Part shown: in pieces, positions 1-64,000 of the stretch
Position numbering within the stretch: position 1 is the first letter of the stretch
Layout: the number at the start of each line of letters is the position of its first letter
Origin: Clostridia bacterium
GTDB taxonomy: Bacteria > Bacillota > Clostridia > Oscillospirales > Acutalibacteraceae
Assembly: GCA_017465825.1 (NCBI GenBank)
Contig: JAFTVI010000012.1
Span: 57,889-121,888, forward strand
Reading direction: 5' to 3'
Length of the DNA: 64,000 bases
Made by a program: the position numbers and the translations under genes
The notes under the pieces: model-generated
Database searches by the model: none
Told to the model about the DNA's origin: nothing
The model's input: only the letters and a program-made list of their open reading frames with translations

Positions 1-90
1 GAAGAGCAACGACAGCAGTATGCTGATTATTCGAATGAATTCAAAAATAGTAAAGATAAACTTTCTGACACCAAATCCAAATTTGAATGA
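1..90 (+). CDS. C-terminal end of an unidentified protein (partial)
   Basis: An open frame enters from the left edge and stops at TGA 88-90, leaving 29 hydrophilic residues rich in Gln, Lys, Asp and Ser (ending DTKSKFE). It is followed within 8 bases by a strong hairpin terminator, which supports a real gene end. Composition suggests a charged helical or linker tail. No family can be recognised from so little. Confidence 0.5.
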   Translation, partial: EEQRQQYADYSNEFKNSKDKLSDTKSKFE

Positions 91-97
91 GAAAAAA

Positions 98-127
98 TGA
101 GCACCGAGTGGTGCTCATAATTTTTTT
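98..127. terminator. Bidirectional intrinsic terminator
   Basis: The 8-bp perfect stem TGAGCACC / GGTGCTCA (98-105, 110-117) has a 4-base loop. A T-run follows on the plus strand and an A-run precedes it (T-run on the minus strand). It can end both the left-edge gene and typA. Confidence 0.8.
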
Positions 128-166
128 AGGATAAATAATTATGCATTATGCATTGTGAATTAAGCA
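128..166. repeat. AT-rich short-repeat remnant (ATGCATT units)
   Basis: Between the terminator and the typA stop lie iterated units (ATTATGCATT, ATGCATTGTGAATT, AAGCATTAT). They resemble the ends of the larger MITE-like elements at 27391-27569 and 54294-54460. Probably a decayed end of such an element. Confidence 0.4.
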
Positions 167-1990
167 TTATTTTCTCCTGTACTGCTGTTTAAGTCTTAAT
201 TCCTTTGAAAGAATCATTTTACGAAGTCTGAGGCTCTTGGGGGTGACTTCAAGGAGCTCGTCCTCGCTTAAAAATTCCATACTCTGCTCAAGGCTGAGTG
301 TTGAGTGGGGAACAAGGCGGAGTGCATCGTCAGAACCTGCCGCACGGGTGTTTGTCATCTGCTTTTTCTTGCAGACGTTGCAAACGATATCCTCATTTTT
401 TGCACATTCGCCGCAAATCATACCCTCGTAAACGGGCACACCGGGGCCGATGAAAAGTCTGCCTCTGTCCTGAGTGTTGAAAAGTCCGTATGCGGTGCTT
501 TCGCCTGTTTCGTGAACGACGATTGAACCTCTGTCACGTGTCTGTATGTCACCCTTATACGGCTCGTAGCCTGCAAAAAGGTTGTTCATAACGCCGTAGC
601 CGTTTGTGTCGGTGAGGAATTCACTTCTGTAACCGATAAGTCCTCTTGCGGGGATTTTGAATTCAAGATGTGTTGTGCCGCCGTCACGGATGCTCATATC
701 CTCAAGCTCGCCCTTGCGTGAGCCGATTTTTTCCATAACTGCACCCACATAAGCCTCGGGAACTTCAACTATAAGCAGCTCCATAGGCTCAAGTGTTTCG
801 CCGTTTTCACCCTTTTTGAGGATAACCTTGGGTCTTGAAACTGCAAATTCATAGCCCTGTCTTCTCATTGTTTCAATAAGGATTGAAAGATGAAGCTCGC
901 CTCTGCCCGAAACCTTAAATGTGTCGGTGTTTTCTGTTTCTTCAACGCGCATACTTACGTTTGTTTCAACTTCCTTGAAAAGTCTTGCACGGATGTTTCT
1001 TGATGTGACAAATTTGCCCTCCTGACCTGCAAAGGGACTGTCGTTAACCATAAAGTTCATTGAAATGGTGGGCTCGTCGATTTTTACAAAGGGGAGAGGT
1101 TCAACGCAGTTAACGTCACATATCGTTTCACCGATATTAAGACCTTCAATGCCCGAAACAGCAACAATGTCGCCTGCTTTTGCGTCGGAAACCTCAACTC
1201 GTCTTAATCCCTCGAACTGATAAAGCCTTGAAACCTTAACATTCTGTGTTGTGCCGTCCTGCTTGCAGATAACAACGTTCTGACCCATTTTTACTTTGCC
1301 GCGCTCAACCTTACCAACGCCGATTCTGCCGACGTAGTCGTCATAATCAAGGCTGGAGAAGAGGAGCTGTAAAGGCTGTTCCTCGTCGCCGTCGGGGGAG
1401 TCGATGTTGTCGATAATAGCCTGAAGAAGGGGTTGCATATCACCCTCGCGGTCATCAGCGTTGAGTGAAGAATAACCCTCTCTCGCAGATGCGTAAACTA
1501 CGGGGAATTCAATCTGGTCATCGTCTGCTCCAAGCTCAATGAAAAGGTCGAGAACTTCGTCAACAACTTCGGCAGGTCTTGCACCGGGGCGGTCAATCTT
1601 GTTGATAACAACAAGCGGCTTTTTCTTGAGCGCAAGAGCCTTTGAAAGCACAAAGCGCGTCTGTGGCATACAGCCTTCAAATGCGTCAACAAGCAGAAGA
1701 ACGCCGTCAACCATTGTCATAATACGCTCAACCTCGCCGCCGAAATCAGCGTGACCGGGAGTATCTATAATGTTTATTTTTACACCGTTGTAGTGAACGG
1801 ATGTGTTTTTTGAAAGAATTGTAATTCCTCTTTCTTTTTCAAGGTCGTTGGAGTCCATAACGCGCTCCGCAACCTGTTCGTTTGCTCTGAAAGTACCGCT
1901 CTGGTGAAGCATCTGGTCAACAAGAGTAGTCTTGCCGTGGTCAACGTGAGCGATAATAGCAATGTTTCTTACATTCTGCGCAGTATTCAA
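167..1990 (-). CDS. typA: Ribosome-associated translational GTPase TypA/BipA
   Basis: At 607 residues this has the usual length for BipA, an EF-G-like GTPase that binds the 70S ribosome and helps 50S assembly and stress adaptation. The G1 loop AHVDHGKTT is near residue 15, [12 protein letters not shown] (G3) near 76 and [10 protein letters not shown] (G4) near 130. The beta-barrel, EF-G III/V-like and BipA C-terminal domains follow, ending in a basic tail ([10 protein letters not shown]). The start is a TTG codon (protein MNTAQNVRN) preceded by AGAAGGTGC; no in-frame ATG fits better. The gene stands alone, with AT-rich DNA upstream and the bidirectional hairpin 98-127 downstream. Identification is secure. 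Confidence 0.97.
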
Positions 1991-2116
1991 AATAGCACCT
2001 TCTATATATTAGTATGTATATTATAATAAATATATATTACTCTTATGCGACCTTTTTCGCAATAGTAAAAACCGCCAAATCATAGAAATATGAAAAAGAA
2101 CTGTTTATTTAAAATG

Positions 2117-2145
2117 TTGACAATATCAGTAAAATTATGTATACT
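2117..2145 (+). promoter_or_regulatory. Promoter of toxin-like unit 1
   Basis: TTGACA (2117-2122), a 17-base spacer and TATACT (2140-2145). Predicted transcript start is about 2152. The leader then folds as AAGGT-GTT-GCCTT, conserved with one wobble change relative to unit 2. Confidence 0.85.
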
Positions 2146-2212
2146 CTTGCTGTAAGGTGTTGCCTTAAACGGTAGGCGGTTGCAATCTTCCCCTGAAAAG
2201 GGGGGTGGTTAG

Positions 2213-2311
2213 ATGCACTATGTTACATACGAGGAACTTATTGCTCTTCTGATGTTACTTGTAAGCATTGTTGAATTAATTATATTAATTTTAAACCATA
2301 AAAAGAAATAA
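2213..2311 (+). CDS. Small membrane toxin-like peptide 1 (holin-like / type I toxin)
   Basis: This 32-residue peptide starts MHYVTYEEL, has one hydrophobic helix of about 20 residues and ends NHKKK. That architecture matches the putative holin-like toxins and other type I toxins of Firmicutes (short, one membrane span, basic tail). The G-rich ribosome site (2199-2207) lies 5-14 bases before ATG and can pair with CCCCT at 2190-2194, so it is probably masked in the mRNA. A second copy (3382-3483) shares YVTYE and HKKK. The gene runs into a bidirectional hairpin and faces an antisense promoter at 2403-2431. Toxicity is inferred from layout and peptide type, not shown. Confidence 0.75.
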   Translation: MHYVTYEELIALLMLLVSIVELIILILNHKKK

Positions 2312-2396
2312 CCGCCCTCCCTGAACAAGTTGGCGGTTATTCTTTGAATTAATCAAAAACTTCTTGGGGTGCAACCGTCTATCGGTAACACCTTGC
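2300..2396 (-). ncRNA. Predicted antisense antitoxin RNA of unit 1
   Basis: A perfect consensus minus-strand promoter (TTGACA, 17 bases, TATAAT; 2426-2431 and 2403-2408) predicts a start near 2396. Transcription would run to the hairpin ATAACCGCC / GGCGGTTAT (2308-2316, 2332-2340) followed by a minus-strand T-run, giving an RNA of about 100 nt. Its 3' half is complementary to the toxin mRNA 3' end, including the last toxin codons. No open frame of note lies on it. Its 5' end folds as TGCAA / TTGCA. Confidence 0.7.
2308..2340. terminator. Shared bidirectional terminator, unit 1
   Basis: The 9-bp stem ATAACCGCC / GGCGGTTAT is flanked by AAAGAA on the left and TTCTTT on the right, so it can stop both the toxin mRNA and the antisense RNA. 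GGCGGTT in the toxin leader (2176-2182) can also pair with its left arm, giving a possible 5'-3' long-range contact. Confidence 0.75.
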
Positions 2397-2402
2397 ATTT
2401 AT

Positions 2403-2431
2403 ATTATATGCTATCGTCCGTGCTTTGTCAA
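2403..2431 (-). promoter_or_regulatory. Consensus antisense promoter, unit 1
   Basis: On the minus strand: TTGACA, a 17-base spacer (AAGCACGGACGATAGCA) and TATAAT. It is a perfect match to the sigma-A consensus and stronger than the facing toxin promoter, as expected for an antitoxin RNA. Confidence 0.85.
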
Positions 2432-2450
2432 GTGCGGATTTATATGTACA

Positions 2451-3170
2451 TTAGAACAGACCGCCATTGTATTTTGTCTGAATTTTGAAAATATACACAA
2501 GGCAGATAATCATTCCAACAATAAGTAAAACAGAGCCAATTATTTCTATAACTTTTATATGAGCAAATAAGGATAAAAAACTATCAATAAATGTCGGTAT
2601 GCTCATACATATTGTGGCATTACCCATTTCTTTTGCATATCCATCAGTATCCGTAACATTTTTGTAGTGATATGAATGTAAAAGAGAAAGATTTCCTTTT
2701 CTTATGGAACATCCTGATAATAACAACCAAAAAGCAATGACAGTCATAACAACCGCAACCTTGATGTTTTCTGTTTTAAGTTGTGTGAATATTATTGGAA
2801 GCAGTTCATTTATTATTGAGTATAAAGTGGGAATTAAAATGATTAAAAGCACTGATGTATACACAATAATTTGAACAGCTTGCTTTTTCTTGTTTTTTTT
2901 TGCTTCTTTAAAAACAGAGATAATATTTTCGTCTGCTATTTCTTTAATATTATCCGGCTGAAACCTTTTTCCTGCCAACAGTTCATTTACACTTATGCCG
3001 AAAAGTTCACTTAATGCCATAAGAGATGTTACATCGGGATAGCCTTTGCCTGTTTCCCACCTTGAAACAGCTTTGTCAGAAATATTCAATTTTTCAGCAA
3101 GTTGTTTTTGTGTAAGTCCTTGTTCTTTTCTGAGAACAGTAATAAATTCTCCGCATTCTTTAGATGTCAT
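2451..3170 (-). CDS. XRE-family regulator with C-terminal membrane domain
   Basis: This 239-residue protein has an N-terminal Cro/C1 helix-turn-helix at about residues 7-62 (TQKQLAEKLNISDKAVSRWE, then GYPDVTSLMALSELFGISV). A lysine-rich linker and about four hydrophobic segments follow (about 95-120, 135-152, 185-205, 210-230), so it is probably anchored in the cytoplasmic membrane. HTH proteins with trailing membrane domains are common in Clostridia, often next to transporters or peptide genes; targets are unknown. The gene sits exactly between the two toxin/antisense units. A candidate promoter at 3234-3262 resembles the antisense promoters of those units, which hints at co-duplication or shared control. 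Confidence 0.85.
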   Translation of the reverse strand: MTSKECGEFITVLRKEQGLTQKQLAEKLNISDKAVSRWETGKGYPDVTSLMALSELFGISVNELLAGKRFQPDNIKEIADENIISVFKEAKKNKKKQAVQIIVYTSVLLIILIPTLYSIINELLPIIFTQLKTENIKVAVVMTVIAFWLLLSGCSIRKGNLSLLHSYHYKNVTDTDGYAKEMGNATICMSIPTFIDSFLSLFAHIKVIEIIGSVLLIVGMIICLVYIFKIQTKYNGGLF

Positions 3171-3233
3171 ATTAACACCGCCTTTGATAAAAGAATATCA
3201 TAAAAACATAAATATTTTCAACCTATGAATCGT

Positions 3234-3262
3234 AGAATAGCTATATTATCCGTGCTTGTTAA
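3234..3262 (-). promoter_or_regulatory. Candidate promoter of the XRE gene, related to the antisense promoters
   Basis: On the minus strand: TTAACA, 17 bases, TATTCT. The spacer AGCACGGATAATATAGC closely resembles the antisense spacers (AAGCACGGATGATAGCA). It looks like a diverged third copy of the same promoter. Confidence 0.45.
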
Positions 3263-3292
3263 GTATATATTTTTTTATAATACGGTTTGATG

Positions 3293-3321
3293 TTGACAAA
3301 AAACAGATAATTATGTATACT
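3293..3321 (+). promoter_or_regulatory. Promoter of toxin-like unit 2
   Basis: TTGACA (3293-3298), 17 bases, TATACT (3316-3321), the same as unit 1. The transcript would begin near 3328 with the hairpin AAGGT-GTT-ACCTT. Confidence 0.85.
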
Positions 3322-3381
3322 CTTGCTGTAAGGTGTTACCTTAAACGGTAGGCGGTTGAATCCACACCCTCGTAAGGGGTG

Positions 3382-3483
3382 ATGCTTATGTACGTTACAT
3401 ACGAACAGCTTTTTGCTTTTACAATGATGATTGTAGGAATTATTGGGCTGGTCGTTGCAGTCCTTGAGCATAAAAAGAAATAA
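3382..3483 (+). CDS. Small membrane toxin-like peptide 2 (holin-like / type I toxin)
   Basis: This 33-residue peptide starts MLMYVTYEQL, has a hydrophobic helix and ends LEHKKK. It is a paralogue of the peptide at 2213-2311, sharing YVTYE at the N-terminus and HKKK at the C-terminus with a diverged membrane core. The alternative ATG at 3388 would remove two residues. The G-rich ribosome site (3376-3381) can pair with CACCC at 3365-3369, the same masking as unit 1 by different bases. That covariation supports a functional RNA structure. It faces an antisense promoter at 3574-3602. Confidence 0.75.
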   Translation: MLMYVTYEQLFAFTMMIVGIIGLVVAVLEHKKK

Positions 3484-3567
3484 CCGCCCCTGCATACCAA
3501 ACTGAGGACGGTTTATTTCTTTAAACTGAATCTGTGAGGGTGCAACCGTCTATCGGTAACACCTTAC
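3472..3567 (-). ncRNA. Predicted antisense antitoxin RNA of unit 2
   Basis: It is driven by the consensus promoter at 3574-3602 and ends at the hairpin around 3478-3514 with a minus-strand T-run. Length is about 95 nt. The 5' arm TGTAA / TTGCA keeps the unit 1 hairpin through a wobble pair. It overlaps the last codons of the second peptide. Confidence 0.7.
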
Positions 3568-3573
3568 ATTTAT

Positions 3574-3602
3574 ATTATATGCTATCATCCGTGCTTTGTC
3601 AA
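3574..3602 (-). promoter_or_regulatory. Consensus antisense promoter, unit 2
   Basis: On the minus strand: TTGACA, 17-base spacer AAGCACGGATGATAGCA, TATAAT. One base differs from the unit 1 spacer. Confidence 0.85.
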
Positions 3603-3610
3603 GTGCGGAT

Positions 3611-4261
3611 TTATTTCTGCTTGATTTTCGGCAGATCCCATCTGAAATGCGCGGCGAGGATTCGTACTGTCATTATGAATACAAGTGTTACCGAAACTGC
3701 GATGTATTCGTTTATGCTGAAATAAATCATATAATAGTATATAATTCCTCCGATGATTGCAGGTAATGCGTAAACCTGTTTTCTCAGCACCATAGGAATT
3801 GTACCTACAAACAAATCTCTTATAATGCCGCCGCCGATACCTGTCAGCACGCCGACGCATATTGACAGGAATGCATTTTCGCCGTAACCGCTTGTTGCCG
3901 CCGTATTGATACCCACAACCACGAAAATTGCAAGTCCGAGGGCATCAAAAACATTTACTATCGTTTCATAGGTTTTTGACTCAAGAATTTTTCTCGCGGT
4001 GATGATGTATTCAAGTATGAATACCAGTATTGCAAGTGCCGCCGCCAATGCCGCATATATAGGTGTTTTGAACATCATAGGCGGAAACTGACCGAGCAGA
4101 ATATCCCTTATGCACCCGCCGCCGACAGCCGTTACCGTTCCTACTACGACTGCGCCGAAAATATCAAGTTCACGGCGGATTGCGACTAACGTGCCTGCTA
4201 TGGAAAATGCAGCAGTGCCTATAAGCTCTGCTGCAAAAAATATTATTTGTGAAAAGGACAT
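3611..4261 (-). CDS. TRIC-family (UPF0126) membrane channel protein
   Basis: This 216-residue, very hydrophobic protein is built of two related halves with glycine-rich signatures: GTVTAVGGGCIRDILLG near residue 40 and GVLTGIGGGIIRDLFVG near 135. This is the hallmark of the UPF0126/YadS-YicG family, whose structures show TRIC-type cation channels of about seven helices. It would sit in the cytoplasmic membrane and pass monovalent cations; the physiological role in bacteria is not settled. The stop lies just inside the right edge of the duplicated toxin unit. The start ATG is one base from the stop of the upstream GH35 gene, so the two are probably co-transcribed. Confidence 0.9.
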   Translation of the reverse strand: MSFSQIIFFAAELIGTAAFSIAGTLVAIRRELDIFGAVVVGTVTAVGGGCIRDILLGQFPPMMFKTPIYAALAAALAILVFILEYIITARKILESKTYETIVNVFDALGLAIFVVVGINTAATSGYGENAFLSICVGVLTGIGGGIIRDLFVGTIPMVLRKQVYALPAIIGGIIYYYMIYFSINEYIAVSVTLVFIMTVRILAAHFRWDLPKIKQK

Positions 4262-4262
4262 A

Positions 4263-6044
4263 TTAACCGTCTAATTCAGGACGCTTGTCAAGGATAACGA
4301 CGGGGTTCTTTTTGCCCTTCTTGAATCCTTCAAGCTCGAGAATTACGATTTCGTTAACTCCCTGATTGAGGAACGGTGCAGGAAGATAAGCTGAAAGCTG
4401 AGGTCCTTTGCTCCAGTATCTTGAAAGAGGCTTGCCGTTTACGAAAATCATACCCTTTGTGAAATCGGGAAGCTTAACGAATGTATCGGCAGGTGTTTCT
4501 TCGATAATGAACTGTGCCTTGTAGAATGTGGGGTGATCGAAGAAGATCATATCCGTTTCAGCCTTGAAATCAATAACTGAAAGGTCGTTGAGCTCAAGAG
4601 GATATGCAGTCCAGTTGTAAAGGTAGTTTTGACCGAGTCTTACATACTCTGTGATACCCTTGTGGTCCTTAAGCTCGTGACCGAAGCTTACACGGCCCAT
4701 ATTTTCAACAAGAATTGTAATGTCAAGACCCTCTGCGGGAACACGGAGAGAAACGATTGACTCTTCGTCGTTTCTTGACTGAATAGCATAAAGGTCATCG
4801 TTTACGAAGATATAAGCTCTGTCGTGTACTTCCTTGATAACGAGAGGCTGATAATCGCTGGGACCCTTGATGTGAGTTTTGTACATTATGAAGCCGTAGC
4901 CCTGACCGAGCTTTTCCATAGGAACAGGCTTGAGCAGTTCAAATGCGCTGGAAAGGTTTTCAATGTTTTCAAAAAGACCTGCACAGTGAGTGAAAGGGAT
5001 AGCGCCGTATTTTGCCTTGGGTACCTGAGGATCGAGAGTAGTTTCTTCTTCCTGCTTGACGTGGTTGGCAATAGTCTTTTTGAAAAGCTCGTATTTCTTT
5101 GTGATATCGCCGCTTTCGGTAAGAATACCGTCAGAATCGTAGCTGTTTACGATAGGCTTGTATTCTGTGTCGAAGTTTGCGCCGTTCATCCAACCGAAGT
5201 TTGTGCCGCCGCAGAACATATATGCGGAAACTGATGCATCGTCAGCCATAATGCGCTGAAGGCTTCGTGCCGCGTCCTGAGGCTTTCTTTCGTAATGTCT
5301 GTAGCCCCACTGGTCAAACCAGCCGCTCCAGAATTCGGAACACATAATGGGACCTTCGGGCTGGAACTCACGAAGATAAGGGAAGTTGACCGAGGGGTTA
5401 GCACCGAATTTAACGGTTTTGAGAATACCGTCAACGGAGCCGTTTGCAAGCATATGGTCCTCAATACCGTCTGCAGTGTAGAGCGGAACATTGATACCTC
5501 TGCTGATAAGACCTGCCGCGATATACTGCATATACTTGGCATCGTTGCCGTAGCTGCCGTATTCGTTCTCAACCTGAACCATAATAATGTTGCCGCCGTT
5601 GGTGATCTGGTGAGTTGCAAGTCTGGGGATAAGCTCGTCAAAATACTTATCTACAAAGCCTATGTATCTTTCGTTCATACAACGAAGCTCGATATCGTCG
5701 TACTTGAGCAGCCACCAGGGGAAGCCGCCGAATTCCCACTCGCCGCCGATGTAGGGGCCGGGTCTGACAATAGCATAAAGACCGAGGTCTGCAGCTATGT
5801 CGAGGAATTCTTCGATATTGTTGTTATCGCTGAAATCGAAGGTATCTTCATTCTTCTGATGGCAGTTCCAGGCAACATATGTTTCAACTGTGTTGAAGCC
5901 GCAAGCCTTGAGCTTGAGCAGTCTGTCACGCCAATATTCTTTGGGAATTCTGAAATAGTGAACTGCGCCTGCAACAACGGTAAAGGGATCGTCGTTGAGA
6001 AGGAAGCCGTCCTTGCCGATAGCAAAAGTTTTTGTTGTTTCCAT
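4263..6044 (-). CDS. GH35 beta-galactosidase
   Basis: This 593-residue cytoplasmic enzyme (no signal peptide) belongs to glycoside hydrolase family 35, which removes terminal beta-linked galactose with retention. The N-terminal TIM barrel carries the acid/base region QVENEYGSYG (about residue 158) and the nucleophile region CSEFWSGWFDQWG (about 235), plus RPGPYIGGEWEFGG near 95. A beta-sandwich C-terminal part follows. AGGAG precedes the ATG and a good promoter lies at 6123-6151. It is divergent from the YfcC-like carrier and followed directly by the TRIC gene. Family is certain; the substrate could be any beta-galactoside. Confidence 0.93.
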   Translation of the reverse strand: METTKTFAIGKDGFLLNDDPFTVVAGAVHYFRIPKEYWRDRLLKLKACGFNTVETYVAWNCHQKNEDTFDFSDNNNIEEFLDIAADLGLYAIVRPGPYIGGEWEFGGFPWWLLKYDDIELRCMNERYIGFVDKYFDELIPRLATHQITNGGNIIMVQVENEYGSYGNDAKYMQYIAAGLISRGINVPLYTADGIEDHMLANGSVDGILKTVKFGANPSVNFPYLREFQPEGPIMCSEFWSGWFDQWGYRHYERKPQDAARSLQRIMADDASVSAYMFCGGTNFGWMNGANFDTEYKPIVNSYDSDGILTESGDITKKYELFKKTIANHVKQEEETTLDPQVPKAKYGAIPFTHCAGLFENIENLSSAFELLKPVPMEKLGQGYGFIMYKTHIKGPSDYQPLVIKEVHDRAYIFVNDDLYAIQSRNDEESIVSLRVPAEGLDITILVENMGRVSFGHELKDHKGITEYVRLGQNYLYNWTAYPLELNDLSVIDFKAETDMIFFDHPTFYKAQFIIEETPADTFVKLPDFTKGMIFVNGKPLSRYWSKGPQLSAYLPAPFLNQGVNEIVILELEGFKKGKKNPVVILDKRPELDG

Positions 6045-6122
6045 TTACGAATCGCTCCTGTTCGTGCTTTCATAAAAGTTAAATTTCACAATGACACATA
6101 ATAGTGCATAATAATTTATACC

Positions 6123-6151
6123 ATTATACCACTGAAAAACGGAAATTACAA
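6123..6151 (-). promoter_or_regulatory. Promoter of the GH35 gene
   Basis: On the minus strand: TTGTAA, 17 bases, TATAAT. The transcript leader would be about 70 nt. Confidence 0.75.
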
Positions 6152-6199
6152 CCATTAAATTAAAAAACTTGTAAAAAATAAAAAACTTTTTGAATAATC

Positions 6200-6228
6200 T
6201 TGTAATTGTATCCGGTTTTGTATATAAT
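6200..6228 (+). promoter_or_regulatory. Promoter of the YfcC-like carrier gene
   Basis: TTGTAA, 17 bases, TATAAT, about 33 bases before the ATG. It lies back to back with the GH35 promoter, leaving about 50 bp where a shared regulator could bind. Confidence 0.75.
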
Positions 6229-6260
6229 TAACGTGTATAACTTTAAAATGGTGAATAAAT

Positions 6261-7763
6261 ATGAACAAAAATTCTTCTCAGACCAAACCTGTTGAAAAAT
6301 CCGAGGGCTTGAGTATTGATAAAAAAACGGTATTCAATATTATTGCAGTACTTCTGGGCGTGCTTGTGTTTGTGGGTATACTCACACAGGTAGTGCCTGC
6401 AGGTGAATATCAGATTGATGCAAACGGCTCAATCATTGACGGTACATACACTCAGCTCGAGGATTACAAACTGCCTTTTTGGAAGATAGTTGCATCTCCC
6501 GTGCTTGCTTTTCTCGGCGATAACGCATCTACGGGATTTATGATTATGGCAATAATTATTCTTATAGGCGGCACGTTCCTTATTCTTGACAGAATCGGCG
6601 TGCTGAAATATATAATGGTCGTTATCGTCAATAAATTCCGTAACAGACCATATATGCTTATAGCCGTTATGGTGCTTGCCTGTATGCTGTTAAGCTCTAC
6701 TGCAGGCATACTTGAAGAAAGCCTTACTTTGGTTCCTATAGCGGTTGCAGTTTCTTTGGCAATGGGCTGGGACTCGCTTCTGGGCATTGGTATGAGCCTT
6801 GTTGCCGTAGCATTCGGCTTTACGGCGGCAACCTTTAATCCGTTCAATGTTGCAACGGTGCAGAAGCTTGCTGGAATTGAGGTTTTTTCGGGTCTGTGGT
6901 TCAGAATCATATTTTTTGCTGCGGTTTATGTAACTCTTACAGCCTTTCTTATATGGTATGCAAAACGGATAGAAAAAGATCCCACCCGTTCAATTGCATA
7001 TGAGAGCGATAAAGCCAACAGAGAAAAGTATTCAATGACTGATTCAATGGCTGTGCTTGAAAACGACAGCATCAGAAAAGCAACGAAAGCCTTTGTATAT
7101 TGCCTTCTGGCTGTGCTTGCCGGCATAGTTGCCTCCTTTGTAATGAGCTACGTGGGTGCATACACAAACAACGATACGTTAAGCGATATCGGCAGTGTGG
7201 CATCTCTCGGCTGTATGGCTGTATTCTTCCCTGTAGGCGGACTTATTGCCGGCAGATTGGCAGGTCTTAAGGGTAAAAATCTTTTCAAAGCCTTCGGTAA
7301 AGGTGTAAAAACGGCGTTACCCATAGTTCCGCTGATAATATGTATTCTTGCCATTACGTACATTCTCGATGAGGGCAGAATAATGCACACTCTGCTTTAT
7401 GCAATAGATTCCGTAATGAGCGGCGTGTCACCATATGCGGCTATTCTGCTGATGTTTGTGTTTATCGTTGTGCTTGAATTTTTCATCGGCAGCAGTACGG
7501 CAAAGGCGTTTCTCATTGTGCCGCTTATGAGTATGCTCTGTGACCTTCTGGGCGTAACAAGGCAGTCAATGGTTATGGTTTTCTGTATGGCAGACGGCTT
7601 TACAAATCTTTTGTTCCCCACGAGCGGAATTATGATAATTGCAATAGGTATGGTGGGCGTATCCTACAAAAAATGGCTTAAATGGTCGTGGAAGCTGTTT
7701 GCCGTTGAGGGGGTACTTTCCGTGTTATTTATGCTCATTGCTGTTTCAATAAATTACATATAA
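6261..7763 (+). CDS. YfcC/DcuC-superfamily carrier
   Basis: This 500-residue membrane protein has about a dozen hydrophobic segments. The N-terminal GILTQVVPAGEYQ is typical of the YfcC family (DcuC-like anaerobic C4-dicarboxylate carrier superfamily). Later features include LLSSTAGILEESLTLVPI near 150, a charged loop near 240-270 (ANREKYSMTD), and GSSTAKAFLIVPLMSMLCD and FPTSGIMIIAIGM near the end. Proteins of this family are annotated as dicarboxylate, short-chain fatty acid or basic amino acid carriers; the substrate cannot be read from sequence. It is followed 16 bp later by the zinc-ribbon membrane protein and rluA, which probably share its transcript. Confidence 0.85.
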   Translation: MNKNSSQTKPVEKSEGLSIDKKTVFNIIAVLLGVLVFVGILTQVVPAGEYQIDANGSIIDGTYTQLEDYKLPFWKIVASPVLAFLGDNASTGFMIMAIIILIGGTFLILDRIGVLKYIMVVIVNKFRNRPYMLIAVMVLACMLLSSTAGILEESLTLVPIAVAVSLAMGWDSLLGIGMSLVAVAFGFTAATFNPFNVATVQKLAGIEVFSGLWFRIIFFAAVYVTLTAFLIWYAKRIEKDPTRSIAYESDKANREKYSMTDSMAVLENDSIRKATKAFVYCLLAVLAGIVASFVMSYVGAYTNNDTLSDIGSVASLGCMAVFFPVGGLIAGRLAGLKGKNLFKAFGKGVKTALPIVPLIICILAITYILDEGRIMHTLLYAIDSVMSGVSPYAAILLMFVFIVVLEFFIGSSTAKAFLIVPLMSMLCDLLGVTRQSMVMVFCMADGFTNLLFPTSGIMIIAIGMVGVSYKKWLKWSWKLFAVEGVLSVLFMLIAVSINYI

Positions 7764-7779
7764 AGAAAGGAAAATGAAG

Positions 7780-8541
7780 ATGGCAAGATGTCCTCATTGC
7801 GGATACAAACTGCATCTGATCGATATAAAAGCGGAATGTCCTGTCTGTAAAGTGAATATTCCCAACTATAACTGGGAAGAAAGGCTTGATAAGGATGCGG
7901 AGAATGCAGAAGCCGCATTTAAATCCTTCAGAAGAACGGTAGGCGCATTCAAAACATCTCTTTTCGGAAATAAGTTCAGAATTGCAAGATTTGTGCTTAC
8001 CTTTATGCCGCTTGTATTCTTTCTGTTTCCTATGGTTACGGTTACAACGGGGTTGCCCTTTTCCTCAGGCAGTGAGGGTGTATCAATGCTTGATATCGTG
8101 CTTGCAATAGTCAACGGTACGGTGGATATAGGTTCTATGCTCAATTTTATCTTCCTGCCAAAATCGGGAACAGCCTTTGCCGTGCTTTATGCCGCACTCG
8201 TGCTTGTTCTGTTGGGTGTGGTTGCAGGCGTGCTCAATTTTGTTGTTATTCTTGTATCAGGCTTCGGTTACCACGCAAAGGGTAACATCGTGTGCTGTGT
8301 TATGAGCCTTGTTTTCTTTGTTGCGGCGGCTGTCTGTGTTGTTGTTTCATCCTCAATGTTTGCATCAGCAATTCCCGAGGTTATGAGCGTTAAGCTTTCA
8401 TCAGGTCTGTTCGTTGGTATGGCTCTTTTTGCCGTAAATATTGCTATGAACACCGTTGCAAGAAAACAGCTTAAAGCAGAAAAAAGAGCAGTCGGTGAAC
8501 AGATTCGCGCCGAGCTTGAAGAAAGCGGAGTTATCCTTTAA
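7780..8541 (+). CDS. Zinc-ribbon membrane protein of unknown function
   Basis: This 253-residue protein starts MARCPHCGYKL with a second CPVC pair at about residue 25, forming a small zinc ribbon. A soluble stretch follows, then about four membrane helices (about 70-95, 125-150, 155-185, 205-225) and a charged tail. The ATG at 7780 is chosen because AAAGG lies 9 bases upstream; the in-frame ATG at 7774 would leave only 3. The stop overlaps the rluA start (TAATG), so translation is coupled. I recognise no named family. The ribbon faces the cytoplasm if the usual positive-inside rule holds. Confidence 0.8.
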   Translation: MARCPHCGYKLHLIDIKAECPVCKVNIPNYNWEERLDKDAENAEAAFKSFRRTVGAFKTSLFGNKFRIARFVLTFMPLVFFLFPMVTVTTGLPFSSGSEGVSMLDIVLAIVNGTVDIGSMLNFIFLPKSGTAFAVLYAALVLVLLGVVAGVLNFVVILVSGFGYHAKGNIVCCVMSLVFFVAAAVCVVVSSSMFASAIPEVMSVKLSSGLFVGMALFAVNIAMNTVARKQLKAEKRAVGEQIRAELEESGVIL

Positions 8542-9509
8542 TGAAATCCTTTACAATTGCAAAAAATGATGCTGACAAGCGTCTTGATAAATTCATACTC
8601 AAAGCCGCGCCGATGTTGCCCAAAAACCTTATGTATAAGTATATAAGACTTAAGCGCATAAAGGTAAACGGCAAAAAAAGTGACATTTCGGTAAAGCTCA
8701 ATGTGGGCGATGTTGTAGAAATGTACATCAACGATGAATTTTTCGAGCCTGCTCAGGATAAATACGATTTTCTCAAAGCTCCCGCAAGTCTTGACATCGT
8801 TTACGAGGATGAAAATATACTTCTGCTAAACAAAAAAGCAGGTGTTCTGTCACATCCCGACGACGGCGAGTATGTGGACACGCTTATTACAAGAGTTATG
8901 CGGTATCTTTACGAAAAAGGGGATTATGACCCGAAAACGGAAAACTCTTTCACCCCTGCTCTTGCCAACAGAATAGACAGAAACACGGGCGGAATCGTAA
9001 TTGCCGCAAAAAATGCAGAAGCTCTGCGTGTTCTCAATGAAAAAATCAAAAACAGAGAAATCGACAAGCGTTATCTGTGCATAGTGATAGGCTGTCCCAA
9101 GCAGAAAGCCGCAACTCTCACATCTTATATGATAAAGGATGAAAAGAAGAACAAGGTAAGAGTTTATTCCCACCCTGTTGACGGCGGCAAAACTATGATA
9201 ACCGAGTACAGTGTGCTTGAAACAAGAAACGGTCTCAGTCTGGTTGAAGTAAGGCTTCATACGGGCAGAACCCACCAGATCAGAGCCCATTTTGCATCAA
9301 TCGGCTGTCCTCTTTTAGGTGACGGCAAATACGGCACAAACGAGCTTAACAAAAAATTCGGCGGATATAAAAAACAGTGCCTTTATTCTTATAAATTAGG
9401 CTTTGAATTTACTTCCGATTCGGGAATTCTTGACTATCTTAACGGCAAGGAATTTGAAGCAAATGAAGTCTGGTTCAGAGATTCGTTTTATAAAGATGAA
9501 CTGTTTTGA
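8541..9509 (+). CDS. RluA-family RNA pseudouridine synthase
   Basis: This 322-residue enzyme converts uridine to pseudouridine in rRNA or tRNA. The N-terminal S4-like RNA-binding region is at about 12-75 (RLDKFI, then YKYIRLKRIKVNGKK). The synthase domain contains NRIDRNTGGIV near residue 148; the Asp is the catalytic residue and the Gly replaces the more usual Ser after Thr. HTGRTHQIRAH (near 242) is the second family signature. It cannot be assigned to RluC, RluD or RluB-type targets. Translationally coupled to the preceding membrane protein gene. Confidence 0.93.
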   Translation: MKSFTIAKNDADKRLDKFILKAAPMLPKNLMYKYIRLKRIKVNGKKSDISVKLNVGDVVEMYINDEFFEPAQDKYDFLKAPASLDIVYEDENILLLNKKAGVLSHPDDGEYVDTLITRVMRYLYEKGDYDPKTENSFTPALANRIDRNTGGIVIAAKNAEALRVLNEKIKNREIDKRYLCIVIGCPKQKAATLTSYMIKDEKKNKVRVYSHPVDGGKTMITEYSVLETRNGLSLVEVRLHTGRTHQIRAHFASIGCPLLGDGKYGTNELNKKFGGYKKQCLYSYKLGFEFTSDSGILDYLNGKEFEANEVWFRDSFYKDELF

Positions 9510-9523
9510 TTTTTTTATGGGTA

Positions 9524-9552
9524 TTGAATTTTTATTCAGCTTATGATACAAT
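9524..9552 (+). promoter_or_regulatory. Promoter of the secreted LCAT-like hydrolase
   Basis: TTGAAT, 17 bases, TACAAT, followed about 35 bases later by GAGAGGAG and the ATG at 9599. Confidence 0.65.
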
Positions 9553-9598
9553 TACATAAAATATGGTAATAATTACATTATGAGAGGAGCAATTTTTT

Positions 9599-11044
9599 AT
9601 GAAAAGAATTGTTGCGTTACTTATTTCAATTGCCTTAATCTGCACTTCGGCTTTTTCAGTTGTTGCTTTTGCAGAGGACAGCACTCAGGCAGATGCGTCT
9701 TATGATACTCCCATCATTGTTATAAGAGGTATGGCTTTTACGGGGCTCACTATTGATGAAGGCACTCCCGACGAGCGCGAGAGCGTTGTTATGCCTGAAC
9801 AGGATGATATTATTGACCTTGTTTTAAAGCTTGCAACAACATATTTTGTTGAGAAAAAGCTTGATGTTGACGCTGTTTCTGATGTTGTTTACAAAGCATT
9901 AGGCGGTATTGCCTGTGATGAAAACGGCGATTCACTTTACAATACAAGCTACAGCTTATACCCTCTTGCTATGAGCAACTATCCTTGGCTTTATGATGAC
10001 GGCGGTACAGGTGAATGGGGTGTTGCAGCAGCTGCTGTTGACTATTACGGCGCAGATAAGGTCTACTTCTTTACCTACGACTGGCGTCTTGATCCTTCCG
10101 ATACGGCAGACGACCTTCACAATATGATTGAAAGAGCCAAAGCCGAGCATAACAGCGATAAGGTTGATATTGTATGCTGCAGTATGGGCGGCGTTATAAC
10201 AGACTGTTATATCTATGAATACGGCACGGACAGCCTTGATACCGTTGTTTTCAATTCGTCAACCTTCTGCGGTACACATCTTACAACAGATCTTTTCCAG
10301 GGAAAGATTCTTATAACAGGCGATATGCTCAGAATTCTCCTGAATAATATGATTGGCAACGAGCTTCTTCCTTTTATTCTTTATAAAACAGGCGTGCTTG
10401 ATATCGTTGCTGATTTTGCAATGACAATTGTTGAAGATAATAAAGACGAAATCTATGATAAGATGCTTCGTGATATTTTTGCAACAATGCCGATTATGTG
10501 GGCGATTACTCAGCCTGATGAATATGAGACTTGTATGGAGTATATGTTCCCCACAGAAGAGCTTAAAGCAAAGTATGCAGGTCTTATTGCAAGAGCTGAC
10601 CACTTGCAGGAAATAATGGGCGGTATGGATGAACTGCTTCTTTCACTTCCCGAAAAGGGTGTCAAGGTTGCAGTTTTAGGCTCATACAATACACAGATGC
10701 CTCCTGTTTATGAATCTGCATTATATCACGGTGACGGAGTTCTTGAATCCGATATGATACTCGGCAGAGCAACAGTTTCGGTTTTAGGCAAAACTCTCGG
10801 TGATGATTATAAAGGTGAAAGAGTTTCCCCGGATAACTGCATCGACCTTTCCAATGTTCTCTTCCCCGAATATACCTGGGCTTTCAAGGACGGCTCTCAC
10901 ATAATCGGTGATTACGGTACAGATTGTGCTGATTTCATTATGGCTGTACTCGGTTGTCAGGAACAGCCTACTGTTGATACATTCGAGCAGTATCCGCAGT
11001 TTATGATTTGTGATGAAGATATGAATATTGAGTATTTTGAATAA
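9599..11044 (+). CDS. Secreted alpha/beta hydrolase, LCAT-like lipase
   Basis: This 481-residue protein has a signal peptide (MKRIVALLISIALICTS, cleavage near AFAED, about residue 26). VDIVCCSMGGVITD at about residues 188-201 holds the nucleophile elbow Ser in a C-S-M-G-G context. It is preceded by FTYDWRLDPSDTADDL, which is typical of the lecithin:cholesterol acyltransferase/PGAP1-like lipase group. GDGVLESD (near 380) and GSHIIGDYGTD (near 438) are plausible sites for the acid and His of the triad. Substrate is probably an ester lipid or acylated polymer outside the cell. It has its own promoter and terminator (monocistronic). Confidence 0.75.
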   Translation: MKRIVALLISIALICTSAFSVVAFAEDSTQADASYDTPIIVIRGMAFTGLTIDEGTPDERESVVMPEQDDIIDLVLKLATTYFVEKKLDVDAVSDVVYKALGGIACDENGDSLYNTSYSLYPLAMSNYPWLYDDGGTGEWGVAAAAVDYYGADKVYFFTYDWRLDPSDTADDLHNMIERAKAEHNSDKVDIVCCSMGGVITDCYIYEYGTDSLDTVVFNSSTFCGTHLTTDLFQGKILITGDMLRILLNNMIGNELLPFILYKTGVLDIVADFAMTIVEDNKDEIYDKMLRDIFATMPIMWAITQPDEYETCMEYMFPTEELKAKYAGLIARADHLQEIMGGMDELLLSLPEKGVKVAVLGSYNTQMPPVYESALYHGDGVLESDMILGRATVSVLGKTLGDDYKGERVSPDNCIDLSNVLFPEYTWAFKDGSHIIGDYGTDCADFIMAVLGCQEQPTVDTFEQYPQFMICDEDMNIEYFE

Positions 11045-11063
11045 AATTAAAAGCATAAAAATT

Positions 11064-11090
11064 CTCCGTTGACTTTCAACGGAGGTTTTT
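11064..11090. terminator. Terminator after the LCAT-like gene
   Basis: CTCCGTTGA / TCAACGGAG with a 3-base loop, then GTTTTTATTTT. It lies between convergent genes and could serve both strands. Confidence 0.8.
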
Positions 11091-11102
11091 ATTTTGTATG
11101 TT

Positions 11103-11675
11103 TCAGATGTTTGCTGTAAGTACAGCCTTTAATGCATCTGTTATTTCTTCTTTCGGCACAGTCATTCCTTCTTCTATCCAGGTTTTCACGGAGTAAACAA
11201 TGCCGTTTGCATAGAATTCTGCAATCATCTGCTTGTTAGCAAGATATTTTCTTTCCTGCGACTCTTTTATTGTAAGTGTTTCGTACAGTTGGTCAAACAC
11301 GACCTTTTTTATTTCGTTGAATAACACGCTGTTATAATTTGCCGAAACAATTTTCTTTGCAAGCTTTTCGTTTGCTTTTATAAAGGACAGAATATTATCG
11401 GCAATTTTTAAAGGATATTCACTTTGATTAATATTGTTGTTCAGGTCCTGAGTAACTGTTTTTATTATGTTTTTCAGCGCATAGCGCAACAGGTCAAACT
11501 TGTCCTCAAAATGGTTGTAAAACGTTGCTCTGGGCACGTCTGCCGATTGGCAGATATCTATTGTTGAAATCTTTTCAAAAGGTTTTTCTTCCATTAATTT
11601 AAAAAGTGAAGCCGATAAAGCACGGTAAGCTTTTTGTGTTGACGCGGCAATCTTATCGGAAACTCTTCTTTTCAT
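11103..11675 (-). CDS. TetR/AcrR-family regulator
   Basis: This 190-residue protein has an N-terminal TetR helix-turn-helix: ISTIDICQSADVPRATFYNH, then FEDKFDLL (about residues 28-58). The all-helical ligand/dimer domain is divergent. I start it at ATG 11675 (MKRRVSDKIAAS), with AAAGGA 9 bases upstream; the longer frame back to 11750 lacks a ribosome site. Proteins with this TetR pattern (C-terminal TetR_C) often repress nearby membrane or lipid genes. It is divergent from the SH3/PBP1A/ruvX string, 160 bp away, so that cluster is a candidate target besides itself. Confidence 0.88.
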   Translation of the reverse strand: MKRRVSDKIAASTQKAYRALSASLFKLMEEKPFEKISTIDICQSADVPRATFYNHFEDKFDLLRYALKNIIKTVTQDLNNNINQSEYPLKIADNILSFIKANEKLAKKIVSANYNSVLFNEIKKVVFDQLYETLTIKESQERKYLANKQMIAEFYANGIVYSVKTWIEEGMTVPKEEITDALKAVLTANI

Positions 11676-11779
11676 CTGTTTTCTGTCCTTTCGGTGATAT
11701 TGTGTGTTTTTATATATATTAGAAGGGTTATATGAAGTTTTTGTAAACAAAAATTAGTGTTACAAAGTTGTTATAAGTG

Positions 11780-11808
11780 TTGAAATTTATATTTGCCTTT
11801 GTTATAAT
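11780..11808 (+). promoter_or_regulatory. Promoter of the SH3-PBP1A-ruvX string
   Basis: TTGAAA, 17 bases, TATAAT, about 28 bases before the ATG at 11836, with AGGGAGG as ribosome site. It faces away from the tetR-like gene. Confidence 0.75.
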
Positions 11809-11835
11809 TATAAATATAATAGGGAGGTATATTTT

Positions 11836-12351
11836 ATGGCTGTAAAATTTAATTATAAAAAGTTTTTCCGTGACGTAATAAACTTTATTTCTGATTTTGT
11901 TGCAGAAATGATTGAACGCATCCGCAAGGCAGATAAGCGTACTCTTATTATCGGTGCAAGCGGCGTACTTATCGCAATAATCCTTGTTATAGTGCTTATA
12001 GCAAGTCTTGCAGGCGGTAAAGAGGAAGATACAACAGACAAAGATTCTTCTCCTGCCGGTTCATATATTCAGGAAGAGCCTTCATCGGATGACGAAGCTT
12101 CTGTCGGCACATTACAGGTCGGCGGCGCAGGATTTTATGTGGTATCCACTGACAGCACATCGTCACTGAATATGCGTCCCACAGCAGGAACAGAATACAG
12201 CGTTATGGCAACCATTCCCAACGGTACAAAGGTACAGGTTCTGTTTGTTGATACTGCCGCAACTTCAAGCGCAGCAAAAGGCTGGGGCTACATAGAGTAC
12301 AACGGTAAACGCGGTTGGGTATCTATGGATTATCTTACGGCAGCAGAATAA
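11836..12351 (+). CDS. Membrane-anchored bacterial SH3 domain protein
   Basis: This 171-residue protein has a charged cytoplasmic N-terminus of about 35 residues and one membrane helix at about 37-58 (TLIIGASGVLIAIILVIVL). An acidic Ser/Asp-rich linker and a bacterial SH3-like domain from about 97 follow (SSLNMRPTAGTEYSVMATIP, ending GKRGWVSMDYL). SH3b domains bind cell-wall peptides, so with the SH3 part outside it probably senses or organises peptidoglycan. It lies 20 bp before a class A PBP gene, which supports that role. No catalytic domain is present. Confidence 0.88.
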   Translation: MAVKFNYKKFFRDVINFISDFVAEMIERIRKADKRTLIIGASGVLIAIILVIVLIASLAGGKEEDTTDKDSSPAGSYIQEEPSSDDEASVGTLQVGGAGFYVVSTDSTSSLNMRPTAGTEYSVMATIPNGTKVQVLFVDTAATSSAAKGWGYIEYNGKRGWVSMDYLTAAE

Positions 12352-12371
12352 TCACAGGGGGGGGATTTATA

Positions 12372-14684
12372 ATGGATAAAAAGCGAGAAAACGGTTCTGA
12401 AAATCAGAACGGTGAAGACCGTGTAATTCCCACACAAGACGCTGACATCGGGGAAGAAAACAAAAAAGAGAAGAAAAAGCGTGAAAAAAAGGAATATCCG
12501 AGATTAAGAAAAGCAGGTATTATTTTCTGCTCAATTTTCCTTGCAGGTATGCTTACCGTATCCACAATAGGACTTTACGTTGTCAAGTATATGTCCGATT
12601 ATATAAACGGTGAGGTTGCTATTGACCTTGACGAGTATAAGGCAAATCAGAGCCAGACTACAATCCTTTACACACTCGACAATGACGGAAACGAAGTGGA
12701 AATAGCAAGACTTCACGGTGAAGAAAACCGTATATGGGTCGACCTTGATGAAATTCCCAAGGATTTGCAGAATGCCTTTATTGCACTTGAGGATACGCGT
12801 TTCCGTTCGCATCAGGGTGTTGACTGGCGAAGAACGATCGCGGTTCTTATCGTTCCCAAGTACGACGGACAGGGCGGCTCAACAATAACACAGCAGCTTA
12901 TCAAGAACCTGACTGGCGAAAGAGATGTTACCTATGTAAGAAAATACAGAGAGATTCTCAACGCTCTTAATCTTGAAAAGCACTATTCAAAAGAAACCAT
13001 CCTTGAGGCGTATCTCAATACACTTTATCTTGATGCAGGCTGCTACGGCGTTCAAACTGCCGCAGAGTATTACTTCGGTAAGGATGTAGGCGAGCTTAAT
13101 CTTGCCGAGAGTGCCTGTATTGCGGCTATTACACAGGAGCCGAGAGCAAACAACCCCATTCTTAATTACGAAAAAAACAGGGACAGAATGGAACATACTC
13201 TTTTTTGTATGCTCCGTGACGGCTATATAACTCAGGAAGAGTATGACGAAGCTCTTGAATATGACCTTGTTTTCACTACCGATGACGATTATGTCGCATC
13301 AGACAAAAAAGAATCAAGCGATGAAATGATAACCGTTACAGAGGACGGAAATGACGATGATGAAGTACAGGGCTATTATGTTGACTACGTTATAGAATCC
13401 GTTATTGAGGATCTTATGGACGCTTACGGCTATACCTATAACGAAGCCTGGAAAATGGTTTACTACGGCGGACTTAAAATTCACGTTGCCGTTGATATGG
13501 AAATTCAGGAAACACTTGAGGATATTTATTACAACCGTAAGGGATTCCCCTCAAGCACGAACTCTCACGGCGAACAGGTTCAGTCCTGTATGGTTATTAT
13601 GGACTATGAGGGCAGAGTTCTCGGTATCGTAGGTCAGGCAGGCGAAAAGGAAGGTGCACGATGCCTTAATATCGCTACAGATTCAAAGCGTCAGCCCGGT
13701 TCTGCAATAAAACCGCTTAGTGTGTATTCATACGCTATTGACAGCAATCTTTATTCATGGTCTTATCCTCTTGTACTCAACTACGGTATTACAGTGAACG
13801 GTGACAGATGGCCCACCAACTACGGTGGCGATCCGGGATCTCCCGAGAGCTACGAAACGATTCAGCAGGCACTTGCGCCCTCACACAATACCGTTCCTGC
13901 TCAGATTCTTAAAAGCGTAGGTGTTTCAAAGAGCTACAACTGGTTGCAGGAAACCTTTAAAATAACCTCACTCGAGGAGTCCGACAGCGACTACGCACCT
14001 CTTGCGGTAGGCGCTATGTCACACGGCGTATATGCAATTGAAATGTGCGCTGCATATGCAACCTTCGGTAACAGCGGTGTGTATTACGAGCCATACTGCT
14101 ACTACACCGTTACAAACAGCTCAGGCTCAAACGTATACCTTACTCACAACGATTCAGGCGAGCAGGTTATGGAGCCCGGCACGGCTGACGTTATGAACAA
14201 GCTTTTGCAGACTGTTGCAACCGCATCAAACGGTACGGGTAGAGCATACAGAGTAACAGGCTTTGATATGTTTGCAAAAACAGGTACCACATCCGATGAA
14301 AAAGACCGTTGGTTTATCGGCGGCACGCCTTATTACGTCTGCTCTGTATGGATGGGATATTCCGAATATGCTGAGGAGCTTGACTTCTCTAAAAACTACT
14401 GCGGTCAGCTTTATCAGACGGTTATGAACAAGATTCATTCAAATCTTCCCACAAAATCCTTTGAGTACAGCGATGAAATCGTAAAGAGATCATATTGCAC
14501 CGAAACAGGTCACATCGCAAGCGCAAAATGTGCGTCAACCGCAACAGGCTGGTATAAAAAGACCAATATTCCCTCAACCTGCACAGCCTGTGCAAAGACA
14601 CCGGAAGCAGATCCGAATGCAGTACCCGTAGACGGTACGACTGCTGCTGCAACAACAACTGTTGCACCTGCCGCAGGAGGATAA
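12372..14684 (+). CDS. Class A penicillin-binding protein (PBP1A type)
   Basis: This 770-residue bifunctional enzyme polymerises and crosslinks peptidoglycan at the outer face of the membrane. It has a charged cytoplasmic tail (1-45), one membrane helix (about 50-75), and a GT51 glycosyltransferase with EDTRFRSHQGVDWRRT (catalytic Glu near 138) and GGSTITQQLIKN. The transpeptidase carries QPGSAIKPLS (active Ser near 443), SHN and FAKTGTT (near 635). A Thr/Ala-rich tail (GTTAAATTTVAPAAGG) ends the protein after a cysteine-containing segment. ATG 12372 is preceded by AGGGGGGGG; the longer frame from 12315 overlaps the SH3 gene and is rejected. ruvX starts 2 bases after its stop. Confidence 0.95.
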   Translation: MDKKRENGSENQNGEDRVIPTQDADIGEENKKEKKKREKKEYPRLRKAGIIFCSIFLAGMLTVSTIGLYVVKYMSDYINGEVAIDLDEYKANQSQTTILYTLDNDGNEVEIARLHGEENRIWVDLDEIPKDLQNAFIALEDTRFRSHQGVDWRRTIAVLIVPKYDGQGGSTITQQLIKNLTGERDVTYVRKYREILNALNLEKHYSKETILEAYLNTLYLDAGCYGVQTAAEYYFGKDVGELNLAESACIAAITQEPRANNPILNYEKNRDRMEHTLFCMLRDGYITQEEYDEALEYDLVFTTDDDYVASDKKESSDEMITVTEDGNDDDEVQGYYVDYVIESVIEDLMDAYGYTYNEAWKMVYYGGLKIHVAVDMEIQETLEDIYYNRKGFPSSTNSHGEQVQSCMVIMDYEGRVLGIVGQAGEKEGARCLNIATDSKRQPGSAIKPLSVYSYAIDSNLYSWSYPLVLNYGITVNGDRWPTNYGGDPGSPESYETIQQALAPSHNTVPAQILKSVGVSKSYNWLQETFKITSLEESDSDYAPLAVGAMSHGVYAIEMCAAYATFGNSGVYYEPYCYYTVTNSSGSNVYLTHNDSGEQVMEPGTADVMNKLLQTVATASNGTGRAYRVTGFDMFAKTGTTSDEKDRWFIGGTPYYVCSVWMGYSEYAEELDFSKNYCGQLYQTVMNKIHSNLPTKSFEYSDEIVKRSYCTETGHIASAKCASTATGWYKKTNIPSTCTACAKTPEADPNAVPVDGTTAAATTTVAPAAGG

Positions 14685-14686
14685 TT

Positions 14687-15106
14687 ATGGTTATTATGGC
14701 TGTTGATTACGGCGACGTGCGAACAGGGCTTGCCGTATGTGACAAAAATGAGATACTCGCTTCACCCGTTGACGTAATAAAAGAAAGCGACAGAGATGCT
14801 CTTGTGAAAAAGATAATCTCTGCCGCAAGGATAAGAAAAGCCGAAGCCTTTGTTGTGGGACTGCCCAAAAATATGGACGGCTCACAGGGTTTTCGTGCCG
14901 ATGCCTGTAAGGAATTTGCCGCTGAGCTTGAAAGTCAGTCAGGAATGAGCGTAGAGCTGTATGATGAAAGACTTACAACCGTTTCTGCTCACCTTGCACT
15001 CAATATGACGGACACAAGAGGAAAAAAGCGTAAAGCGGTGGTAGACGCCGTGTCTGCCGTTATGATTCTTGAGGATTATATGGCTTACAGGAAGAATAAA
15101 CAATAA
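14687..15106 (+). CDS. ruvX: RuvX/YqgF Holliday-junction resolvase-like nuclease
   Basis: This 139-residue protein has the RNase H-like fold of the YqgF family: MAVDYGDVRTGLAV at the start (catalytic Asp), VVGLPKNMDGSQGFRA mid-way, ELYDERLTT, and KAVVDAVSAVMILEDYM at the end (second Asp). The family is linked to pre-16S rRNA processing and to junction resolution. An internal ATG at 14696 (MAVDYG) is an equally possible start. The last two codons (CAA TAA) lie inside the left arm of the hairpin at 15098-15130. Confidence 0.92.
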   Translation: MVIMAVDYGDVRTGLAVCDKNEILASPVDVIKESDRDALVKKIISAARIRKAEAFVVGLPKNMDGSQGFRADACKEFAAELESQSGMSVELYDERLTTVSAHLALNMTDTRGKKRKAVVDAVSAVMILEDYMAYRKNKQ

Positions 15107-15300
15107 TTTACTTTCTGTAAATTATTGTTTGCGATATAAATCCGTAAACGGATTTTCGATATACCTGACGGTACGATATATACATTCGTATGTGATATGT
15201 GCATGTCGGCACGCGGATTTATATCATATCGCATTTGAGCGTTAGTGAAAATATATCGCATTGCAAATATATCGCGTTTGCGTCAGCAACATATCGCTAA
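15098..15300. repeat. Hairpin element F with iterated ATATCG units
   Basis: It begins with a 14-bp perfect hairpin (15098-15111 / 15117-15130; arm AAACAATAATTTAC) that contains the ruvX stop codon. Next come the hairpin AAATCCG / CGGATTT, then repeated cgatat, gatatat, atatcgc and catatcgc units in both orientations, including GCGATATAAATCCG near the left and its near-complement near 15215. No coding potential seen. It fills the gap between two convergent genes. Confidence 0.65.
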
Positions 15301-15308
15301 ACTATCGG

Positions 15309-18300
15309 TTAAAGCATAAATTCTTTGCGATTTCCATTCAACTCAATTATCACCCTGCTTTCCCGCAATTCATCGGGAAGGCGGGGATTTGTTTTTATAA
15401 TATTTCCCCGTTTTGTAATGCCGAGCATATACTCGCTTACGATTCTGTAAAACCAGCCTGCTGAGCCTGTGTATATGCTCCAGCCGCCTCTGCCTTCCAT
15501 TCCCTTGGCGGAGTATACGTCACCTGCAAGGTAGTACGGCTCAGTTTTGTATTGAGCGGTGTCTTTGTTTGCAGGGTTCAGAATTTGCAGTAATTCATAA
15601 CCTCTTTCGGCATCATTCAGCATAAAATATGCCTGTGCAAGCCAGAGTGCACCGTGAGTGTACTGACCGCCGTTTTCTCTTACGCCCTCGGGGTAACGGT
15701 TAACATAGCCCGTTGTTTTGCTTTTTTTACTGAACGCAGGAGTGAACAGCTTTATAATATTGCTGTCCTTGTCCACAAGTTGATCGTAAGCCGTATTTAC
15801 TGCAGTTGAGCATCTGTCCTTGTCGGGCATTCCCGCAATTACGCTCCAGGACTGCGGCAACAGGTCAATGGCACATTCGCTGTTGCCTTTTGCTCCCATA
15901 GGAGTGCCGTCGTCATAGAAACACCGCAGATATCTGTCGTTATCCCAGGCGTGAGCATCAATTGCTTCAAGCAGTTTTTTTGACAGCTTTCTCATTGTAT
16001 CTGCCGTGTTATTATCTCCCTTGATGTTGCAAAGGGATGCAAAATTTTTAAGCGTGTAGGATAAAAACATAGTCAGCCACACGCTTTCACCCTTGCCGCC
16101 GATTCCCACTTCGTTGAACGAATCGTTCCAGTCACCGCCTTTTATGAGAGCAAGCGAGTGTTCGCCGAATTTGCAGGCGTGAGTTATCGCATTTATGCAA
16201 TGATTGTAAACGGATGCAATATGCTTTGATTTTGTGAATTCACCGAAACGCTCTGTTTCGCCTTTTTCAAGAACAGGAGTGCTCAGGTAGGGAACGGGCA
16301 AGTTGAGAATTGATGCATCACCGCTGACTCTGCAATATTCACTTACCGCAAGGGGCAGCCACAGCAGATCGTCGGAGTACAGGGTTCTTACACCTCTTAA
16401 AAAACGCCTTGAACCGAAATACAGCTGATGAAACCAGTGAAGCACATCGCCTTCAACAAACTGAGCAGCGCAACACCTGAGAATCTGCGTTTTCAGAATC
16501 TCGGGATGTGTAACAGCTACCGCCATAGCATCCTGTAGCTGGTCACGGAAACCGAACGCACCGCTGCATTGATAAAATCCCGTTCTTGCAAAAATTCTGC
16601 CGCCGATTATCTGATTGGGTAAAAAATCATTGAAAAAATCGTTCAGTTTTTTGTCGGGAGTTTCTATGATGATTTTGTTTTCATTTACCTTTTTAGGGCG
16701 CAGATAAGGCATTTTGACAGCGGAAAATATACCTTTGCCGTAGGATAGGCAAAAACGCACGTTTGCCGAGGATTTCGGCTGAATATGAAGCCTTCTTTTT
16801 GCAATAACGCAGTCGTTTCTGTCTGTTTCGCTTGCACCGTTGCTTAAAAATGATGCCTTGTCAAAGCTGAAAGTACATTCTCTGTCACAGGATAAAACTG
16901 TGTAGCCGTCAAAAACATCGTTGTACATATTCTTTAAAATGATTCTGTCTGCACCGATTTCCTTTTTTATAAACAGCTGTTTCTGTGGGAAATCTCCCAA
17001 TGCAGGTTCCCAATAGTAACACAGTGAAACATCCCTTTCGCGGTCAGTATCGTTGATTATACACACATCAACCGCTTTGTTTAAGTTTTCACCCTCAACG
17101 GTAATACAGGTTCTGATGTTCAAGCCGTCTGCAACAGCGTAATATTCACCTTTTCCGTTTTTGAAAAATGCACACGAACCTTTTATTAAATCATACCTGC
17201 CGCTGTCTGTTCTGAAAAATAAAATTTCTCCGTTTATTACTCGGCGGGTGTCGTTATGCCAGGGGGACAGCTTGTTTTCACGGGAGTTGAGCGCCCAGCT
17301 GTAACCTAAGGATGTGTTGGAAATCAGCGTGCCGAAATTTCTGTTGCTTAAAATATGACACCAGGGGAGATGCGTGCTTTCACCGATAATATAGCCGTTT
17401 TTTACAAACATATTTCTGTCTGTACTGTGCTCCGACGGTTGTAAGGGTGAAAATACATACTTTTTATCTGCATTATCGGTTTCGTTTTCCGGATAAACAA
17501 CGGTTGCGGCTGTGGTGAGAGCAGACAGACCGTTTCTTGTAAGTGAATTAATGCTTAAAATGAAAATTCCTGCACGTTTGTTTATTACTGAGCTGTCTGT
17601 AACTGCCTGCATAACGGCTTCTTTCAGCTTATTGGTGTAGCCGTCGGGCGCATCGGTTATAAATACAAGCTCAGTTAAAAGTGATGTGTTTTTAAGCTTG
17701 CCGTGAAGCGAAACAAAGGGTAAAACAGGTGTTGGATCATCCTTTTTACAGCGTACAAGAACAATTGGAAAATCGCCCGAAATGCCTGTTGACCATAAAT
17801 CCTTGCGTGAGCCTTCATTGATTTTTGACGCCTTTACAGCTTCTGCGGGGAGTGACCTGCCGAACAGAAAACGTTCGCAGATTTTCTTTGCATAAATGCC
17901 TTCAATGGAACTTTCCGCAAATACAGAGGGCGCACATTTTGCCGTACTCGGCACAGCGGCGGTTCTTGACTTTATCAGCACTCCCAACGCCTCTTCTTTG
18001 CTCTGCCCTGCACACATAATAAGTGTCCGGGTGTGGGATGAAAATGCCGATAAATTAAAATGTAACTGTAAAGCTATACACTTGTCAACCGATACGGAAT
18101 CGCTGTTGAAATCATTTCCGAATACATCGAAAATGCCTGTGTCGCTTGATAATACCTGCTCTCTGTCCGTTGAAAATTCAAATTCCGCTTTGCTGTGAAA
18201 TCCCAATGCAATGTAAAGCTGATTATCTTTACAGTCTGTTTTTCTTGTAAATATCAAAGCCTTTTCATCTTTTATAAATTCAGTTTCAATAAACATATTT

Positions 18301-21300
18301 GAAAATGCAGGATGAGTGTCAGGCTCATTCATTTTTTTTAGCAACGGCTCACCGTAAATCATCAGCGTTACTCTCTTTTTTGATTTTGTTCTGTTTTGTA
18401 TCTGAAAGCTGTTAAGCTGACAGGCGGCTGTGGGGTGAACGGTAACGGTCTGAGTGCAAATAAAGCTGTCATCCTGATTTTTGTAGCGTATACTTGTATC
18501 GGTCAGCTGTACGCTGACGTGCGGATTGCTTTTGTATGTGGGCGCATCCGAAAAGGGGAGTATTGTTTTACCGTTGTATTTAATTGCCGCAAAAATTCCG
18601 TCGGGGTAGTTCAATGGCTCTTTTCTGCATTTAAAAACGGATGTATTTCCGTACGCGGATATATTACAGCCTGTATCTGCGGCAAAAAGTGTCCATTTTC
18701 CGTTAGAGAATATTACCGAGTTGGGGGTTGTTGCAAAAATATTTTCATTTATTGTTTTTGAATTCTTGAATCTGTCGTGCAGAGAAGGCACTTCCTGCGT
18801 TCTTATATTTTTGCTGATTTTTGCATCCGCAGGAATTTTTTCAAGCAAAAGCTCCTGACTGCCGTACATCATATCGTCTGTAATAAATCTTCTTGCAAAG
18901 ATGTTGTCCGAAAGACAGTTCGCCGCCGCAAGAAAGCTCATTCCTATGTGATGTGACATAAAGCTGTTTACCGCGCAGAATTCACGGTTGTTGCAACGGC
19001 TCGGAGTGAAATCAATAGCCTCAATAAAGCCGTATTCGCCCACAGCTCCGTATTTTTCAATTTTTTTCAGATTCTTCATTGCAGAGTGAGGATTTTCGTA
19101 AAGGGTGAGAAATGTGGAGTACGGTGATATTACCGTTTCCTTGTTTCTGTCGTTTCTCAGGCTCAGCCACTTTACACCGTGCGCCTTGTAGCTGTAATTA
19201 AGGTTTGAGTCGAAGGCATAATAACAGCTTTCTGAAATTCCGTAGGGAATATTCTGACCTTTAACACGCTTTTTCTGGCAATGAATACAGAATTTCAGCG
19301 CTTCACTGCCCATTGTGTTCTGATAGCTCGGCAGAAAAATTGCAGGCATAAAGTATTCAAACATCGTTCCCGACCAGGACACAGGCCCTGCATATCTGCC
19401 GCTTTTTGACAGTGTTCTGCCCAATGCTTCCCAATGCTTTACGGGCACTTTGCCCGACGCAACGGCAAAGTAGCTCGTCATTCTCGCTTCACTCATCAGT
19501 AAATCGAAAAATGATGACGTCAGCATTTGATTCTGAACATCATATCCGATATGAAACAGATTCCTTTGATTGCTGTATAAAAAATCCAGTTCACAGGCAT
19601 TTATAAGTGCGTTGATTCTGCCTATAATGTCGCTCAGCTCAGGACATTCACCTGTGTACGTTTCAAGTCCGTTCCTCAAAGCAACCAGACAGCATAAAAA
19701 GTTTCCGCTGTCAACTGTTGAAATAAAACGCGGATTGAGAACTTCAAGAGTTTTTGTGCCGTACCAGTTGTAGAGGTTGCCTTTGTATTTTTCAAGCTTT
19801 TCTATCGTGTCGAGAGAATGTGTAAGCATACAGTAAAGTGAATACGAGTCAATAAAATCAAAATCCCTTGCCGCAAGAAACACGCACAGCATCAGGCCTA
19901 TATTTGTGGGTGAGGTTCTGTCCGCAACGGCGTAAACAGGTGAAAACTGCACGTTGTCGGGGATAAGATAATTATGCTCAAAAGTGTTGAACTTTTCGTA
20001 AAACCGCCACATTGAGGATACGTATTCACTAAGCTTTTTGCGCTCCTTTTCATTGAGCTGAGGCTTAAAATGCTTTTTATCTTTTGCGGAAAGAATCGAA
20101 AAGGGCAAATCAATTATAAATAAAATTCCTGCAATCTTCATTGCCGTGTTGCCGAAAATCAGAAGAATGATACCGAACATTGCCGGATAAACCGATTTTT
20201 TTGCAAGTGAAAGAGGGGTGTTTGTGCTTTCGCTATCAGCCGCAGTAGTCCATTCGAGCATATGTCTGCGGCTTATGAGCATTCTGTAAAGTGCGCGGAT
20301 GAGGGCATCTGCCGAGCAGACAGCATAGCGAACAAGCGTGACGGTTGATGTGAACGCTCTTAAAATGCAGGCGATCGCATAGGGTATGGTGTTTGAAAAA
20401 TAAAGCCTTGATATTATTGATATTCCGCCGTGGATGAGGGAGTGTATAAATGCGAAAAAATGTGATGCCGATACAGACAGTAATGCTGTAAGTGTTGCCG
20501 CCGTTGCCGCATTTTCAGGCATAAAAAAGGCGCAGATTATGCATATAACCGCAATCACGGGCGTAACGGCACGGCGTATATTATCAAAAAGCCACCACTT
20601 GCCAAGAGTGTCAAAGGCTGATTTGTAGCGTTCGTCGAACAGCAGCTGAATGTTCTGCATATCACCTCTTATCCAGCGGTGAAGCCTTTTGAAATAGGAA
20701 TTTTCGTTTGACGGAAAGGAATCGGTCAAAGCAACATTGCCTGCAAATGCATTACGCAGTACGATTCCTTCAAGAATATCGTGGCTTAAGATCTGCTCCT
20801 CGGGGAATCTGTCGGGAAGAAGCCTGTAATAGGCGTTCACGTCTATCAGCCCCTTGCCCGAAAAAATGCTTTTGCCGAACAGATCCTGATACCTTTCGCA
20901 AACAGTGTGGGAATATGCTGAAAGCCCGTTTGAGGGCGAAAATACAAATGAAAAGTGTGTTTTGTTTGCTGATTCAACACCTGTTTCCACTCTCGGTGAA
21001 ATGATGCCGTAGCCTTTTGTAACTCTCTGTTTCGACGGGGATATAACGGGGCGGTTAAAGGGATGTGATGCAATTCCCACAAGCGTGTTGAGAGTGCCCA
21101 CAGGCATTTTTGTGTCCGAATCAAGAGCCATTATATATTTTGCATCGGATAAGCTTTTTGCATCACCGTGAAGGGTTGAAAAATCGTGACTGTCACCCTT
21201 TATCAGCTTTACAAGTGAGGTTATCGCACCCCGTTTACGCTCGTGTGCGGTGTATGCGTTTTCCGTAACTGAAAAACGTCTGCTCCTTATTGCAAGCACA

Positions 21301-22379
21301 AATTTGTTGCTGTATTTTTTATTCAGCTCGTCCGCTACACGCTTCATTGCGTTTATGTCGGTGGTGTCGTTAGGGGAGTCAGGAGTTTTTGCTTCGGTTA
21401 AATCTGCAAGAATACAGATAACAGTATTGTCTTTGCAGTTGGACAGAAACAGCTTTCTCAGGTGGTCTGTCATATTTTTTGCCTTTGATGCCTGCGGCAG
21501 AAGTGTTGATATTGCAATTACTGTTTTTTCACTCTGCGGAATCTGCCTTGAATAATCCATAGACGGCAGTAGCTCTGTTTTTGCGGTTTTTGAAATTATA
21601 AAGTCTGTAATGAATTTAAGTGCTTCCCAAAGGGGAAAATATAACAGCGGCAGCAGATACCACGCTTTTAATACAAATGCAATCAACGCCGAGACCGCAA
21701 GCGGAAGTAATGCTTCAAAAAGAAGCATAAACCTGCCCGGAGTGTTGTTTTTGCTTTTGAAATCAAGATAAAAACCTATATGCCGGTTGTCCTGAATAGC
21801 CTTGTCCAGAGCTTCAACAGCAGTTTCTTCTTCGCTTTTGCCGTTTTTCAGTGACGCTTCATAAACGGCGTGACGGTACATTTCTTTCGTATGCTCAGTC
21901 ATACCTCTGTAAAGTCCCGCAGGGTCCTGACAAAGGAGCTTTTCCGTTATACAGCTTTCATACAGAATAAAGCTGAAGTCGGTTTCGTCAATGCGAATAA
22001 GAGATTTTATTGAATTTTCAAGTGTTTCATCATCATTACCCACACTTTCCGCCGCTTTGCCGATAAGCTCAGCCTTCAGAAAAAGAGCGAGATTTTCAAT
22101 TTCAACGGTTGAAAGCTTCTCATTGAGCAAAACTGCAATAATACCGTCGTCAGGGGGCAGAATTCCGTTTTTGCATATCTTTTCACACACAACGGGAGCC
22201 TGAGGATTTTTGAATTTAAGCCGTTTTGCATCTTTTATCGCACCTGAATAGTGCCTTTCTATTATATAGTAATTGTCCGTCAGCCAGTCACAGCAGGAAT
22301 TGCGGTTTTTCAGTCCGTCCCTGTAGGCTTTTGTCAGCACCGCCATATCGGCTTTTAATTTTCTTTCAATACCTTTCAC
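15309..22379 (-). CDS. Cyclic beta-1,2-glucan synthase-like protein (GT84-GH94)
   Basis: This 2356-residue protein is among the largest expected in such a genome. Order: N-terminal helical region; two membrane segments near 215-260; a GT-A-like transferase with the metal site ALDSDTKMP (near 420) and RWIRGDM (near 570); several membrane segments (about 590-690, 730-770); a glycoamylase-like (GH144-type) module near 800-1150; and paired GH94/GT36-type domains with GGDWNDSFNEVG (catalytic Asp near 2083). This matches NdvB/ChvB proteins, which make cyclic beta-1,2-glucan, though those are usually about 2800 residues. The GTG start is preceded by AAGGTGA. Function in a Gram-positive is inferred; it could instead make or trim linear beta-1,2-glucan. 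Confidence 0.87.
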   Translation of the reverse strand: MKGIERKLKADMAVLTKAYRDGLKNRNSCCDWLTDNYYIIERHYSGAIKDAKRLKFKNPQAPVVCEKICKNGILPPDDGIIAVLLNEKLSTVEIENLALFLKAELIGKAAESVGNDDETLENSIKSLIRIDETDFSFILYESCITEKLLCQDPAGLYRGMTEHTKEMYRHAVYEASLKNGKSEEETAVEALDKAIQDNRHIGFYLDFKSKNNTPGRFMLLFEALLPLAVSALIAFVLKAWYLLPLLYFPLWEALKFITDFIISKTAKTELLPSMDYSRQIPQSEKTVIAISTLLPQASKAKNMTDHLRKLFLSNCKDNTVICILADLTEAKTPDSPNDTTDINAMKRVADELNKKYSNKFVLAIRSRRFSVTENAYTAHERKRGAITSLVKLIKGDSHDFSTLHGDAKSLSDAKYIMALDSDTKMPVGTLNTLVGIASHPFNRPVISPSKQRVTKGYGIISPRVETGVESANKTHFSFVFSPSNGLSAYSHTVCERYQDLFGKSIFSGKGLIDVNAYYRLLPDRFPEEQILSHDILEGIVLRNAFAGNVALTDSFPSNENSYFKRLHRWIRGDMQNIQLLFDERYKSAFDTLGKWWLFDNIRRAVTPVIAVICIICAFFMPENAATAATLTALLSVSASHFFAFIHSLIHGGISIISRLYFSNTIPYAIACILRAFTSTVTLVRYAVCSADALIRALYRMLISRRHMLEWTTAADSESTNTPLSLAKKSVYPAMFGIILLIFGNTAMKIAGILFIIDLPFSILSAKDKKHFKPQLNEKERKKLSEYVSSMWRFYEKFNTFEHNYLIPDNVQFSPVYAVADRTSPTNIGLMLCVFLAARDFDFIDSYSLYCMLTHSLDTIEKLEKYKGNLYNWYGTKTLEVLNPRFISTVDSGNFLCCLVALRNGLETYTGECPELSDIIGRINALINACELDFLYSNQRNLFHIGYDVQNQMLTSSFFDLLMSEARMTSYFAVASGKVPVKHWEALGRTLSKSGRYAGPVSWSGTMFEYFMPAIFLPSYQNTMGSEALKFCIHCQKKRVKGQNIPYGISESCYYAFDSNLNYSYKAHGVKWLSLRNDRNKETVISPYSTFLTLYENPHSAMKNLKKIEKYGAVGEYGFIEAIDFTPSRCNNREFCAVNSFMSHHIGMSFLAAANCLSDNIFARRFITDDMMYGSQELLLEKIPADAKISKNIRTQEVPSLHDRFKNSKTINENIFATTPNSVIFSNGKWTLFAADTGCNISAYGNTSVFKCRKEPLNYPDGIFAAIKYNGKTILPFSDAPTYKSNPHVSVQLTDTSIRYKNQDDSFICTQTVTVHPTAACQLNSFQIQNRTKSKKRVTLMIYGEPLLKKMNEPDTHPAFSNMFIETEFIKDEKALIFTRKTDCKDNQLYIALGFHSKAEFEFSTDREQVLSSDTGIFDVFGNDFNSDSVSVDKCIALQLHFNLSAFSSHTRTLIMCAGQSKEEALGVLIKSRTAAVPSTAKCAPSVFAESSIEGIYAKKICERFLFGRSLPAEAVKASKINEGSRKDLWSTGISGDFPIVLVRCKKDDPTPVLPFVSLHGKLKNTSLLTELVFITDAPDGYTNKLKEAVMQAVTDSSVINKRAGIFILSINSLTRNGLSALTTAATVVYPENETDNADKKYVFSPLQPSEHSTDRNMFVKNGYIIGESTHLPWCHILSNRNFGTLISNTSLGYSWALNSRENKLSPWHNDTRRVINGEILFFRTDSGRYDLIKGSCAFFKNGKGEYYAVADGLNIRTCITVEGENLNKAVDVCIINDTDRERDVSLCYYWEPALGDFPQKQLFIKKEIGADRIILKNMYNDVFDGYTVLSCDRECTFSFDKASFLSNGASETDRNDCVIAKRRLHIQPKSSANVRFCLSYGKGIFSAVKMPYLRPKKVNENKIIIETPDKKLNDFFNDFLPNQIIGGRIFARTGFYQCSGAFGFRDQLQDAMAVAVTHPEILKTQILRCCAAQFVEGDVLHWFHQLYFGSRRFLRGVRTLYSDDLLWLPLAVSEYCRVSGDASILNLPVPYLSTPVLEKGETERFGEFTKSKHIASVYNHCINAITHACKFGEHSLALIKGGDWNDSFNEVGIGGKGESVWLTMFLSYTLKNFASLCNIKGDNNTADTMRKLSKKLLEAIDAHAWDNDRYLRCFYDDGTPMGAKGNSECAIDLLPQSWSVIAGMPDKDRCSTAVNTAYDQLVDKDSNIIKLFTPAFSKKSKTTGYVNRYPEGVRENGGQYTHGALWLAQAYFMLNDAERGYELLQILNPANKDTAQYKTEPYYLAGDVYSAKGMEGRGGWSIYTGSAGWFYRIVSEYMLGITKRGNIIKTNPRLPDELRESRVIIELNGNRKEFML

Positions 22380-22492
22380 AGTACATCACCTTAAATTGAA
22401 ATTTCAACGCAGTCTTTTACCCCTGAGTTTTCAGAGACGCCCGGATATTTATAATATTTTGTCCGAAAATGGTATGAATATTTAAAACGGTG

Positions 22493-22521
22493 TTGACGAA
22501 ACATCATTTTAGTGGTAAAAT
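22493..22521 (+). promoter_or_regulatory. Promoter of the yebC-like gene
   Basis: TTGACG, 17 bases, TAAAAT, about 33 bases before the ATG at 22555. Confidence 0.75.
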
Positions 22522-22554
22522 ATATGGGAATTTTTTATATATAAGGTGATTTTT

Positions 22555-23298
22555 ATGTCAGGACACTCCAAATGGAGCACAATAAAAAGGAAAAAGGAAA
22601 AGACCGATAATCAACGTGCCAAGGTCTTTACAAAAATCGGCAGAGAGATTGCAGTTGCAGTGCGTGAGGGCGGTCCCGACCCTGCGGCAAACTCAAAGCT
22701 TAAGGATATTATCGCAAAGGCAAAGGCTGCAAACGTTCCCAACGATAACATCGAAAGAATTATCAAAAAGGCGTCGGGCGACGGCGATGCAACCAACTAC
22801 GAGGAGTGCGTATACGAGGGTTACGGTCCCTGCGGTATAGCAGTTATCGTTGAAACCCTTACCGATAACAGAAACAGAACAGCAGGCGATGTACGTCATT
22901 ATTTTGATAAATACGGCGGAAATATGGGACAGGCAGGCTCTGTTATGTTTATGTTCAACCGTCAGGGAAATATCGTTATTGAAAAAGACGGCGTAGACGA
23001 GGATGCACTTCTTGAAACAGCACTTGAAGCAGGCGCAACTGACCTTATTACAGACGAGGATGAGGTTTTCCAGGTAAGAACCGAGCCCAACGATGTCGGT
23101 ACAGTCAACGATGCTCTTACTGCGGCAGGATACACAGCAATATCCGCAGAGGCAGAGTATATTCCCTCCACTTACACAAGACTTGACAATCCCGACGATA
23201 TCAAGGCTATGGGCAAAATGCTTGAAATGTTCGAGGATAACGACGACGTTCAGAGTGTATGGCATAACTGGGAAAATGAAGACGACTACGAAGGATAA
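22555..23298 (+). CDS. YebC/PmpR-family regulator or translation factor
   Basis: This 247-residue protein has the invariant start MSGHSKWSTIKRKKEK and typical blocks DPAANSKLKDIIAKAKAANV (near 40) and YEGYGPCGIAVIVETLTDN (near 85). The family comprises three-domain DNA/RNA-binding proteins; some members regulate transcription and others relieve ribosome stalling at proline-rich stretches. ATG 22555 is used rather than the frame start at 22546 because the family always begins MSGHSKW, with AAGGTGAT just upstream. The stop is directly followed by the hairpin ACAATAATTC / GAATTATTGT. Single-gene unit. Confidence 0.95.
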   Translation: MSGHSKWSTIKRKKEKTDNQRAKVFTKIGREIAVAVREGGPDPAANSKLKDIIAKAKAANVPNDNIERIIKKASGDGDATNYEECVYEGYGPCGIAVIVETLTDNRNRTAGDVRHYFDKYGGNMGQAGSVMFMFNRQGNIVIEKDGVDEDALLETALEAGATDLITDEDEVFQVRTEPNDVGTVNDALTAAGYTAISAEAEYIPSTYTRLDNPDDIKAMGKMLEMFEDNDDVQSVWHNWENEDDYEG

Positions 23299-23400
23299 AC
23301 AATAATTCAGAAAACAGAATTATTGTAATTAGCAGTGAGCAATTGAGGAAAAGGCTCTGTCTTTTGAATTGTTGCAGTTTATCAGTTAGTCTTATTGTAA
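23299..23400. repeat. Hairpin element E (truncated)
   Basis: The 10-bp perfect hairpin ACAATAATTC / GAATTATTGT (23299-23308, 23317-23326) abuts the yebC stop. It is followed by AATTAGCAGTGAGCAATTGAGG, a sequence shared in part with the element at 27413-27445 but without a matching right half. Probably a decayed copy. Confidence 0.55.
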
Positions 23401-23430
23401 ATTTGCACATAGTGAATTATACAAAAAATG

Positions 23431-23452
23431 CCGCCGGAACACCGGCGGTTTG
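23431..23452. terminator. GC-rich hairpin terminator
   Basis: CCGCCGG / CCGGCGG with the loop AACA, preceded by ACAAAAAA (a T-run on the minus strand) and followed by TTTGATG. It probably ends yebC transcription. Confidence 0.55.
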
Positions 23453-23470
23453 ATGTTGTAAAAATTTAAG

Positions 23471-23484
23471 CTCACACGTGTGAG
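23471..23484. promoter_or_regulatory. 14-bp perfect palindrome, candidate operator
   Basis: CTCACACGTGTGAG is a perfect inverted repeat 49 bp upstream of the -35 box of the secreted metallophosphatase gene. Its G+C content and symmetry contrast with the AT-rich surroundings. No regulator is assigned. Confidence 0.5.
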
Positions 23485-23532
23485 ATGTTGCATATGAACG
23501 TCAAACCTGTAAATATAGTCGGATATGTCAGA

Positions 23533-23561
23533 TTGACAAAAATTTCCCTGTGTGATATAAT
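23533..23561 (+). promoter_or_regulatory. Promoter of the secreted metallophosphatase
   Basis: TTGACA, 17 bases, TATAAT: a perfect consensus, about 33 bases before the ATG at 23594. Confidence 0.85.
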
Positions 23562-23593
23562 ATTATAATAAATTTAAGAGAGGAATGGATTTT

Positions 23594-25030
23594 ATGAAAA
23601 CAACTTCAAAGAAGCTTCTTTCCGTACTTCTTGCAGTTTTAATGCTTGCAACAACAGCAATTCCCTCATTTGCAATGAGCGATATTGCCTGGGATCTGGT
23701 ATGGGAAGGTGAAGATGCCGAAGCAGGCATTATTATGTTTGTCGGCAGTGATGAAACAGAGCGTAATTTCTCATGGTACAGCGATACTCAGAGTGAGCCT
23801 TATGTCAAAATAGCCAAGGATGTTCTTATGCTCAGCTCCTCAACCTTTAAGGGTACAAGCGTTGCTGCTCCCGACGGAGATTATGCCAACAAGGTTACCG
23901 TTTCAGGTCTTGAGGAAGGCACAACATACTTTTATCAGTGCGTAAGCGGCGATTATACATCTGCAGTTTACAGTTTTAAAACAGAAAGCGGCACGGATTT
24001 CTCAGCTATGTATGTTACCGACGTGCATATCACTCAGAATGACGATACAAAAGAAAACAGCCTTAAGGAAACGTCTTACAGATTCAGCGAAACTTATGAG
24101 GCAGCTCTTTCACAGAACAGCGACATTTCACTGATTCTTTCCACGGGTGACCAGGCAACGGAAGGTCTTGAGAGTGAGTACAAGGCATACACCGCATCAC
24201 CTCTGTTCAAGTCTGTTTCCATTTCAACAGCAATCGGTAATCACGACCGTAAGGGTGTTGCTTACAAGACATTTACAAATATGCCTAATGAGGATACGGA
24301 AACATCAGTTTCCTCCTATGTGGGTAAGGATTATTGGTTTGTTAAGGGTGATGTTCTCTTCCTTATTATGGATTCAAACAACGGTAACGGCGCAGACCAC
24401 GCAGCTTTTATTGAGCGTGCAATCGAAGCCAATCCCGATGTGAAGTGGAGAGTTATGGTTTGTCATCACGACCTTTACAGTGGCAGAATCCCTCACAGAG
24501 AGAGCGAAAACAAGCTTCTCCGTATGATATGGGGACCTATCGCCGATGAATACGGCATTGACCTTGTTCTTCTCGGTCACAGCCACTACTACACAGTAAC
24601 AAACGTCCTTTACAACAATAAGAACGTTACAGATTTTGCTCCCGAAATGGTTGACCCTGCAGGCACTGTATATATGGTATCCTGTTCACTCGGCAGACCC
24701 AGAGATGACGAAGAAATAGGTCTTAATGAGTGGGTTGGCTTTGATTACCTTACAGAAAATGCAACATATAACGTTCTTGACTTTACAAAGGATTCAATCA
24801 CCGTAAATTCTTACGAGCTCGGTGAGGATGAACCCTTTAACAGCTACACAATTACAAAGACAACCAATAACGGCGGACATCAGGAAACAGGCGCTCTGCA
24901 GTCGCTGTGGAACGGCTTTGTAAGAGGATGCGGTAAGATTTACGCATTGTTCAACAATATCGGCGTTTACTCAGACCTTAAAGAAGACGGCTACGATGTA
25001 GACTTCTTCGATTGCGTATTCGGTAAATAA
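23594..25030 (+). CDS. Secreted purple acid phosphatase-like metallophosphoesterase
   Basis: This 478-residue protein has a signal peptide (KLLSVLLAVLMLATTAIPSF, cleavage near residue 27). An N-terminal beta-sandwich (about 35-135, VSGLEEGTTYFYQCVSGDY) resembles the fibronectin-like domain of purple acid phosphatases. The two-metal phosphoesterase has all signature blocks: MYVTDVHI (DxH), STGDQATEG (GD), AIGNHDRKG (GNHD), VCHHDLYSG, and LLGHSHYYTV (GHxH). It would release phosphate from esters outside the cell. ATG 23594 is chosen because AGAGGA lies about 9 bases upstream; the frame start at 23585 is too close. Consensus promoter and a clean terminator make it monocistronic, possibly controlled at the palindrome 23471-23484. 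Confidence 0.9.
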   Translation: MKTTSKKLLSVLLAVLMLATTAIPSFAMSDIAWDLVWEGEDAEAGIIMFVGSDETERNFSWYSDTQSEPYVKIAKDVLMLSSSTFKGTSVAAPDGDYANKVTVSGLEEGTTYFYQCVSGDYTSAVYSFKTESGTDFSAMYVTDVHITQNDDTKENSLKETSYRFSETYEAALSQNSDISLILSTGDQATEGLESEYKAYTASPLFKSVSISTAIGNHDRKGVAYKTFTNMPNEDTETSVSSYVGKDYWFVKGDVLFLIMDSNNGNGADHAAFIERAIEANPDVKWRVMVCHHDLYSGRIPHRESENKLLRMIWGPIADEYGIDLVLLGHSHYYTVTNVLYNNKNVTDFAPEMVDPAGTVYMVSCSLGRPRDDEEIGLNEWVGFDYLTENATYNVLDFTKDSITVNSYELGEDEPFNSYTITKTTNNGGHQETGALQSLWNGFVRGCGKIYALFNNIGVYSDLKEDGYDVDFFDCVFGK

Positions 25031-25044
25031 GAAAAAATATCGCA

Positions 25045-25077
25045 AAAAGAATCCCAACCTTGTGTTGGGATTCTTTT
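25045..25077. terminator. Bidirectional terminator
   Basis: The 14-bp perfect stem AAAAGAATCCCAAC / GTTGGGATTCTTTT with a 5-base loop lies between the convergent phosphatase and HEPN genes. Confidence 0.85.
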
Positions 25078-25081
25078 GATG

Positions 25082-25483
25082 TTAATTGAATTTTTCTGTA
25101 AGATATTTTTCAACCGTGTTAACAAATTTTACTGCGTTGTGATACTGCTCTGTAACTTCTTCCTTTGATATCAGGTAAAAGTCATCATAATCACTGCCCT
25201 GACGTATTTCAACCAGACTGTCAATAATAAATGAAAGCTCTTTCGGCAGTATACCTGTTTTAAGATAATTTTTTCTGAACTCTGCTATTATGCCGGAATG
25301 CTTTTTTGAATCAAAACCGTCCAATGCAAGCACAGCTCTCATTGCGGCAAATACAGCATAATACGACCTGTTTGCAACAGTTTTGTAGTCACCTAATTCC
25401 ATTATCTGACCGGCAAAAGAAATCCGTTCTTTTGCTATATTCAATCGTGTTTTTGATAAGTTGATTTTTTCTTCAGACAGCAA
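25082..25483 (-). CDS. HEPN-domain protein of a HEPN-MNT pair
   Basis: This 133-residue all-helical protein carries the HEPN pattern VANRSYYAVFAAMRAVLAL near residue 40 and SKKHSGIIAEF near 60. HEPN proteins partner with minimal nucleotidyltransferases; in several pairs the HEPN part is an RNase toxin neutralised by AMPylation. The canonical R-x4-6-H nuclease motif is not evident here, so this looks like the accessory (PF05168-type) HEPN group and nuclease activity is uncertain. It starts with TTG overlapping the end of the MNT gene by 11 bases, with GGAGGG 9 bases upstream. Confidence 0.85.
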   Translation of the reverse strand: MLSEEKINLSKTRLNIAKERISFAGQIMELGDYKTVANRSYYAVFAAMRAVLALDGFDSKKHSGIIAEFRKNYLKTGILPKELSFIIDSLVEIRQGSDYDDFYLISKEEVTEQYHNAVKFVNTVEKYLTEKFN

Positions 25484-25814
25484 TCGGAATACCCTCCTTT
25501 TTTACTGCATCATAAAAGGGAACCGTTCCAAGATATTTATTGAATGTTTCAGTGTCCTTTAATGTAACGGTAATAACGATATCGTGTTCAAGACCAAGCT
25601 CGGATGTTAGCGCAATGAGAGGCTTTTTGTATGATGCAAGCTCCTCTCTTTCCACATCGGCAAGAACCATTATGTCGATATCGGACTCTGAATCATAATC
25701 ACCGCGGGCATATGAACCGTATAAAAGGGTGCTATCATACTTGTCACCGAATACAGATTTAGCTGTTCCGGCAACCCGCTGTAATATATATGTCAATTGA
25801 TTTTTTGTACACAT
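25473..25814 (-). CDS. Minimal nucleotidyltransferase (MNT) of a HEPN-MNT pair
   Basis: This 113-residue protein has the MNT signature LLYGSYARGDYDSESDIDIM near residues 30-50. GS and DxD are the nucleotide and metal sites of the pol-beta-like fold, which typically transfers AMP to its HEPN partner. ATG 25814 (MCTKNQLTYIL) has AGGGGGC 6-9 bases upstream; the longer frame to 25886 begins without a ribosome site and reads through AT-rich DNA. It overlaps the HEPN gene, so the two are one operon. It could be a toxin-antitoxin or an abortive-infection module. Confidence 0.87.
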   Translation of the reverse strand: MCTKNQLTYILQRVAGTAKSVFGDKYDSTLLYGSYARGDYDSESDIDIMVLADVEREELASYKKPLIALTSELGLEHDIVITVTLKDTETFNKYLGTVPFYDAVKKEGIPIAV

Positions 25815-25910
25815 AATACTTGCCCCCTGTGATTTTATTTTACCCCATAAACAATAAATAGTCAAGATTTTCTTGCAAGTTGACAATGTCTGTATTATGA
25901 TCTGCTGTTG

Positions 25911-27332
25911 TTATTTATATAATTTAATGCTTTTTATTATCGGATTACCTCTTGACTGAGTAACAACAAATATTACCTCGTCTGCATCTATTCCGTCAGG
26001 GAAGTGCATAATTTTACCGGAGCCTATTGTTGTGCCCGTTGTGATTTTTTTACCGTCTGCAAAAATCTCAAATTCCTCAACGCGCTGGCTGTAGCGTATA
26101 TCCTCTTCAATAACCATTGTCCTGAATTTGTCAACGGGAGTTATCTTAGCACCCACCTCGTTTTCCTGCAGCATAAAGCCTGCCGCACCGGGGAGAAATT
26201 CCTCGCCGTCCTTGTCAATAATCAGCATTTCAAAGGGTACGTTGTCCCTGAAAGTCTTTCTTATTGTTACGGCAAAATTGTTGAGAGTGTTTATCTCCCT
26301 GTCGTTGATAAGCCCCCGTGTATCGGGCGGAACATTTAAAAGAAATGCCGCATTACCGCCTACCGTGTTGTAATAAATCCGCACAAGCTCTTCAGCGGTC
26401 CTTTTGCCGCCGTTTTTTGCATCCTTGTAGTATTCGTCATCGTGCCAGAACCAGCCGTGAGTTATGGAAACATCAGCCTCGGCAGGACACCAACGAAGAT
26501 TATCGGCATTTTCAAGCATTTCTCTGCTGCCCAAATCTTCTTCTACGCGGTCAAACATAGTCAGTCCGATTGTTTCGTCCTTCTGGGAATTTGATGCAAC
26601 CTTTTCATTGGTTTTTGCAGTCCATTCAATTACGTTCCATTCGGATTTTCTTACTTTTCCGCCCTCGTTGCCAATCCAGCGCACATCGGGACCGCAGTTT
26701 GCAATAACAGCATTCGGCTGATATTTTCTTATAACCGCATAATAACGTTCCCAATCGTAAAACTGCTTTCTGCCGTTTTTTCCCTCACCGCAGGCGCCGT
26801 CAAACCAGAAACAGAAAATCTCACCGTAACCGGTACAAATCTCGGTAAGCTGATTTACAAAAAAGTCGTTGTATTCGTATGTGCCGTAGGTCGGCTCGTG
26901 TCTGTCCCAGGGGGAAAGATAAATGCCAAGCTTCAATCCGAATTTTTTACAGCTTCCGCTCAATTGTTTTACAACATCCTTGCCGTAAGGACTTTTCATA
27001 ACGGAATGGTCTGTATATTTTGTGTCAAACAGACAGAATCCGTCGTGATGCTTTGCGGTAAAAATTATTCCCTTTGAGCCGCTGTCCTTTAAAACACGGC
27101 ACCACTGGTCGGTGTCAAGCTCAGTAGGATTGAATACGCTCTCATCCTCTGTTCCGTCACCCCATTCACGGTTGGTGAATGTGTTTACGCCGAAGTGAAT
27201 AAAATTGTAGTATTTCATTTCGTGCCATAACAGCTGTCTTTCCGAAGGACGGACAGCAAGATATCTTTTGATTTCGTCATTTATAACAGGGAAGCCGTTG
27301 TTTTTAATACACCAGGCTCTCTTGATGTTCAT
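25911..27332 (-). CDS. GH29 alpha-L-fucosidase
   Basis: This 473-residue protein without a signal peptide has GH29 blocks YYNFIHFGVNTFTNREWGDG (near 42), FTAKHHDGFCLFDTKYTDHS (near 92), LGIYLSPWDRHEP and IFCFWFDGACGEG (near 170; Asp is the predicted nucleophile). The C-terminal beta-sandwich is of the usual size. It would release alpha-L-fucose from host or plant glycans after import. AGGTGATTTT precedes the ATG. It is a separate unit upstream of the MNT gene (about 100 bp apart) and divergent from the lipid operon. Confidence 0.9.
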   Translation of the reverse strand: MNIKRAWCIKNNGFPVINDEIKRYLAVRPSERQLLWHEMKYYNFIHFGVNTFTNREWGDGTEDESVFNPTELDTDQWCRVLKDSGSKGIIFTAKHHDGFCLFDTKYTDHSVMKSPYGKDVVKQLSGSCKKFGLKLGIYLSPWDRHEPTYGTYEYNDFFVNQLTEICTGYGEIFCFWFDGACGEGKNGRKQFYDWERYYAVIRKYQPNAVIANCGPDVRWIGNEGGKVRKSEWNVIEWTAKTNEKVASNSQKDETIGLTMFDRVEEDLGSREMLENADNLRWCPAEADVSITHGWFWHDDEYYKDAKNGGKRTAEELVRIYYNTVGGNAAFLLNVPPDTRGLINDREINTLNNFAVTIRKTFRDNVPFEMLIIDKDGEEFLPGAAGFMLQENEVGAKITPVDKFRTMVIEEDIRYSQRVEEFEIFADGKKITTGTTIGSGKIMHFPDGIDADEVIFVVTQSRGNPIIKSIKLYK

Positions 27333-27390
27333 AAAATCACCTCAAAAAGATTATATATTCAATCGGAGGATTTGGCAAGAGGAAATTCAA

Positions 27391-27569
27391 TTTATCGGCG
27401 AAAGCCGATAAAAATGAGTAATTAGCAATTAGCAGTGAGTAATGGTGGAAAGGGCGTTGCCCTTTAACCCATTTTATATAAATCAAGCCCGTAGGGCTTC
27501 CTCAATTGCTCATTTCTCACTGCTCATTGCTCATTAAACAATAATTTAGCAGAACACTAAATTATTGTT
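27391..27569. repeat. MITE-like hairpin element C
   Basis: It fills most of the 357-bp gap between GH29 and the acyl-CoA synthetase gene. Order: stem TTATCGGC / GCCGATAA (27392-27411); left arm with TAATTAGCAATTAGCAGTGA; hairpin AAAGGGC / GCCCTTT; hairpin AAGCCC / GGGCTT; right arm with CTCACTGCTCATTGCTCATT (imperfect complement of the left); and the 13-bp perfect hairpin AACAATAATTTAG / CTAAATTATTGTT (27537-27549, 27557-27569). No coding potential. Same plan as the element at 54294-54460. Confidence 0.75.
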
Positions 27570-27603
27570 TACGAGCGGTAAATTTTAATATCTAAATATA
27601 GTG

Positions 27604-27632
27604 TTGCAAAATTTCAGCAAATGGTATATAAT
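27604..27632 (+). promoter_or_regulatory. Promoter of the lipid operon
   Basis: TTGCAA, 17 bases, TATAAT, about 57 bases before the ATG at 27689. Confidence 0.75.
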
Positions 27633-27688
27633 TAAACTAACTATGAAGTTTTCTTTATTTGCATATATATTTTTTCGGAGGAAAATAA

Positions 27689-29383
27689 ATGAAAAAGCCA
27701 AACCTTGATATGACTCCGGTAGTGCATCCTTATCCGGAAACAACCATGTTCGGTGCCGTTGCAGATGCCGCCGCGCGCTTTCCCAAGGCTCCTGCTCTCG
27801 AATTTATGGGCAGTATCACCACTTTTTCTGAATTTATAAGAAAAACAGAGCTTGCCGCCAAGGCGTTTTATAAAGCAGGCATCAGAAGAAACGATGTTGT
27901 CACTATCGGTATGCCCAATACGCCTCAGGCTGTTATCTGTCTTTATGCTCTTAACAGAATCGGTGCCATTGCAAATATCATTCATCCCCTTTCTTCAAAA
28001 AAGAATATTACTTTCTATCTCGATTACGCGGACAGTAAAATGATTCTCTGTCTTGACCAGTTTTACGAGAAGGTTCTTGACGCCGTAAAGGAAGCAAAAA
28101 GGGAAGTCAGAATCATCGTTGCAAGAATTTCAGAGGAATTGAATCCCGTTCTTGCGGCTGGCTATGCCCTTACACAGGGCAAGGAATACCGCAAATTCCC
28201 TTACAAGGGCAAAGGCGTTGTATGGAGTGATTTCCTTCGTACAGGTATGGGCGTTAAGCTCCCCGTTATGCAGTATGAGAAGGATAAGACTTCAGTTATT
28301 CTGTACAGCGGCGGTACGAGCGGCACACCCAAGGGCATCTGCCTTTCTGATTACGGCTTTAACGCTATAGGTATGCAGGTTGCAGACGTGTGCGGCTGTA
28401 ATCTTACCTACGGCTGTTCATTTCTTTCTGTTATGCCTCTTTTCCACGGCTTCGGTATTGCCATAGGCATTCACGCCATACTTGAAAACGGCGCTGAGTG
28501 TATTCTTATACCTCAGTTTACAAAAGAAACCTACGCGCAGGCTATTATCAAGAAAAAACCGAACTTTATTGCAGGCGTTCCCACATTATTTGAAGCTCTT
28601 CTCGGTGTTGATGCCTTCAAAGGGCAGGATCTGTCCTTCCTTGTGGGGGTATTCTGCGGCGGAGATGCGGTAAACGAGGATCTGCGAAACAGAGTAAATA
28701 AGTTTTTCAAGGAGCATAATGCATCCGTGCAGATACGCGAGGGATACGGACTTACAGAGTGCATAAATGCAAGCTGTCTTACTCCTGAGCATACTTATAA
28801 AAAAGGCAGTATCGGTCTTCCTCTGCGCGATATGGTTTATAAAATCGTTGAGCCCGGTACATTCAATGAATTGCCATGCGGTCAGGACGGTGAAATTATA
28901 ATCAGCGGTCCCACCCTTATGCTAGGTTATCTCAAAAATGAGGAAGAAAACGAAAAAACACTCCGCGTAGATGAAAACGGCACAAAATGGTTGTTTACCG
29001 GAGATATGGGTTCTATCGACGAAGAGGGCTATGTATATTTCAAACAGCGTCTTAAGAGAATGATAATTTCCAGCGGATATAACGTTTATCCGTCACACGT
29101 TGAAAAAGTGCTTGACAGTCATCCTGACGTTGACTACTCCTGCGTAATCGGCGTTAAGGATTCATACAAAATGCAGAAGGTAAGAGCTTATATAGTTCTC
29201 AACTCCGATGTTCCCGAAACTGAGGAGGAAAAGAAAAAAATCCTTGAATACTGCAAGGATTATCTTGACGTGTTCGAAAGGCCCAAGCAGATATATTTCC
29301 GCAAGGAGTTGCCCCGTACTCTTGTAGGTAAGGTGGCTTACCGCACTCTTGAACTTGAAGCAGAAGCAGAGGAGAAAAAATAA
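27689..29383 (+). CDS. Acyl-CoA synthetase / AMP-dependent ligase
   Basis: This 564-residue adenylate-forming enzyme activates a carboxylic (probably fatty) acid to acyl-AMP and then acyl-CoA. Motifs: YSGGTSGTPKGI (A3 P-loop, near 208), GYGLTEC (A5, near 354), FTGDMGSIDEEGYVYF (A7, near 435), KRMIISSGYNVYPSHVE (A8, near 455) and LVGKVAYRTLE near the end (A10 Lys). No signal peptide. GGAGG precedes the ATG. The stop overlaps the next start (TAATG), and the PlsC-like and patatin genes follow, which supports a fatty-acid substrate and a role in membrane lipid remodelling. Confidence 0.92.
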   Translation: MKKPNLDMTPVVHPYPETTMFGAVADAAARFPKAPALEFMGSITTFSEFIRKTELAAKAFYKAGIRRNDVVTIGMPNTPQAVICLYALNRIGAIANIIHPLSSKKNITFYLDYADSKMILCLDQFYEKVLDAVKEAKREVRIIVARISEELNPVLAAGYALTQGKEYRKFPYKGKGVVWSDFLRTGMGVKLPVMQYEKDKTSVILYSGGTSGTPKGICLSDYGFNAIGMQVADVCGCNLTYGCSFLSVMPLFHGFGIAIGIHAILENGAECILIPQFTKETYAQAIIKKKPNFIAGVPTLFEALLGVDAFKGQDLSFLVGVFCGGDAVNEDLRNRVNKFFKEHNASVQIREGYGLTECINASCLTPEHTYKKGSIGLPLRDMVYKIVEPGTFNELPCGQDGEIIISGPTLMLGYLKNEEENEKTLRVDENGTKWLFTGDMGSIDEEGYVYFKQRLKRMIISSGYNVYPSHVEKVLDSHPDVDYSCVIGVKDSYKMQKVRAYIVLNSDVPETEEEKKKILEYCKDYLDVFERPKQIYFRKELPRTLVGKVAYRTLELEAEAEEKK

Positions 29384-30585
29384 TGAGCGATAACAGCAAA
29401 AAGCTGAAACGAAGCAGTCGTTTCAACGCAAGTATAGTAACACCTTTTGTCAAGATTTTCAAACGCCCCGTTATGAAGCTTACAGGTGTTCAGGTTGAAA
29501 AATACACTCCCAAAAGTGATGAATTTATTGTAATCTCAAACCACGCAGATGCTCTTGACCCCGGTTACATTATGGTCTCGCTTAACAGATATATAAGATT
29601 TATCGCAAGTGACCACATTGCAAGAGCGCCCATCGGCGGTTGGATAGTACGTAATCTTGGCGGCGTTATTGTAAAGCACCGCGAAAAGGATTCCAGCGTT
29701 CTTATTGATGATATCGTCGCAAATGCAAGAGCAGGCGTGCCTGTTGCCATATTTGCAGAGGGCGGCACGTCATTTAACGGCGAAACAAGATTTATTTCAA
29801 AGCGTACCGCACAGATGGTCAAGGATTGCGGTACTGCTCTTATTACATACAGATTTGTGGGCGGCTATTTAAGATTCCCCAAATGGACCACTCACGCAAG
29901 AAAAGGTCCTGTTTTCGGCAAGGTTGTAAATGAGTATTCAGCTGAGGAAATTGCGGCTATGTCTGTTGACGAGGTATACGAAATTATTAAAAGGGATACC
30001 TATGTCAACTGCTATGATGAGCAGAGAAAGAACACTTACGAATATGTGGGCGAAAATCTCGCAGAGCATCTTGAATGCATTATCTATACGTGTCCCGAAT
30101 GTAAACAGGTCGGTACACTTCACAGTAAAGGTGATTACTGCAAGTGCGATAACTGCGGTTACGGTATAAGAGTAGGCACGGATGCATTTTTCCACGGAAC
30201 CGACGGCAAGGAAGCTGTTTTTGACAACACCTGTGACTGGGATAAATGGCAGCGTGAGATATGGAAAGAAAAACTGCTTTCTGCCAAAGACGGTGAGCTG
30301 ATTCACGAGGACAAAAAGCAGAAGGTTATTTCAGTTGACGGCACAAATAAAAACGTTCTTACCGAAGACGGCGTTGTTCAGCTGTATAAAGACAAGTTTG
30401 TTGTAAAAATCAACGGCGAGGACTATGAAATGCCCTTTGATAAGATTTCCGTACAGACAGTATCAAACTCGGCACTTGTGCTTATAGATGATAAAAATTA
30501 CTTTGATATAAGAAGTTCAATTCCCCGTTCTGCAACAAAATATGTTGCGGCGTGGAGATATCTTACAGGCAAGGATTATTTTTAA
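29383..30585 (+). CDS. PlsC-like acyltransferase with C-terminal zinc ribbon
   Basis: This 400-residue protein has an N-terminal 1-acylglycerol-3-phosphate acyltransferase domain with NHADALDP (H-x4-D, near 53) and FAEGGTSFNG (near 125, replacing the common FPEGTRS). After residue 230 comes CPECKQVGTLHSKGDYCK, then CDNCG, a four-cysteine zinc ribbon, and a further beta-rich domain to the end. Ordinary PlsC proteins are 200-260 residues, so the extra 170 residues are unusual. It probably acylates a glycerophospholipid precursor at the membrane with acyl-CoA from the upstream enzyme. Translationally coupled to it. Confidence 0.88.
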   Translation: MSDNSKKLKRSSRFNASIVTPFVKIFKRPVMKLTGVQVEKYTPKSDEFIVISNHADALDPGYIMVSLNRYIRFIASDHIARAPIGGWIVRNLGGVIVKHREKDSSVLIDDIVANARAGVPVAIFAEGGTSFNGETRFISKRTAQMVKDCGTALITYRFVGGYLRFPKWTTHARKGPVFGKVVNEYSAEEIAAMSVDEVYEIIKRDTYVNCYDEQRKNTYEYVGENLAEHLECIIYTCPECKQVGTLHSKGDYCKCDNCGYGIRVGTDAFFHGTDGKEAVFDNTCDWDKWQREIWKEKLLSAKDGELIHEDKKQKVISVDGTNKNVLTEDGVVQLYKDKFVVKINGEDYEMPFDKISVQTVSNSALVLIDDKNYFDIRSSIPRSATKYVAAWRYLTGKDYF

Positions 30586-30602
30586 TGAAAGGGTGAACCG
30601 GT

Positions 30603-31463
30603 GTGACAGGTTTAATTGATGTGGGCGGCGGTATGAAATGCGCTTATTCCGCAGGTCTGTATGATTATCTTATGGATAACGGTATATACTTCGATTATTA
30701 TCTCGGTGTTTCTGCAGGCAGTATGAATCTGCTGTCATATATGGCGGGCGAAAAGGGCAGAAATATTGCTATGTACCGTGAAAGTGCAAAGGGTGATGAG
30801 TATCTGAGCATTTCCAATCTTGTGCACACAGGCGCTTATATGCATTATGAAAAGGTCGGCGAGGATTATTTTGGCGCCGAAGGTAAAAATGCCTTTAATT
30901 ACGGCAAATTCTTCACTTCGGAGAAGCAATTCGTTGTAAGTGCAACCGACGCGGCAGACGGCAAAACCTGTTACTTCACACGCAGGGATATGTGGGACAG
31001 AACATCTCTTATTCAGATAATATGTGCATCCTGCTGTATTCCCGTAGTAAGCAAGCCGATCGAAATCGACTCAAACCTTTATTTCGACGGCGGACTTGCA
31101 GAGCCTATTCCTTTCAGAAAAGCTTTTGATGACGGTTGCGACAAAATTGTAGTCGTGCTTTCCGCTCCCATTGAGCAGAGAAAGGATAAAATTCCAGGTA
31201 CTGCAATACTGGGTAATACCCTTTTAAGGGAATATCCCCGTATATCCGAGGTTGTTGAGGACAGACCCGCTATCTACAATTATCAGATGCGCTGTCTTAA
31301 GGAGTATGAGAGCGAAGGCAAAGCCCTTATCTTCTCCCCTGAGGAAATTCAGGGAGCATTTACACTCGTTAAAAATGAGGACGTTGTAAACAAGCTTTAT
31401 GAAAACGGTCAGCGTGATGCCAAAAAGAATCTTGCGGCAATACGCAAAATGCTTGCAAAATGA
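30603..31463 (+). CDS. Patatin-like phospholipase
   Basis: This 286-residue patatin-fold lipid acyl hydrolase has the oxyanion loop GGGMK (8-12), the nucleophile motif GVSAGS (Ser37) and the catalytic Asp in LYFDGGLAEP (near 162), giving a Ser-Asp dyad. The GTG start (MTGLIDVGGGMKC) has AAAGG about 9 bases upstream and lies 17 bases after the PlsC stop. It would deacylate phospholipids and, with the ligase and acyltransferase, complete an acyl-remodelling cycle. Closest general type is the RssA/YjjU group. A hairpin terminator follows at once. Confidence 0.92.
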   Translation: MTGLIDVGGGMKCAYSAGLYDYLMDNGIYFDYYLGVSAGSMNLLSYMAGEKGRNIAMYRESAKGDEYLSISNLVHTGAYMHYEKVGEDYFGAEGKNAFNYGKFFTSEKQFVVSATDAADGKTCYFTRRDMWDRTSLIQIICASCCIPVVSKPIEIDSNLYFDGGLAEPIPFRKAFDDGCDKIVVVLSAPIEQRKDKIPGTAILGNTLLREYPRISEVVEDRPAIYNYQMRCLKEYESEGKALIFSPEEIQGAFTLVKNEDVVNKLYENGQRDAKKNLAAIRKMLAK

Positions 31464-31466
31464 TAA

Positions 31467-31496
31467 ATGAGCTGTAAAAAAACACAGCTCATTTTC
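31467..31496 (+). terminator. Terminator of the lipid operon
   Basis: ATGAGCTGT / ACAGCTCAT (31467-31475, 31484-31492) with an A-rich loop, then TTTC. It starts one base after the patatin stop region. Confidence 0.7.
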
Positions 31497-31524
31497 AAGG
31501 GGATAGGAAAAAATGCGTAGAATG

Positions 31525-31609
31525 AATAAACTTCACAAAAATCAAGCATTAGCTTGATTTTTGCTTTGCCCGAAGGCGTACAAAGGTACGTCGAGTGGTG
31601 AAGTTTATT
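31525..31609. repeat. Compact hairpin element with 12-bp terminal inverted repeats
   Basis: Perfect 12-bp ends AATAAACTTCAC (31525-31536) and GTGAAGTTTATT (31598-31609) enclose an 11-bp perfect hairpin AAAAATCAAGC / GCTTGATTTTT (31537-31562) and the small hairpin CGTAC / GTACG. It is 85 bp with no open frame. It could fold into a three-way RNA or DNA structure, and it lies in the gap before the XRE gene. Confidence 0.7.
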
Positions 31610-31687
31610 TATAGCAAAAACACAGTTTTACTCTAACTTTTATTTTTTTAATTATTTTTTAATTTAAAAAGAATTAATTCTCTTTAT

Positions 31688-31719
31688 GTGTAGCTGTTTT
31701 TACGGTCTACACTTTTTTT
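31688..31719 (+). terminator. Weak hairpin with T-run
   Basis: GTGTAG / CTACAC followed by seven Ts. Possibly a second stop signal for rightward transcripts. Confidence 0.4.
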
Positions 31720-31728
31720 ACATCCCCT

Positions 31729-31971
31729 TTATTTGATTTCTTGTTCTAAATTTTTAAAATATTCGGTGTCAAAAAACTCTGTTATTGTAATATCAAGACC
31801 GTCGCACAGTTTTTTAATTGTAATAATACCGGGATTTTTGCTTTGGTTATAAAATATTGATTTTACCGTAGTATAAGGCACGCCCGATATGCTTGCTAAT
31901 TTGCAAAAGTTTATATCCTTCTGATAGCATAATTCTTCAAATCTTTTTTTCACTGCTTCTGTGATATTCAC
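31729..31971 (-). CDS. Small XRE-type helix-turn-helix protein
   Basis: This 80-residue protein is almost entirely a Cro/C1-type domain: NITEAVKKRFEELCYQKD, INFCKLASISGVPYTTVK and a second half with NPGIITIKKLCDGLDITITE. I choose the GTG start at 31971 because AGGA lies 9 bases upstream; the longer frame to 32007 has no ribosome site. A DNA-binding repressor is likely; the target is unknown. It lies just downstream of a WYL-regulator gene on the same strand (75 bp gap). Confidence 0.8.
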   Translation of the reverse strand: MNITEAVKKRFEELCYQKDINFCKLASISGVPYTTVKSIFYNQSKNPGIITIKKLCDGLDITITEFFDTEYFKNLEQEIK

Positions 31972-32045
31972 GCTTATCACTCCTACAAAAATATTGAAAG
32001 CGAACAAGATTATTGAATCAGAGGAGTCTCGTATAATCTCTGAAA

Positions 32046-33035
32046 TTATAACTCACAGCTTTCTAATGCTCCTGTAAGCTGTTGTTTATATTCATCAACT
32101 GCTCTTTGCGGAGCGGTTATTTTTATTTTACCGCCGAAAGTAAACACCCAGGAATAAAAGGTAGGGGAGAGTGCCGCCTTGACCGTAACCGAATAACTTC
32201 CTTTTTTATTCGGAATGAAACGGCATTTCTTGCCGAATTTATCAATTACCGCGCCTGCAAATTCATCAGGACATTCAAGTGTGACTGTTGAGATGTCACC
32301 GCCGAACATTGTAACCGTTGCATTTGCATAGTTCGCCAGATCAAAGTTTCTGAAATATCCCTTGCCGTCCCTTGTTTCGCTGAGAATTTTCACCTTTTCC
32401 ATTTTGTCAACACGGTAATGCTTGATTAAGCCTGCATTGGAATCAAAAGCGATCATATAGTACCTGTCACTGTCAAACTGCAAGGCGAACGGACTTGCAG
32501 TTATAGGCTTGTTGCAGTTGTGGTATTTCTTTTTCTTGTCAGCACCGTAGTTGAAGTAGTAAAATGAAATCTGCTTGTCCGTATTTATCGCTTTGTAAAT
32601 ATTATCGGTGCTGTAATAGATAGACTCGTTTTCCGTTTTGATTCTGTTGGAAATAAAAACGAATCTCTGCAATTCCTTGCGGTCATACTCGCTTGCAAGA
32701 GAGCTGATTTTTTTGATAAGGGTATAGCTCTTCTTCTCAGTAATAAATCTTGACGACTGTACTGCGTCAACAAGCAATTTCAGCTCAGTCAGCTCAAAAT
32801 CCTTTGACAAAAGCTTTATTCCGCCGCTTCTGCCGCGTGTAACCTCAATGTCCATACCGTAATAGCGCAAAGCCTCAATATCCGTGTAAATGCTTTTTCT
32901 TTCAGCCTCAATGTCGTGACCTGCAAGCATAATGCGGAGTTCCTCCGCCGATACGGGGTGCATCTCGTCGGACTTTTCTTTAAGATATTCTGCTATGTAT
33001 AAAAGCTTAAGCTTCTGGTTTGCTGATTTTGGCAT
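32046..33035 (-). CDS. WYL-domain transcriptional regulator
   Basis: This 329-residue protein has an N-terminal winged helix-turn-helix (KLLYIAEYLKEKSDEMHPVS, then YTDIEALRYYGMDIEVTRG, about 8-70). A WYL domain follows at about 150-240 (ISFYYFNYGADKKKKYHN, SPFALQFDSDRYYMIAFDS) with a WCX-like C-terminal extension. WYL domains bind nucleic-acid-related or nucleotide ligands; such regulators often respond to DNA damage or control defence loci, but this one has no obvious defence neighbour. The GGTGATTTT-type leader before the ATG matches other genes here. Confidence 0.88.
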   Translation of the reverse strand: MPKSANQKLKLLYIAEYLKEKSDEMHPVSAEELRIMLAGHDIEAERKSIYTDIEALRYYGMDIEVTRGRSGGIKLLSKDFELTELKLLVDAVQSSRFITEKKSYTLIKKISSLASEYDRKELQRFVFISNRIKTENESIYYSTDNIYKAINTDKQISFYYFNYGADKKKKYHNCNKPITASPFALQFDSDRYYMIAFDSNAGLIKHYRVDKMEKVKILSETRDGKGYFRNFDLANYANATVTMFGGDISTVTLECPDEFAGAVIDKFGKKCRFIPNKKGSYSVTVKAALSPTFYSWVFTFGGKIKITAPQRAVDEYKQQLTGALESCEL

Positions 33036-33105
33036 AAAATCACCCTCTTCTGAATTCGGTAAGATAATTATACTGCTACAAATGTACCATATTCAGGACA
33101 ATAAA

Positions 33106-34008
33106 TCAATAGGGAACGTTGAATTTCAGTTTTCTGTACTGAGTGGGAGACATTCCGGTATGTTTTTTGAATATTTTTGAAAACTGCATAACATCTTCAT
33201 AGCCTACTGATTCACCGGCACTGCTTATTGAAATATGCGATGTGCGCAGTAATCGCTGTGCTTCGTCAATGCGCAGCTTTATTAAATGCCCCTGAGGAGA
33301 GAGCTCCGAATGCTCTTTGAACAAACGGCTTAAATACCTTTTGTTAACCTTTTCATTCTGAGCAAGCAGGTCTATGCAATTTTTTTCCTTGTAATGCTGT
33401 TTTATAAATTCAAGACTTCTTGATACTCTTGTTTCACTCAGGGATACGGCTTTGTATGCGTAAGAATCGGGGTTGAATTTAAGAATCAGCGCAAAAATCT
33501 CAAGCAGCACGGAGTTTAAGTGCATAGCAACGTCAGTGCTCTGATAATCAGCATAAAGAGCAGATTTTATAATTTTAAAAATATGCTGTACATTATTCAG
33601 CGAAAATGTGCACCTGTTTTCCGGCAAACCTGCTGTGGCAAGCAGTCTGTCAGCCATTGCGCCGTCAAAATTTATCCAGCAATAGGTCCAGGGGTCATTA
33701 TTGTCGGGAAAATATTCTGCAAGATGCCCTTTTTTTATAATAAAGCAGTCGTTTGCGCCGATCTGTATGCCGTCGAAGCTGCCTTTTCCGCTTATTATAA
33801 AGTGCAGAGTGTTTGCCTCAAAGGTGTGTTTTCGTTCCTGTTTTGTAGATGTGCATTCTTCAAATCCAAGCATCTGTACATTGAGATATTCATTTTCGGG
33901 TGTGTTCGGTATCATACACATAAAGTCATATTTGCCGTTTGCTTTAAAGCCTTTTTTCAGTATATATTCAGGTTGTTTAAGTATTTCTTCCGTGTAGAGC
34001 GTCTGCAT
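33106..34008 (-). CDS. AraC-family transcriptional regulator
   Basis: This 300-residue protein has an N-terminal cupin-like sensing domain (about 15-150; TLHFIISGKGSFDGIQIGAN) and a C-terminal double helix-turn-helix of the AraC type: NCIDLLAQNEKVNKRYLSRL near 210 and ISISSAGESVGYEDVMQFSK, then FKKHTGMSPTQYRKL near 260-295. Such regulators usually bind a sugar or related ligand and activate a neighbouring uptake or degradation operon. It is divergent from the GPH transporter / metallophosphoesterase / PI-PLC string, its likely target. ATG 34008 is preferred to GTG 34017, which lies in the ribosome site GGTGAT. Confidence 0.9.
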   Translation of the reverse strand: MQTLYTEEILKQPEYILKKGFKANGKYDFMCMIPNTPENEYLNVQMLGFEECTSTKQERKHTFEANTLHFIISGKGSFDGIQIGANDCFIIKKGHLAEYFPDNNDPWTYCWINFDGAMADRLLATAGLPENRCTFSLNNVQHIFKIIKSALYADYQSTDVAMHLNSVLLEIFALILKFNPDSYAYKAVSLSETRVSRSLEFIKQHYKEKNCIDLLAQNEKVNKRYLSRLFKEHSELSPQGHLIKLRIDEAQRLLRTSHISISSAGESVGYEDVMQFSKIFKKHTGMSPTQYRKLKFNVPY

Positions 34009-34158
34009 AAAAATCACCAGCTTGTTTTTGTATGTGAATAGTTACATTATACCATATCACGGTTACACAATGCAATTTAATTTATAAATAAAAAGAATTA
34101 TAATAATATAAAATAAAATTGAATTTTTGTGCAAACTGCAAAAAAGGAGGTAATGCAG

Positions 34159-35616
34159 ATGAGTAATTCTGCAACCGGAGAAACAAAATATTTAAAAACA
34201 AAAGAGTGGATACTGTACCTTATGGGCGTATTCTTCTACACTATGATGACAGGTATGGTAGGCGGCAACAGAAACGCTTATCTTGTTAACGTTCTCGGTT
34301 TGTCCGAAGATGTTAATGCTTTCTGCTCCGCAGTTACAAGTGTAGCCTGCTTTATTCTTAATTTCTTTATCGTTATGTATATTGACGGCAGAAAAATGGG
34401 CAAAAAGGGCAAGTTCAGACCTGTTGTATCTTTGATTGCTATACCTATGTTTATAATCCTTATGCTTAACTTCATTGCACCAAAGGGTATCGCAGGTACG
34501 ACTCTTATTATTTATGTTCTTACTATCAGCATTTCGTGGGGTGTTATCTGTACATTCGGTAACTCAATAAATATGATTGCTAATGTAATGACTCCCAATA
34601 TGAAAGAGCGTGACCAGCTCCTTTCTTTCAGAAGCATTGCGTCCGCAGTCGGCAACTCTGCGCCTCTTGTTGTATTGCTTGTTGTAGGTGCAATCTGGAA
34701 AAATAACGAAGGTCTTCAGTACATAATCAGTGCGGCTATCTGCGGTGTTGCAGGTGTTATTACCGTTCTTCTAGGTATGAATGTTGTAAGGGAAAGAATT
34801 CCTTATACAGCTGAGAAAAAGAACCCTCTTGAAGGCTTTAAAGAGATTGTTAAGAATAAATACGCCTGGACTATAATTATTTCCGAATTCCTTAAAAGCT
34901 TCAGAGGTATTGCAACATATATGGAAACATTCCTTGCAATTGCAGTTCTCGGTTCAGCTTCGAAGAAGATTATTTTTGTGCTTCCCGTTGGTATCGGTAC
35001 AGCAGTAGGTATGCTTGTTATTAACTTCCTTCTTAAAAAGTTCAATGCAAGAGTTCTTTATATCGCCAGCGGTATTTATTCCGTAATTGCAAACTGTATT
35101 GCTTTTACCGTCGGCTATTTCTATTTCAAAAATCCCAATCCCATACTTATGGTTGTGTTCGTTGCTTTTCTGTTCCTTATCGGTATTCAGTTCGGTGCAT
35201 CAAACCTGCTTCCTTCAATGTTCCAGGCTGATGTACTTGAAGATATTGAGCTTAAAACAGGAAAACGCCTTGATGCTTCAATGCCTTTTGTTATTTCAAT
35301 CGGTACGCTTATCAGCGGAACTATTGCAGGTACACTCGCTCCGCTCGTGCTTTACGGCGACAATTCAATTATTCAGTATGTACCTCCCGTTGAGGGCAGT
35401 AACATCGTTCCCGAACAGACCTTTGAAACAAAAATTCTGCTGTTGTTCTTCTATACAATAGTTCACGGAATAATGATGTTCCTTGCAGGTGTTCCGTTCT
35501 TCTTCTATAAGCTGACAGGTAAGACTAAGGAAGATATACATAACAGAGTTGTGGAAATGAGAAAAAACAACAGCACAGCTGATTTTATGTTGGAGGAAGA
35601 AAATGAAGCCACTTAA
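34159..35616 (+). CDS. GPH-type (MFS_2) cation symporter
   Basis: This 485-residue membrane protein has about 12 helices. WILYLMGVFFYTMMTGMVGG near the start, DGRKMGKKGKFRPVV in the first cytoplasmic loop and TPNMKERDQLLSFRSIAS near 140 are typical of the glycoside-pentoside-hexuronide:cation symporter family. It would import a sugar or sugar-like solute with Na+ or H+. ATG 34159 is chosen because AAGGAGG ends 8 bases upstream; ATG 34153 and GTG 34129 fit worse. The stop overlaps the metallophosphoesterase gene by 14 bases, so the imported solute may be a phosphodiester such as a glycerophospho- or inositol-phospho compound (inference). Confidence 0.87.
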   Translation: MSNSATGETKYLKTKEWILYLMGVFFYTMMTGMVGGNRNAYLVNVLGLSEDVNAFCSAVTSVACFILNFFIVMYIDGRKMGKKGKFRPVVSLIAIPMFIILMLNFIAPKGIAGTTLIIYVLTISISWGVICTFGNSINMIANVMTPNMKERDQLLSFRSIASAVGNSAPLVVLLVVGAIWKNNEGLQYIISAAICGVAGVITVLLGMNVVRERIPYTAEKKNPLEGFKEIVKNKYAWTIIISEFLKSFRGIATYMETFLAIAVLGSASKKIIFVLPVGIGTAVGMLVINFLLKKFNARVLYIASGIYSVIANCIAFTVGYFYFKNPNPILMVVFVAFLFLIGIQFGASNLLPSMFQADVLEDIELKTGKRLDASMPFVISIGTLISGTIAGTLAPLVLYGDNSIIQYVPPVEGSNIVPEQTFETKILLLFFYTIVHGIMMFLAGVPFFFYKLTGKTKEDIHNRVVEMRKNNSTADFMLEEENEAT

Positions 35617-36967
35617 GTTATTTGTAATTACCGATACTCATTATTACGCAAAAAGTCTTGATGCATTCGGTGAGGAATACGAGCGTTTTATGGATTTCGA
35701 GCAGAAATGCTACGCAGAAACACCCTATATCAACGACGCTGTTTTCCATTATCTTAAGAATGCAAAGGATGCAGATATTGTTCTTATTGCAGGTGATCTG
35801 TCCTTCAACGGCGAAAAGGCAAGTCACGAGGAATTTTCACGCGTGCTCAGGGATCTGCAGGACAGCGGCAAGGATGTTTATGTTGTTACCGCAGGCCACG
35901 ATATTGAACAGAATCCCTTTGCTTATGACGATGTAAACGGCAGAAAGCCTGCCGAGGGTGTAAAATTCTCTGACCTGTACGGTTATTACCGCGATTTCGG
36001 TTACGATAAGGCAATTTCATTCTATAAAGAGAATCTTTCTTACGTTGCTCAGCTTTCAGAGGATGTAAGACTTCTTGTGCTGTGTAACGATTCAGCCGAA
36101 AACAAGAATATTGCATACACAGATGAGCTTCTTGACTGGGCAAAGGAACAGATGGATAAAGCCAAGGCAGACGGGCAGATGATGATTGCAATGGAGCATT
36201 ATCCCGTGCTCCCCGGTCAGCCTATCCTTACTCTTATCCCCGATGCAAGGCAGAAGGAAAGCAAAAAGCTATACACACTTCTTGCAGATAACGGCGTGCA
36301 TCTTATCTTTACGGGACATATGCACAATCAGAGTATTAACGTTGTTGAAACAGAAAAAGGCAACAAATTTTACGACGTCTGCACAGGCTCAGTTATCGGC
36401 TGTCCTGCTTTTATGCGCCTTGTTACAATTGAGAATGAGGAAACAGTTCATATAAAAAGCATACCCGTTCCCGAATTTGAGTGGGATAAAAAGGGTAAAA
36501 CAGGCGATGTTTACCTTAAAGAGCAGTTCGAACGTATGATACGCACCATCATCAACGGTATGAAGGACGATCCCGCCAGAATTCTTCATAAATTCGGCGC
36601 GGGAGATAAAACGAATCTCTACGGCATTGTAAGTAAAGTGGGCGGATTTCTGTCAACCTGTACGGTAGGCAAAATGGCAAAGCTCTTTTGTGTTAAATGT
36701 GATAAGAAAATCAAAGATATGCCCTTTGTTGAGCTTGCGGTTGATATCGTAAGATATGCCTTTGAGGGTGACCAGCCCTTTGTTGAAGGCACTCCTGAGG
36801 GAGATACAATTCTTCGTGTTTTTAAACGACTCAAACCTGTTTTTAAGATTCTTAACAAAAAACTTCACGGTTCACAGGGTGAGGAAATTGATATGTATGA
36901 GTTGCTGAAGCATTCTATCGGCAATTACGGTATTTCCGATTACGATGCTATGCTCATTCTTGATTGA
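35603..36967 (+). CDS. Cytoplasmic metallophosphoesterase
   Basis: This 454-residue protein has no signal peptide. Calcineurin-like blocks: VITDTHYY (DxH, near 8), IAGDLSFNGEKAS (GD, near 60), VTAGHDIEQ (near 92), MEHYPVLPG (near 195) and FTGHMHNQSI (GHxH, near 235). At the usual GNHD motif the sequence reads AGHD, so the Asn ligand is replaced by Gly. The 170-residue C-terminal part after the catalytic domain is unassigned. It overlaps the transporter upstream and is 1 base from the PI-PLC-like gene, so the three act together, probably on an imported phosphodiester. Confidence 0.88.
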   Translation: MKPLKLFVITDTHYYAKSLDAFGEEYERFMDFEQKCYAETPYINDAVFHYLKNAKDADIVLIAGDLSFNGEKASHEEFSRVLRDLQDSGKDVYVVTAGHDIEQNPFAYDDVNGRKPAEGVKFSDLYGYYRDFGYDKAISFYKENLSYVAQLSEDVRLLVLCNDSAENKNIAYTDELLDWAKEQMDKAKADGQMMIAMEHYPVLPGQPILTLIPDARQKESKKLYTLLADNGVHLIFTGHMHNQSINVVETEKGNKFYDVCTGSVIGCPAFMRLVTIENEETVHIKSIPVPEFEWDKKGKTGDVYLKEQFERMIRTIINGMKDDPARILHKFGAGDKTNLYGIVSKVGGFLSTCTVGKMAKLFCVKCDKKIKDMPFVELAVDIVRYAFEGDQPFVEGTPEGDTILRVFKRLKPVFKILNKKLHGSQGEEIDMYELLKHSIGNYGISDYDAMLILD

Positions 36968-36968
36968 T

Positions 36969-37847
36969 ATGAAAAACTGGATGAAAATAATCCCCGATGA
37001 TGTAAAAATCACGGGGATAAACATACCTGCAACTCACGACAGCGCCGCCTGTTTCGCTAGCTTTTCGCTCATAAGCAGAACACAGTCCCTTACAGTTGCA
37101 GAGCAGTTGAATGCAGGTGTAAGATTTTTCGATTTCAGATTCAGCCTTGAAAACGGAGAGTTTTTTGCTAAACACGGAATTGCAAACTGTAAAAAAAGCA
37201 AAGGTCTTTTTGCCCCAAAGCTTACAGCTGATGAGATAGTTGCTCACTGTATTGATTTTGTAAAAAGCAACCCCACAGAAACGGTGCTTTTCGTGCTTCG
37301 TGATACAACAGGCTCAAAGAACTTTTTCAGCGAATTTTATTCACGGTACATAGAGAATAATTCTTCGATGTGGTATCTCAATAACAGTATTCCTTTGTTG
37401 GGTGAGGTACGGGGTAAAATAGTTCTTTTGCGGAATGTCAATACCCACAGTGATATGTTCAACGATACAAATTCAGGTATTAATTTCCGTCCGCCTTATG
37501 TAGGCTCAACATATGTTGACGATTGGAAAACAGGTGAGCTGTGCAGTATTGAAACGGGAAAAGCCTTTGCAAAAGTGCACATACAGGATTCCTATAAGGT
37601 TGAGGGCAAAAAGAAGTGGGGAACGGTAAAACGCTTTCTTGAATCAGACCTCAACTCCGACGATTTTAATGTGTGCGCCGCAAGCTGTACCGGAATAAGA
37701 ACACCGTATTTCAATGCAAAATACATTAACAGTGAACTGATGAAATTCACTTTTAATAAAGACAAATGCTACGGTATTGTTATGATGGATTTTGTTACAG
37801 CTGAACTTTGTGATAAAATTATTGAGTCAAACACTGATGATTGTTAA
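36969..37847 (+). CDS. Phosphatidylinositol-specific phospholipase C-like protein
   Basis: This 292-residue protein has a PI-PLC X-type TIM barrel: GINIPATHDSAA (catalytic His23), GVRFFDFRFSLENG (near 50) and FFAKHGIANC (second catalytic His69). PVLL-like HFDR blocks are absent, but TETVLFVLRD and GKIVLLRN fit the barrel. Known enzymes cleave PI to diacylglycerol and cyclic inositol phosphate. Secreted bacterial forms carry signal peptides; this one has none, which is notable. The start ATG 36969 overlaps the context of the previous stop (TGATATG); the frame from 36945 is less likely. It is the last gene of the AraC-controlled string. Confidence 0.85.
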   Translation: MKNWMKIIPDDVKITGINIPATHDSAACFASFSLISRTQSLTVAEQLNAGVRFFDFRFSLENGEFFAKHGIANCKKSKGLFAPKLTADEIVAHCIDFVKSNPTETVLFVLRDTTGSKNFFSEFYSRYIENNSSMWYLNNSIPLLGEVRGKIVLLRNVNTHSDMFNDTNSGINFRPPYVGSTYVDDWKTGELCSIETGKAFAKVHIQDSYKVEGKKKWGTVKRFLESDLNSDDFNVCAASCTGIRTPYFNAKYINSELMKFTFNKDKCYGIVMMDFVTAELCDKIIESNTDDC

Positions 37848-37914
37848 CAATTTTTCAAAAGTTTGCAACAAAGTTGTGTGTTTTTTAACGAATTGTTAAC
37901 TTTTGGTGTTTCGC

Positions 37915-37943
37915 TTGACTATCAAAACTAAATATTGTAAGAT
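37915..37943 (+). promoter_or_regulatory. Strong promoter of the 48-residue protein gene
   Basis: TTGACT, 17 bases, TAAGAT, about 30 bases before the ribosome site AAGGAGG. Upstream (37848-37905) are TTAAC-containing inverted segments (TTGTTAACAA, AATTGTTAACTT). Confidence 0.75.
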
Positions 37944-37978
37944 TTAAGTACAATATTTTTGATAAGGAGGAAAATATA

Positions 37979-38125
37979 ATGGTAGCACTTATTAAGCTTC
38001 TCGTTCTCATCATCAAAGTTGTAATCGCTCTCAATAAGTTCGGTCTTCTTGATGAAGTTGTAAGCGATCTTTACGATATGCTTCCGCCTGAATATCAGTC
38101 AGAAGTTGACAAGCTCCTCGCTTAA
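37979..38125 (+). CDS. 48-residue small protein with N-terminal hydrophobic helix
   Basis: This small gene has a strong ribosome site (AAGGAGG, 8 bases before ATG), a near-consensus promoter and a perfect terminator, so it is very likely expressed. The peptide starts MVALIKLLVLIIKVVIALNK (an amphipathic or membrane helix with spaced lysines). It continues with an acidic helical part (FGLLDEVVSDLYDMLP, then PEYQSEVDKLLA). There are no cysteines and no leader-peptide Gly-Gly site, so it does not look like a class II bacteriocin precursor. It could be a membrane-associated small protein or a toxin-like peptide. Family not recognised. Confidence 0.75.
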   Translation: MVALIKLLVLIIKVVIALNKFGLLDEVVSDLYDMLPPEYQSEVDKLLA

Positions 38126-38139
38126 TCAATTAAAAAATC

Positions 38140-38168
38140 GCCGGTCCTCAGGGGCCGGCTTTTTTTTT
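38140..38168. terminator. Bidirectional GC-rich terminator
   Basis: The stem GCCGG / CCGGC (38140-38144, 38155-38159), extended by wobble pairs, has nine Ts on the right and six As on the left. It serves both the small protein gene and the convergent phosphodiesterase gene. Confidence 0.85.
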
Positions 38169-38174
38169 CTGTTA

Positions 38175-38939
38175 TCACAGTAGTGGTGTACCTTCCCAGT
38201 CGCTGTCAGGCTCAACACCCAACAGCTTTGTAACAGTCGGTGCAATATCTATGATATTCGCAGATTTTAATTCTTTGCCTTTTTCAAAATCCTTACCGTT
38301 GATTATTATGGGAATAAGCATATCTTCGTGCATATTGCTTCCGTGAGTTCTGTCGTGACCGCCGTGGTCCGCTGTGATGATATAAGTATATTCATCGCCC
38401 AGCTCCGACATAAGCTTTTCAATATTGTCCCAACTGCTTTGAATGGCTTCCATATATTCTTCAGTCATCCAACCGTGGTTATGACCTGCCATATCGGGAT
38501 AACCGAAGTATATAAAGGTAAAATCCGTGTCATAGTTTTTCAGGTATCTTATTGCTTCTTCTGTCAGCACCTCACCTGCTTCCTTGTAGCCTATTCTGCG
38601 GCCTGCATAAAAACAGGAATGTGTAAGCGAATTGGGACGCGAAACATCACGCAGTTCTTCCCAATTATAAAAAATTGCACATTTTTTATCAGCCTGTTTC
38701 AAGACTTCGCATATTCCGTTGATAGGTCTTACCTGTGGCACGTATGTATTTGTTGTTGTTCCGTGTCTTTGCGGAGTAACGCTGTGAAAAAGGGAAATGT
38801 GGCAGGGTAGTGTAACCGAAGGATATACTGTTTCACCGCAGAGAGTATATGAGGATTCACTGATAAGCTTTTGTGCCTGTACAATATCCGATAACGAATC
38901 GGGTCGCATACCGTCTGCTAAAATCAATACTACTTTCAT
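38175..38939 (-). CDS. Alkaline phosphatase-superfamily phosphodiesterase (NPP type)
   Basis: This 254-residue protein has LILADGMRPDSL (metal Asp9), TVYPSVTLPCHISLF (nucleophile Thr near 43), YFGYPDMAGHNHGW (second metal site near 150) and ITADHGGHDRTHG (near 188). That set is typical of nucleotide pyrophosphatase/phosphodiesterases of the alkaline phosphatase superfamily. At 254 residues it is a minimal cytoplasmic form without signal peptide. It would hydrolyse phosphodiesters or pyrophosphates. It is convergent with the small protein gene and close to the PI-PLC string, which also deals with phosphodiesters. Confidence 0.88.
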   Translation of the reverse strand: MKVVLILADGMRPDSLSDIVQAQKLISESSYTLCGETVYPSVTLPCHISLFHSVTPQRHGTTTNTYVPQVRPINGICEVLKQADKKCAIFYNWEELRDVSRPNSLTHSCFYAGRRIGYKEAGEVLTEEAIRYLKNYDTDFTFIYFGYPDMAGHNHGWMTEEYMEAIQSSWDNIEKLMSELGDEYTYIITADHGGHDRTHGSNMHEDMLIPIIINGKDFEKGKELKSANIIDIAPTVTKLLGVEPDSDWEGTPLL

Positions 38940-39029
38940 AAGAGTTAACTCCTTTGTGCGCGAATAATTTCTTTGTGTTTTTTAATATATCACTTTATGC
39001 AGAAAAGTGCAATAGTGTTATTGTTTGTA

Positions 39030-39058
39030 TTGAAAAACGATTGTTTGTATGATAAAAT
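39030..39058 (+). promoter_or_regulatory. Promoter of the GH2-GH36 operon
   Basis: TTGAAA, 17 bases, TAAAAT, overlapped by a direct repeat of ATTGTTTGTAT at 39020-39030 and 39040-39050 (20-bp period). That spacing would put two copies of a bound regulator on the same helix face. Confidence 0.65.
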
Positions 39059-39085
39059 AAAACAAAAAAAACCGGAAGTGGTAAT

Positions 39086-40849
39086 ATGTACAGAAATGTA
39101 TATCCCCGTCCCTCGTTTGTCCGTGAAAATTGGCTCAATCTTAACGGACAGTGGGATTTTGAAATAACAGACGGTAAAGACAAAGATTATCTTGCACCCG
39201 ATGTTCAGCTTGACAGTAAAATTGAAGTGCCTTTCTGCCCCGAAAGCAAGCTTTCAGGCATCGGCAACAGAGATTTTATGAAAAATGTATGGTACAGAAG
39301 GACGGTTGACGTTTCCGCAGACCAGCTGCAGGGCAGTGTTGTTATCAACTTCGGCGCTGTGGACTATGAATGTACACTTTACGTCAACGGCAAAAAAGCA
39401 GGATATCATAAGGGCGGATATGTTTCATTCTCATTCGATATAACCGAGTATCTTGCCGAGGGTGAAAACGTTCTTCTGCTGGGCGTATATGACGATACAA
39501 GAAGTATTTGTCAGCCTACGGGTAAGCAGTCTAATAGACCCGACAGCTACGGCTGCCATTACACAAGAACAACAGGCATCTGGCAGACTGTATGGCTTGA
39601 ATTTATGGGCAAGGCTTACATAACTGAGCGCAAAATTACCGCCGATGTAAACAGTAAGAGCATACTTTTTGAAGGCTGTGTTAACGATAAAACAGGCGAT
39701 GTAACTGTTTGTGCCGATGTTTCTTATAAAGGCGAAAAGGTTTTATCCTGTGAAACTGTTACCAGAAACGGCAAGTTTAAAATGACTGCATCAACAGAGG
39801 CTGAGCTTCATCTCTGGGATGTTTTTAAACCCGAAATTTATGATATTGTACTCATCGTTAAAAAGGACGGCGAAGTGTGCGACAGCGTAAAGACTTACAC
39901 AGGCTTCAGGACAGTTGATCTTCGTGACGGCAAATTCCTGCTCAACGGCAAATCCGTATTCCTGCGCCAGATTCTCGATCAGGGCTTTCATCCCGACGGA
40001 ATTTATACGTTCCCCGCAATTGAAGAAATTGAAAAGGATATTGACCTTGCAATTGACTTCGGTTTCAACGGCGCAAGACCTCACGAAAAGGTGTTTGAGG
40101 ACTATTACCTGTATTACGCCGATATGAAAGGCTACCTTATCTGGGGTGAATTTCCCAACTGGGGTTGCTGTCTTGATACCAAAAACAATCCGCAGGCGCT
40201 TAAAAACTTCCTCCCCGAATGGAAAGAGGAGCTTGTAAGAGATTATAACCACCCCTCGATTATCGGTTGGTGTCCTCTTAATGAATGCTGGCACGGATTT
40301 GTATATTGCGATGCAAAGGCACAGAAAGCCATTTACAGTGCAACCAAGGAATACGATAAAACAAGACCCGTAATCGGCGCAAGCGGCGGCTTCCACTACA
40401 TAACCGATATCGACGATTATCACGATTATTCCCATACTGCCGAGGAAATAATCGCGCACGTGTATAATCACAAAAACGGAACCAAAGACGAAAAACAGAT
40501 TGCAGTTTTGAACAAAACTAAAAAAAGCGGCATCCTTACTCAGAAAGAGCTGAAAGGTCTGCCCATATTCTGCTCGGAGTACGGCGGCATTTCTTATAAA
40601 AATGACAAGGAAAACAGCTGGGGCTATGTTGCGGAGGATACTGAAGATGCTTTTGTTGCACACTACATCTCCGATACCACCGCTATTATGCAGAGCGACT
40701 GTATGGGTATGTGCTACACACAGCTTACAGACGTTGAGCAGGAACAGAACGGACTTGTGGATTATCACAGAAATCATAAGCTCTCCGAGAACGGTATAAA
40801 AGCAATCCGTGAATGCAATTTGCAGAAAGCGAAAGTTGAAAATGACTGA
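39086..40849 (+). CDS. GH2-family beta-glycosidase
   Basis: This 587-residue cytoplasmic enzyme has the GH2 plan: an N-terminal jelly roll with NLNGQWDFEITDG and NVWYRRTVDV, an immunoglobulin-like domain, then a TIM barrel with LRQILDQGFHPDG, GWCPLNECWHG (acid/base Glu near 398) and FCSEYGG (nucleophile Glu near 496). It is shorter than LacZ and close in size to beta-glucuronidase or short GH2 enzymes. The exact substrate (galactoside, glucuronide or mannoside) is not evident. No signal peptide. It is coupled to the GH36 gene by an 8-base overlap, so both probably act on one imported oligosaccharide. Confidence 0.92.
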   Translation: MYRNVYPRPSFVRENWLNLNGQWDFEITDGKDKDYLAPDVQLDSKIEVPFCPESKLSGIGNRDFMKNVWYRRTVDVSADQLQGSVVINFGAVDYECTLYVNGKKAGYHKGGYVSFSFDITEYLAEGENVLLLGVYDDTRSICQPTGKQSNRPDSYGCHYTRTTGIWQTVWLEFMGKAYITERKITADVNSKSILFEGCVNDKTGDVTVCADVSYKGEKVLSCETVTRNGKFKMTASTEAELHLWDVFKPEIYDIVLIVKKDGEVCDSVKTYTGFRTVDLRDGKFLLNGKSVFLRQILDQGFHPDGIYTFPAIEEIEKDIDLAIDFGFNGARPHEKVFEDYYLYYADMKGYLIWGEFPNWGCCLDTKNNPQALKNFLPEWKEELVRDYNHPSIIGWCPLNECWHGFVYCDAKAQKAIYSATKEYDKTRPVIGASGGFHYITDIDDYHDYSHTAEEIIAHVYNHKNGTKDEKQIAVLNKTKKSGILTQKELKGLPIFCSEYGGISYKNDKENSWGYVAEDTEDAFVAHYISDTTAIMQSDCMGMCYTQLTDVEQEQNGLVDYHRNHKLSENGIKAIRECNLQKAKVEND

Positions 40850-42971
40850 GATTAATTATTTTGCAGATGCGCTTTATCAATCGGATGAAACTCCCGTATT
40901 CTGCTACAGAAGCGGAAATATGACGTATGAGGAGATTCTCACAGGCGGAGTGCTTATGGCATCAGGCTGGAACGGCGCAGGCTATCCGCTGAATGTGCTT
41001 ACTAATTGCCCCACCCGTCTTGACAAGAGAGATTTTACCGAAACATCTGCATTTAATATTGAACTTGACGGACAGAGCGTTGATTATGCACTTGAATTTG
41101 AGGATTTTATTACCGAAAAAACTGAATCGGGCGTAAAATCAACTCTTATTCTGAACAGTAAAATCAAGCCTGTGCGCATTAAAGTGCACACTCTACTTGA
41201 CGGTACACAGATGTTCACCCGATATCTGGAAATTGAAAATCTGTCCGATAAACCTATGAATCTGAGCCGACTGAGCCTTTTGAGCGGCGGTATGGAAACA
41301 ATGGAGCGTGAAAAGCGCAACAGTAAAATGACTGTTGATGAATACTATTCTATCGGCTATTTTGATGATGACCGCTGGGCAAGAGAGGGCGAGTTCAGGT
41401 GGCATCCTCTTCGCCGCGAAACAACAAGTGTGGACACCCGTTTTAACCGTGACCGCTTCCGTCATCCTCTGTTTTTTATCCGTAACAACGTTATGGGTAA
41501 AATCTGGTTTGCGCAAATCGGCTGGAGCGGCGGCTGTCGTTTTTCCGTTGATTATAATGCCCACGAGGGCAAGAGTGATACAAATCTGTCATTCAAAGCG
41601 GAGATAACCGCCCATAATCCGATGTATATTATCAGGGCAGGGGAGAGCTTTGTGACTCCCGAGGTGCATATGGGACTTACCTGCGGCGATTTTGACGATG
41701 CCGTGAATCAGATGCATTCTCATATAAGAAAATCCGTGCTCAATGATTCCCTTATCGACACAAAATATGACCTTATCGGTTGCGGAATGGGCGCAGAGCA
41801 CGATATGAGCGTTGAAACAAGTAAAAAATATATCGACCAGTTCAAAGCAATTGGCGGTGAACTGTTTATAATCGACGCAGGCTGGGAATGTCCTCCCCAC
41901 CGCGAAATGGAATGGGGCGATTTCAACGGCATTAATATTCCGGATTCTGACCGTTATCCCAACGGCATTACGGAAATTGCCGATTATTGCCACGAAAAGG
42001 GTATGAAATTCGGTCTGTGGGTGGATATTGAAAGCCTTGGCAGATTATGCGACCCATATAAAAACAAGCCCGAATGGCGTGCCTGTAATATCTACGGCGA
42101 ACAAACGGAAAGGTTTATTGATTTTACAAATCCCGAAGCCGCCGAGTGGGCAGAAAATGAGCTTGCAAGGCTGATTGAAGAATGTAAAATGGATCTTCTC
42201 CGTGTGGATTACAACACCTCATACCGCGATTATTTCAATATGAAAGACAGGGGTACAGGTGTTAACGAATGTCTGTCGGTTGCTCATTTCAATGCAGTCA
42301 ACAATATGTATATGCGTCTTAAAAAGCGTTTCCCCCACGTTATTTTTGAAAACTGTGCAGGCGGTGGCGGCAGATGTGATCTGGGAATAATGAAAGCCTT
42401 TCACCACACCTGGGTGTCGGATAATCAGTGCGCACCGAGAAGTGCCGTTATTACAAACGGTATGACAATGGCGTTGCCGCCCGAAAGAGTAGACCGACTT
42501 TTTGCAGGTATGGGATGTCACCAATTCGGCTCACTTGATTTTCAGATGCGCAACACGATGCTTACACATATGTCATTGAACGTTATTGCGCCCGTTAACG
42601 TCCGGATAAATACACAGCAGATGGAGTTCGTTCAGCATTCCGTTGAGCTTTATAAGAGCTTTATAAGACCGATTCTGAGCAATTCAAAAATATATCACCA
42701 TACACCCGAATGTGAGGATATGTGCGTGATTGAAATTGCATCACCCGAGAAGGATAAGAGCGTTGTTTGTGTGTTTGCCCTCAACGGAACAGGTGAAACC
42801 GAAATCTGCATAAAACCCAAAGGCGTGGATGCGTCAAAACAGTATAAGGTAACGCTCGATAACGACAGATGCTCATTTGTCATTTCCGGCAGAGAGCTGA
42901 AAATGAACGGAATAAATATTTATATTCCATCATCCTTGTCATCGGAATTGGTGTTGATTGAAGAACAGTAA
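40842..42971 (+). CDS. GH36 alpha-galactosidase
   Basis: This 709-residue enzyme removes terminal alpha-galactose (melibiose, raffinose-type sugars). Blocks: DDRWAREGEFRWHPL near 190, FIIDAGWECPPHREMEWGDF near 345, GMKFGLWVDIESLGRLCDPY near 390, DLLRVDYNTSYRDY (nucleophile Asp near 454) and HHTWVSDNQCAPRS (acid/base Asp near 527). ATG 40842 (MTEINYFADAL) is preferred over the frame start at 40809 because it overlaps the GH2 stop in the usual ATGACTGA arrangement. The stop codon (CAG TAA TTTAGC) lies in the flank of a MITE-like element. No signal peptide. Confidence 0.93.
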   Translation: MTEINYFADALYQSDETPVFCYRSGNMTYEEILTGGVLMASGWNGAGYPLNVLTNCPTRLDKRDFTETSAFNIELDGQSVDYALEFEDFITEKTESGVKSTLILNSKIKPVRIKVHTLLDGTQMFTRYLEIENLSDKPMNLSRLSLLSGGMETMEREKRNSKMTVDEYYSIGYFDDDRWAREGEFRWHPLRRETTSVDTRFNRDRFRHPLFFIRNNVMGKIWFAQIGWSGGCRFSVDYNAHEGKSDTNLSFKAEITAHNPMYIIRAGESFVTPEVHMGLTCGDFDDAVNQMHSHIRKSVLNDSLIDTKYDLIGCGMGAEHDMSVETSKKYIDQFKAIGGELFIIDAGWECPPHREMEWGDFNGINIPDSDRYPNGITEIADYCHEKGMKFGLWVDIESLGRLCDPYKNKPEWRACNIYGEQTERFIDFTNPEAAEWAENELARLIEECKMDLLRVDYNTSYRDYFNMKDRGTGVNECLSVAHFNAVNNMYMRLKKRFPHVIFENCAGGGGRCDLGIMKAFHHTWVSDNQCAPRSAVITNGMTMALPPERVDRLFAGMGCHQFGSLDFQMRNTMLTHMSLNVIAPVNVRINTQQMEFVQHSVELYKSFIRPILSNSKIYHHTPECEDMCVIEIASPEKDKSVVCVFALNGTGETEICIKPKGVDASKQYKVTLDNDRCSFVISGRELKMNGINIYIPSSLSSELVLIEEQ

Positions 42972-43120
42972 TTTAGCGGTGTTCCGTAGGGAGCGACGCC
43001 CTCGTCGCTCCGAATTATCCAAATCTGCGATTTGGATAATTATAATGTGATAAATTTAATATTGATAAAAATGGCACATTTTTATCAATCGGCGCGACGG
43101 GGGCGACGCGCCCTACGATA
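42966..43120. repeat. MITE-like element A (GTAGGG...CCCTAC)
   Basis: A 131-bp core (42986-43116) has ends GTAGGG / CCCTAC and four hairpins in a row: GGAGCGACG / CGTCGCTCC, then AATTATCCAAATC / GATTTGGATAATT (13 bp perfect), then ATTGATAAAAATG / CATTTTTATCAAT (13 bp perfect), then GGCGCG / CGCGCC. The left flank is the stop codon of GH36 plus TTTAGCGG. Almost identical blocks recur at 57447-57590. No open frame and no transposase. Confidence 0.85.
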
Positions 43121-43155
43121 CATCATCAACATTCCGATAAGTTATAACTAAAATC

Positions 43156-43177
43156 AGGGACTGCATTTGCAGTCCCT
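43156..43177. terminator. Hairpin terminator
   Basis: The 10-bp perfect stem AGGGACTGCA / TGCAGTCCCT with a 2-base loop is flanked by TTTTA runs on both sides. Probably ends the minus-strand small membrane gene and possibly the GH36 transcript. Confidence 0.6.
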
Positions 43178-43227
43178 CAAATTTTATTCAAACAATGTAT
43201 ATGTTTTGCGAATTATACACACAACAA

Positions 43228-43648
43228 TCAAATCGTCCCTCTATTGGTTAGATTAATAACTACTATTAGTAATATGCCTATGATTATCAAAGCAACTGCA
43301 CAAAATTTAAAAATGGGGGCTACTTTATTAAACTTGGCTGTGTCAATATAGTTTTGTTTTTTTTGCGATTATAAATGTAATAATAAGTGAAATGATAAAC
43401 AGCACACCACTTATTATTATTCCGATATTTGCAATTTTTTGCAAAGTCATACTCATAGCAAATTCTATCGAAAATCTATAAAATAATAAAAATACACACG
43501 TAAGAATTCCAAACGGAATCATCCACATCATCGGATTTTTAGATTGTTTTTTTCTCATATCATACATTCCATAAATAAAACAAAACAATCCGACACCCAA
43601 GACAAAAATATACATTTCAAAAGGCATAGAATTTATTACTTGATACAT
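43228..43648 (-). pseudogene. Small membrane protein gene with apparent frameshift
   Basis: The upstream frame (43343-43648, 101 residues) has three hydrophobic segments (MYIFVLGVGLFCFIYGMY, MIPFGILTCVFLLFYRF, IGIIISGVLFIISLIITFII) and stops just after a run of eight As (43364-43371). Dropping one A joins it to a second open stretch that adds KFNKVAPIFKFCAVALIIIG and a fourth hydrophobic segment, ending NLTNRGTI at TGA 43228-43230. The second part has no usable start codon or ribosome site of its own. The gene is therefore either broken, misread in the homopolymer, or uses slippage. Family not recognised. Confidence 0.6.
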
Positions 43649-43683
43649 AAATATCCCTCATTTCGCAAACGAGCTTTATTTAA

Positions 43684-45819
43684 TCAGAATTTTGTAATTG
43701 TTCCTGCATTATACTCCCAGGGTTCAAAGCCTGTGTCGAGTGCAGGGCTGTTTGTCGCAAGTGTGAAATCTCTGTTTTCTGCATCCCTGAACAGCGGGTC
43801 TGCGTAAACGGCGTTGTTGTAATAGCCTCTCAGAGTCATAATTACAAGTGAGAATCTGTCGCCAACAGTCATTGAATTTCCCGAATACACAAGGTTGCCT
43901 ACAGTTCCGTAGTCCCAGTAAAGGTTGTTGTTGTCAATAAACCAATCCTTGCTCGTTGCGTTCTTGTACATTACTGATTTTTCACCCACAAGAATGTTGT
44001 TGTACAGATACAGTGAGTTGTGGTCCTCGTTCCTTGTTATAAGGAACTGACCGTCGTCGCCGAAAGCAAAAATGTTGTTACGCACCATATTGTTTTCGCC
44101 GTAGTGCTGGTGGAAACAGTTGGATGAACAATCGTAAACGAGATTCTTTTCAACGGTTATGTAGCTTGAGCCTTCGTCAAGGTAAATACCCCAACCGCCG
44201 TAGCCTGTTGAGCCCTCGTAACAGCCGACGTTGTGAATGATGTTGCCGCTGATAACGGTATCGGGCTGAATACCGAGAGTGTAAATGCCGCCCATATCGG
44301 ACAGCCAGCCGTTGCCGATATTGTAAATAAGATTGTTCTGAATTTTTATGCCGTTGGTGGAGTTGTCTGAATATCCCCAGTTCCAGCCAACGGAAATGCC
44401 TGTATACCAGCCGTCGTGAATTTCATTGTTTGACAGCTCACAGTCAACGGCGTGAGTAAGGAGAATACCTATTGCGTTGTTGAAAATTCTGCCGTAATAG
44501 CTGATATGACAGTCCGTTACATTGATGTTTTTGGTTGTTGCAGGCACCACAAAATCTCCGTGAATGAAAATTGCATTTGCACCTATCTCATTGAATTTAC
44601 AGGATGTGATGTTGCAGTCCTTAGAGCCATTGTCGAATTTTACCGCTGTGTTGCTGATGTTTTCAAAAAGACAGTCCGTGAAGTCAATACCTGACGAAGC
44701 TTCAATGTAAATTGCCGCAGGAACTTCGAATGCCGCCTGAGGATGAACACCGCCGTATTCTATGTTGCTGTATAAAGGATGGGATTCGTCAAATATATTT
44801 GCATAATATGTGCCGTCAACCTGTTTCCAATCGGTATTTATAAAGTTGATACCTTGGAATGCGATATTTTCTGCATTTTCAAAGGTGAAGAGCTGTTCGG
44901 TCATACCTGCGTAAAGAACGGTGTTGTCCACTGTGTCACCGTCTTCGGGGATGTAGTAAAGCTTTTCTTCACTTCTGTCAAGATACCATTCACCGGGGAG
45001 TGAAAGTGCTTCTTTTACATTTTCATAAACAAAGTTGTCCCCCTCATTTACTGTCATTGATGAAGGCTTTGTTGTTTCAATTCTGCCTGTTTTGGCATCA
45101 ACAGAGCTTACGGGCAGATGCTCGTCGCACCAGTAGTGCATAATCTTTACTTCAACGTCACCCGCATTTGCAAAATCAAGTATTTCATCCGTGTTTGCAC
45201 AGAAAGCCAACGAATGTGTGAAATATTCAGGAGCCCAATCGGAAGAAACAGCTTCATCTGCGCACGTGTCGGCAATTGTGAAAACCCCTTCTTTGGGATA
45301 TTGTGAGCGTGAAAGCCTTTTGTTACCCTTGAAAAGCGAACGGAAATAATCCTCATCGGAGTTTATCTCAATATCCGTAACAAACGCATCAACGCCGTTT
45401 ATCACGGTTTCACTCCAGCCTGCAATTTCCTTTGCACCGGAGAATTCAACTGTTTCATCAGGATATGAACGGTAGATAACATTGCTCTTGTCATCCGATG
45501 TGAATTCAATAGTATCGGTGATGTAATATGTACCCTCTCTGAACCATACTGTTACAGTTTCGTCAGTCTGAATGTTTTTGAGCATTTCTTTTGCTCTTTC
45601 GGGTGTTTTTATGGGATTTTCGGGTGTGCCGTCGTTGCTGTCGTCACCGTAGGGCGCAACAACAATATCATACGTGCCGTAAACAAATTCCCCCTCGTCA
45701 AATGCAACCTGTACGGTTTTTTCCTGTTGCTCAAAAATGCCCTCAACAGGCGCGGCAGGGGTAAAAATCATTGTAATACAGGTAATTATTGATGTGAAAA
45801 ACGCGATTATCTTTGCCAT
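43684..45819 (-). CDS. Secreted right-handed beta-helix protein (pectate-lyase-like fold)
   Basis: This 711-residue protein has a signal peptide (MAKIIAFFTSIITCITMIFT) and an N-terminal part that includes DIVVAPYGDDSNDGTPENPI, TPERAKEMLKNIQ and TVWFREGTYYITDTIEF. This is the classic entry into glycan-lyase beta-helix proteins (DUF1565/beta_helix type). From about 330 onward run many Asn-rich coils (NISNTAVKFDNGSKDCNITS, CELSNNEIHDGWYTGISVGW). Likely substrate is a polysaccharide, cleaved by hydrolysis or lysis. It starts 2 bases after hemW, with its ribosome site (GGAGGATTAG) inside hemW, an unusual operon for a secreted enzyme. Confidence 0.85.
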   Translation of the reverse strand: MAKIIAFFTSIITCITMIFTPAAPVEGIFEQQEKTVQVAFDEGEFVYGTYDIVVAPYGDDSNDGTPENPIKTPERAKEMLKNIQTDETVTVWFREGTYYITDTIEFTSDDKSNVIYRSYPDETVEFSGAKEIAGWSETVINGVDAFVTDIEINSDEDYFRSLFKGNKRLSRSQYPKEGVFTIADTCADEAVSSDWAPEYFTHSLAFCANTDEILDFANAGDVEVKIMHYWCDEHLPVSSVDAKTGRIETTKPSSMTVNEGDNFVYENVKEALSLPGEWYLDRSEEKLYYIPEDGDTVDNTVLYAGMTEQLFTFENAENIAFQGINFINTDWKQVDGTYYANIFDESHPLYSNIEYGGVHPQAAFEVPAAIYIEASSGIDFTDCLFENISNTAVKFDNGSKDCNITSCKFNEIGANAIFIHGDFVVPATTKNINVTDCHISYYGRIFNNAIGILLTHAVDCELSNNEIHDGWYTGISVGWNWGYSDNSTNGIKIQNNLIYNIGNGWLSDMGGIYTLGIQPDTVISGNIIHNVGCYEGSTGYGGWGIYLDEGSSYITVEKNLVYDCSSNCFHQHYGENNMVRNNIFAFGDDGQFLITRNEDHNSLYLYNNILVGEKSVMYKNATSKDWFIDNNNLYWDYGTVGNLVYSGNSMTVGDRFSLVIMTLRGYYNNAVYADPLFRDAENRDFTLATNSPALDTGFEPWEYNAGTITKF

Positions 45820-45821
45820 AA

Positions 45822-46937
45822 CTAATCCTCCAGATTGCTTATTATGTAATTTGAAATTAACATACCTTTCTGAGTAAGTGAATATGTATCGCCGTCAAGG
45901 GTCATATGACCGCTTGTGATAAAAGCTTTTGCTTTTTCGGTAAATGATAAGGGGAGAGAGCAACCGAATCTTTTGTAATAATCTTGTGCCGATATGCCTT
46001 TTTTCAGCCTTAATGCGAGCATAATGAACTCTTCACTGTCGCCGCCGTAACTGTCAAAAACAGCGGTATCACCACTTATAAAAGCTTCAGCATTTCGCTC
46101 AAAGAAAAATCTTTTGCCGTTTATAAATGAATGAGCCGCCGCACCTAAGCCTAAATATTCTTCACATTCCCAATATTTAAGATTGTGCCTGCTCTCAAAT
46201 CCGCTTTTAGCAAAATTGGATATTTCATAGTGTTCAAATCCCTGTTGAGTGAGCCTTTGTGCAAGATGCGAATACATATCACATACCGCATCTTCATCGG
46301 GAAGAACAAGCGAATCCTGCCGTTTGTGAAAATTCGTACCTTCCTCAATTGACAGCATATACGCGCTGATGTGGGGAACATCCGTATCAAGCAGAAAATC
46401 AACGGTTTCATCAAGGGATTCCATTGTCTGTGAGGGAACGCCGAGCATAACGTCAAGTGAAATGTTTGTAATTCCGCTTTTTCTTGCCGAATTTATGACT
46501 GATAACACCTTATTTTTGTCTGCCAGTCTGCCCAGAGAGTGTCTTTCGCTGTCAACGGCAGATTGCATACCCAAAGAAATTCTGTTGAAGCCGTATGATG
46601 ATAAATTTATGAAAAATTCATCGTCAACGGTTGACGGATTACATTCAGCGGTGATTTCGGCATCAGCAGAGATTGTATAATTCTTTCTGATACATTCAAG
46701 TATTCTGCCGAGCCTTTCAGCTCCGATTACAGATGGTGTTCCGCCGCCGAAATAGACTGTATCAAAGCTCATATCGGAATTTTCGGTGAAATCCTTTGTG
46801 CGTCTGCCTGTTTCTATTTCATCAATGAGCGCATCGCAGTATTTTTCAATCAGCGCATCGTTTCGCGGCACCGAATAAAAGTCGCAGTACGGGCATTTTG
46901 AACGGCAGAAGGGAATGTGGATATATAAGCCTTTCAT
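45822..46937 (-). CDS. hemW: HemW-like radical SAM protein
   Basis: This 371-residue protein starts [20 protein letters not shown], with the radical SAM cluster cysteines C11, C15 and C18. FGGGTPSVIGAERL (near 62), NRISLGMQSA and GYEDYLGLGAAAHSF-like blocks (EYLGLGAAAHSFINGK near 265) mark the HemN/HemW group. HemW proteins are heme-trafficking or heme chaperones rather than true coproporphyrinogen oxidases. It begins at the stop of lepA (1-base overlap), the standard lepA-hemW arrangement. Confidence 0.92.
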   Translation of the reverse strand: MKGLYIHIPFCRSKCPYCDFYSVPRNDALIEKYCDALIDEIETGRRTKDFTENSDMSFDTVYFGGGTPSVIGAERLGRILECIRKNYTISADAEITAECNPSTVDDEFFINLSSYGFNRISLGMQSAVDSERHSLGRLADKNKVLSVINSARKSGITNISLDVMLGVPSQTMESLDETVDFLLDTDVPHISAYMLSIEEGTNFHKRQDSLVLPDEDAVCDMYSHLAQRLTQQGFEHYEISNFAKSGFESRHNLKYWECEEYLGLGAAAHSFINGKRFFFERNAEAFISGDTAVFDSYGGDSEEFIMLALRLKKGISAQDYYKRFGCSLPLSFTEKAKAFITSGHMTLDGDTYSLTQKGMLISNYIISNLED

Positions 46938-48745
46938 TACTGTTCGTCAAGCTTGAGAATAGCCATAAAAGCTTCCTGCGGAACTTCAACAGTACCGAAG
47001 GAGCGCATTCTCTTTTTGCCTTCCTTCTGCTTTTCAAGCAGTTTCTTCTTTCGTGTGATGTCACCGCCGTAGCACTTTGCAAGAACGTCCTTGCGGAGCG
47101 CTTTAACTGTTTCTCGCGCGATAACCTTGCCGCCAACGGCAATCTGTACGGGAATTTCAAACTGCTGTCTGGGAATGTTGTCCTTGAGCTTTTCGGCAAT
47201 TTTCCTTGCTCTGCCGTAAGCCTTGTCGGAATGTATAATGAACGAAAGTGCGTCAATGCCGTCACCGTTGAGCAGAACGTCAAGCTTTACAAGGTTGCTT
47301 CTTGCGTAGCCTTTGAGCTCGTAGTCAAAGGATGCGTAGCCCTTTGTTCTTGATTTGAGAGCATCGAAGAAATCGTAAATAATTTCGTTCAGCGGCAGGT
47401 CGTAGCTCAATTCAACACGGTCTGCGGAAAGATATTTCATATCCTTATAGAAACCTCTGCGTTCCTGACAAAGATCCATAATAGTACCTACGAATTCGGG
47501 CGGAGAGAAGATATGAGCATCCGTCATAGGCTCTTCGCTGTAATCTATTTCTGCAGGGTCTGGGTACTTTGTGGGATTGTCGATTTCAAGTACCTCGCCG
47601 CCGCGCATATGGATTTTGTAAATAACGCTGGGAACTGTTGAAACAAGGTCAAGATTATATTCTCTTTCAAGACGCTCCTGTATGATTTCAAGGTGAAGAA
47701 GTCCTAAAAATCCGCAACGGAAACCGAATCCCAACGCGCCCGATGTTTCGGGCTCAAATGAAAGAGCCGCATCGTTTAGCTGGAGCTTTTCGAGAGCTTC
47801 TTTAAGTGCCTCGTAGTCTGCACCGTCAGCAGGATAAATACCGCAGAAAACCATAGGATTGACCTTTTTGTAGCCTTCAAGTGGCTCAGCTGCAGGATTT
47901 TCGGCAGTTGTAACCGTATCACCCACACGGGCATCACGTACTGTTTTGATTGATGCGGTAATGTAACCAACCTCGCCCGCGCAAAGCTGTTTTGTGGGCA
48001 TAAGTGAGGTTGCCGCCATTTTGCCCACTTCAACAACCGTAAACTGCGCGCCCGTTGCCATCATACGCATTGTGTCGCCCGCTTTGATAGTGCCGTCCAT
48101 AATTCTTACGTAAACGATAACACCCTTGTAGTTGTCGTAAACAGAGTCAAAAACAAGAGCCTTCAGTGGCGCATCATCGTCACCCTCGGGACAGGGGACA
48201 AGCTTTACTATCTGCTTTAAAACATCTCCCACGTTTTCGCCTGTTTTTGCAGAAACTCTGGGTGCTTCTTCTGAATCAAGACCTATAACGTCCTCGATGT
48301 CAGCCGCAACTCTTTCGGGGTCGGCGGCAGGAAGGTCAATTTTGTTTATAACGGGAACAAGCTCAAGGTCGTGGTCAAGAGCAAGATATGTGTTTGCAAG
48401 TGTTTGTGCCTCGATGCCCTGTGTAGCGTCAACTATAAGCACTGCACCCTCGCAGGCCGCAAGAGAACGTGAAACCTCATAGTTGAAGTCAACGTGACCG
48501 GGGGTGTCAATGAGGTTCAGCTCGTACTCTTCGCCGTCCTGCTTATATGTAAGTGTGACTGCGTGAGCCTTGATCGTGATACCTCTTTCTCTCTCGAGAT
48601 CCATATCGTCAAGAATCTGCTGCTGCATATCACGCTTTGCAACAGTTTCCGTCAGTTCAAGAAGTCTGTCGGCAAGGGTTGACTTGCCGTGGTCGATATG
48701 AGCAATAATTGAAAAATTTCGTATATGTTTTTTAGGGGTTCGCAT
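46937..48745 (-). CDS. lepA: Elongation factor 4 (LepA)
   Basis: This 602-residue GTPase has [19 protein letters not shown] (G1, near 12), [13 protein letters not shown] (G2), [16 protein letters not shown] (G3, near 78) and [14 protein letters not shown] (G4, near 132). The unique LepA C-terminal domain ends in [18 protein letters not shown] and [10 protein letters not shown]. LepA acts on ribosomes in translation initiation or back-translocation. It lies 11 bases after the YitT gene and is coupled to hemW. Confidence 0.97.
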
Positions 48746-48756
48746 TAAATTTCTCC

Positions 48757-49625
48757 TTAAAGTTCATTGTCTGTGGGTTTAAAGCCTAAACCGAGTATCT
48801 CCGACGCATCGGAAATTATAATAAACGGCTTTTCGTCGAATCGTTTTACTATTTTTCGCATTTTTGTAACCTCCTGCGGTCTTACAACGGTAAGGAGCAT
48901 ATGCTTAGCCTCGCCCGTGTAAGCTCCCTGAACAGGAACGATTGAAACTCCTCGCGGTGTTTCGGTTGTTATCGCTTTTGCAATTTCTTCGGCTTTTGTC
49001 GATATTATCATCATCATTTTGCCGCTTGACGAGCCGTAAAGCACAAAGTCTATTGTTTTGCTCGATACGAAGAAAACGATAGTTGCGTAAAGTATGCTTT
49101 CAATGTTTCTGAAAACAACACCTGCAAGCAGAACCACGCATAAATCGCAGATCATAATGAGTCTGCCCATTGAAAGGTGGGGAAATGCTTTTTTCAGCAG
49201 TTTGCCGAGAATATCCGTGCCGCCGCTTGTTGAGCCTCGCATAAATATAATACCAAGACCAATACCGAGCAACACGCCGCCGAAAAGTGATGCAAGAATT
49301 TTGTCACCCTCATATACGGGCATAAAGTAGACGCCAAGGTCAATCATCACCGAGGTCATAAATGTGGAAAACAGGGTTTTTACAATAAAGCTTCTGCCGA
49401 ACACGATAAACGATATTATAAACAGAGGAATGTTTATTGCAAACATAGCAGTACCTATGGGGAAGTCCCACAGATAATTTGCAAGGATTGCAAGACCTGT
49501 TGCACCGCCCGAGGATATGTCGTTGGGTGATATAAAGCAGTTTACACCCAATGCGTAAACAAACGCGCCTGCGGTACAGATGATAATATCAAGCAAAAAC
49601 TCCTTGATATCAATTTTCTTCATTT

Positions 49626-49629
<4 letters not shown>
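48757..49629 (-). CDS. YitT-family membrane protein (DUF161-DUF2179)
   Basis: This 290-residue protein has about five membrane helices in the first 200 residues ([49 protein letters not shown]) and a soluble C-terminal DUF2179 domain ([20 protein letters not shown]). Function of the family is not established; a membrane transporter or sensor is likely. ATG 49629 is chosen because GAGGT ends 6 bases upstream; 49635 is too close. It overlaps the mrnC stop, consistent with one transcript from obg. Confidence 0.88.
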
Positions 49630-51324
<1,695 letters not shown>

Positions 51325-51506
51325 TCATTGTATAAATAATCATTATAAGTATATCACATATTTTTATATTTATAAATAGAAAATTCAAAATTTTTACTGT
51401 GAAAATGCAAAAAATTGTTATAATATAGTGAACCAAAACCGTGATTTATTTATCTAATAGGTGAAATACAAAAGCAGGTACCGTTTTGTATGGAAAGGAT
51501 ACAGTT

Positions 51507-51968
51507 ATGGACAGAATAACATTTCAGACCAATGTTCTGACCTGTGAAGAGATGCTGTACAGAGTTGCAAAATCAATATGCTTTTATGAGAGCGATTGTG
51601 AGGATGCTGTACAGGAGGCAATTTTAAAGGCGTATGAAAAACTCGGCAGTCTTAAGAATGAAAAATACTTTAAAACCTGGCTTACAAGAATTCTGATTAA
51701 CGAATGTTATAAAATAAACAGAATTAAAAGCCGACAAGTCAGTTTTGATGATTATTTATTCTTTGAAGAGGCAAGAGAGCCAGAAAATTCATATGTTTAT
51801 GAAGCGATAATGCATCTGCCCGAAAAAATCCGTGTGGTCGTTCAGCTTTATTATGTTGAGGGTTATTCGGTGGATGAAACAGCTTCGATTTTGCGTATAC
51901 CGTCGGGTACGGTAAAAAGCCGTCTTTCACAGGGGAGAAAAAGCTTAAAAACTATTTTGGAGGAATAA
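51507..51968 (+). CDS. ECF-type sigma-70 factor
   Basis: This 153-residue protein has sigma region 2 (CEEMLYRVAKSICFYESDCE, then DAVQEAILKAYEKLGSLKN and FKTWLTRILINECYKINR, residues 10-75) and region 4 (MHLPEKIRVVVQLYYVEGYS, then TASILRIPSGTVKSRLSQGR). It directs RNA polymerase to a small regulon. GGAAAGGA 7 bases upstream fixes ATG 51507. Next gene starts 2 bases later and encodes its probable anti-sigma factor. TGAACC at 51429-51434 with CTAAT about 19 bases on may be an ECF-type autoregulatory promoter (weak). Confidence 0.92.
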   Translation: MDRITFQTNVLTCEEMLYRVAKSICFYESDCEDAVQEAILKAYEKLGSLKNEKYFKTWLTRILINECYKINRIKSRQVSFDDYLFFEEAREPENSYVYEAIMHLPEKIRVVVQLYYVEGYSVDETASILRIPSGTVKSRLSQGRKSLKTILEE

Positions 51969-51970
51969 AG

Positions 51971-53242
51971 ATGAGTAATAATTTAAAAAATGAATATCCC
52001 GATGTTCCTGAGAATTTTCACAACAGGGTAGTTTCAACACTTGACAGCCTGCAGGCATACGAAAATACATCATCACGCCGCTTTTCACCAGCGAGAGTTG
52101 CAGCATTGGCGGCTGCACTGATAGCATTGCTTGCTGTGACTGTTTTTGCAGGAAATGAAGTCTACCAAAGGTTTATCAATAAAGAAAATTACAAGGTTAC
52201 TTTTGAACTTGGGGAAGAATCTTCTTCTCAATCAGCGGAATATGTAAAACTTAATTTTGGTTATATACCTGAATATCTTAAACCCGTTGATGCTCCGTAT
52301 AAGTACAATGTCGGAGACAGCGGTGCAGGACTTACATTCCAGCTGTTTAAGAGTGAGCTTGCAAAAGAGCTTGAAATAACATTTGTAGGCAGCGTGGAAG
52401 AATGTATGTTCGGAAAATGCAAAGGTGCTGTTATCAGAATTGATACAGGTGTTGAATCTGACGGCGAATCCTACAGCAGGAATTTTGTTATTTATTTTGA
52501 TGACTTCGGGTATGTACTTCGTTGTTATGTGTCGGATGCTGTCAGTGACGAAGAAATGATGAAAATTGCAAACGGACTTTCTCTTGAAGAAACAGATAAG
52601 GAACACGCTTTTATAATAGACACATATGTTCCCGGTGCTGAGGTGATGAGCGAAGCTGTTCTTGCAGAGAATAAAAAACAGCGTGTTGATAAAAATATCG
52701 GGGAAAAATTTAATATGTCTGCTTTCAGCGGTACAGACGTCAATGCAGATTATTCAGTTGCAGTCAAAGGCTTTGAAATCCGTGATAACATTATCGGTCT
52801 TGATTTGGATTGCATCTGGCTGAACGGCGGGGAAACAGAGGAGTATTTTGATGAGAATGGTAATTTGAAGGATTATGTAAGAAATACCTATGAATACGGT
52901 GACGGTATTAATACATTGAACTCAATCAAAAAATCCGAAACTGTCGGCAGAAAGCTTGTTCTGGTTGATATTGAAATTGAGAATACAGAGAATTATGCAT
53001 ATTTATTCAATTCTGACTTCTACTTGTCGAATTCGGGCGGTGAACATATCAGAGCAATAATCAATTACATAAGCGGACAGAATGCAGAGTCAGCAGATTA
53101 TATGTTTATTCCATTTGAAGCAGGTGAAAACAAAATCGTTACTTTCGGATTTATAGTGGATGATGATATTGATCTGAGCGGCCTTACTCTTGAAATGGAA
53201 GGTGACAACTGTATAAAATACTGCATAGATCTGAATAGTTGA
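51971..53242 (+). CDS. Membrane anti-sigma-type protein (DUF4179-like)
   Basis: This 423-residue protein has a cytoplasmic N-terminus of about 40 residues (PDVPENFHNRVVSTLDSLQA), one membrane helix (about 44-64, VAALAAALIALLAVTVFAG) and a large extracellular beta-rich part containing LNFGYIPEYLKPVDAPYKY and later GGEHIRAIINYISGQ. That layout matches DUF4179/DUF5643-like proteins that follow ECF sigma genes in Firmicutes and act as membrane anti-sigma factors. The ribosome site TTGGAGGAATAAAG lies in the sigma gene end. Signal sensed is unknown. Confidence 0.85.
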   Translation: MSNNLKNEYPDVPENFHNRVVSTLDSLQAYENTSSRRFSPARVAALAAALIALLAVTVFAGNEVYQRFINKENYKVTFELGEESSSQSAEYVKLNFGYIPEYLKPVDAPYKYNVGDSGAGLTFQLFKSELAKELEITFVGSVEECMFGKCKGAVIRIDTGVESDGESYSRNFVIYFDDFGYVLRCYVSDAVSDEEMMKIANGLSLEETDKEHAFIIDTYVPGAEVMSEAVLAENKKQRVDKNIGEKFNMSAFSGTDVNADYSVAVKGFEIRDNIIGLDLDCIWLNGGETEEYFDENGNLKDYVRNTYEYGDGINTLNSIKKSETVGRKLVLVDIEIENTENYAYLFNSDFYLSNSGGEHIRAIINYISGQNAESADYMFIPFEAGENKIVTFGFIVDDDIDLSGLTLEMEGDNCIKYCIDLNS

Positions 53243-53312
53243 ATTTTTATATTGAAATTCAATTGTTTTAATGCTAAAATGTAAAAAACTAAGTATAAGG
53301 GTTATGTGAAAA

Positions 53313-54299
53313 TTGAAAAGGATTTTGTGTTTTATTTTAGTATCCTGCCTTGTGTTTTCCGTACAGGCAGCCGCACTTGATGTGAGCGAGGAGGATTCTT
53401 CCCAGAGCAGTGTCAATGATTACATTCTCGGTGATGTTAATTTAGACGGTGAGGTTACAGCCGCCGATGCAAGAATTGCTCTGAGAGCCGGCGCGAGCCT
53501 TATTATTCTTGACGGACAATCGCTTGTAAATGCAGATTTTGATGAAAACGGCATAATCACTGCCGCCGATGCAAGGTACATATTAAGAACCTCCGCAAGT
53601 CTTGACCCGTATGTAACGCCTGTTATTCCGCCTGTGAATACAACAAAGCCGCCGGAAGAAACAACGATTCCGACACCTGTCGTTACATCAAAAATCATAG
53701 ATGTACCGCTGATTTGTCAGTTTCCCGATTATCCTGCCGGATGTGAGTCCGTAGCCGCGGTTATGAATTTAAAATACTACAGGTTTGTTATAACCGTTGA
53801 CGATTTTATAGACAGATACCTTTTTATCGGCTCTGCACCTTACAAAAAGAATAATGTCTGGTACAGCAGTAATCCTGATGAATCATTTCTCGGTGATCCC
53901 CGAAGTGAAAAGGGATGGGGAATCTGGGCAAAAGGTCTTGAAAGGTCAATCCAGAGATGTCTTGACTGCTATACGGGTAATTTCAGCGTTGAATCAACGT
54001 TCTCGGAAAGTCTTGCTTCACTTTGCGAAAAGTACATAGATAATAACATTCCCGTGCTCGTATGGGTAACTGCCTATATGGAGCCGCCAAGAGTAAACAT
54101 AACCCCTTATATCGTCGGAACGGATAAAACTTTTACGTGGATAAGTCCTAACCATTGTATGCTCCTTGTAGGCTATGATGAGGATAATTATTATTTCAAC
54201 GACCCCCTTACGGGTAAGCTCGAAAAATATGATAAAACCGCCTCAGATATAGCCTTTGAGGGCAACGGAAAACAGGCAGTTATTATAACTAAACAATAA
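53313..54299 (+). CDS. Secreted dockerin plus C39-like cysteine peptidase
   Basis: This 328-residue protein has a signal peptide (RILCFILVSCLVFSVQAAAL) and a dockerin type I pair near 40-90 (DVNLDGEVTAADARIALRAG and DFDENGIITAADARYILRTS, both with full Ca2+ loops). A Pro/Thr-rich linker (PPVNTTKPPEETTIPTP) follows. The C-terminal domain has PDYPAGCESVAAVMNL (active Cys near 142) and SPNHCMLLVGYDEDNYYFND (His near 282, then Asp), a peptidase_C39_2 fold. It would bind a cohesin-bearing surface scaffold and cleave or crosslink peptides. TTG start with AAGGG about 11 bases upstream. The stop codon lies in a hairpin arm (54294-54308). Confidence 0.87.
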   Translation: MKRILCFILVSCLVFSVQAAALDVSEEDSSQSSVNDYILGDVNLDGEVTAADARIALRAGASLIILDGQSLVNADFDENGIITAADARYILRTSASLDPYVTPVIPPVNTTKPPEETTIPTPVVTSKIIDVPLICQFPDYPAGCESVAAVMNLKYYRFVITVDDFIDRYLFIGSAPYKKNNVWYSSNPDESFLGDPRSEKGWGIWAKGLERSIQRCLDCYTGNFSVESTFSESLASLCEKYIDNNIPVLVWVTAYMEPPRVNITPYIVGTDKTFTWISPNHCMLLVGYDEDNYYFNDPLTGKLEKYDKTASDIAFEGNGKQAVIITKQ

Positions 54300-54475
54300 T
54301 TTATCGGCGGATGCCGATAAATTATTGAATGAATATTGAATAATGAATAATTGTGGAAGGGGCTTTGCCCCTTACCCCGTTTATAATGCTTGCGTAGCAA
54401 GCCACCTCAACTATTCATTTTTTCATCATTCATTATTCATTAAATTTAGCGGTACGCTAAATTATTGCTTATAAA
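54291..54475. repeat. MITE-like hairpin element D
   Basis: Order: 15-bp perfect hairpin CAATAATTTATCGGC / GCCGATAAATTATTG (54294-54308, 54313-54327) containing the stop codon of the dockerin-peptidase gene; arm with AATATTGAATAATGAATAA; hairpin AAGGGGC / GCCCCTT; hairpin GCTTGC / GCAAGC; arm with ATCATTCATTATTCATTAA; hairpin AATTTAGCG / CGCTAAATT. Same plan as element C but with different arm words. No coding potential. Confidence 0.8.
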
Positions 54476-54481
54476 AAAATC

Positions 54482-54505
54482 CCTCCGTATGTTTCCATAC
54501 GGAGG
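54482..54505 (-). terminator. Terminator of the PduL gene
   Basis: CCTCCGTATG / CATACGGAGG (10 bp perfect, 4-base loop). On the minus strand it is followed by GATTTTTTT. Confidence 0.85.
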
Positions 54506-54521
54506 TTTGCTGTGTACTGAA

Positions 54522-55094
54522 TTATTTAATGATTTCGCCCATTGTAGCGGCTGTTGCGCTGCAGGCATTTGACTCGTCTGTATCAATGTGCATAGCGAGA
54601 GCAAAGTTGGGGTTAACTCTTACAACAACATCGCCGAAAACAAGAGCTCTGCCGTCTGTGTCAACCTTTACGCTGACAACTTCCTTATCCTCAACGCCGA
54701 GCTTTTCTGCATCGGCAGGTGTCATATGAATGTGTCTTTTTGCAACGATAACGCCTTCGCTGATTTCGATTTCGCCCTTAGGACCAACGATTTTGCAAGC
54801 GCCTGAATCCTTTGTGTCGCCTGATTCTCTGATAGGAGCAACAACGCCGATTGAACGTGCATCTGTTGCGGAAATTTCAACCTGTGTTGAAGGTCTTACA
54901 GGACCGAGAATTGAAACTGAGGGGAACTGGCTCTTGGGACCTACAACAGCAACTCTTTCATTTGTAACGTACTGACCGGGCTGTGAAAGATCCTTCTTGT
55001 GTGTAAGCTCATAGCCTTCGCCGAAAAGAACTTCAAGATCTGCCTGAGAAACGTGAACGTGTCTTGCAGATGTTTCAATAATAAACTTATCCAT
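54522..55094 (-). CDS. PduL-type phosphate acyltransferase
   Basis: This 190-residue enzyme has paired metal-binding His motifs: SARHVHVSQADLEVLFGEGY near 12 and IVAKRHIHMTPADAEKLGV near 120, plus GPVRPSTQVEISATDARSIG. The PduL family interconverts acyl-CoA and acyl-phosphate (propanoyl or acetyl). Microcompartment forms carry an N-terminal targeting helix; here the start at ATG 55094 (SD AGGAAG 8 bases upstream) leaves none, and no shell genes are near, so it is probably a housekeeping cytosolic phosphotransacetylase. The frame back to 55160 is not used. Confidence 0.9.
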   Translation of the reverse strand: MDKFIIETSARHVHVSQADLEVLFGEGYELTHKKDLSQPGQYVTNERVAVVGPKSQFPSVSILGPVRPSTQVEISATDARSIGVVAPIRESGDTKDSGACKIVGPKGEIEISEGVIVAKRHIHMTPADAEKLGVEDKEVVSVKVDTDGRALVFGDVVVRVNPNFALAMHIDTDESNACSATAATMGEIIK

Positions 55095-55170
55095 TTTCAT
55101 ATCTTCCTTTCTTGTTGTCTTATAAATTTTACTACTTATTACCTTGAATTGCAATAGCAAATTTCAAATT

Positions 55171-56952
55171 TTACTGAGCATTTTCAACAAAAATAACTTC
55201 ACCCTCAAAAAGCTGAATTTCAGGCAGAGAGTATTGCTCTGTGAGCAGTTCAATGCTTTCAAGGCTTGCGGAAAGTCTTAATGCAAGTCTTGCATCGGCG
55301 GCAGTAACCTGAGAGTCGTTGTTTAAATCGGAGATTCTTGTCTGTACCTCGTTAAAGGTCTCAAGTCCTGCCGAGTTGCGCAGAATAAGCCTTGCATCAG
55401 CGGCTGAGAGCTGGTCGGAAAGAGATGCATCACCCCAAACGGGCAGGTAAGACACGTTTTTGATCCATTTTGCATAAACTGTAATGTTGCCTGTGGTGTA
55501 TGCTTTTATAAAATCGGCTTTCTGTGTGAACTCCGCATCAAAATACCAGCCGCCGAAGATGTAATCCAGATTAATCGTTTCGGGATCGTCAAAATAAAAA
55601 CGCTCCGTTGTTGTGCGTATGTTTGAATTTGTGTTGCCCACCTGATTTACCGTAACCTCTTTGTCCTCGAGCACATATGTAATTGTGTATGTCTTTTCTG
55701 TAAAATCGGCATAAAGGGTTATATTGCCGTACATATCAGCCGTAATCTGTGTTATGGGATTTTTCAGCTGTGCATCCGTGCACCAGCCGTTGAATATAAA
55801 TCCGTCAACCGAGAGCGGCTCCAATGTAATAACGTCACCGTAGAGATACTGCTCAGGATTTTCATTTTTAACAGGGCACTGATAGGTGTCAATCATAGCG
55901 TAATCGTAGTCGATTTTATATACTGCTGCATCCCATCTTGCATATAACGTTACGTTTTCCGTAATGCCTGCCTGAATCTTAGTAACTTTTGAATAGCTGT
56001 CAAAGTCGGGTGATGTGTACCAGCCGGCAAAAACATAGCTCTTGTCACTTGTTGAGGGATTACTTAATATAAAATCCGTATCTGCTGTTCTTGCTGTATC
56101 ATTGGGATTTTCAATATCCGAAACATTGATATCACAGTTGTTGTTCAGAATGTACGTAACATTGTAAACCGTTTTGTTCCAGTTCGCATACAACGTTATG
56201 TCACCGCTTGTTTCTGCGCTGATGAACTCTGCCTTCTGTGTAAAGAATTCATCCGTGTACCAGCCTTCAAAGCTGTATGCAGGGTCGTTTGTCACCGCAG
56301 GTGCGATAGGCGTGCTTTCACCGTATGTGTATGTTGACGGATTCGGATTCTGAGTTGTGTAAACGCTGTTTGCAACGCTTCCCAGCTCGTAGAAAATATT
56401 GAATTCGGTATTCACCCAATGGGCGTAAATCGTAACATCCTTACAAATGTCCGCGCTGATAATTTCAATTTTATTCGTATAATCTTCGTCCGCATACCAG
56501 CCTTCAAAGGTGTATTTGTCTGAAATATATTCGGGGTCTGCGAGAAAAACCTCCTCGCTCGCAACTCTTATATGCGGGTTGGAGTTGATAACTTCACTTG
56601 CAGAAAGAGGAATATCGGGAGTTGTCAGCACATAATTAATGGAATAGGACATCTCATACCATTTTGCGTAAACGGTGGTATCTGCCGTAACAGTAATGGA
56701 GGTTACGGGAGTGATATAATCCTCTTCAAGATACCAACCAACAAACTCAAAGCCCTCGCATTCGGGGGAGGATAGATGAACCACTCCGTTTTCGGTAACG
56801 GAACGGGGATTTGAATTTTTTATTTTGTACTCTTTTACACTTGCTACGCCGTAGTCGTATGTAATGTTGTAATCAGTCTCTGCATTTGATGCAAAGGTCA
56901 CGGCAAACAGCATAAATAACAGAAGTAATGCGGATTTTAATTTTCTCTTCAT
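55171..56952 (-). CDS. InlB-type B-repeat surface protein with dockerin
   Basis: This 593-residue protein has a signal peptide (LKSALLLLFMLFAVTFASNA) followed by six InlB/Listeria-Bacteroides B-repeats of about 75 residues. Each has a core F-x-G-W-Y-x(D/E) and ends TLYA(N/K)W or a variant (first near 62, last near 460). The C-terminus has a dockerin-like pair, SLSDQLSAADARLILRNSAG (degenerate first loop) and DLNNDSQVTAADARLALRLS. The repeats are binding or spacer modules; the dockerin would attach the protein to a cohesin scaffold. Its promoter (56982-57010) is next to a palindrome. Confidence 0.88.
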   Translation of the reverse strand: MKRKLKSALLLLFMLFAVTFASNAETDYNITYDYGVASVKEYKIKNSNPRSVTENGVVHLSSPECEGFEFVGWYLEEDYITPVTSITVTADTTVYAKWYEMSYSINYVLTTPDIPLSASEVINSNPHIRVASEEVFLADPEYISDKYTFEGWYADEDYTNKIEIISADICKDVTIYAHWVNTEFNIFYELGSVANSVYTTQNPNPSTYTYGESTPIAPAVTNDPAYSFEGWYTDEFFTQKAEFISAETSGDITLYANWNKTVYNVTYILNNNCDINVSDIENPNDTARTADTDFILSNPSTSDKSYVFAGWYTSPDFDSYSKVTKIQAGITENVTLYARWDAAVYKIDYDYAMIDTYQCPVKNENPEQYLYGDVITLEPLSVDGFIFNGWCTDAQLKNPITQITADMYGNITLYADFTEKTYTITYVLEDKEVTVNQVGNTNSNIRTTTERFYFDDPETINLDYIFGGWYFDAEFTQKADFIKAYTTGNITVYAKWIKNVSYLPVWGDASLSDQLSAADARLILRNSAGLETFNEVQTRISDLNNDSQVTAADARLALRLSASLESIELLTEQYSLPEIQLFEGEVIFVENAQ

Positions 56953-56981
56953 ATTGAAACTCCTTTTTAGGATGTATTTAT

Positions 56982-57010
56982 ATTATAAATAAGTGTGAAT
57001 AATAAGTCAA
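56982..57010 (-). promoter_or_regulatory. Promoter of the B-repeat protein gene
   Basis: On the minus strand: TTGACT, 17 bases, TATAAT, with AAGGAG before the ATG at 56952. The -35 box directly abuts the palindrome at 57011-57026. Confidence 0.8.
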
Positions 57011-57048
57011 CTGTAATATATTACAGGTAATTGTTACAATTTTGTAAC
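57011..57048. promoter_or_regulatory. Two palindromes, candidate operators in a divergent promoter region
   Basis: CTGTAATATATTACAG (57011-57026, 16 bp perfect) and GTTACAATTTTGTAAC (57033-57048, 7+2+7) share TGTAA/TTACA half-sites. They lie between the divergent promoters of the B-repeat protein and the small lipoprotein. A third half-site GTTACAA lies at 57054-57060. Confidence 0.6.
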
Positions 57049-57074
57049 CACTCGTTACAAGTTTGTTATAATGC

Positions 57075-57103
57075 TTGACTTTGATTGTGATTTGCTGTAA
57101 AGT
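57075..57103 (+). promoter_or_regulatory. Promoter of the small lipoprotein gene
   Basis: TTGACT, 17 bases, TAAAGT. The leader to the ATG is about 95 nt (57110-57202) and has only short stems (GTAC / GTAC; GAGA / TCTC). No riboswitch recognised. Confidence 0.75.
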
Positions 57104-57202
57104 ATCAAATGCAATGAGGCACTGATATAAAACACAGTACCTTGTACATACGAGAGTTAATTCTCAATATTATTGTGATTATTATGAAAGGAGCAAATTG
57201 AA

Positions 57203-57352
57203 ATGAAAAAGGTTATTCTTACAGTTTCTGCACTTGTTGTTGCTGCTGCTATGGTATTCACATTTGCAGGTTGCACAGACAACACAACAAACAACGAAGA
57301 GGACAGCACTGTTGATGCAGCTGTTGTTTCAGAAGTTGACACTGCAGCTTAA
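57203..57352 (+). CDS. Small 49-residue lipoprotein
   Basis: The peptide starts MKKVILTVSALVVAAAMVF and continues TFAGCTDNT. FAGC is a lipobox, so Cys24 or nearby would be lipidated after cleavage. That leaves a mature acidic tail of about 26 residues (TNNEEDSTVDAAVVSEVD) exposed outside. AAAGGAG lies 8 bases before ATG; promoter and terminator frame the gene. Too short for a domain. Perhaps a stress or adhesion small lipoprotein; family not recognised. Confidence 0.8.
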   Translation: MKKVILTVSALVVAAAMVFTFAGCTDNTTNNEEDSTVDAAVVSEVDTAA

Positions 57353-57379
57353 TTTCAGTAATTTAATTAATGAAGAACG

Positions 57380-57405
57380 CTCCTGTCTTAATGACGGGAG
57401 TTTTT
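57380..57405 (+). terminator. Terminator of the small lipoprotein gene
   Basis: CTCCTGTC / GACGGGAG (57380-57387, 57393-57400, one wobble pair), then TTTTT. Confidence 0.85.
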
Positions 57406-57423
57406 CATTTTTATGATTGAATG

Positions 57424-57609
57424 AACAATAATTTATTAGTGAATTTGTAGGGAGCGACGCCCTCGTCGCTCCGAATAATCCAAATCTGCGATTTGGATTA
57501 TTATAACAGGTCAAATCAAATTTTTTAATATTATTATTGATAAAAATGGCACATTTTTATCAATCGGCGCGACGGGGCGACGCGCCCTACGGCACGCTAA
57601 ATTATTATT
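57424..57609. repeat. MITE-like element B (nested copy of element A)
   Basis: The core at 57447-57590 (144 bp) has ends GTAGGG / CCCTAC and the same four hairpins as element A (GGAGCGACG..., AATCCAAATC..., ATTGATAAAAATG..., GGCGCG...). It sits inside an outer module AACAATAATTTA (57424-57435) and TAAATTATTATT (57598-57609), so one repeat is nested in another. The right end is 2 bases from the stop of the CCA-adding enzyme gene. Confidence 0.85.
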
Positions 57610-57611
57610 TA

Positions 57612-58928
57612 TTAATATGTTTTCGCTTTTTCCAACAAATCCTGTTTATTATTATGTTCCGGTTCGCGGATAACGAAATCGAGCAATGCATTCAGTTTTT
57701 CTCCGATTTCTTCCGGCCTGAACATCTTTTTTATGTCACTGCCTTTTATTGTAAGCTGACTGAGCGTGTACGGCTCGTTGTTTGTGATAACCTCGCTGAA
57801 TGCAGAATATGCAAAAGCAAGCTCAGCCGAAATATCCCTGAACTCTTTTGAGAGTGCAGACCTGTCAGCCCGTCTTATTTTCATAAGGCGGATAAAATTT
57901 TCCTCTCCCATATCTCTGAGATATTTCTTGACCTGTATTTTGGTTTCGGGCACATCCTTGTCGTGAATCGAAACGAGATATGATACCGTTCGGATGTATT
58001 CATTGCTCATTTTAAGCCGTCTTAAAATGTTTTCCGCAATAACACCGCCCACCGCCGCGTGATTTTTAAAGGTCGAATTGCCCTGTTCGTTCAGTGCGTG
58101 AGTTGCAACCTTTCCCGTATCGTGCAACAGCATAGTAAGGCGCAGAATGGGGTCGTTTTCAATGTTTGCAACAGTCAGCGCAGTGTGTCCCCATACGTCG
58201 TAAGCGTGCTTTTTGCCGTACTGCTTAAAGCCGAACTGCATTTTCAGTTCCGGAATAAACACCGCAAGTACGCTCTTGTAATTGAGCAGAACGTGATGCA
58301 CGTTTTTGCCGGTGAGCAGCTTTATAAGCTCTGCACTGATGCGTTCAACGGCAATCCCCGATATGAGATTTTCGTTTTGTATAATGGATTCGGATGTTGT
58401 TTTTTCGATTTCAAAGCCTAACGTGCTTGCAAATCTTATTGCCCTTAAAATGCGCAGAGCATCCTCATTGAAACGCTTGTCGGGCGAGCCTACACAGCGG
58501 ATGATGCCTTTTTTTATGTCCTCAATTCCGCCGAACGGGTCAATTACACCCTCCTGCGGATTGTATGCAATTGCATTTACGGTAAAATCACGGCGCGCAA
58601 GGTCCTCTTTAACATCCTTTGTGAATTTTACGCTGTCGGGATGACGGTTGTCCGTATATTCACCGTCAATGCGGAACGTAGTGATTTCAACGGGTGTGTG
58701 TTCGCAGATAACAGTTACCGTGCCGTGCTTGATGCCTGTATCTATTGTGCGGAAATCGGAGAATACTTCCTTTATCTGTTCAGGTGATGCTTCGGTGGTG
58801 ATATCCCAGTCGTGAGGCGTTTTGCCCATAAAAGTATCCCTTACACAGCCGCCTACCGCATAAGCCTTGTAGCCTGCATTGTTAAGATAATCCAGAATCC
58901 TCTCTATGCTTGAGGGAAGTTGTATCAT
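57612..58928 (-). CDS. cca: CCA-adding tRNA nucleotidyltransferase
   Basis: This 438-residue protein has the class II nucleotidyltransferase head (AYAVGGCVRDTFMGKTPHDW near 22, with catalytic DWDIT), RRDFTVNAIAYNP and GEDALRILRAIRFAS-like blocks (RFNEDALRILRAIRFASTLG near 150). An HD-type domain follows (RLTMLLHDTGKVATH near 262). It adds or repairs the 3' CCA of tRNAs in the cytoplasm; the HD domain suggests extra phosphohydrolase activity. Divergent from nrdR. Confidence 0.94.
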   Translation of the reverse strand: MIQLPSSIERILDYLNNAGYKAYAVGGCVRDTFMGKTPHDWDITTEASPEQIKEVFSDFRTIDTGIKHGTVTVICEHTPVEITTFRIDGEYTDNRHPDSVKFTKDVKEDLARRDFTVNAIAYNPQEGVIDPFGGIEDIKKGIIRCVGSPDKRFNEDALRILRAIRFASTLGFEIEKTTSESIIQNENLISGIAVERISAELIKLLTGKNVHHVLLNYKSVLAVFIPELKMQFGFKQYGKKHAYDVWGHTALTVANIENDPILRLTMLLHDTGKVATHALNEQGNSTFKNHAAVGGVIAENILRRLKMSNEYIRTVSYLVSIHDKDVPETKIQVKKYLRDMGEENFIRLMKIRRADRSALSKEFRDISAELAFAYSAFSEVITNNEPYTLSQLTIKGSDIKKMFRPEEIGEKLNALLDFVIREPEHNNKQDLLEKAKTY

Positions 58929-58972
58929 AAATTTTTCTCCTGTAAAAAAATGTAAATTTTATCGAGTTGTAC

Positions 58973-59001
58973 TTGAAAAAAGCAAGTATGTATGTTAAAA
59001 T
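58973..59001 (+). promoter_or_regulatory. Promoter of nrdR
   Basis: TTGAAA, 17 bases, TAAAAT, about 32 bases before the ATG. Confidence 0.75.
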
Positions 59002-59033
59002 AATAACGTATATTTCAAATGGGGTGATTTTGA

Positions 59034-59492
59034 ATGAAATGTCCGTACTGCGGTTATGAAGAAAGCAAGGTTATTGATTCCAGACCTACCGATGAGGGCG
59101 AAAAAATACGCCGTCGCAGAGGTTGCCTTAAATGTGAAAAAAGATTCACTACTTATGAGGTTATAGAAACTCTGCCTATCGTTGTTGTTAAAAAGGATAA
59201 GTCCCGTCAGGTTTTTGACCGCGCAAAGCTTATGGGCGGTATGCTTCGTGCCTGCGAAAAGCGTCCCGTTCCTCTTGAGGTTATCGAAGAGGCGGTTGAC
59301 GATATTGAAACAATTCTTCAGAACTCCATTGACAGGGAAGTCACTTCAATCAAAATCGGCGAGCTTGCTATGGATAAGCTCAAGAATATTGACGAGGTTG
59401 CTTATGTTCGCTTTGCATCTGTTTACCGCCAGTTCCGCGACATAAATTCCTTTATGGATGAATTGGCAAGATTACTCGGCAATAAGCAGTAA
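59034..59492 (+). CDS. nrdR: Ribonucleotide reductase repressor NrdR
   Basis: This 152-residue protein has a zinc ribbon (C3, C6, C31, C34; [20 protein letters not shown]) and an ATP-cone domain ([20 protein letters not shown], near 50). NrdR binds ATP/dATP and represses ribonucleotide reductase operons at NrdR boxes. ATGAAATG with GGGTGATTTTG before it sets the start. The stop CAG TAA TTTA matches the stop-codon context of several other genes here. Convergent with the histidine kinase, 10 bp away. Confidence 0.96.
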
Positions 59493-59501
59493 TTTAATAA
59501 T

Positions 59502-60545
59502 TTATACTTTTTCTTTCGGCAATTTCACAACGAAGGTTGTACCTTTGCCGATTTGGCTTTTTACGCTGATTTTGCCGTTACAAAGGTCAACTACGCGCTT
59601 TGCAAGGGGCAGTCCCAGACCGTTGCCGTTGCTTTTGTGTGATGAATCACCCTGATAGAACTTGTCAAAAATATGATTTCTTGTTTCGTCACTCATTCCC
59701 ACGCCCGTGTCTGTGATTTTAACGGTAATGCTTTCCGAATCCTGAGTGCATTTTACTGTGATCGTGCCGTCTTCGGGAGTGAATTTAATAGCATTTCCGA
59801 GAATATTCAGCCATACGTGTGAAAGCATTTCTTCATTTGAAAAGAACTCAACCTCGTTAAGCTCAAGCTCAAGGTTGAGCTTTTTTTTCGACCATTGCTT
59901 TTCAAGCAGAAGAATGCAGTTTCTCAGCTGTTCGTCAAGATAGAATTTTGTCTTGTCCGAAACGATCTGCTGATTTTCAAACTTTGTAAGCAACAGAATA
60001 TTAGAGGACATCAGCGCAAGCCTGTCCGATTCTGCCACGATAATGCTTATGTATTCCTTTTTTTGCTCTTCGCTCAGATCTTCTTTTGCAAGCTGTTTTG
60101 CAAAGCCTCTTATGGAAACAATGGGAGTTTTGAATTCGTGTGAAAAGTTGTTTATAAAGTCACTGCGGAGCATTTCCGTACTGCCAAGCTCCTGTGTCAT
60201 AGAATTAAATCCCTCAACGAGCTCAGTAATGATAGTACCTTTTCTCGGTGAAGCAACTCTTACCGAGAAATCACCCTTTGCAACCTTTTTCTGCGATTTT
60301 ATAACGTCATCAAGAGGTTTAAACAGCTGTCGGCTTACAAAAAGTGAAATGCCCGTACCTATAACCGTACTTGATATGAACGCAAAAATGGTAAGCGTAA
60401 GGGGAGCGATTGCCACGAACAATCCCGGCAAAAGCTCTCTTGCAAGTAGTATTGAAAGAAATGCAAAACTGCTTGATGTGAGCAGAATGAAAAATATCGT
60501 AATCGTAACGGTAACGTGTAATGTCCAGTTATCTTTTTTGAACAC
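59502..60545 (-). CDS. Sensor histidine kinase
   Basis: This 347-residue protein has two membrane helices (about 8-30 and 37-60) with almost no extracellular loop, a HAMP domain (SRQLFKPLDDVIKSQKKVAK near 70), HisKA with FINNFSHEFKTPIVSIRG (His near 136) and an HATPase domain (VWLNILGNAIKFTPEDG near 240, KITDTGVGMSDETRNHIFD, NGNGLGLPLAKRVVDL). With so little outside, the stimulus may be sensed in the membrane. It follows the response regulator by 0 bases, one operon. Confidence 0.93.
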   Translation of the reverse strand: MFKKDNWTLHVTVTITIFFILLTSSSFAFLSILLARELLPGLFVAIAPLTLTIFAFISSTVIGTGISLFVSRQLFKPLDDVIKSQKKVAKGDFSVRVASPRKGTIITELVEGFNSMTQELGSTEMLRSDFINNFSHEFKTPIVSIRGFAKQLAKEDLSEEQKKEYISIIVAESDRLALMSSNILLLTKFENQQIVSDKTKFYLDEQLRNCILLLEKQWSKKKLNLELELNEVEFFSNEEMLSHVWLNILGNAIKFTPEDGTITVKCTQDSESITVKITDTGVGMSDETRNHIFDKFYQGDSSHKSNGNGLGLPLAKRVVDLCNGKISVKSQIGKGTTFVVKLPKEKV

Positions 60546-61223
60546 TTAAATCTCTCCCTGAACAGCCTTGTAACCCAAGCCTCTTATAGTAACAATGCTG
60601 AAATCCGCGTTGTTTCTGAATTTTTCACGTAAGCGGTTTATATGTACGTCAACGGTTCTTTCATCCGTGTCAGTGTCCATATCCCATATTTCATCCATCA
60701 GTTGACGGCGTGTGAAAATCTTATCCTTGTATGACAAAAGCTGAAAAAGCAGCATAAATTCCTTTTGCGGAAGCTCAGTAACGCCGTCGGGAGTTGAAAC
60801 AGTCAGTGAATCGTGGTCAAGCACGGTGTTGCCAATGGTTATTTTGTGCTCACTTGCAATTTTTGACCGCCTTAAAAGTGCCGCAATGCGTAAAAGCATC
60901 TCTTCATCGTCAACAGGCTTTACCATATAGTCATCCGTTCCTGCAAGGAATCCTGCCTTTTTGTCAAGATGCGATTCCTTCGCCGTAACCATAAGAATCG
61001 GCGTTTCCCAACCGCATTCACGCAATGTCTTCGTGAATTCAAAGCCGTCCATATTCGGCATCATAACGTCAAGCACAATAAGGTCAACGTGAAGCTTATC
61101 CATAATTTCAAGACCTTCTTCACCGTCGCAGGCACATACTGTTTCATAGCCGTTCCTTTTTAAAACAGCCTCTGTCAGCTTTCTTGTATTTTCATCATCT
61201 TCAACAATCATAATGCGAAGCAT
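60546..61223 (-). CDS. OmpR-family response regulator
   Basis: This 225-residue protein has a receiver domain (IMIVEDDENTRKLTEAVL, phosphorylation Asp52 in LIVLDVMMPNMDG, KPVDDEEMLLRIAALLRR) and a C-terminal winged helix (KEFMLLFQLLSYKDKIFTRR, RTVDVHINRLREKF, SIVTIRGLGYKAV). It binds promoter DNA when phosphorylated by the adjacent kinase. Regulon unknown. AGGTGATGATATG precedes the ATG. Confidence 0.95.
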   Translation of the reverse strand: MLRIMIVEDDENTRKLTEAVLKRNGYETVCACDGEEGLEIMDKLHVDLIVLDVMMPNMDGFEFTKTLRECGWETPILMVTAKESHLDKKAGFLAGTDDYMVKPVDDEEMLLRIAALLRRSKIASEHKITIGNTVLDHDSLTVSTPDGVTELPQKEFMLLFQLLSYKDKIFTRRQLMDEIWDMDTDTDERTVDVHINRLREKFRNNADFSIVTIRGLGYKAVQGEI

Positions 61224-61295
61224 ATCATCACCTCAACAGGATAATTATATAACAATTTTTATTTTTGCACAACAGTAAAATAAAAAAACTTTGTG

Positions 61296-61325
61296 TTGCA
61301 ACATTGTAATGCTGTATGGTAAAAT
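61296..61325 (+). promoter_or_regulatory. Promoter of the fucosidase-like gene
   Basis: TTGCAA, 18 bases, TAAAAT. It is divergent from the response regulator promoter region. Confidence 0.6.
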
Positions 61326-61341
61326 ATGCATAGGTGATTTT

Positions 61342-62280
61342 ATGAAAAATATTAACGGCAAAGACAGATTATATAACTGCAAATTCGGAGTTTTTACTCA
61401 TTATATAGGCGCATTCTATTTTAATTTGGAGCCGAACCACGGCAAAGAGTGGAACGCTATGATTGAAAATATTGATGTAAAGAAGCTTGCCTATGATATA
61501 AGCCGAACGGGTGCAGGATATTATTTTATAACCCTTATGCAGCGTTGCAGATATATGCTTACACCAAACGCAACGTTTGATAAAATCGCAAAAACAAAAT
61601 CGGGTGAGGCTTGCCCCACGCGTGATATTATACCCGAGCTTGCGGATGAACTTGCAAAATACAACATTGATCTGTACCTGTATTTCACAGGTGACGGTCC
61701 TTTCAAGGATTTTTGGATAGGCAGACGCTTCGGTCTTACCCGTCACGGCAAAAACGTAATCAAAGATAAATTCGTTATGAGATGGGCGAGCGTGCTGGAG
61801 GAATATTCCGTCCGCTACGGCGATAAGGTAAAGGGATGGTGGATTGACGGCTGTTACCGCAAATTAGGCTATACGGATGCACAGCTGCAGCTGCTTGCTG
61901 ATGCGGCACGAAAAGGCAACCCCGATGCCATAGTCGCAATGAATAACGGGCTCAATCCCACTCTTGTGAAACAGCACCCGGATGAAGATTTTACGGCAGG
62001 GGAGTTTGAGGATTTCAGATATGTGCCCGACAAAAGATTTTTCGACGGCGCACAGGCTCACATTTTGGCTCCTCTCGGTGTTTCACCCGACCCTGATAAG
62101 CCGGGGCAGGCGTGGTGCAGACCCGGAGTGAAATACGATGCTCAATATATGACAGACTACATAAAACGCTGTAATGATGCCGGTGCAGTGGTGACTGTAG
62201 ACGTGTTTTTCGGCAAGGATTGCAGTTTTGATGAAGAGCAGATTCAACTGCTCCACACGGTAAGAGAGAATTTAGGATAA
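61342..62280 (+). CDS. GH29-like alpha-L-fucosidase-related protein
   Basis: This 312-residue protein has the GH29 barrel core only: FGVFTHYIGAFYFNLEPNHG (near 12), GAGYYFITLMQRCRYML (near 55), DLYLYFTGDGPF (near 115) and GDKVKGWWIDGCYRKLGY (near 162, Asp168 as predicted nucleophile). It lacks the C-terminal beta-sandwich of normal GH29 enzymes. ATG 61342 with AGGTGATTTT upstream is used; the frame from 61291 lies over the promoter. No signal peptide. Could hydrolyse a fucoside or a related 6-deoxy sugar; less sure than the gene at 25911. Confidence 0.8.
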   Translation: MKNINGKDRLYNCKFGVFTHYIGAFYFNLEPNHGKEWNAMIENIDVKKLAYDISRTGAGYYFITLMQRCRYMLTPNATFDKIAKTKSGEACPTRDIIPELADELAKYNIDLYLYFTGDGPFKDFWIGRRFGLTRHGKNVIKDKFVMRWASVLEEYSVRYGDKVKGWWIDGCYRKLGYTDAQLQLLADAARKGNPDAIVAMNNGLNPTLVKQHPDEDFTAGEFEDFRYVPDKRFFDGAQAHILAPLGVSPDPDKPGQAWCRPGVKYDAQYMTDYIKRCNDAGAVVTVDVFFGKDCSFDEEQIQLLHTVRENLG

Positions 62281-62320
62281 ATTTTTTTTAATTGATTAAT
62301 TCGTTTTGCACGAAAGATAT

Positions 62321-62348
62321 TTACAAAACCACAATCGTGTGCTATAAT
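62321..62348 (+). promoter_or_regulatory. Promoter of the PadR trio, with inverted repeat
   Basis: TTACAA, 16 bases, TATAAT. GCACGA (62308-62313) and TCGTGTGC (62335-62342) form an imperfect inverted repeat around the -35 box, a possible PadR operator. Confidence 0.6.
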
Positions 62349-62378
62349 ACACTTGAAATATAATAAGTAGGTGGAAAA

Positions 62379-62735
62379 ATGAGTCAGCAACAGGATAATT
62401 TTAAAAGAGGAACTGCAGAAATGCTTATTCTGCACCTTCTTCAGGAAGAAGATTTGTACGGTTACCAGATTACAAGAGCATTTAAAGATAAAAGCAACGG
62501 CGTGTACACAATGGGCGAAGCCGCATTATATCTTGTATTGTACAGGCTGGTTGAATTAGGCTATATTACCGATTACGAAAAGCTGGTCGGCGCAAGAAGA
62601 AAGCGCAGATATTATCATCTTGAGGACAGCGGCAGAGAGTATTATAATAAGATTCTCGATGAATATTTCATAATTACCAAGTCAATAGCGCAGATTCTGG
62701 ATAGGGAGGATATAAAAAATGTCCTTGAAAAATGA
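62379..62735 (+). CDS. PadR-family transcriptional regulator
   Basis: This 118-residue winged-helix protein has the PadR core RGTAEMLILHLLQEEDLYGY at residues 10-29, EAALYLVLYRLVELGYITDY near 50 and RRKRRYYHLEDSGREYYNKI. PadR proteins repress genes for membrane, efflux or stress functions, usually next to them. The following two genes overlap or abut it, a common PadR plus DUF1700-type arrangement. Confidence 0.92.
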   Translation: MSQQQDNFKRGTAEMLILHLLQEEDLYGYQITRAFKDKSNGVYTMGEAALYLVLYRLVELGYITDYEKLVGARRKRRYYHLEDSGREYYNKILDEYFIITKSIAQILDREDIKNVLEK

Positions 62736-63120
62736 AATCAACAGCTATGTAAAAAACATACAAAAGCAGATTTTGTATAAAACAAAGGAATCAAAGCAAT
62801 TGATTAACGACCTTAAGGCGAACATTGCTGATTATGTTGAAGAGAATAATGTAACTGATATATCCGAAATCAGACAGTGCTTCGGTTCTGAATCAGAAAT
62901 TGCCGCTGATTTTTTAGCAAACGCTGATATTAAAACACTTAAGCGTAAAATGACCGTAAAAAGTCTTATCGCAGTTCTTGTTGTTGCCGTTATTGCTGTA
63001 TGGGGCATCGGAATGACAGTTGCTGTTGTAGATTCGCTTAATGCAACTGCTGCATACGGTGTTGAATCTGATATCGTTGATGAAGACGGCAGTATGTCAA
63101 ATGCATCCTTGGAGGTATGA
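62719..63120 (+). CDS. DUF1700/HAAS-like membrane protein
   Basis: This 133-residue protein has a helical soluble head (KQLINDLKANIADYVEENNV, EIRQCFGSESEIAADFLAN, residues 20-75) typical of the HAAS/DUF1700 signalling domain found after PadR genes. One membrane helix follows (about 80-105, SLIAVLVVAVIAVWGIGMTV), then a short outer tail. It is thought to transmit a membrane signal to PadR. It overlaps the padR gene by 17 bases, with AGGGAGG before ATG. Confidence 0.82.
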   Translation: MSLKNEINSYVKNIQKQILYKTKESKQLINDLKANIADYVEENNVTDISEIRQCFGSESEIAADFLANADIKTLKRKMTVKSLIAVLVVAVIAVWGIGMTVAVVDSLNATAAYGVESDIVDEDGSMSNASLEV

Positions 63121-63122
63121 TT

Positions 63123-63596
63123 ATGAAAAAAATCCTTTCTCTTGTATTATCGCTTATATTATTATCATCAGTTTGCATTATTACTGCTTATGCTGATGAC
63201 AGTGTTATTGTTTCGGAATCAATCGAATACCTCGATGACGGAACTTATGTTGTAACAACATTAACCGTTGAGGATGATAATTCCGTTGCAAGAGCAACAT
63301 CCACAAAAACAGGCTCAAAAACTATAACCCTTTATAATTCGGATGATGAAGCACTCGTAACAATGAAGCTTACCGCATCTTTCAGTTATACAGGTTCATC
63401 AGCAACCTGCATAAGTGCATCAACCTCTTACACAATACATAATTCAAACTGGAAAGTTACCTCTGCAACAGCAAGTAAGAGCGGAAATAAAGCAACGGGT
63501 AACTTTACCGCAAAAAAATATCTCTTAGGAATTCCGATTCAGACAAAAGAGCACACACTTACAATTACTTGCAGTAATACAGGTACTTTATCATAA
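63123..63596 (+). CDS. Small secreted protein of unknown function
   Basis: This 157-residue protein has a signal peptide (KKILSLVLSLILLSSVCIIT, cleavage near AYADD) and a Ser/Thr-rich beta-strand-prone mature part (STKTGSKTITLYNSDDEALV, ATASKSGNKATGNFTAKKYL). ATG 63123 has TTGGAGG 7 bases upstream. It is the last gene of the PadR trio, so its export may be under PadR control. No domain recognised. Confidence 0.8.
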   Translation: MKKILSLVLSLILLSSVCIITAYADDSVIVSESIEYLDDGTYVVTTLTVEDDNSVARATSTKTGSKTITLYNSDDEALVTMKLTASFSYTGSSATCISASTSYTIHNSNWKVTSATASKSGNKATGNFTAKKYLLGIPIQTKEHTLTITCSNTGTLS

Positions 63597-63635
63597 TTAA
63601 TTTTTGCTGACTTATTATATTTTGATTGAATATGA

Positions 63636-63662
63636 AAAACCATCGGTTTTGCCGATGGTTTT
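63636..63662. terminator. Bidirectional terminator
   Basis: AAAACCATCGG / CCGATGGTTTT with a 5-base loop between the convergent PadR trio and RHS-repeat genes. Confidence 0.85.
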
Positions 63663-64000
63663 ATTTTGCATAAATCTCAGAAAACATTCTGCTGATTGTT
63701 CCTACTCCACCGCCATCCGTGAAATAGGTTTCGTAAAGCGCATTATCCTTACCTAAATTGTACGTATAAGATGCAGTTTCCGTCAAGCCGCCGAAGCTGT
63801 AGGTAACGCCTGTTGTGAGATTCTTTTCGTCGTATGCGGTTTTTATGTATGCGCCGTCGCTGCGTTTTTTCTCAAGCAGTCTGCCCGACAAATCGTAGGT
63901 GTAGTAGGTTGTGTAACCTTCCGAACCGTTATTTGTACACACCAACTGATTTTTTCCGTTGTATGTGTTGGTGTATCGTGTATAACGAACATCGTCATCA
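63661..64000 (-). CDS. RHS/YD-repeat protein, C-terminal end (partial)
   Basis: The frame is open from the right edge to TAA 63661-63663. It contains YD-repeat pieces (YTTYYTYDLSGRLLEKKRSD, TYNGKNQL, GLTETASYTYNLGKDNALYE) and ends GTISRMFSEIYAK. YD-repeats form the shell of RHS proteins, many of which carry a variable toxin at the C-terminus; here no toxin domain follows, so the gene may be a repeat-only or truncated form. Its N-terminal part is outside the window. Confidence 0.75.
   Translation of the reverse strand, partial: DDDVRYTRYTNTYNGKNQLVCTNNGSEGYTTYYTYDLSGRLLEKKRSDGAYIKTAYDEKNLTTGVTYSFGGLTETASYTYNLGKDNALYETYFTDGGGVGTISRMFSEIYAK

What the first reader, a model, noticed from the sequence alone, without database searches (positions are those of the whole stretch)
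2113..3614. Tandem duplicated type I toxin-antitoxin-like units flanking an XRE regulator
Two units of about 330 bp (2113-2443 and 3289-3614) each hold a 32-33 residue membrane peptide gene (+), a consensus antisense promoter (-) and one shared hairpin terminator between them. Promoters, RNA hairpins and peptide ends are conserved while the membrane core has drifted. The XRE gene lies exactly between them. Layout and peptide type fit type I toxin-antitoxin loci of Firmicutes; the exact family is inferred.
Basis: partly seen in the sequence, partly recalled or inferred. Interest (0 to 1): 0.8.

Follow-up and report, generated by a model that had tools for sequence, protein, structure and literature searches.

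The report
Widespread membrane-peptide toxin-antitoxin RNA cassettes
Two neighbouring copies of a small gene cassette, a short membrane peptide probably kept silent by its own folded messenger RNA and by an opposing RNA, turn out to belong to a large, little-described group of such cassettes in gut bacteria.

Summary
Units 2113-2443 and 3289-3614 each hold facing promoters (antisense 12/12, sense 11/12), a 31-32 aa membrane peptide and one two-way terminator; peptide 2 passes Pfam Hol_Tox, peptide 1 does not. They look like type I toxin-antitoxin loci of the TxpA/BsrG class. Transcription and toxicity are inferred.

New here: (1) Toxin mRNA and antisense RNA begin with nearly the same sequence, so an mRNA reading past the terminator would fold into a 26-28 bp 5'-3' panhandle. 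Sense and antisense starts co-vary by locus (0 of 10,000 permutations), with compensatory pairs. Rfam's BsrG model, which these units fail, has the same helix. (2) The stop codon lies in the terminator stem (90 of 117 called ORFs); the lysine codons before it supply the antisense T-tract. (3) The RNA chassis is widespread (52 of 197 genomes of the order), often multicopy, and carries unlike peptides; 16 of 65 touch Hol_Tox. (4) The XRE gene is a neighbour only: 3 of 135 loci.

Verdict: new variant of a known kind.

The parts
2117..2145 (+). Unit 1 sense (toxin mRNA) promoter TTGACA-17-TATACT; predicted start about 2151
   Evidence: 11/12; start inferred from the -10 spacing
2151..2184 (+). Unit 1 5' leader, 5' strand of the predicted panhandle (GTAAGGTGTTGCC...GGTAGGCGGTTGCA)
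   Evidence: family covariation
2213..2311 (+). Unit 1 peptide, 32 aa, C-terminal KKK; stop codon inside the terminator stem
2307..2341 (.). Unit 1 bidirectional terminator hairpin (AATAACCGCC...GGCGGTTATT)
   Evidence: family covariation
2299..2397 (-). Unit 1 predicted antisense (antitoxin) RNA, about 98 nt; its 5' end resembles the mRNA 5' end
   Evidence: CM hit 81.3 bits (the unit is in the model's training set); fold z -4.6; ends inferred
2369..2397 (+). Unit 1 panhandle 3' strand in a read-through toxin mRNA (complement of the antisense 5' end)
2403..2431 (-). Unit 1 antisense promoter TTGACA-17-TATAAT
   Evidence: 12/12
2416..2439 (+). Palindrome over the antisense -35; candidate second sense terminator (weak T-tract) or operator
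2451..3170 (-). XRE-family regulator with C-terminal hydrophobic part, 239 aa; neighbour, not a component
   Evidence: HTH_3 58.7 bits; association not conserved
3293..3321 (+). Unit 2 sense promoter TTGACA-17-TATACT; predicted start about 3327
   Evidence: 11/12
3327..3360 (+). Unit 2 5' leader, 5' strand of the panhandle
3388..3483 (+). Unit 2 peptide, 31 aa (MYVTYEQ...KKK), Hol_Tox; longer starts at 3382 and 3379 are possible
   Evidence: start chosen from SD spacing
3479..3516 (.). Unit 2 bidirectional terminator hairpin
3470..3568 (-). Unit 2 predicted antisense RNA
   Evidence: CM hit 76.9 bits (in the training set); fold z -4.1
3541..3568 (+). Unit 2 panhandle 3' strand
3574..3602 (-). 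Unit 2 antisense promoter TTGACA-17-TATAAT
   Evidence: 12/12
3587..3610 (+). Palindrome over the antisense -35; candidate second sense terminator or operator

Best explanation
Each unit is a type I toxin-antitoxin-like locus of the TxpA/BsrG class. The sense promoter makes an mRNA for a 31-32 aa membrane peptide with a KKK tail. Its leader hides the ribosome-binding site: a C-rich segment pairs with the Shine-Dalgarno sequence. The shared terminator has the weaker T-tract in the sense direction, so part of the mRNA probably reads on past the antisense promoter. This long mRNA would close into a panhandle, because its 3' end is the complement of the antisense 5' end, which has nearly the sequence of the mRNA 5' end. 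The panhandle should protect the mRNA and keep it silent. The antisense promoter makes an antitoxin RNA of about 98 nt, ended by a T-tract that doubles as the peptide's lysine codons. The antitoxin probably meets the mRNA at the complementary terminator loops, pairs along the mRNA 3' part and, through its C-rich 5' part, with the Shine-Dalgarno region; translation block and RNase III decay follow. If the antitoxin runs short, or the 3' strand of the panhandle is trimmed, peptide is made and disturbs the membrane. Shown by computation: anatomy, conservation, covariation, predicted folds. Inferred from known families: transcripts, RNA ends, read-through, order of pairing, inhibition, toxicity.
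For: Anatomy. Peptide family. Frame under selection. Recurrence: 68 of 78 distinct pattern hits kept as units, each with a T-tailed hairpin starting 32-50 nt into the antisense RNA. CM hits in 52 of 197 genomes of the order at E<=0.001 and 51 of 398 of the phylum at E<=0.01, where about 4 are expected by chance. Sense/antisense 5' likeness is locus-specific: 8.0 against 6.84 of 9 over 85 clusters, 0 of 10,000 permutations; permuting only within genome groups, 0 of 10,000. Upstream, in the promoter, cognate identity is at background. Panhandle pairing -19.0 against -12.2 kcal/mol for non-cognates, 66 clusters. On 56 aligned units 95.2% of cells pair and 39 cells changed on both sides against 13.5 (sd 2.8) shuffled, 0 of 500. 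Long-mRNA folds z -7.4 and -7.6, 0 of 200 shuffles each. Shine-Dalgarno pairing better for cognates: sense leader 1 of 10,000, antisense 38 of 10,000; both coding-region controls null. Terminator T-tract stronger in the antisense direction in 122 and weaker in 10 of 152. Rfam BsrG has the same 5'-3' helix and aligns to relative L163 over its full length below cut-off.
Against: No transcript or toxicity data. Rfam BsrG gives 12.6 bits on unit 1 against a cut-off of 55. Peptide 1 is below the Hol_Tox cut-off. A second sense terminator just past the antisense promoter is found in 21 of 148 units (controls 17 of 375); it is common only in this genus (9 of 10 units of G000 and G001, leaving out the doubtful L159), and in the two window units its T-tract is weak, so where a long mRNA would end is open. 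The direction of G-U-type differences, which would point to RNA-level pairing in the long sense RNA, is not significant inside the motif (15 against 8, p=0.21); a looser count was 42 against 22 (p=0.017) but is inflated by a fixed GGCGG/GACGG difference. The 5' motif shows no cognate pairing with the start region in the sense RNA (3902 of 10,000). Within genome G710 cognate and non-cognate likeness hardly differ (8.00/7.73) and in one pooled group not at all (9.00/9.00). The third family-A copy of this genome has an in-frame stop in its peptide.
Confidence: 0.8

Rival explanations
1. The units are Fst/par-type (RNA I/RNA II) loci: convergent RNAs sharing a terminator, with repeats that let the antitoxin cover the translation start.
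For: Convergent promoters, bidirectional terminator, a leader that hides the Shine-Dalgarno sequence and antisense pairing to the start region are all listed for par in PMC7472228 (passages).
Against: In par the repeats DRa/DRb are DNA direct repeats, so the two RNAs are complementary there. Here the end repeats are inverted, so the two RNAs are alike. No Fst family is among the Pfam or NCBIfam matches of the two window peptides or in the family lists for 65 peptides.
Confidence: 0.08
2. The peptides are not toxins but small membrane regulators under antisense control; the RNA chassis is a general switch for membrane peptides.
For: Several unlike peptide groups sit on one RNA chassis. 16 of 65 match Hol_Tox at E<=1; 3 of 65 match the competence inhibitor ComI at E<=0.1.
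Against: Layered silencing, tandem multicopy arrays, a decayed copy and antisense copies without a called peptide fit toxin-antitoxin behaviour (judgement). ComI matches are weak (best E 0.0025).
Confidence: 0.2
3. The end repeats are terminal inverted repeats of a non-autonomous mobile element that happens to carry a peptide; likeness of the ends reflects transposase binding.
For: Inverted ends (48 nt at 73%), scattered copies, and no unit within 1.5 kb of the same neighbour gene in five relatives.
Against: The likeness is confined to the predicted transcript start; upstream it is at background (the -1 position and the 9-mer itself are fixed by the anchoring). Ends vary between loci while matching within a locus. 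Target-site duplications were not looked for.
Confidence: 0.06
4. The XRE protein is part of the system and controls both antisense promoters.
For: A CAAAGCACGGAY box overlaps both antisense promoters, and the XRE gene's own upstream region holds the similar ACAAGCACGGATAATA.
Against: XRE-like ORFs in 3 of 135 unit-bearing loci, many of them short. Among 11 loci with an XRE relative the best antisense-model match is E 0.041. The box with up to one mismatch occurs 26 times in the genome, against 4 for the reversed pattern, so it is not exclusive to these promoters.
Confidence: 0.12

Closest known systems
bsrG/SR4 (Rfam RF01412; Bacillus prophage SPbeta) and relatives txpA/RatA, bsrE/SR5
   Same: Short hydrophobic peptide with a lysine tail and antisense RNA over the mRNA 3' part; mRNA with a main 5'-3' helix, hidden ribosome site and a terminator beyond that helix (PMC6562991 passages; PMC3531473 passages).
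   Different: Not recognised by RF01412. In SPBc2 the best minus-strand promoter-like site would start the antisense RNA about 60 nt beyond the mRNA terminator, whereas here the antisense start lies at the tip of the panhandle, so both RNAs begin alike. Unit 2 DNA has no match in the phage or plasmid collection. Several unlike peptides on one chassis; tandem arrays.
Fst/par of pAD1 (RNA I/RNA II)
   Same: Convergent promoters, one bidirectional terminator, a leader hiding the Shine-Dalgarno sequence (PMC7472228 passages).
   Different: Direct repeats there, inverted repeats here; no Fst-family match of the peptides.
aapA/IsoA (and hok/Sok)
   Same: Full-length toxin mRNA kept inert by pairing of its two ends (AapA3: PMC6733600 passages).
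   Different: I saw no mention in those passages of an antisense RNA that copies the mRNA 5' end; sequence relation not tested; different bacteria.
Clostridioides difficile type I modules
   Same: Clostridia; small membrane peptides with charged C-terminus; antisense RNA antitoxin (PMC6563280, section 3).
   Different: The review reports no sequence homology of those toxins to earlier ones; not compared directly with these units here.

Membership tests
Pfam PF16935 Hol_Tox | score at or above the curated cut-off 23.3 bits | tested here: met
   peptide 2: 24.6 bits, 25.1 with a shorter start. Peptide 1: 17.3 bits, not met
Rfam RF01412 BsrG | score at or above 55 bits | tested here: not met
   window: no match at gathering; unit 1 12.6 bits, partial; relatives L163 26.3 and L179 26.1 bits
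TxpA/BsrG-class type I locus (as a kind, not the Rfam family) | antisense RNA gene facing and overlapping the toxin mRNA 3' part | tested here: met
   consensus promoters facing each other and a shared terminator; from sequence only
TxpA/BsrG-class type I locus (as a kind, not the Rfam family) | main 5'-3' helix in the toxin mRNA | tested here: met
   predicted folds z -7.4/-7.6; covariation 0 of 500; holds only for a read-through mRNA
TxpA/BsrG-class type I locus (as a kind, not the Rfam family) | peptide toxic alone, antisense RNA protects | not testable with these tools
   needs expression tests
Fst/par (RNA I/RNA II) | convergent promoters and bidirectional terminator | tested here: met
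   defining text
Fst/par (RNA I/RNA II) | direct repeats DRa/DRb giving complementary RNAs | tested here: not met
   the end repeats are inverted
Fst/par (RNA I/RNA II) | Fst-type peptide | tested here: not met
   no Fst family among the Pfam or NCBIfam matches
NCBIfam NF041589 PepG1 | score at or above 70 bits | tested here: not met
   19.2 bits for peptide 2

The most novel reading that the evidence does not exclude
The units are two members of an undescribed, multicopy RNA superfamily of Firmicutes in which one RNA chassis carries interchangeable membrane peptides. The antitoxin RNA is built as a near copy of the toxin mRNA's own 5' end. That end is a two-way switch: its GGCGGUU can pair with AACCGUC in the mRNA 3' strand (closed panhandle, with a fixed G-U pair) or with AACCGCC at the stop codon (short mRNA). 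The antitoxin carries GACGGUU, one base different, so it can compete for the panhandle by strand exchange but fits the stop-codon site badly. New loci arise by tandem duplication followed by drift of the shared 5' end, which would keep an antitoxin specific to its own toxin.
Probability: 0.3. Interest if true: 0.75.

Novelty: new variant of a known kind. Interest (0 to 1): 0.6.

Why it matters
If right, one RNA design, recognised by neither Rfam nor, for most copies, Pfam, silences small membrane peptides in about a quarter of the sampled genomes of one order of gut Firmicutes (52 of 197), often in several copies. It makes a testable case for two open questions on type I systems: how an antitoxin stays specific among many related copies in one genome, and whether the silencing RNA or the peptide is the conserved unit. 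Here the RNA is conserved and the peptide changes. It also gives an annotation tool: the stop codon sitting in the terminator stem and the shared 5' ends find peptides of 21-40 aa that gene callers often miss (the last point is general knowledge, not tested here).

Tried and rejected
Fst/par membership: rejected on repeat orientation. XRE gene as a component: rejected as a general feature; the likeness of its promoter region to the antisense promoters is kept as a lead. Phage or plasmid origin: unit 2 DNA has no match in either collection at E<=0.01, and no exact match to GGTGTYACCGATAGACGGTT in viral contigs. The other Rfam matches to the window region are chance-like: ohsC 31.8 bits against a cut-off of 50, and a micro-RNA family.

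Ideas that failed or stayed open. (a) G-U asymmetry as proof of the panhandle: 42 against 22 in a loose count, but 15 against 8, p=0.21, when kept to the motif; not used as proof. (b) The shared 5' motif as a second Shine-Dalgarno-blocking element: null for the sense RNA (3902 of 10,000) and weak for the antisense RNA (284 of 10,000); the C-rich part further in does show it. (c) Self-complementary (kissing) motif: mean z -0.57, not convincing, although direct sense-antisense 5' pairing is somewhat better for cognates (10 of 10,000). (d) A second sense terminator as a general feature: 21 of 148, so only a feature of this genus.

Rows dropped. From 78 distinct pattern hits 10 were dropped by hand: eight in non-Firmicutes records (L057, L067, L072, L079, L087, L092, L101, L103), L065 (contig end), L096 (unit broken off inside the terminator loop). 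Of 153 antisense hits, 107 had a callable sense leader and 117 a callable ORF; both callers admit some wrong calls. Of 84 candidate full units I gave 56 to the alignment A3; the 28 left out had a doubtful sense leader or a more divergent motif, so speaks for the A-like family only. Of 95 distinct called peptides, 64 went into alignment A2 with two more read by eye; 65 of the 66 were scanned.
Full report
What is there. In each, a sense promoter (11 of 12 consensus positions) faces an antisense promoter (12 of 12); these are the four best sites of the 3 kb scanned. Between them lie a leader, a peptide of 31-32 aa and a hairpin with T-rich sequence on both sides. Peptide 2 passes the Pfam Hol_Tox cut-off, peptide 1 matches below it. 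The mean of shuffled promoter counts is 9.2 against 19 found.

Relatives in the same genome. A third copy lies on contig C10 and has an in-frame TAA in the peptide. A covariance model of the antisense RNA (below) gives 10 matches at E<=0.0022 in this genome. By eye seven are convincing units: the two of the window, C10, C36, C22, C28 and C21. The last four have a different 5' motif (TCAAGAGG...) and different peptides; C33 is doubtful and C9 looks unrelated.

Relatives elsewhere. The pattern of the antisense 5' end, allowing one mismatch, occurs in 5 of 398 genomes of the family, with no match to the reversed pattern. In 84,980 named genomes an exact degenerate form gives 76 stretches. With the copies already held, these make 78 distinct hits, of which 68 were kept as units, each with a T-tailed hairpin 32-50 nt into the RNA; eight of the ten dropped were in non-Firmicutes records, about what chance gives for such a pattern (the chance figure is my estimate). 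Hosts include Lachnospiraceae, Oscillospiraceae, Eubacterium and Phascolarctobacterium records. A covariance model R1 from 66 of these antisense RNAs finds matches in 51 of 398 genomes of the phylum at E<=0.01, where about 4 are expected by chance, and in 52 of 197 genomes of the order at E<=0.001. Genome G710 has 15. Tandem arrays of about 333-bp units occur: four matches in L168 of G746 and five in a row in G878. Because the first set was chosen by its 5' motif, the conservation of that motif in A1 is partly by selection; the sense side and the CM hits were not chosen that way.

The RNA chassis and its peptides. Of 153 antisense hits (68 by pattern, 85 by model) 117 had a callable ORF. In 90 of these 117 the stop codon is followed directly by CCG, so that it forms part of the terminator stem; AAAAAGAAATAA is the commonest last stretch (28 of 102 ORFs that end at the terminator). 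Its complement is the T-tract of the antisense RNA. The terminator T-tract is stronger in the antisense direction in 122 and weaker in 10 of 152. The peptides fall into several unlike groups; 16 of 65 match Hol_Tox at E<=1, and no other family is shared by more than 4. PHROGs gave two single weak matches. Where peptides are alike, the frame is under selection: pS 0.59, pN 0.24 in frame against 0.36/0.27 and 0.22/0.36 in the other frames, over 48 non-independent pairs preselected for likeness; the window pair has dN 0.37 and dS 1.19.

Shared 5' ends. Sense and antisense RNA of a unit start with nearly the same sequence: GTAAGGTGTTRCC...ACGGT in the window units. In other units both ends change together, for example GGAGCTACC in L127, AGGCATGACGC in L169, AGTGCCGGAA in L173. 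Over 85 clusters the best 9-mer match is 8.0 for cognate and 6.84 for non-cognate pairs, 0 of 10,000 permutations. Permuting only within three genomes and two pooled groups also gives 0 of 10,000; but in G710 the difference is small (8.00/7.73) and in one pooled group nil (9.00/9.00). Upstream of the segment, in the promoters, cognate identity is at background (the -1 position and the 9-mer itself are fixed by the anchoring). This argues for selection on RNA rather than for copying of DNA.

What the shared ends would do. An mRNA that passes the terminator and the antisense promoter carries the complement of the antisense 5' end, and so of its own 5' end. Both window units then fold into a panhandle of 14+14 or 14+12 pairs, z -7.4 and -7.6, 0 of 200 shuffles each; cut at the terminator they give z -2.6 and -2.3, 2 of 200 each. 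On 56 aligned full units (of 84 candidates) 95.2% of cells of the panhandle pair; 39 cells changed on both sides against 13.5 (sd 2.8) in shuffles, 0 of 500, and more than in any slid version. The clearest compensatory pairs are columns 18/426, 20/424 and 26/422. The terminator helix also covaries (13 cells, 0 of 500). One sign of a second role for the stop-codon arm: column 339 is C in 50 of 53 units though its terminator partner fits in only 26 of 53, while it fits G43 of the leader in 55 of 56. The pair GGCGGUU/AACCGCC hardly varies, so this is conservation, not covariation; the centroid fold of short unit 2 shows that pairing.

Shine-Dalgarno pairing. The sense leader (15-45) pairs better with its own start region than with others (1 of 10,000), and so does the antisense RNA (18-45) (38 of 10,000); two coding-region controls are null. 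With a longer antisense piece the result was 40 of 10,000. The 5' motif alone does not do this in the sense RNA (3902 of 10,000).

Known relatives. No Rfam family reaches its cut-off in the window. BsrG (RF01412) is the family that comes closest in kind: 26.3 bits over its full length on L163 and 26.1 on L179, 12.6 bits on window unit 1, cut-off 55. Its consensus structure, shown on the SPbeta copy, has the same 5'-3' helix. Reviews describe this 'main helix' of bsrG RNA, first contact between terminator loop and toxin mRNA loop, and hidden ribosome sites (PMC6562991, passages); txpA mRNA is cleaved on both sides of a long-range helix by RNase III (PMC3531473, passages). In par of pAD1 the repeats are direct (PMC7472228, passages), here inverted. 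AapA3 mRNA is inert in full length through pairing of its ends (PMC6733600, passages).

In print? Searches for such units in gut Clostridia or Negativicutes, or for sense and antisense RNAs with the same 5' end, found nothing on the subject in this library (listings, plus the passages named). The library lacks most subscription papers, so this is not proof of absence.

The XRE gene. It is an HTH_3 protein with a hydrophobic C-terminal part. Ten of 60 genomes of the family have a relative at E<=1e-20, but the best antisense-model match near 11 such loci is E 0.041, and only 3 of 135 unit-bearing loci, many of them short, hold an XRE-like ORF. Beside the same downstream gene (TRIC-like, a name recalled from its look) five relatives have no unit within 1.5 kb.

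Conclusion. What is added is that the units belong to a broad RNA superfamily akin to BsrG/TxpA, with swapped peptides and with an antitoxin RNA that starts like the toxin mRNA. Confidence 0.8 for the class and anatomy, lower for each inferred step.

Noticed in passing
L003 (G000:C10:16070-16321): Third family-A copy in the same genome; promoters and terminator intact, peptide frame interrupted by an in-frame TAA.
   Followed up: partly
L158, L161, L162, L163 (G000 contigs C36, C22, C28, C21): A second type of unit in the same genome with 5' motif TCAAGAGG/CCAAGAAG and peptides such as ...VTLTIKKK; sense and antisense 5' ends again alike.
   Followed up: partly
L168 (G746) and G878:C1:290981-292417: Tandem arrays of four and five antisense-model matches spaced about 333 bp.
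   Followed up: no
L096: An antisense half-unit that breaks off inside the terminator loop and runs into unrelated sequence.
   Followed up: no
L088, L111 and others: Antisense units with promoter and terminator but no sense leader found, and in L111 no ORF called: possible orphan antitoxin RNAs.
   Followed up: no
window 3215-3275 and 2403-2439, 3574-3610: The upstream region of the XRE gene (TTAACAAGCACGGATAATATAGCTATTCT) resembles both antisense promoters (TTGACAAAGCACGGAYGATAGCATATAAT); box with up to one mismatch 26 times in the genome, reversed pattern 4.
   Followed up: partly
window 2367-2443 and 3538-3614: The two antisense halves are 97% identical while the rest has drifted, so antisense 1 could pair with about 30 nt of the mRNA 2 3' strand; the terminator loops differ.
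   Followed up: no
L054, L058, L059, L120, L124: Terminators whose sense left arm keeps AACCGCC although the right arm no longer matches all of it.
   Followed up: partly
alignment A2: Three of 65 peptides weakly match the competence inhibitor ComI in NCBIfam (best E 0.0025).
   Followed up: no
window 4263-6044 and 3611-4261: A beta-galactosidase-like gene and a small membrane-protein gene next to it stay together in five genomes of the genus, without the units; gene names are my reading.
   Followed up: partly
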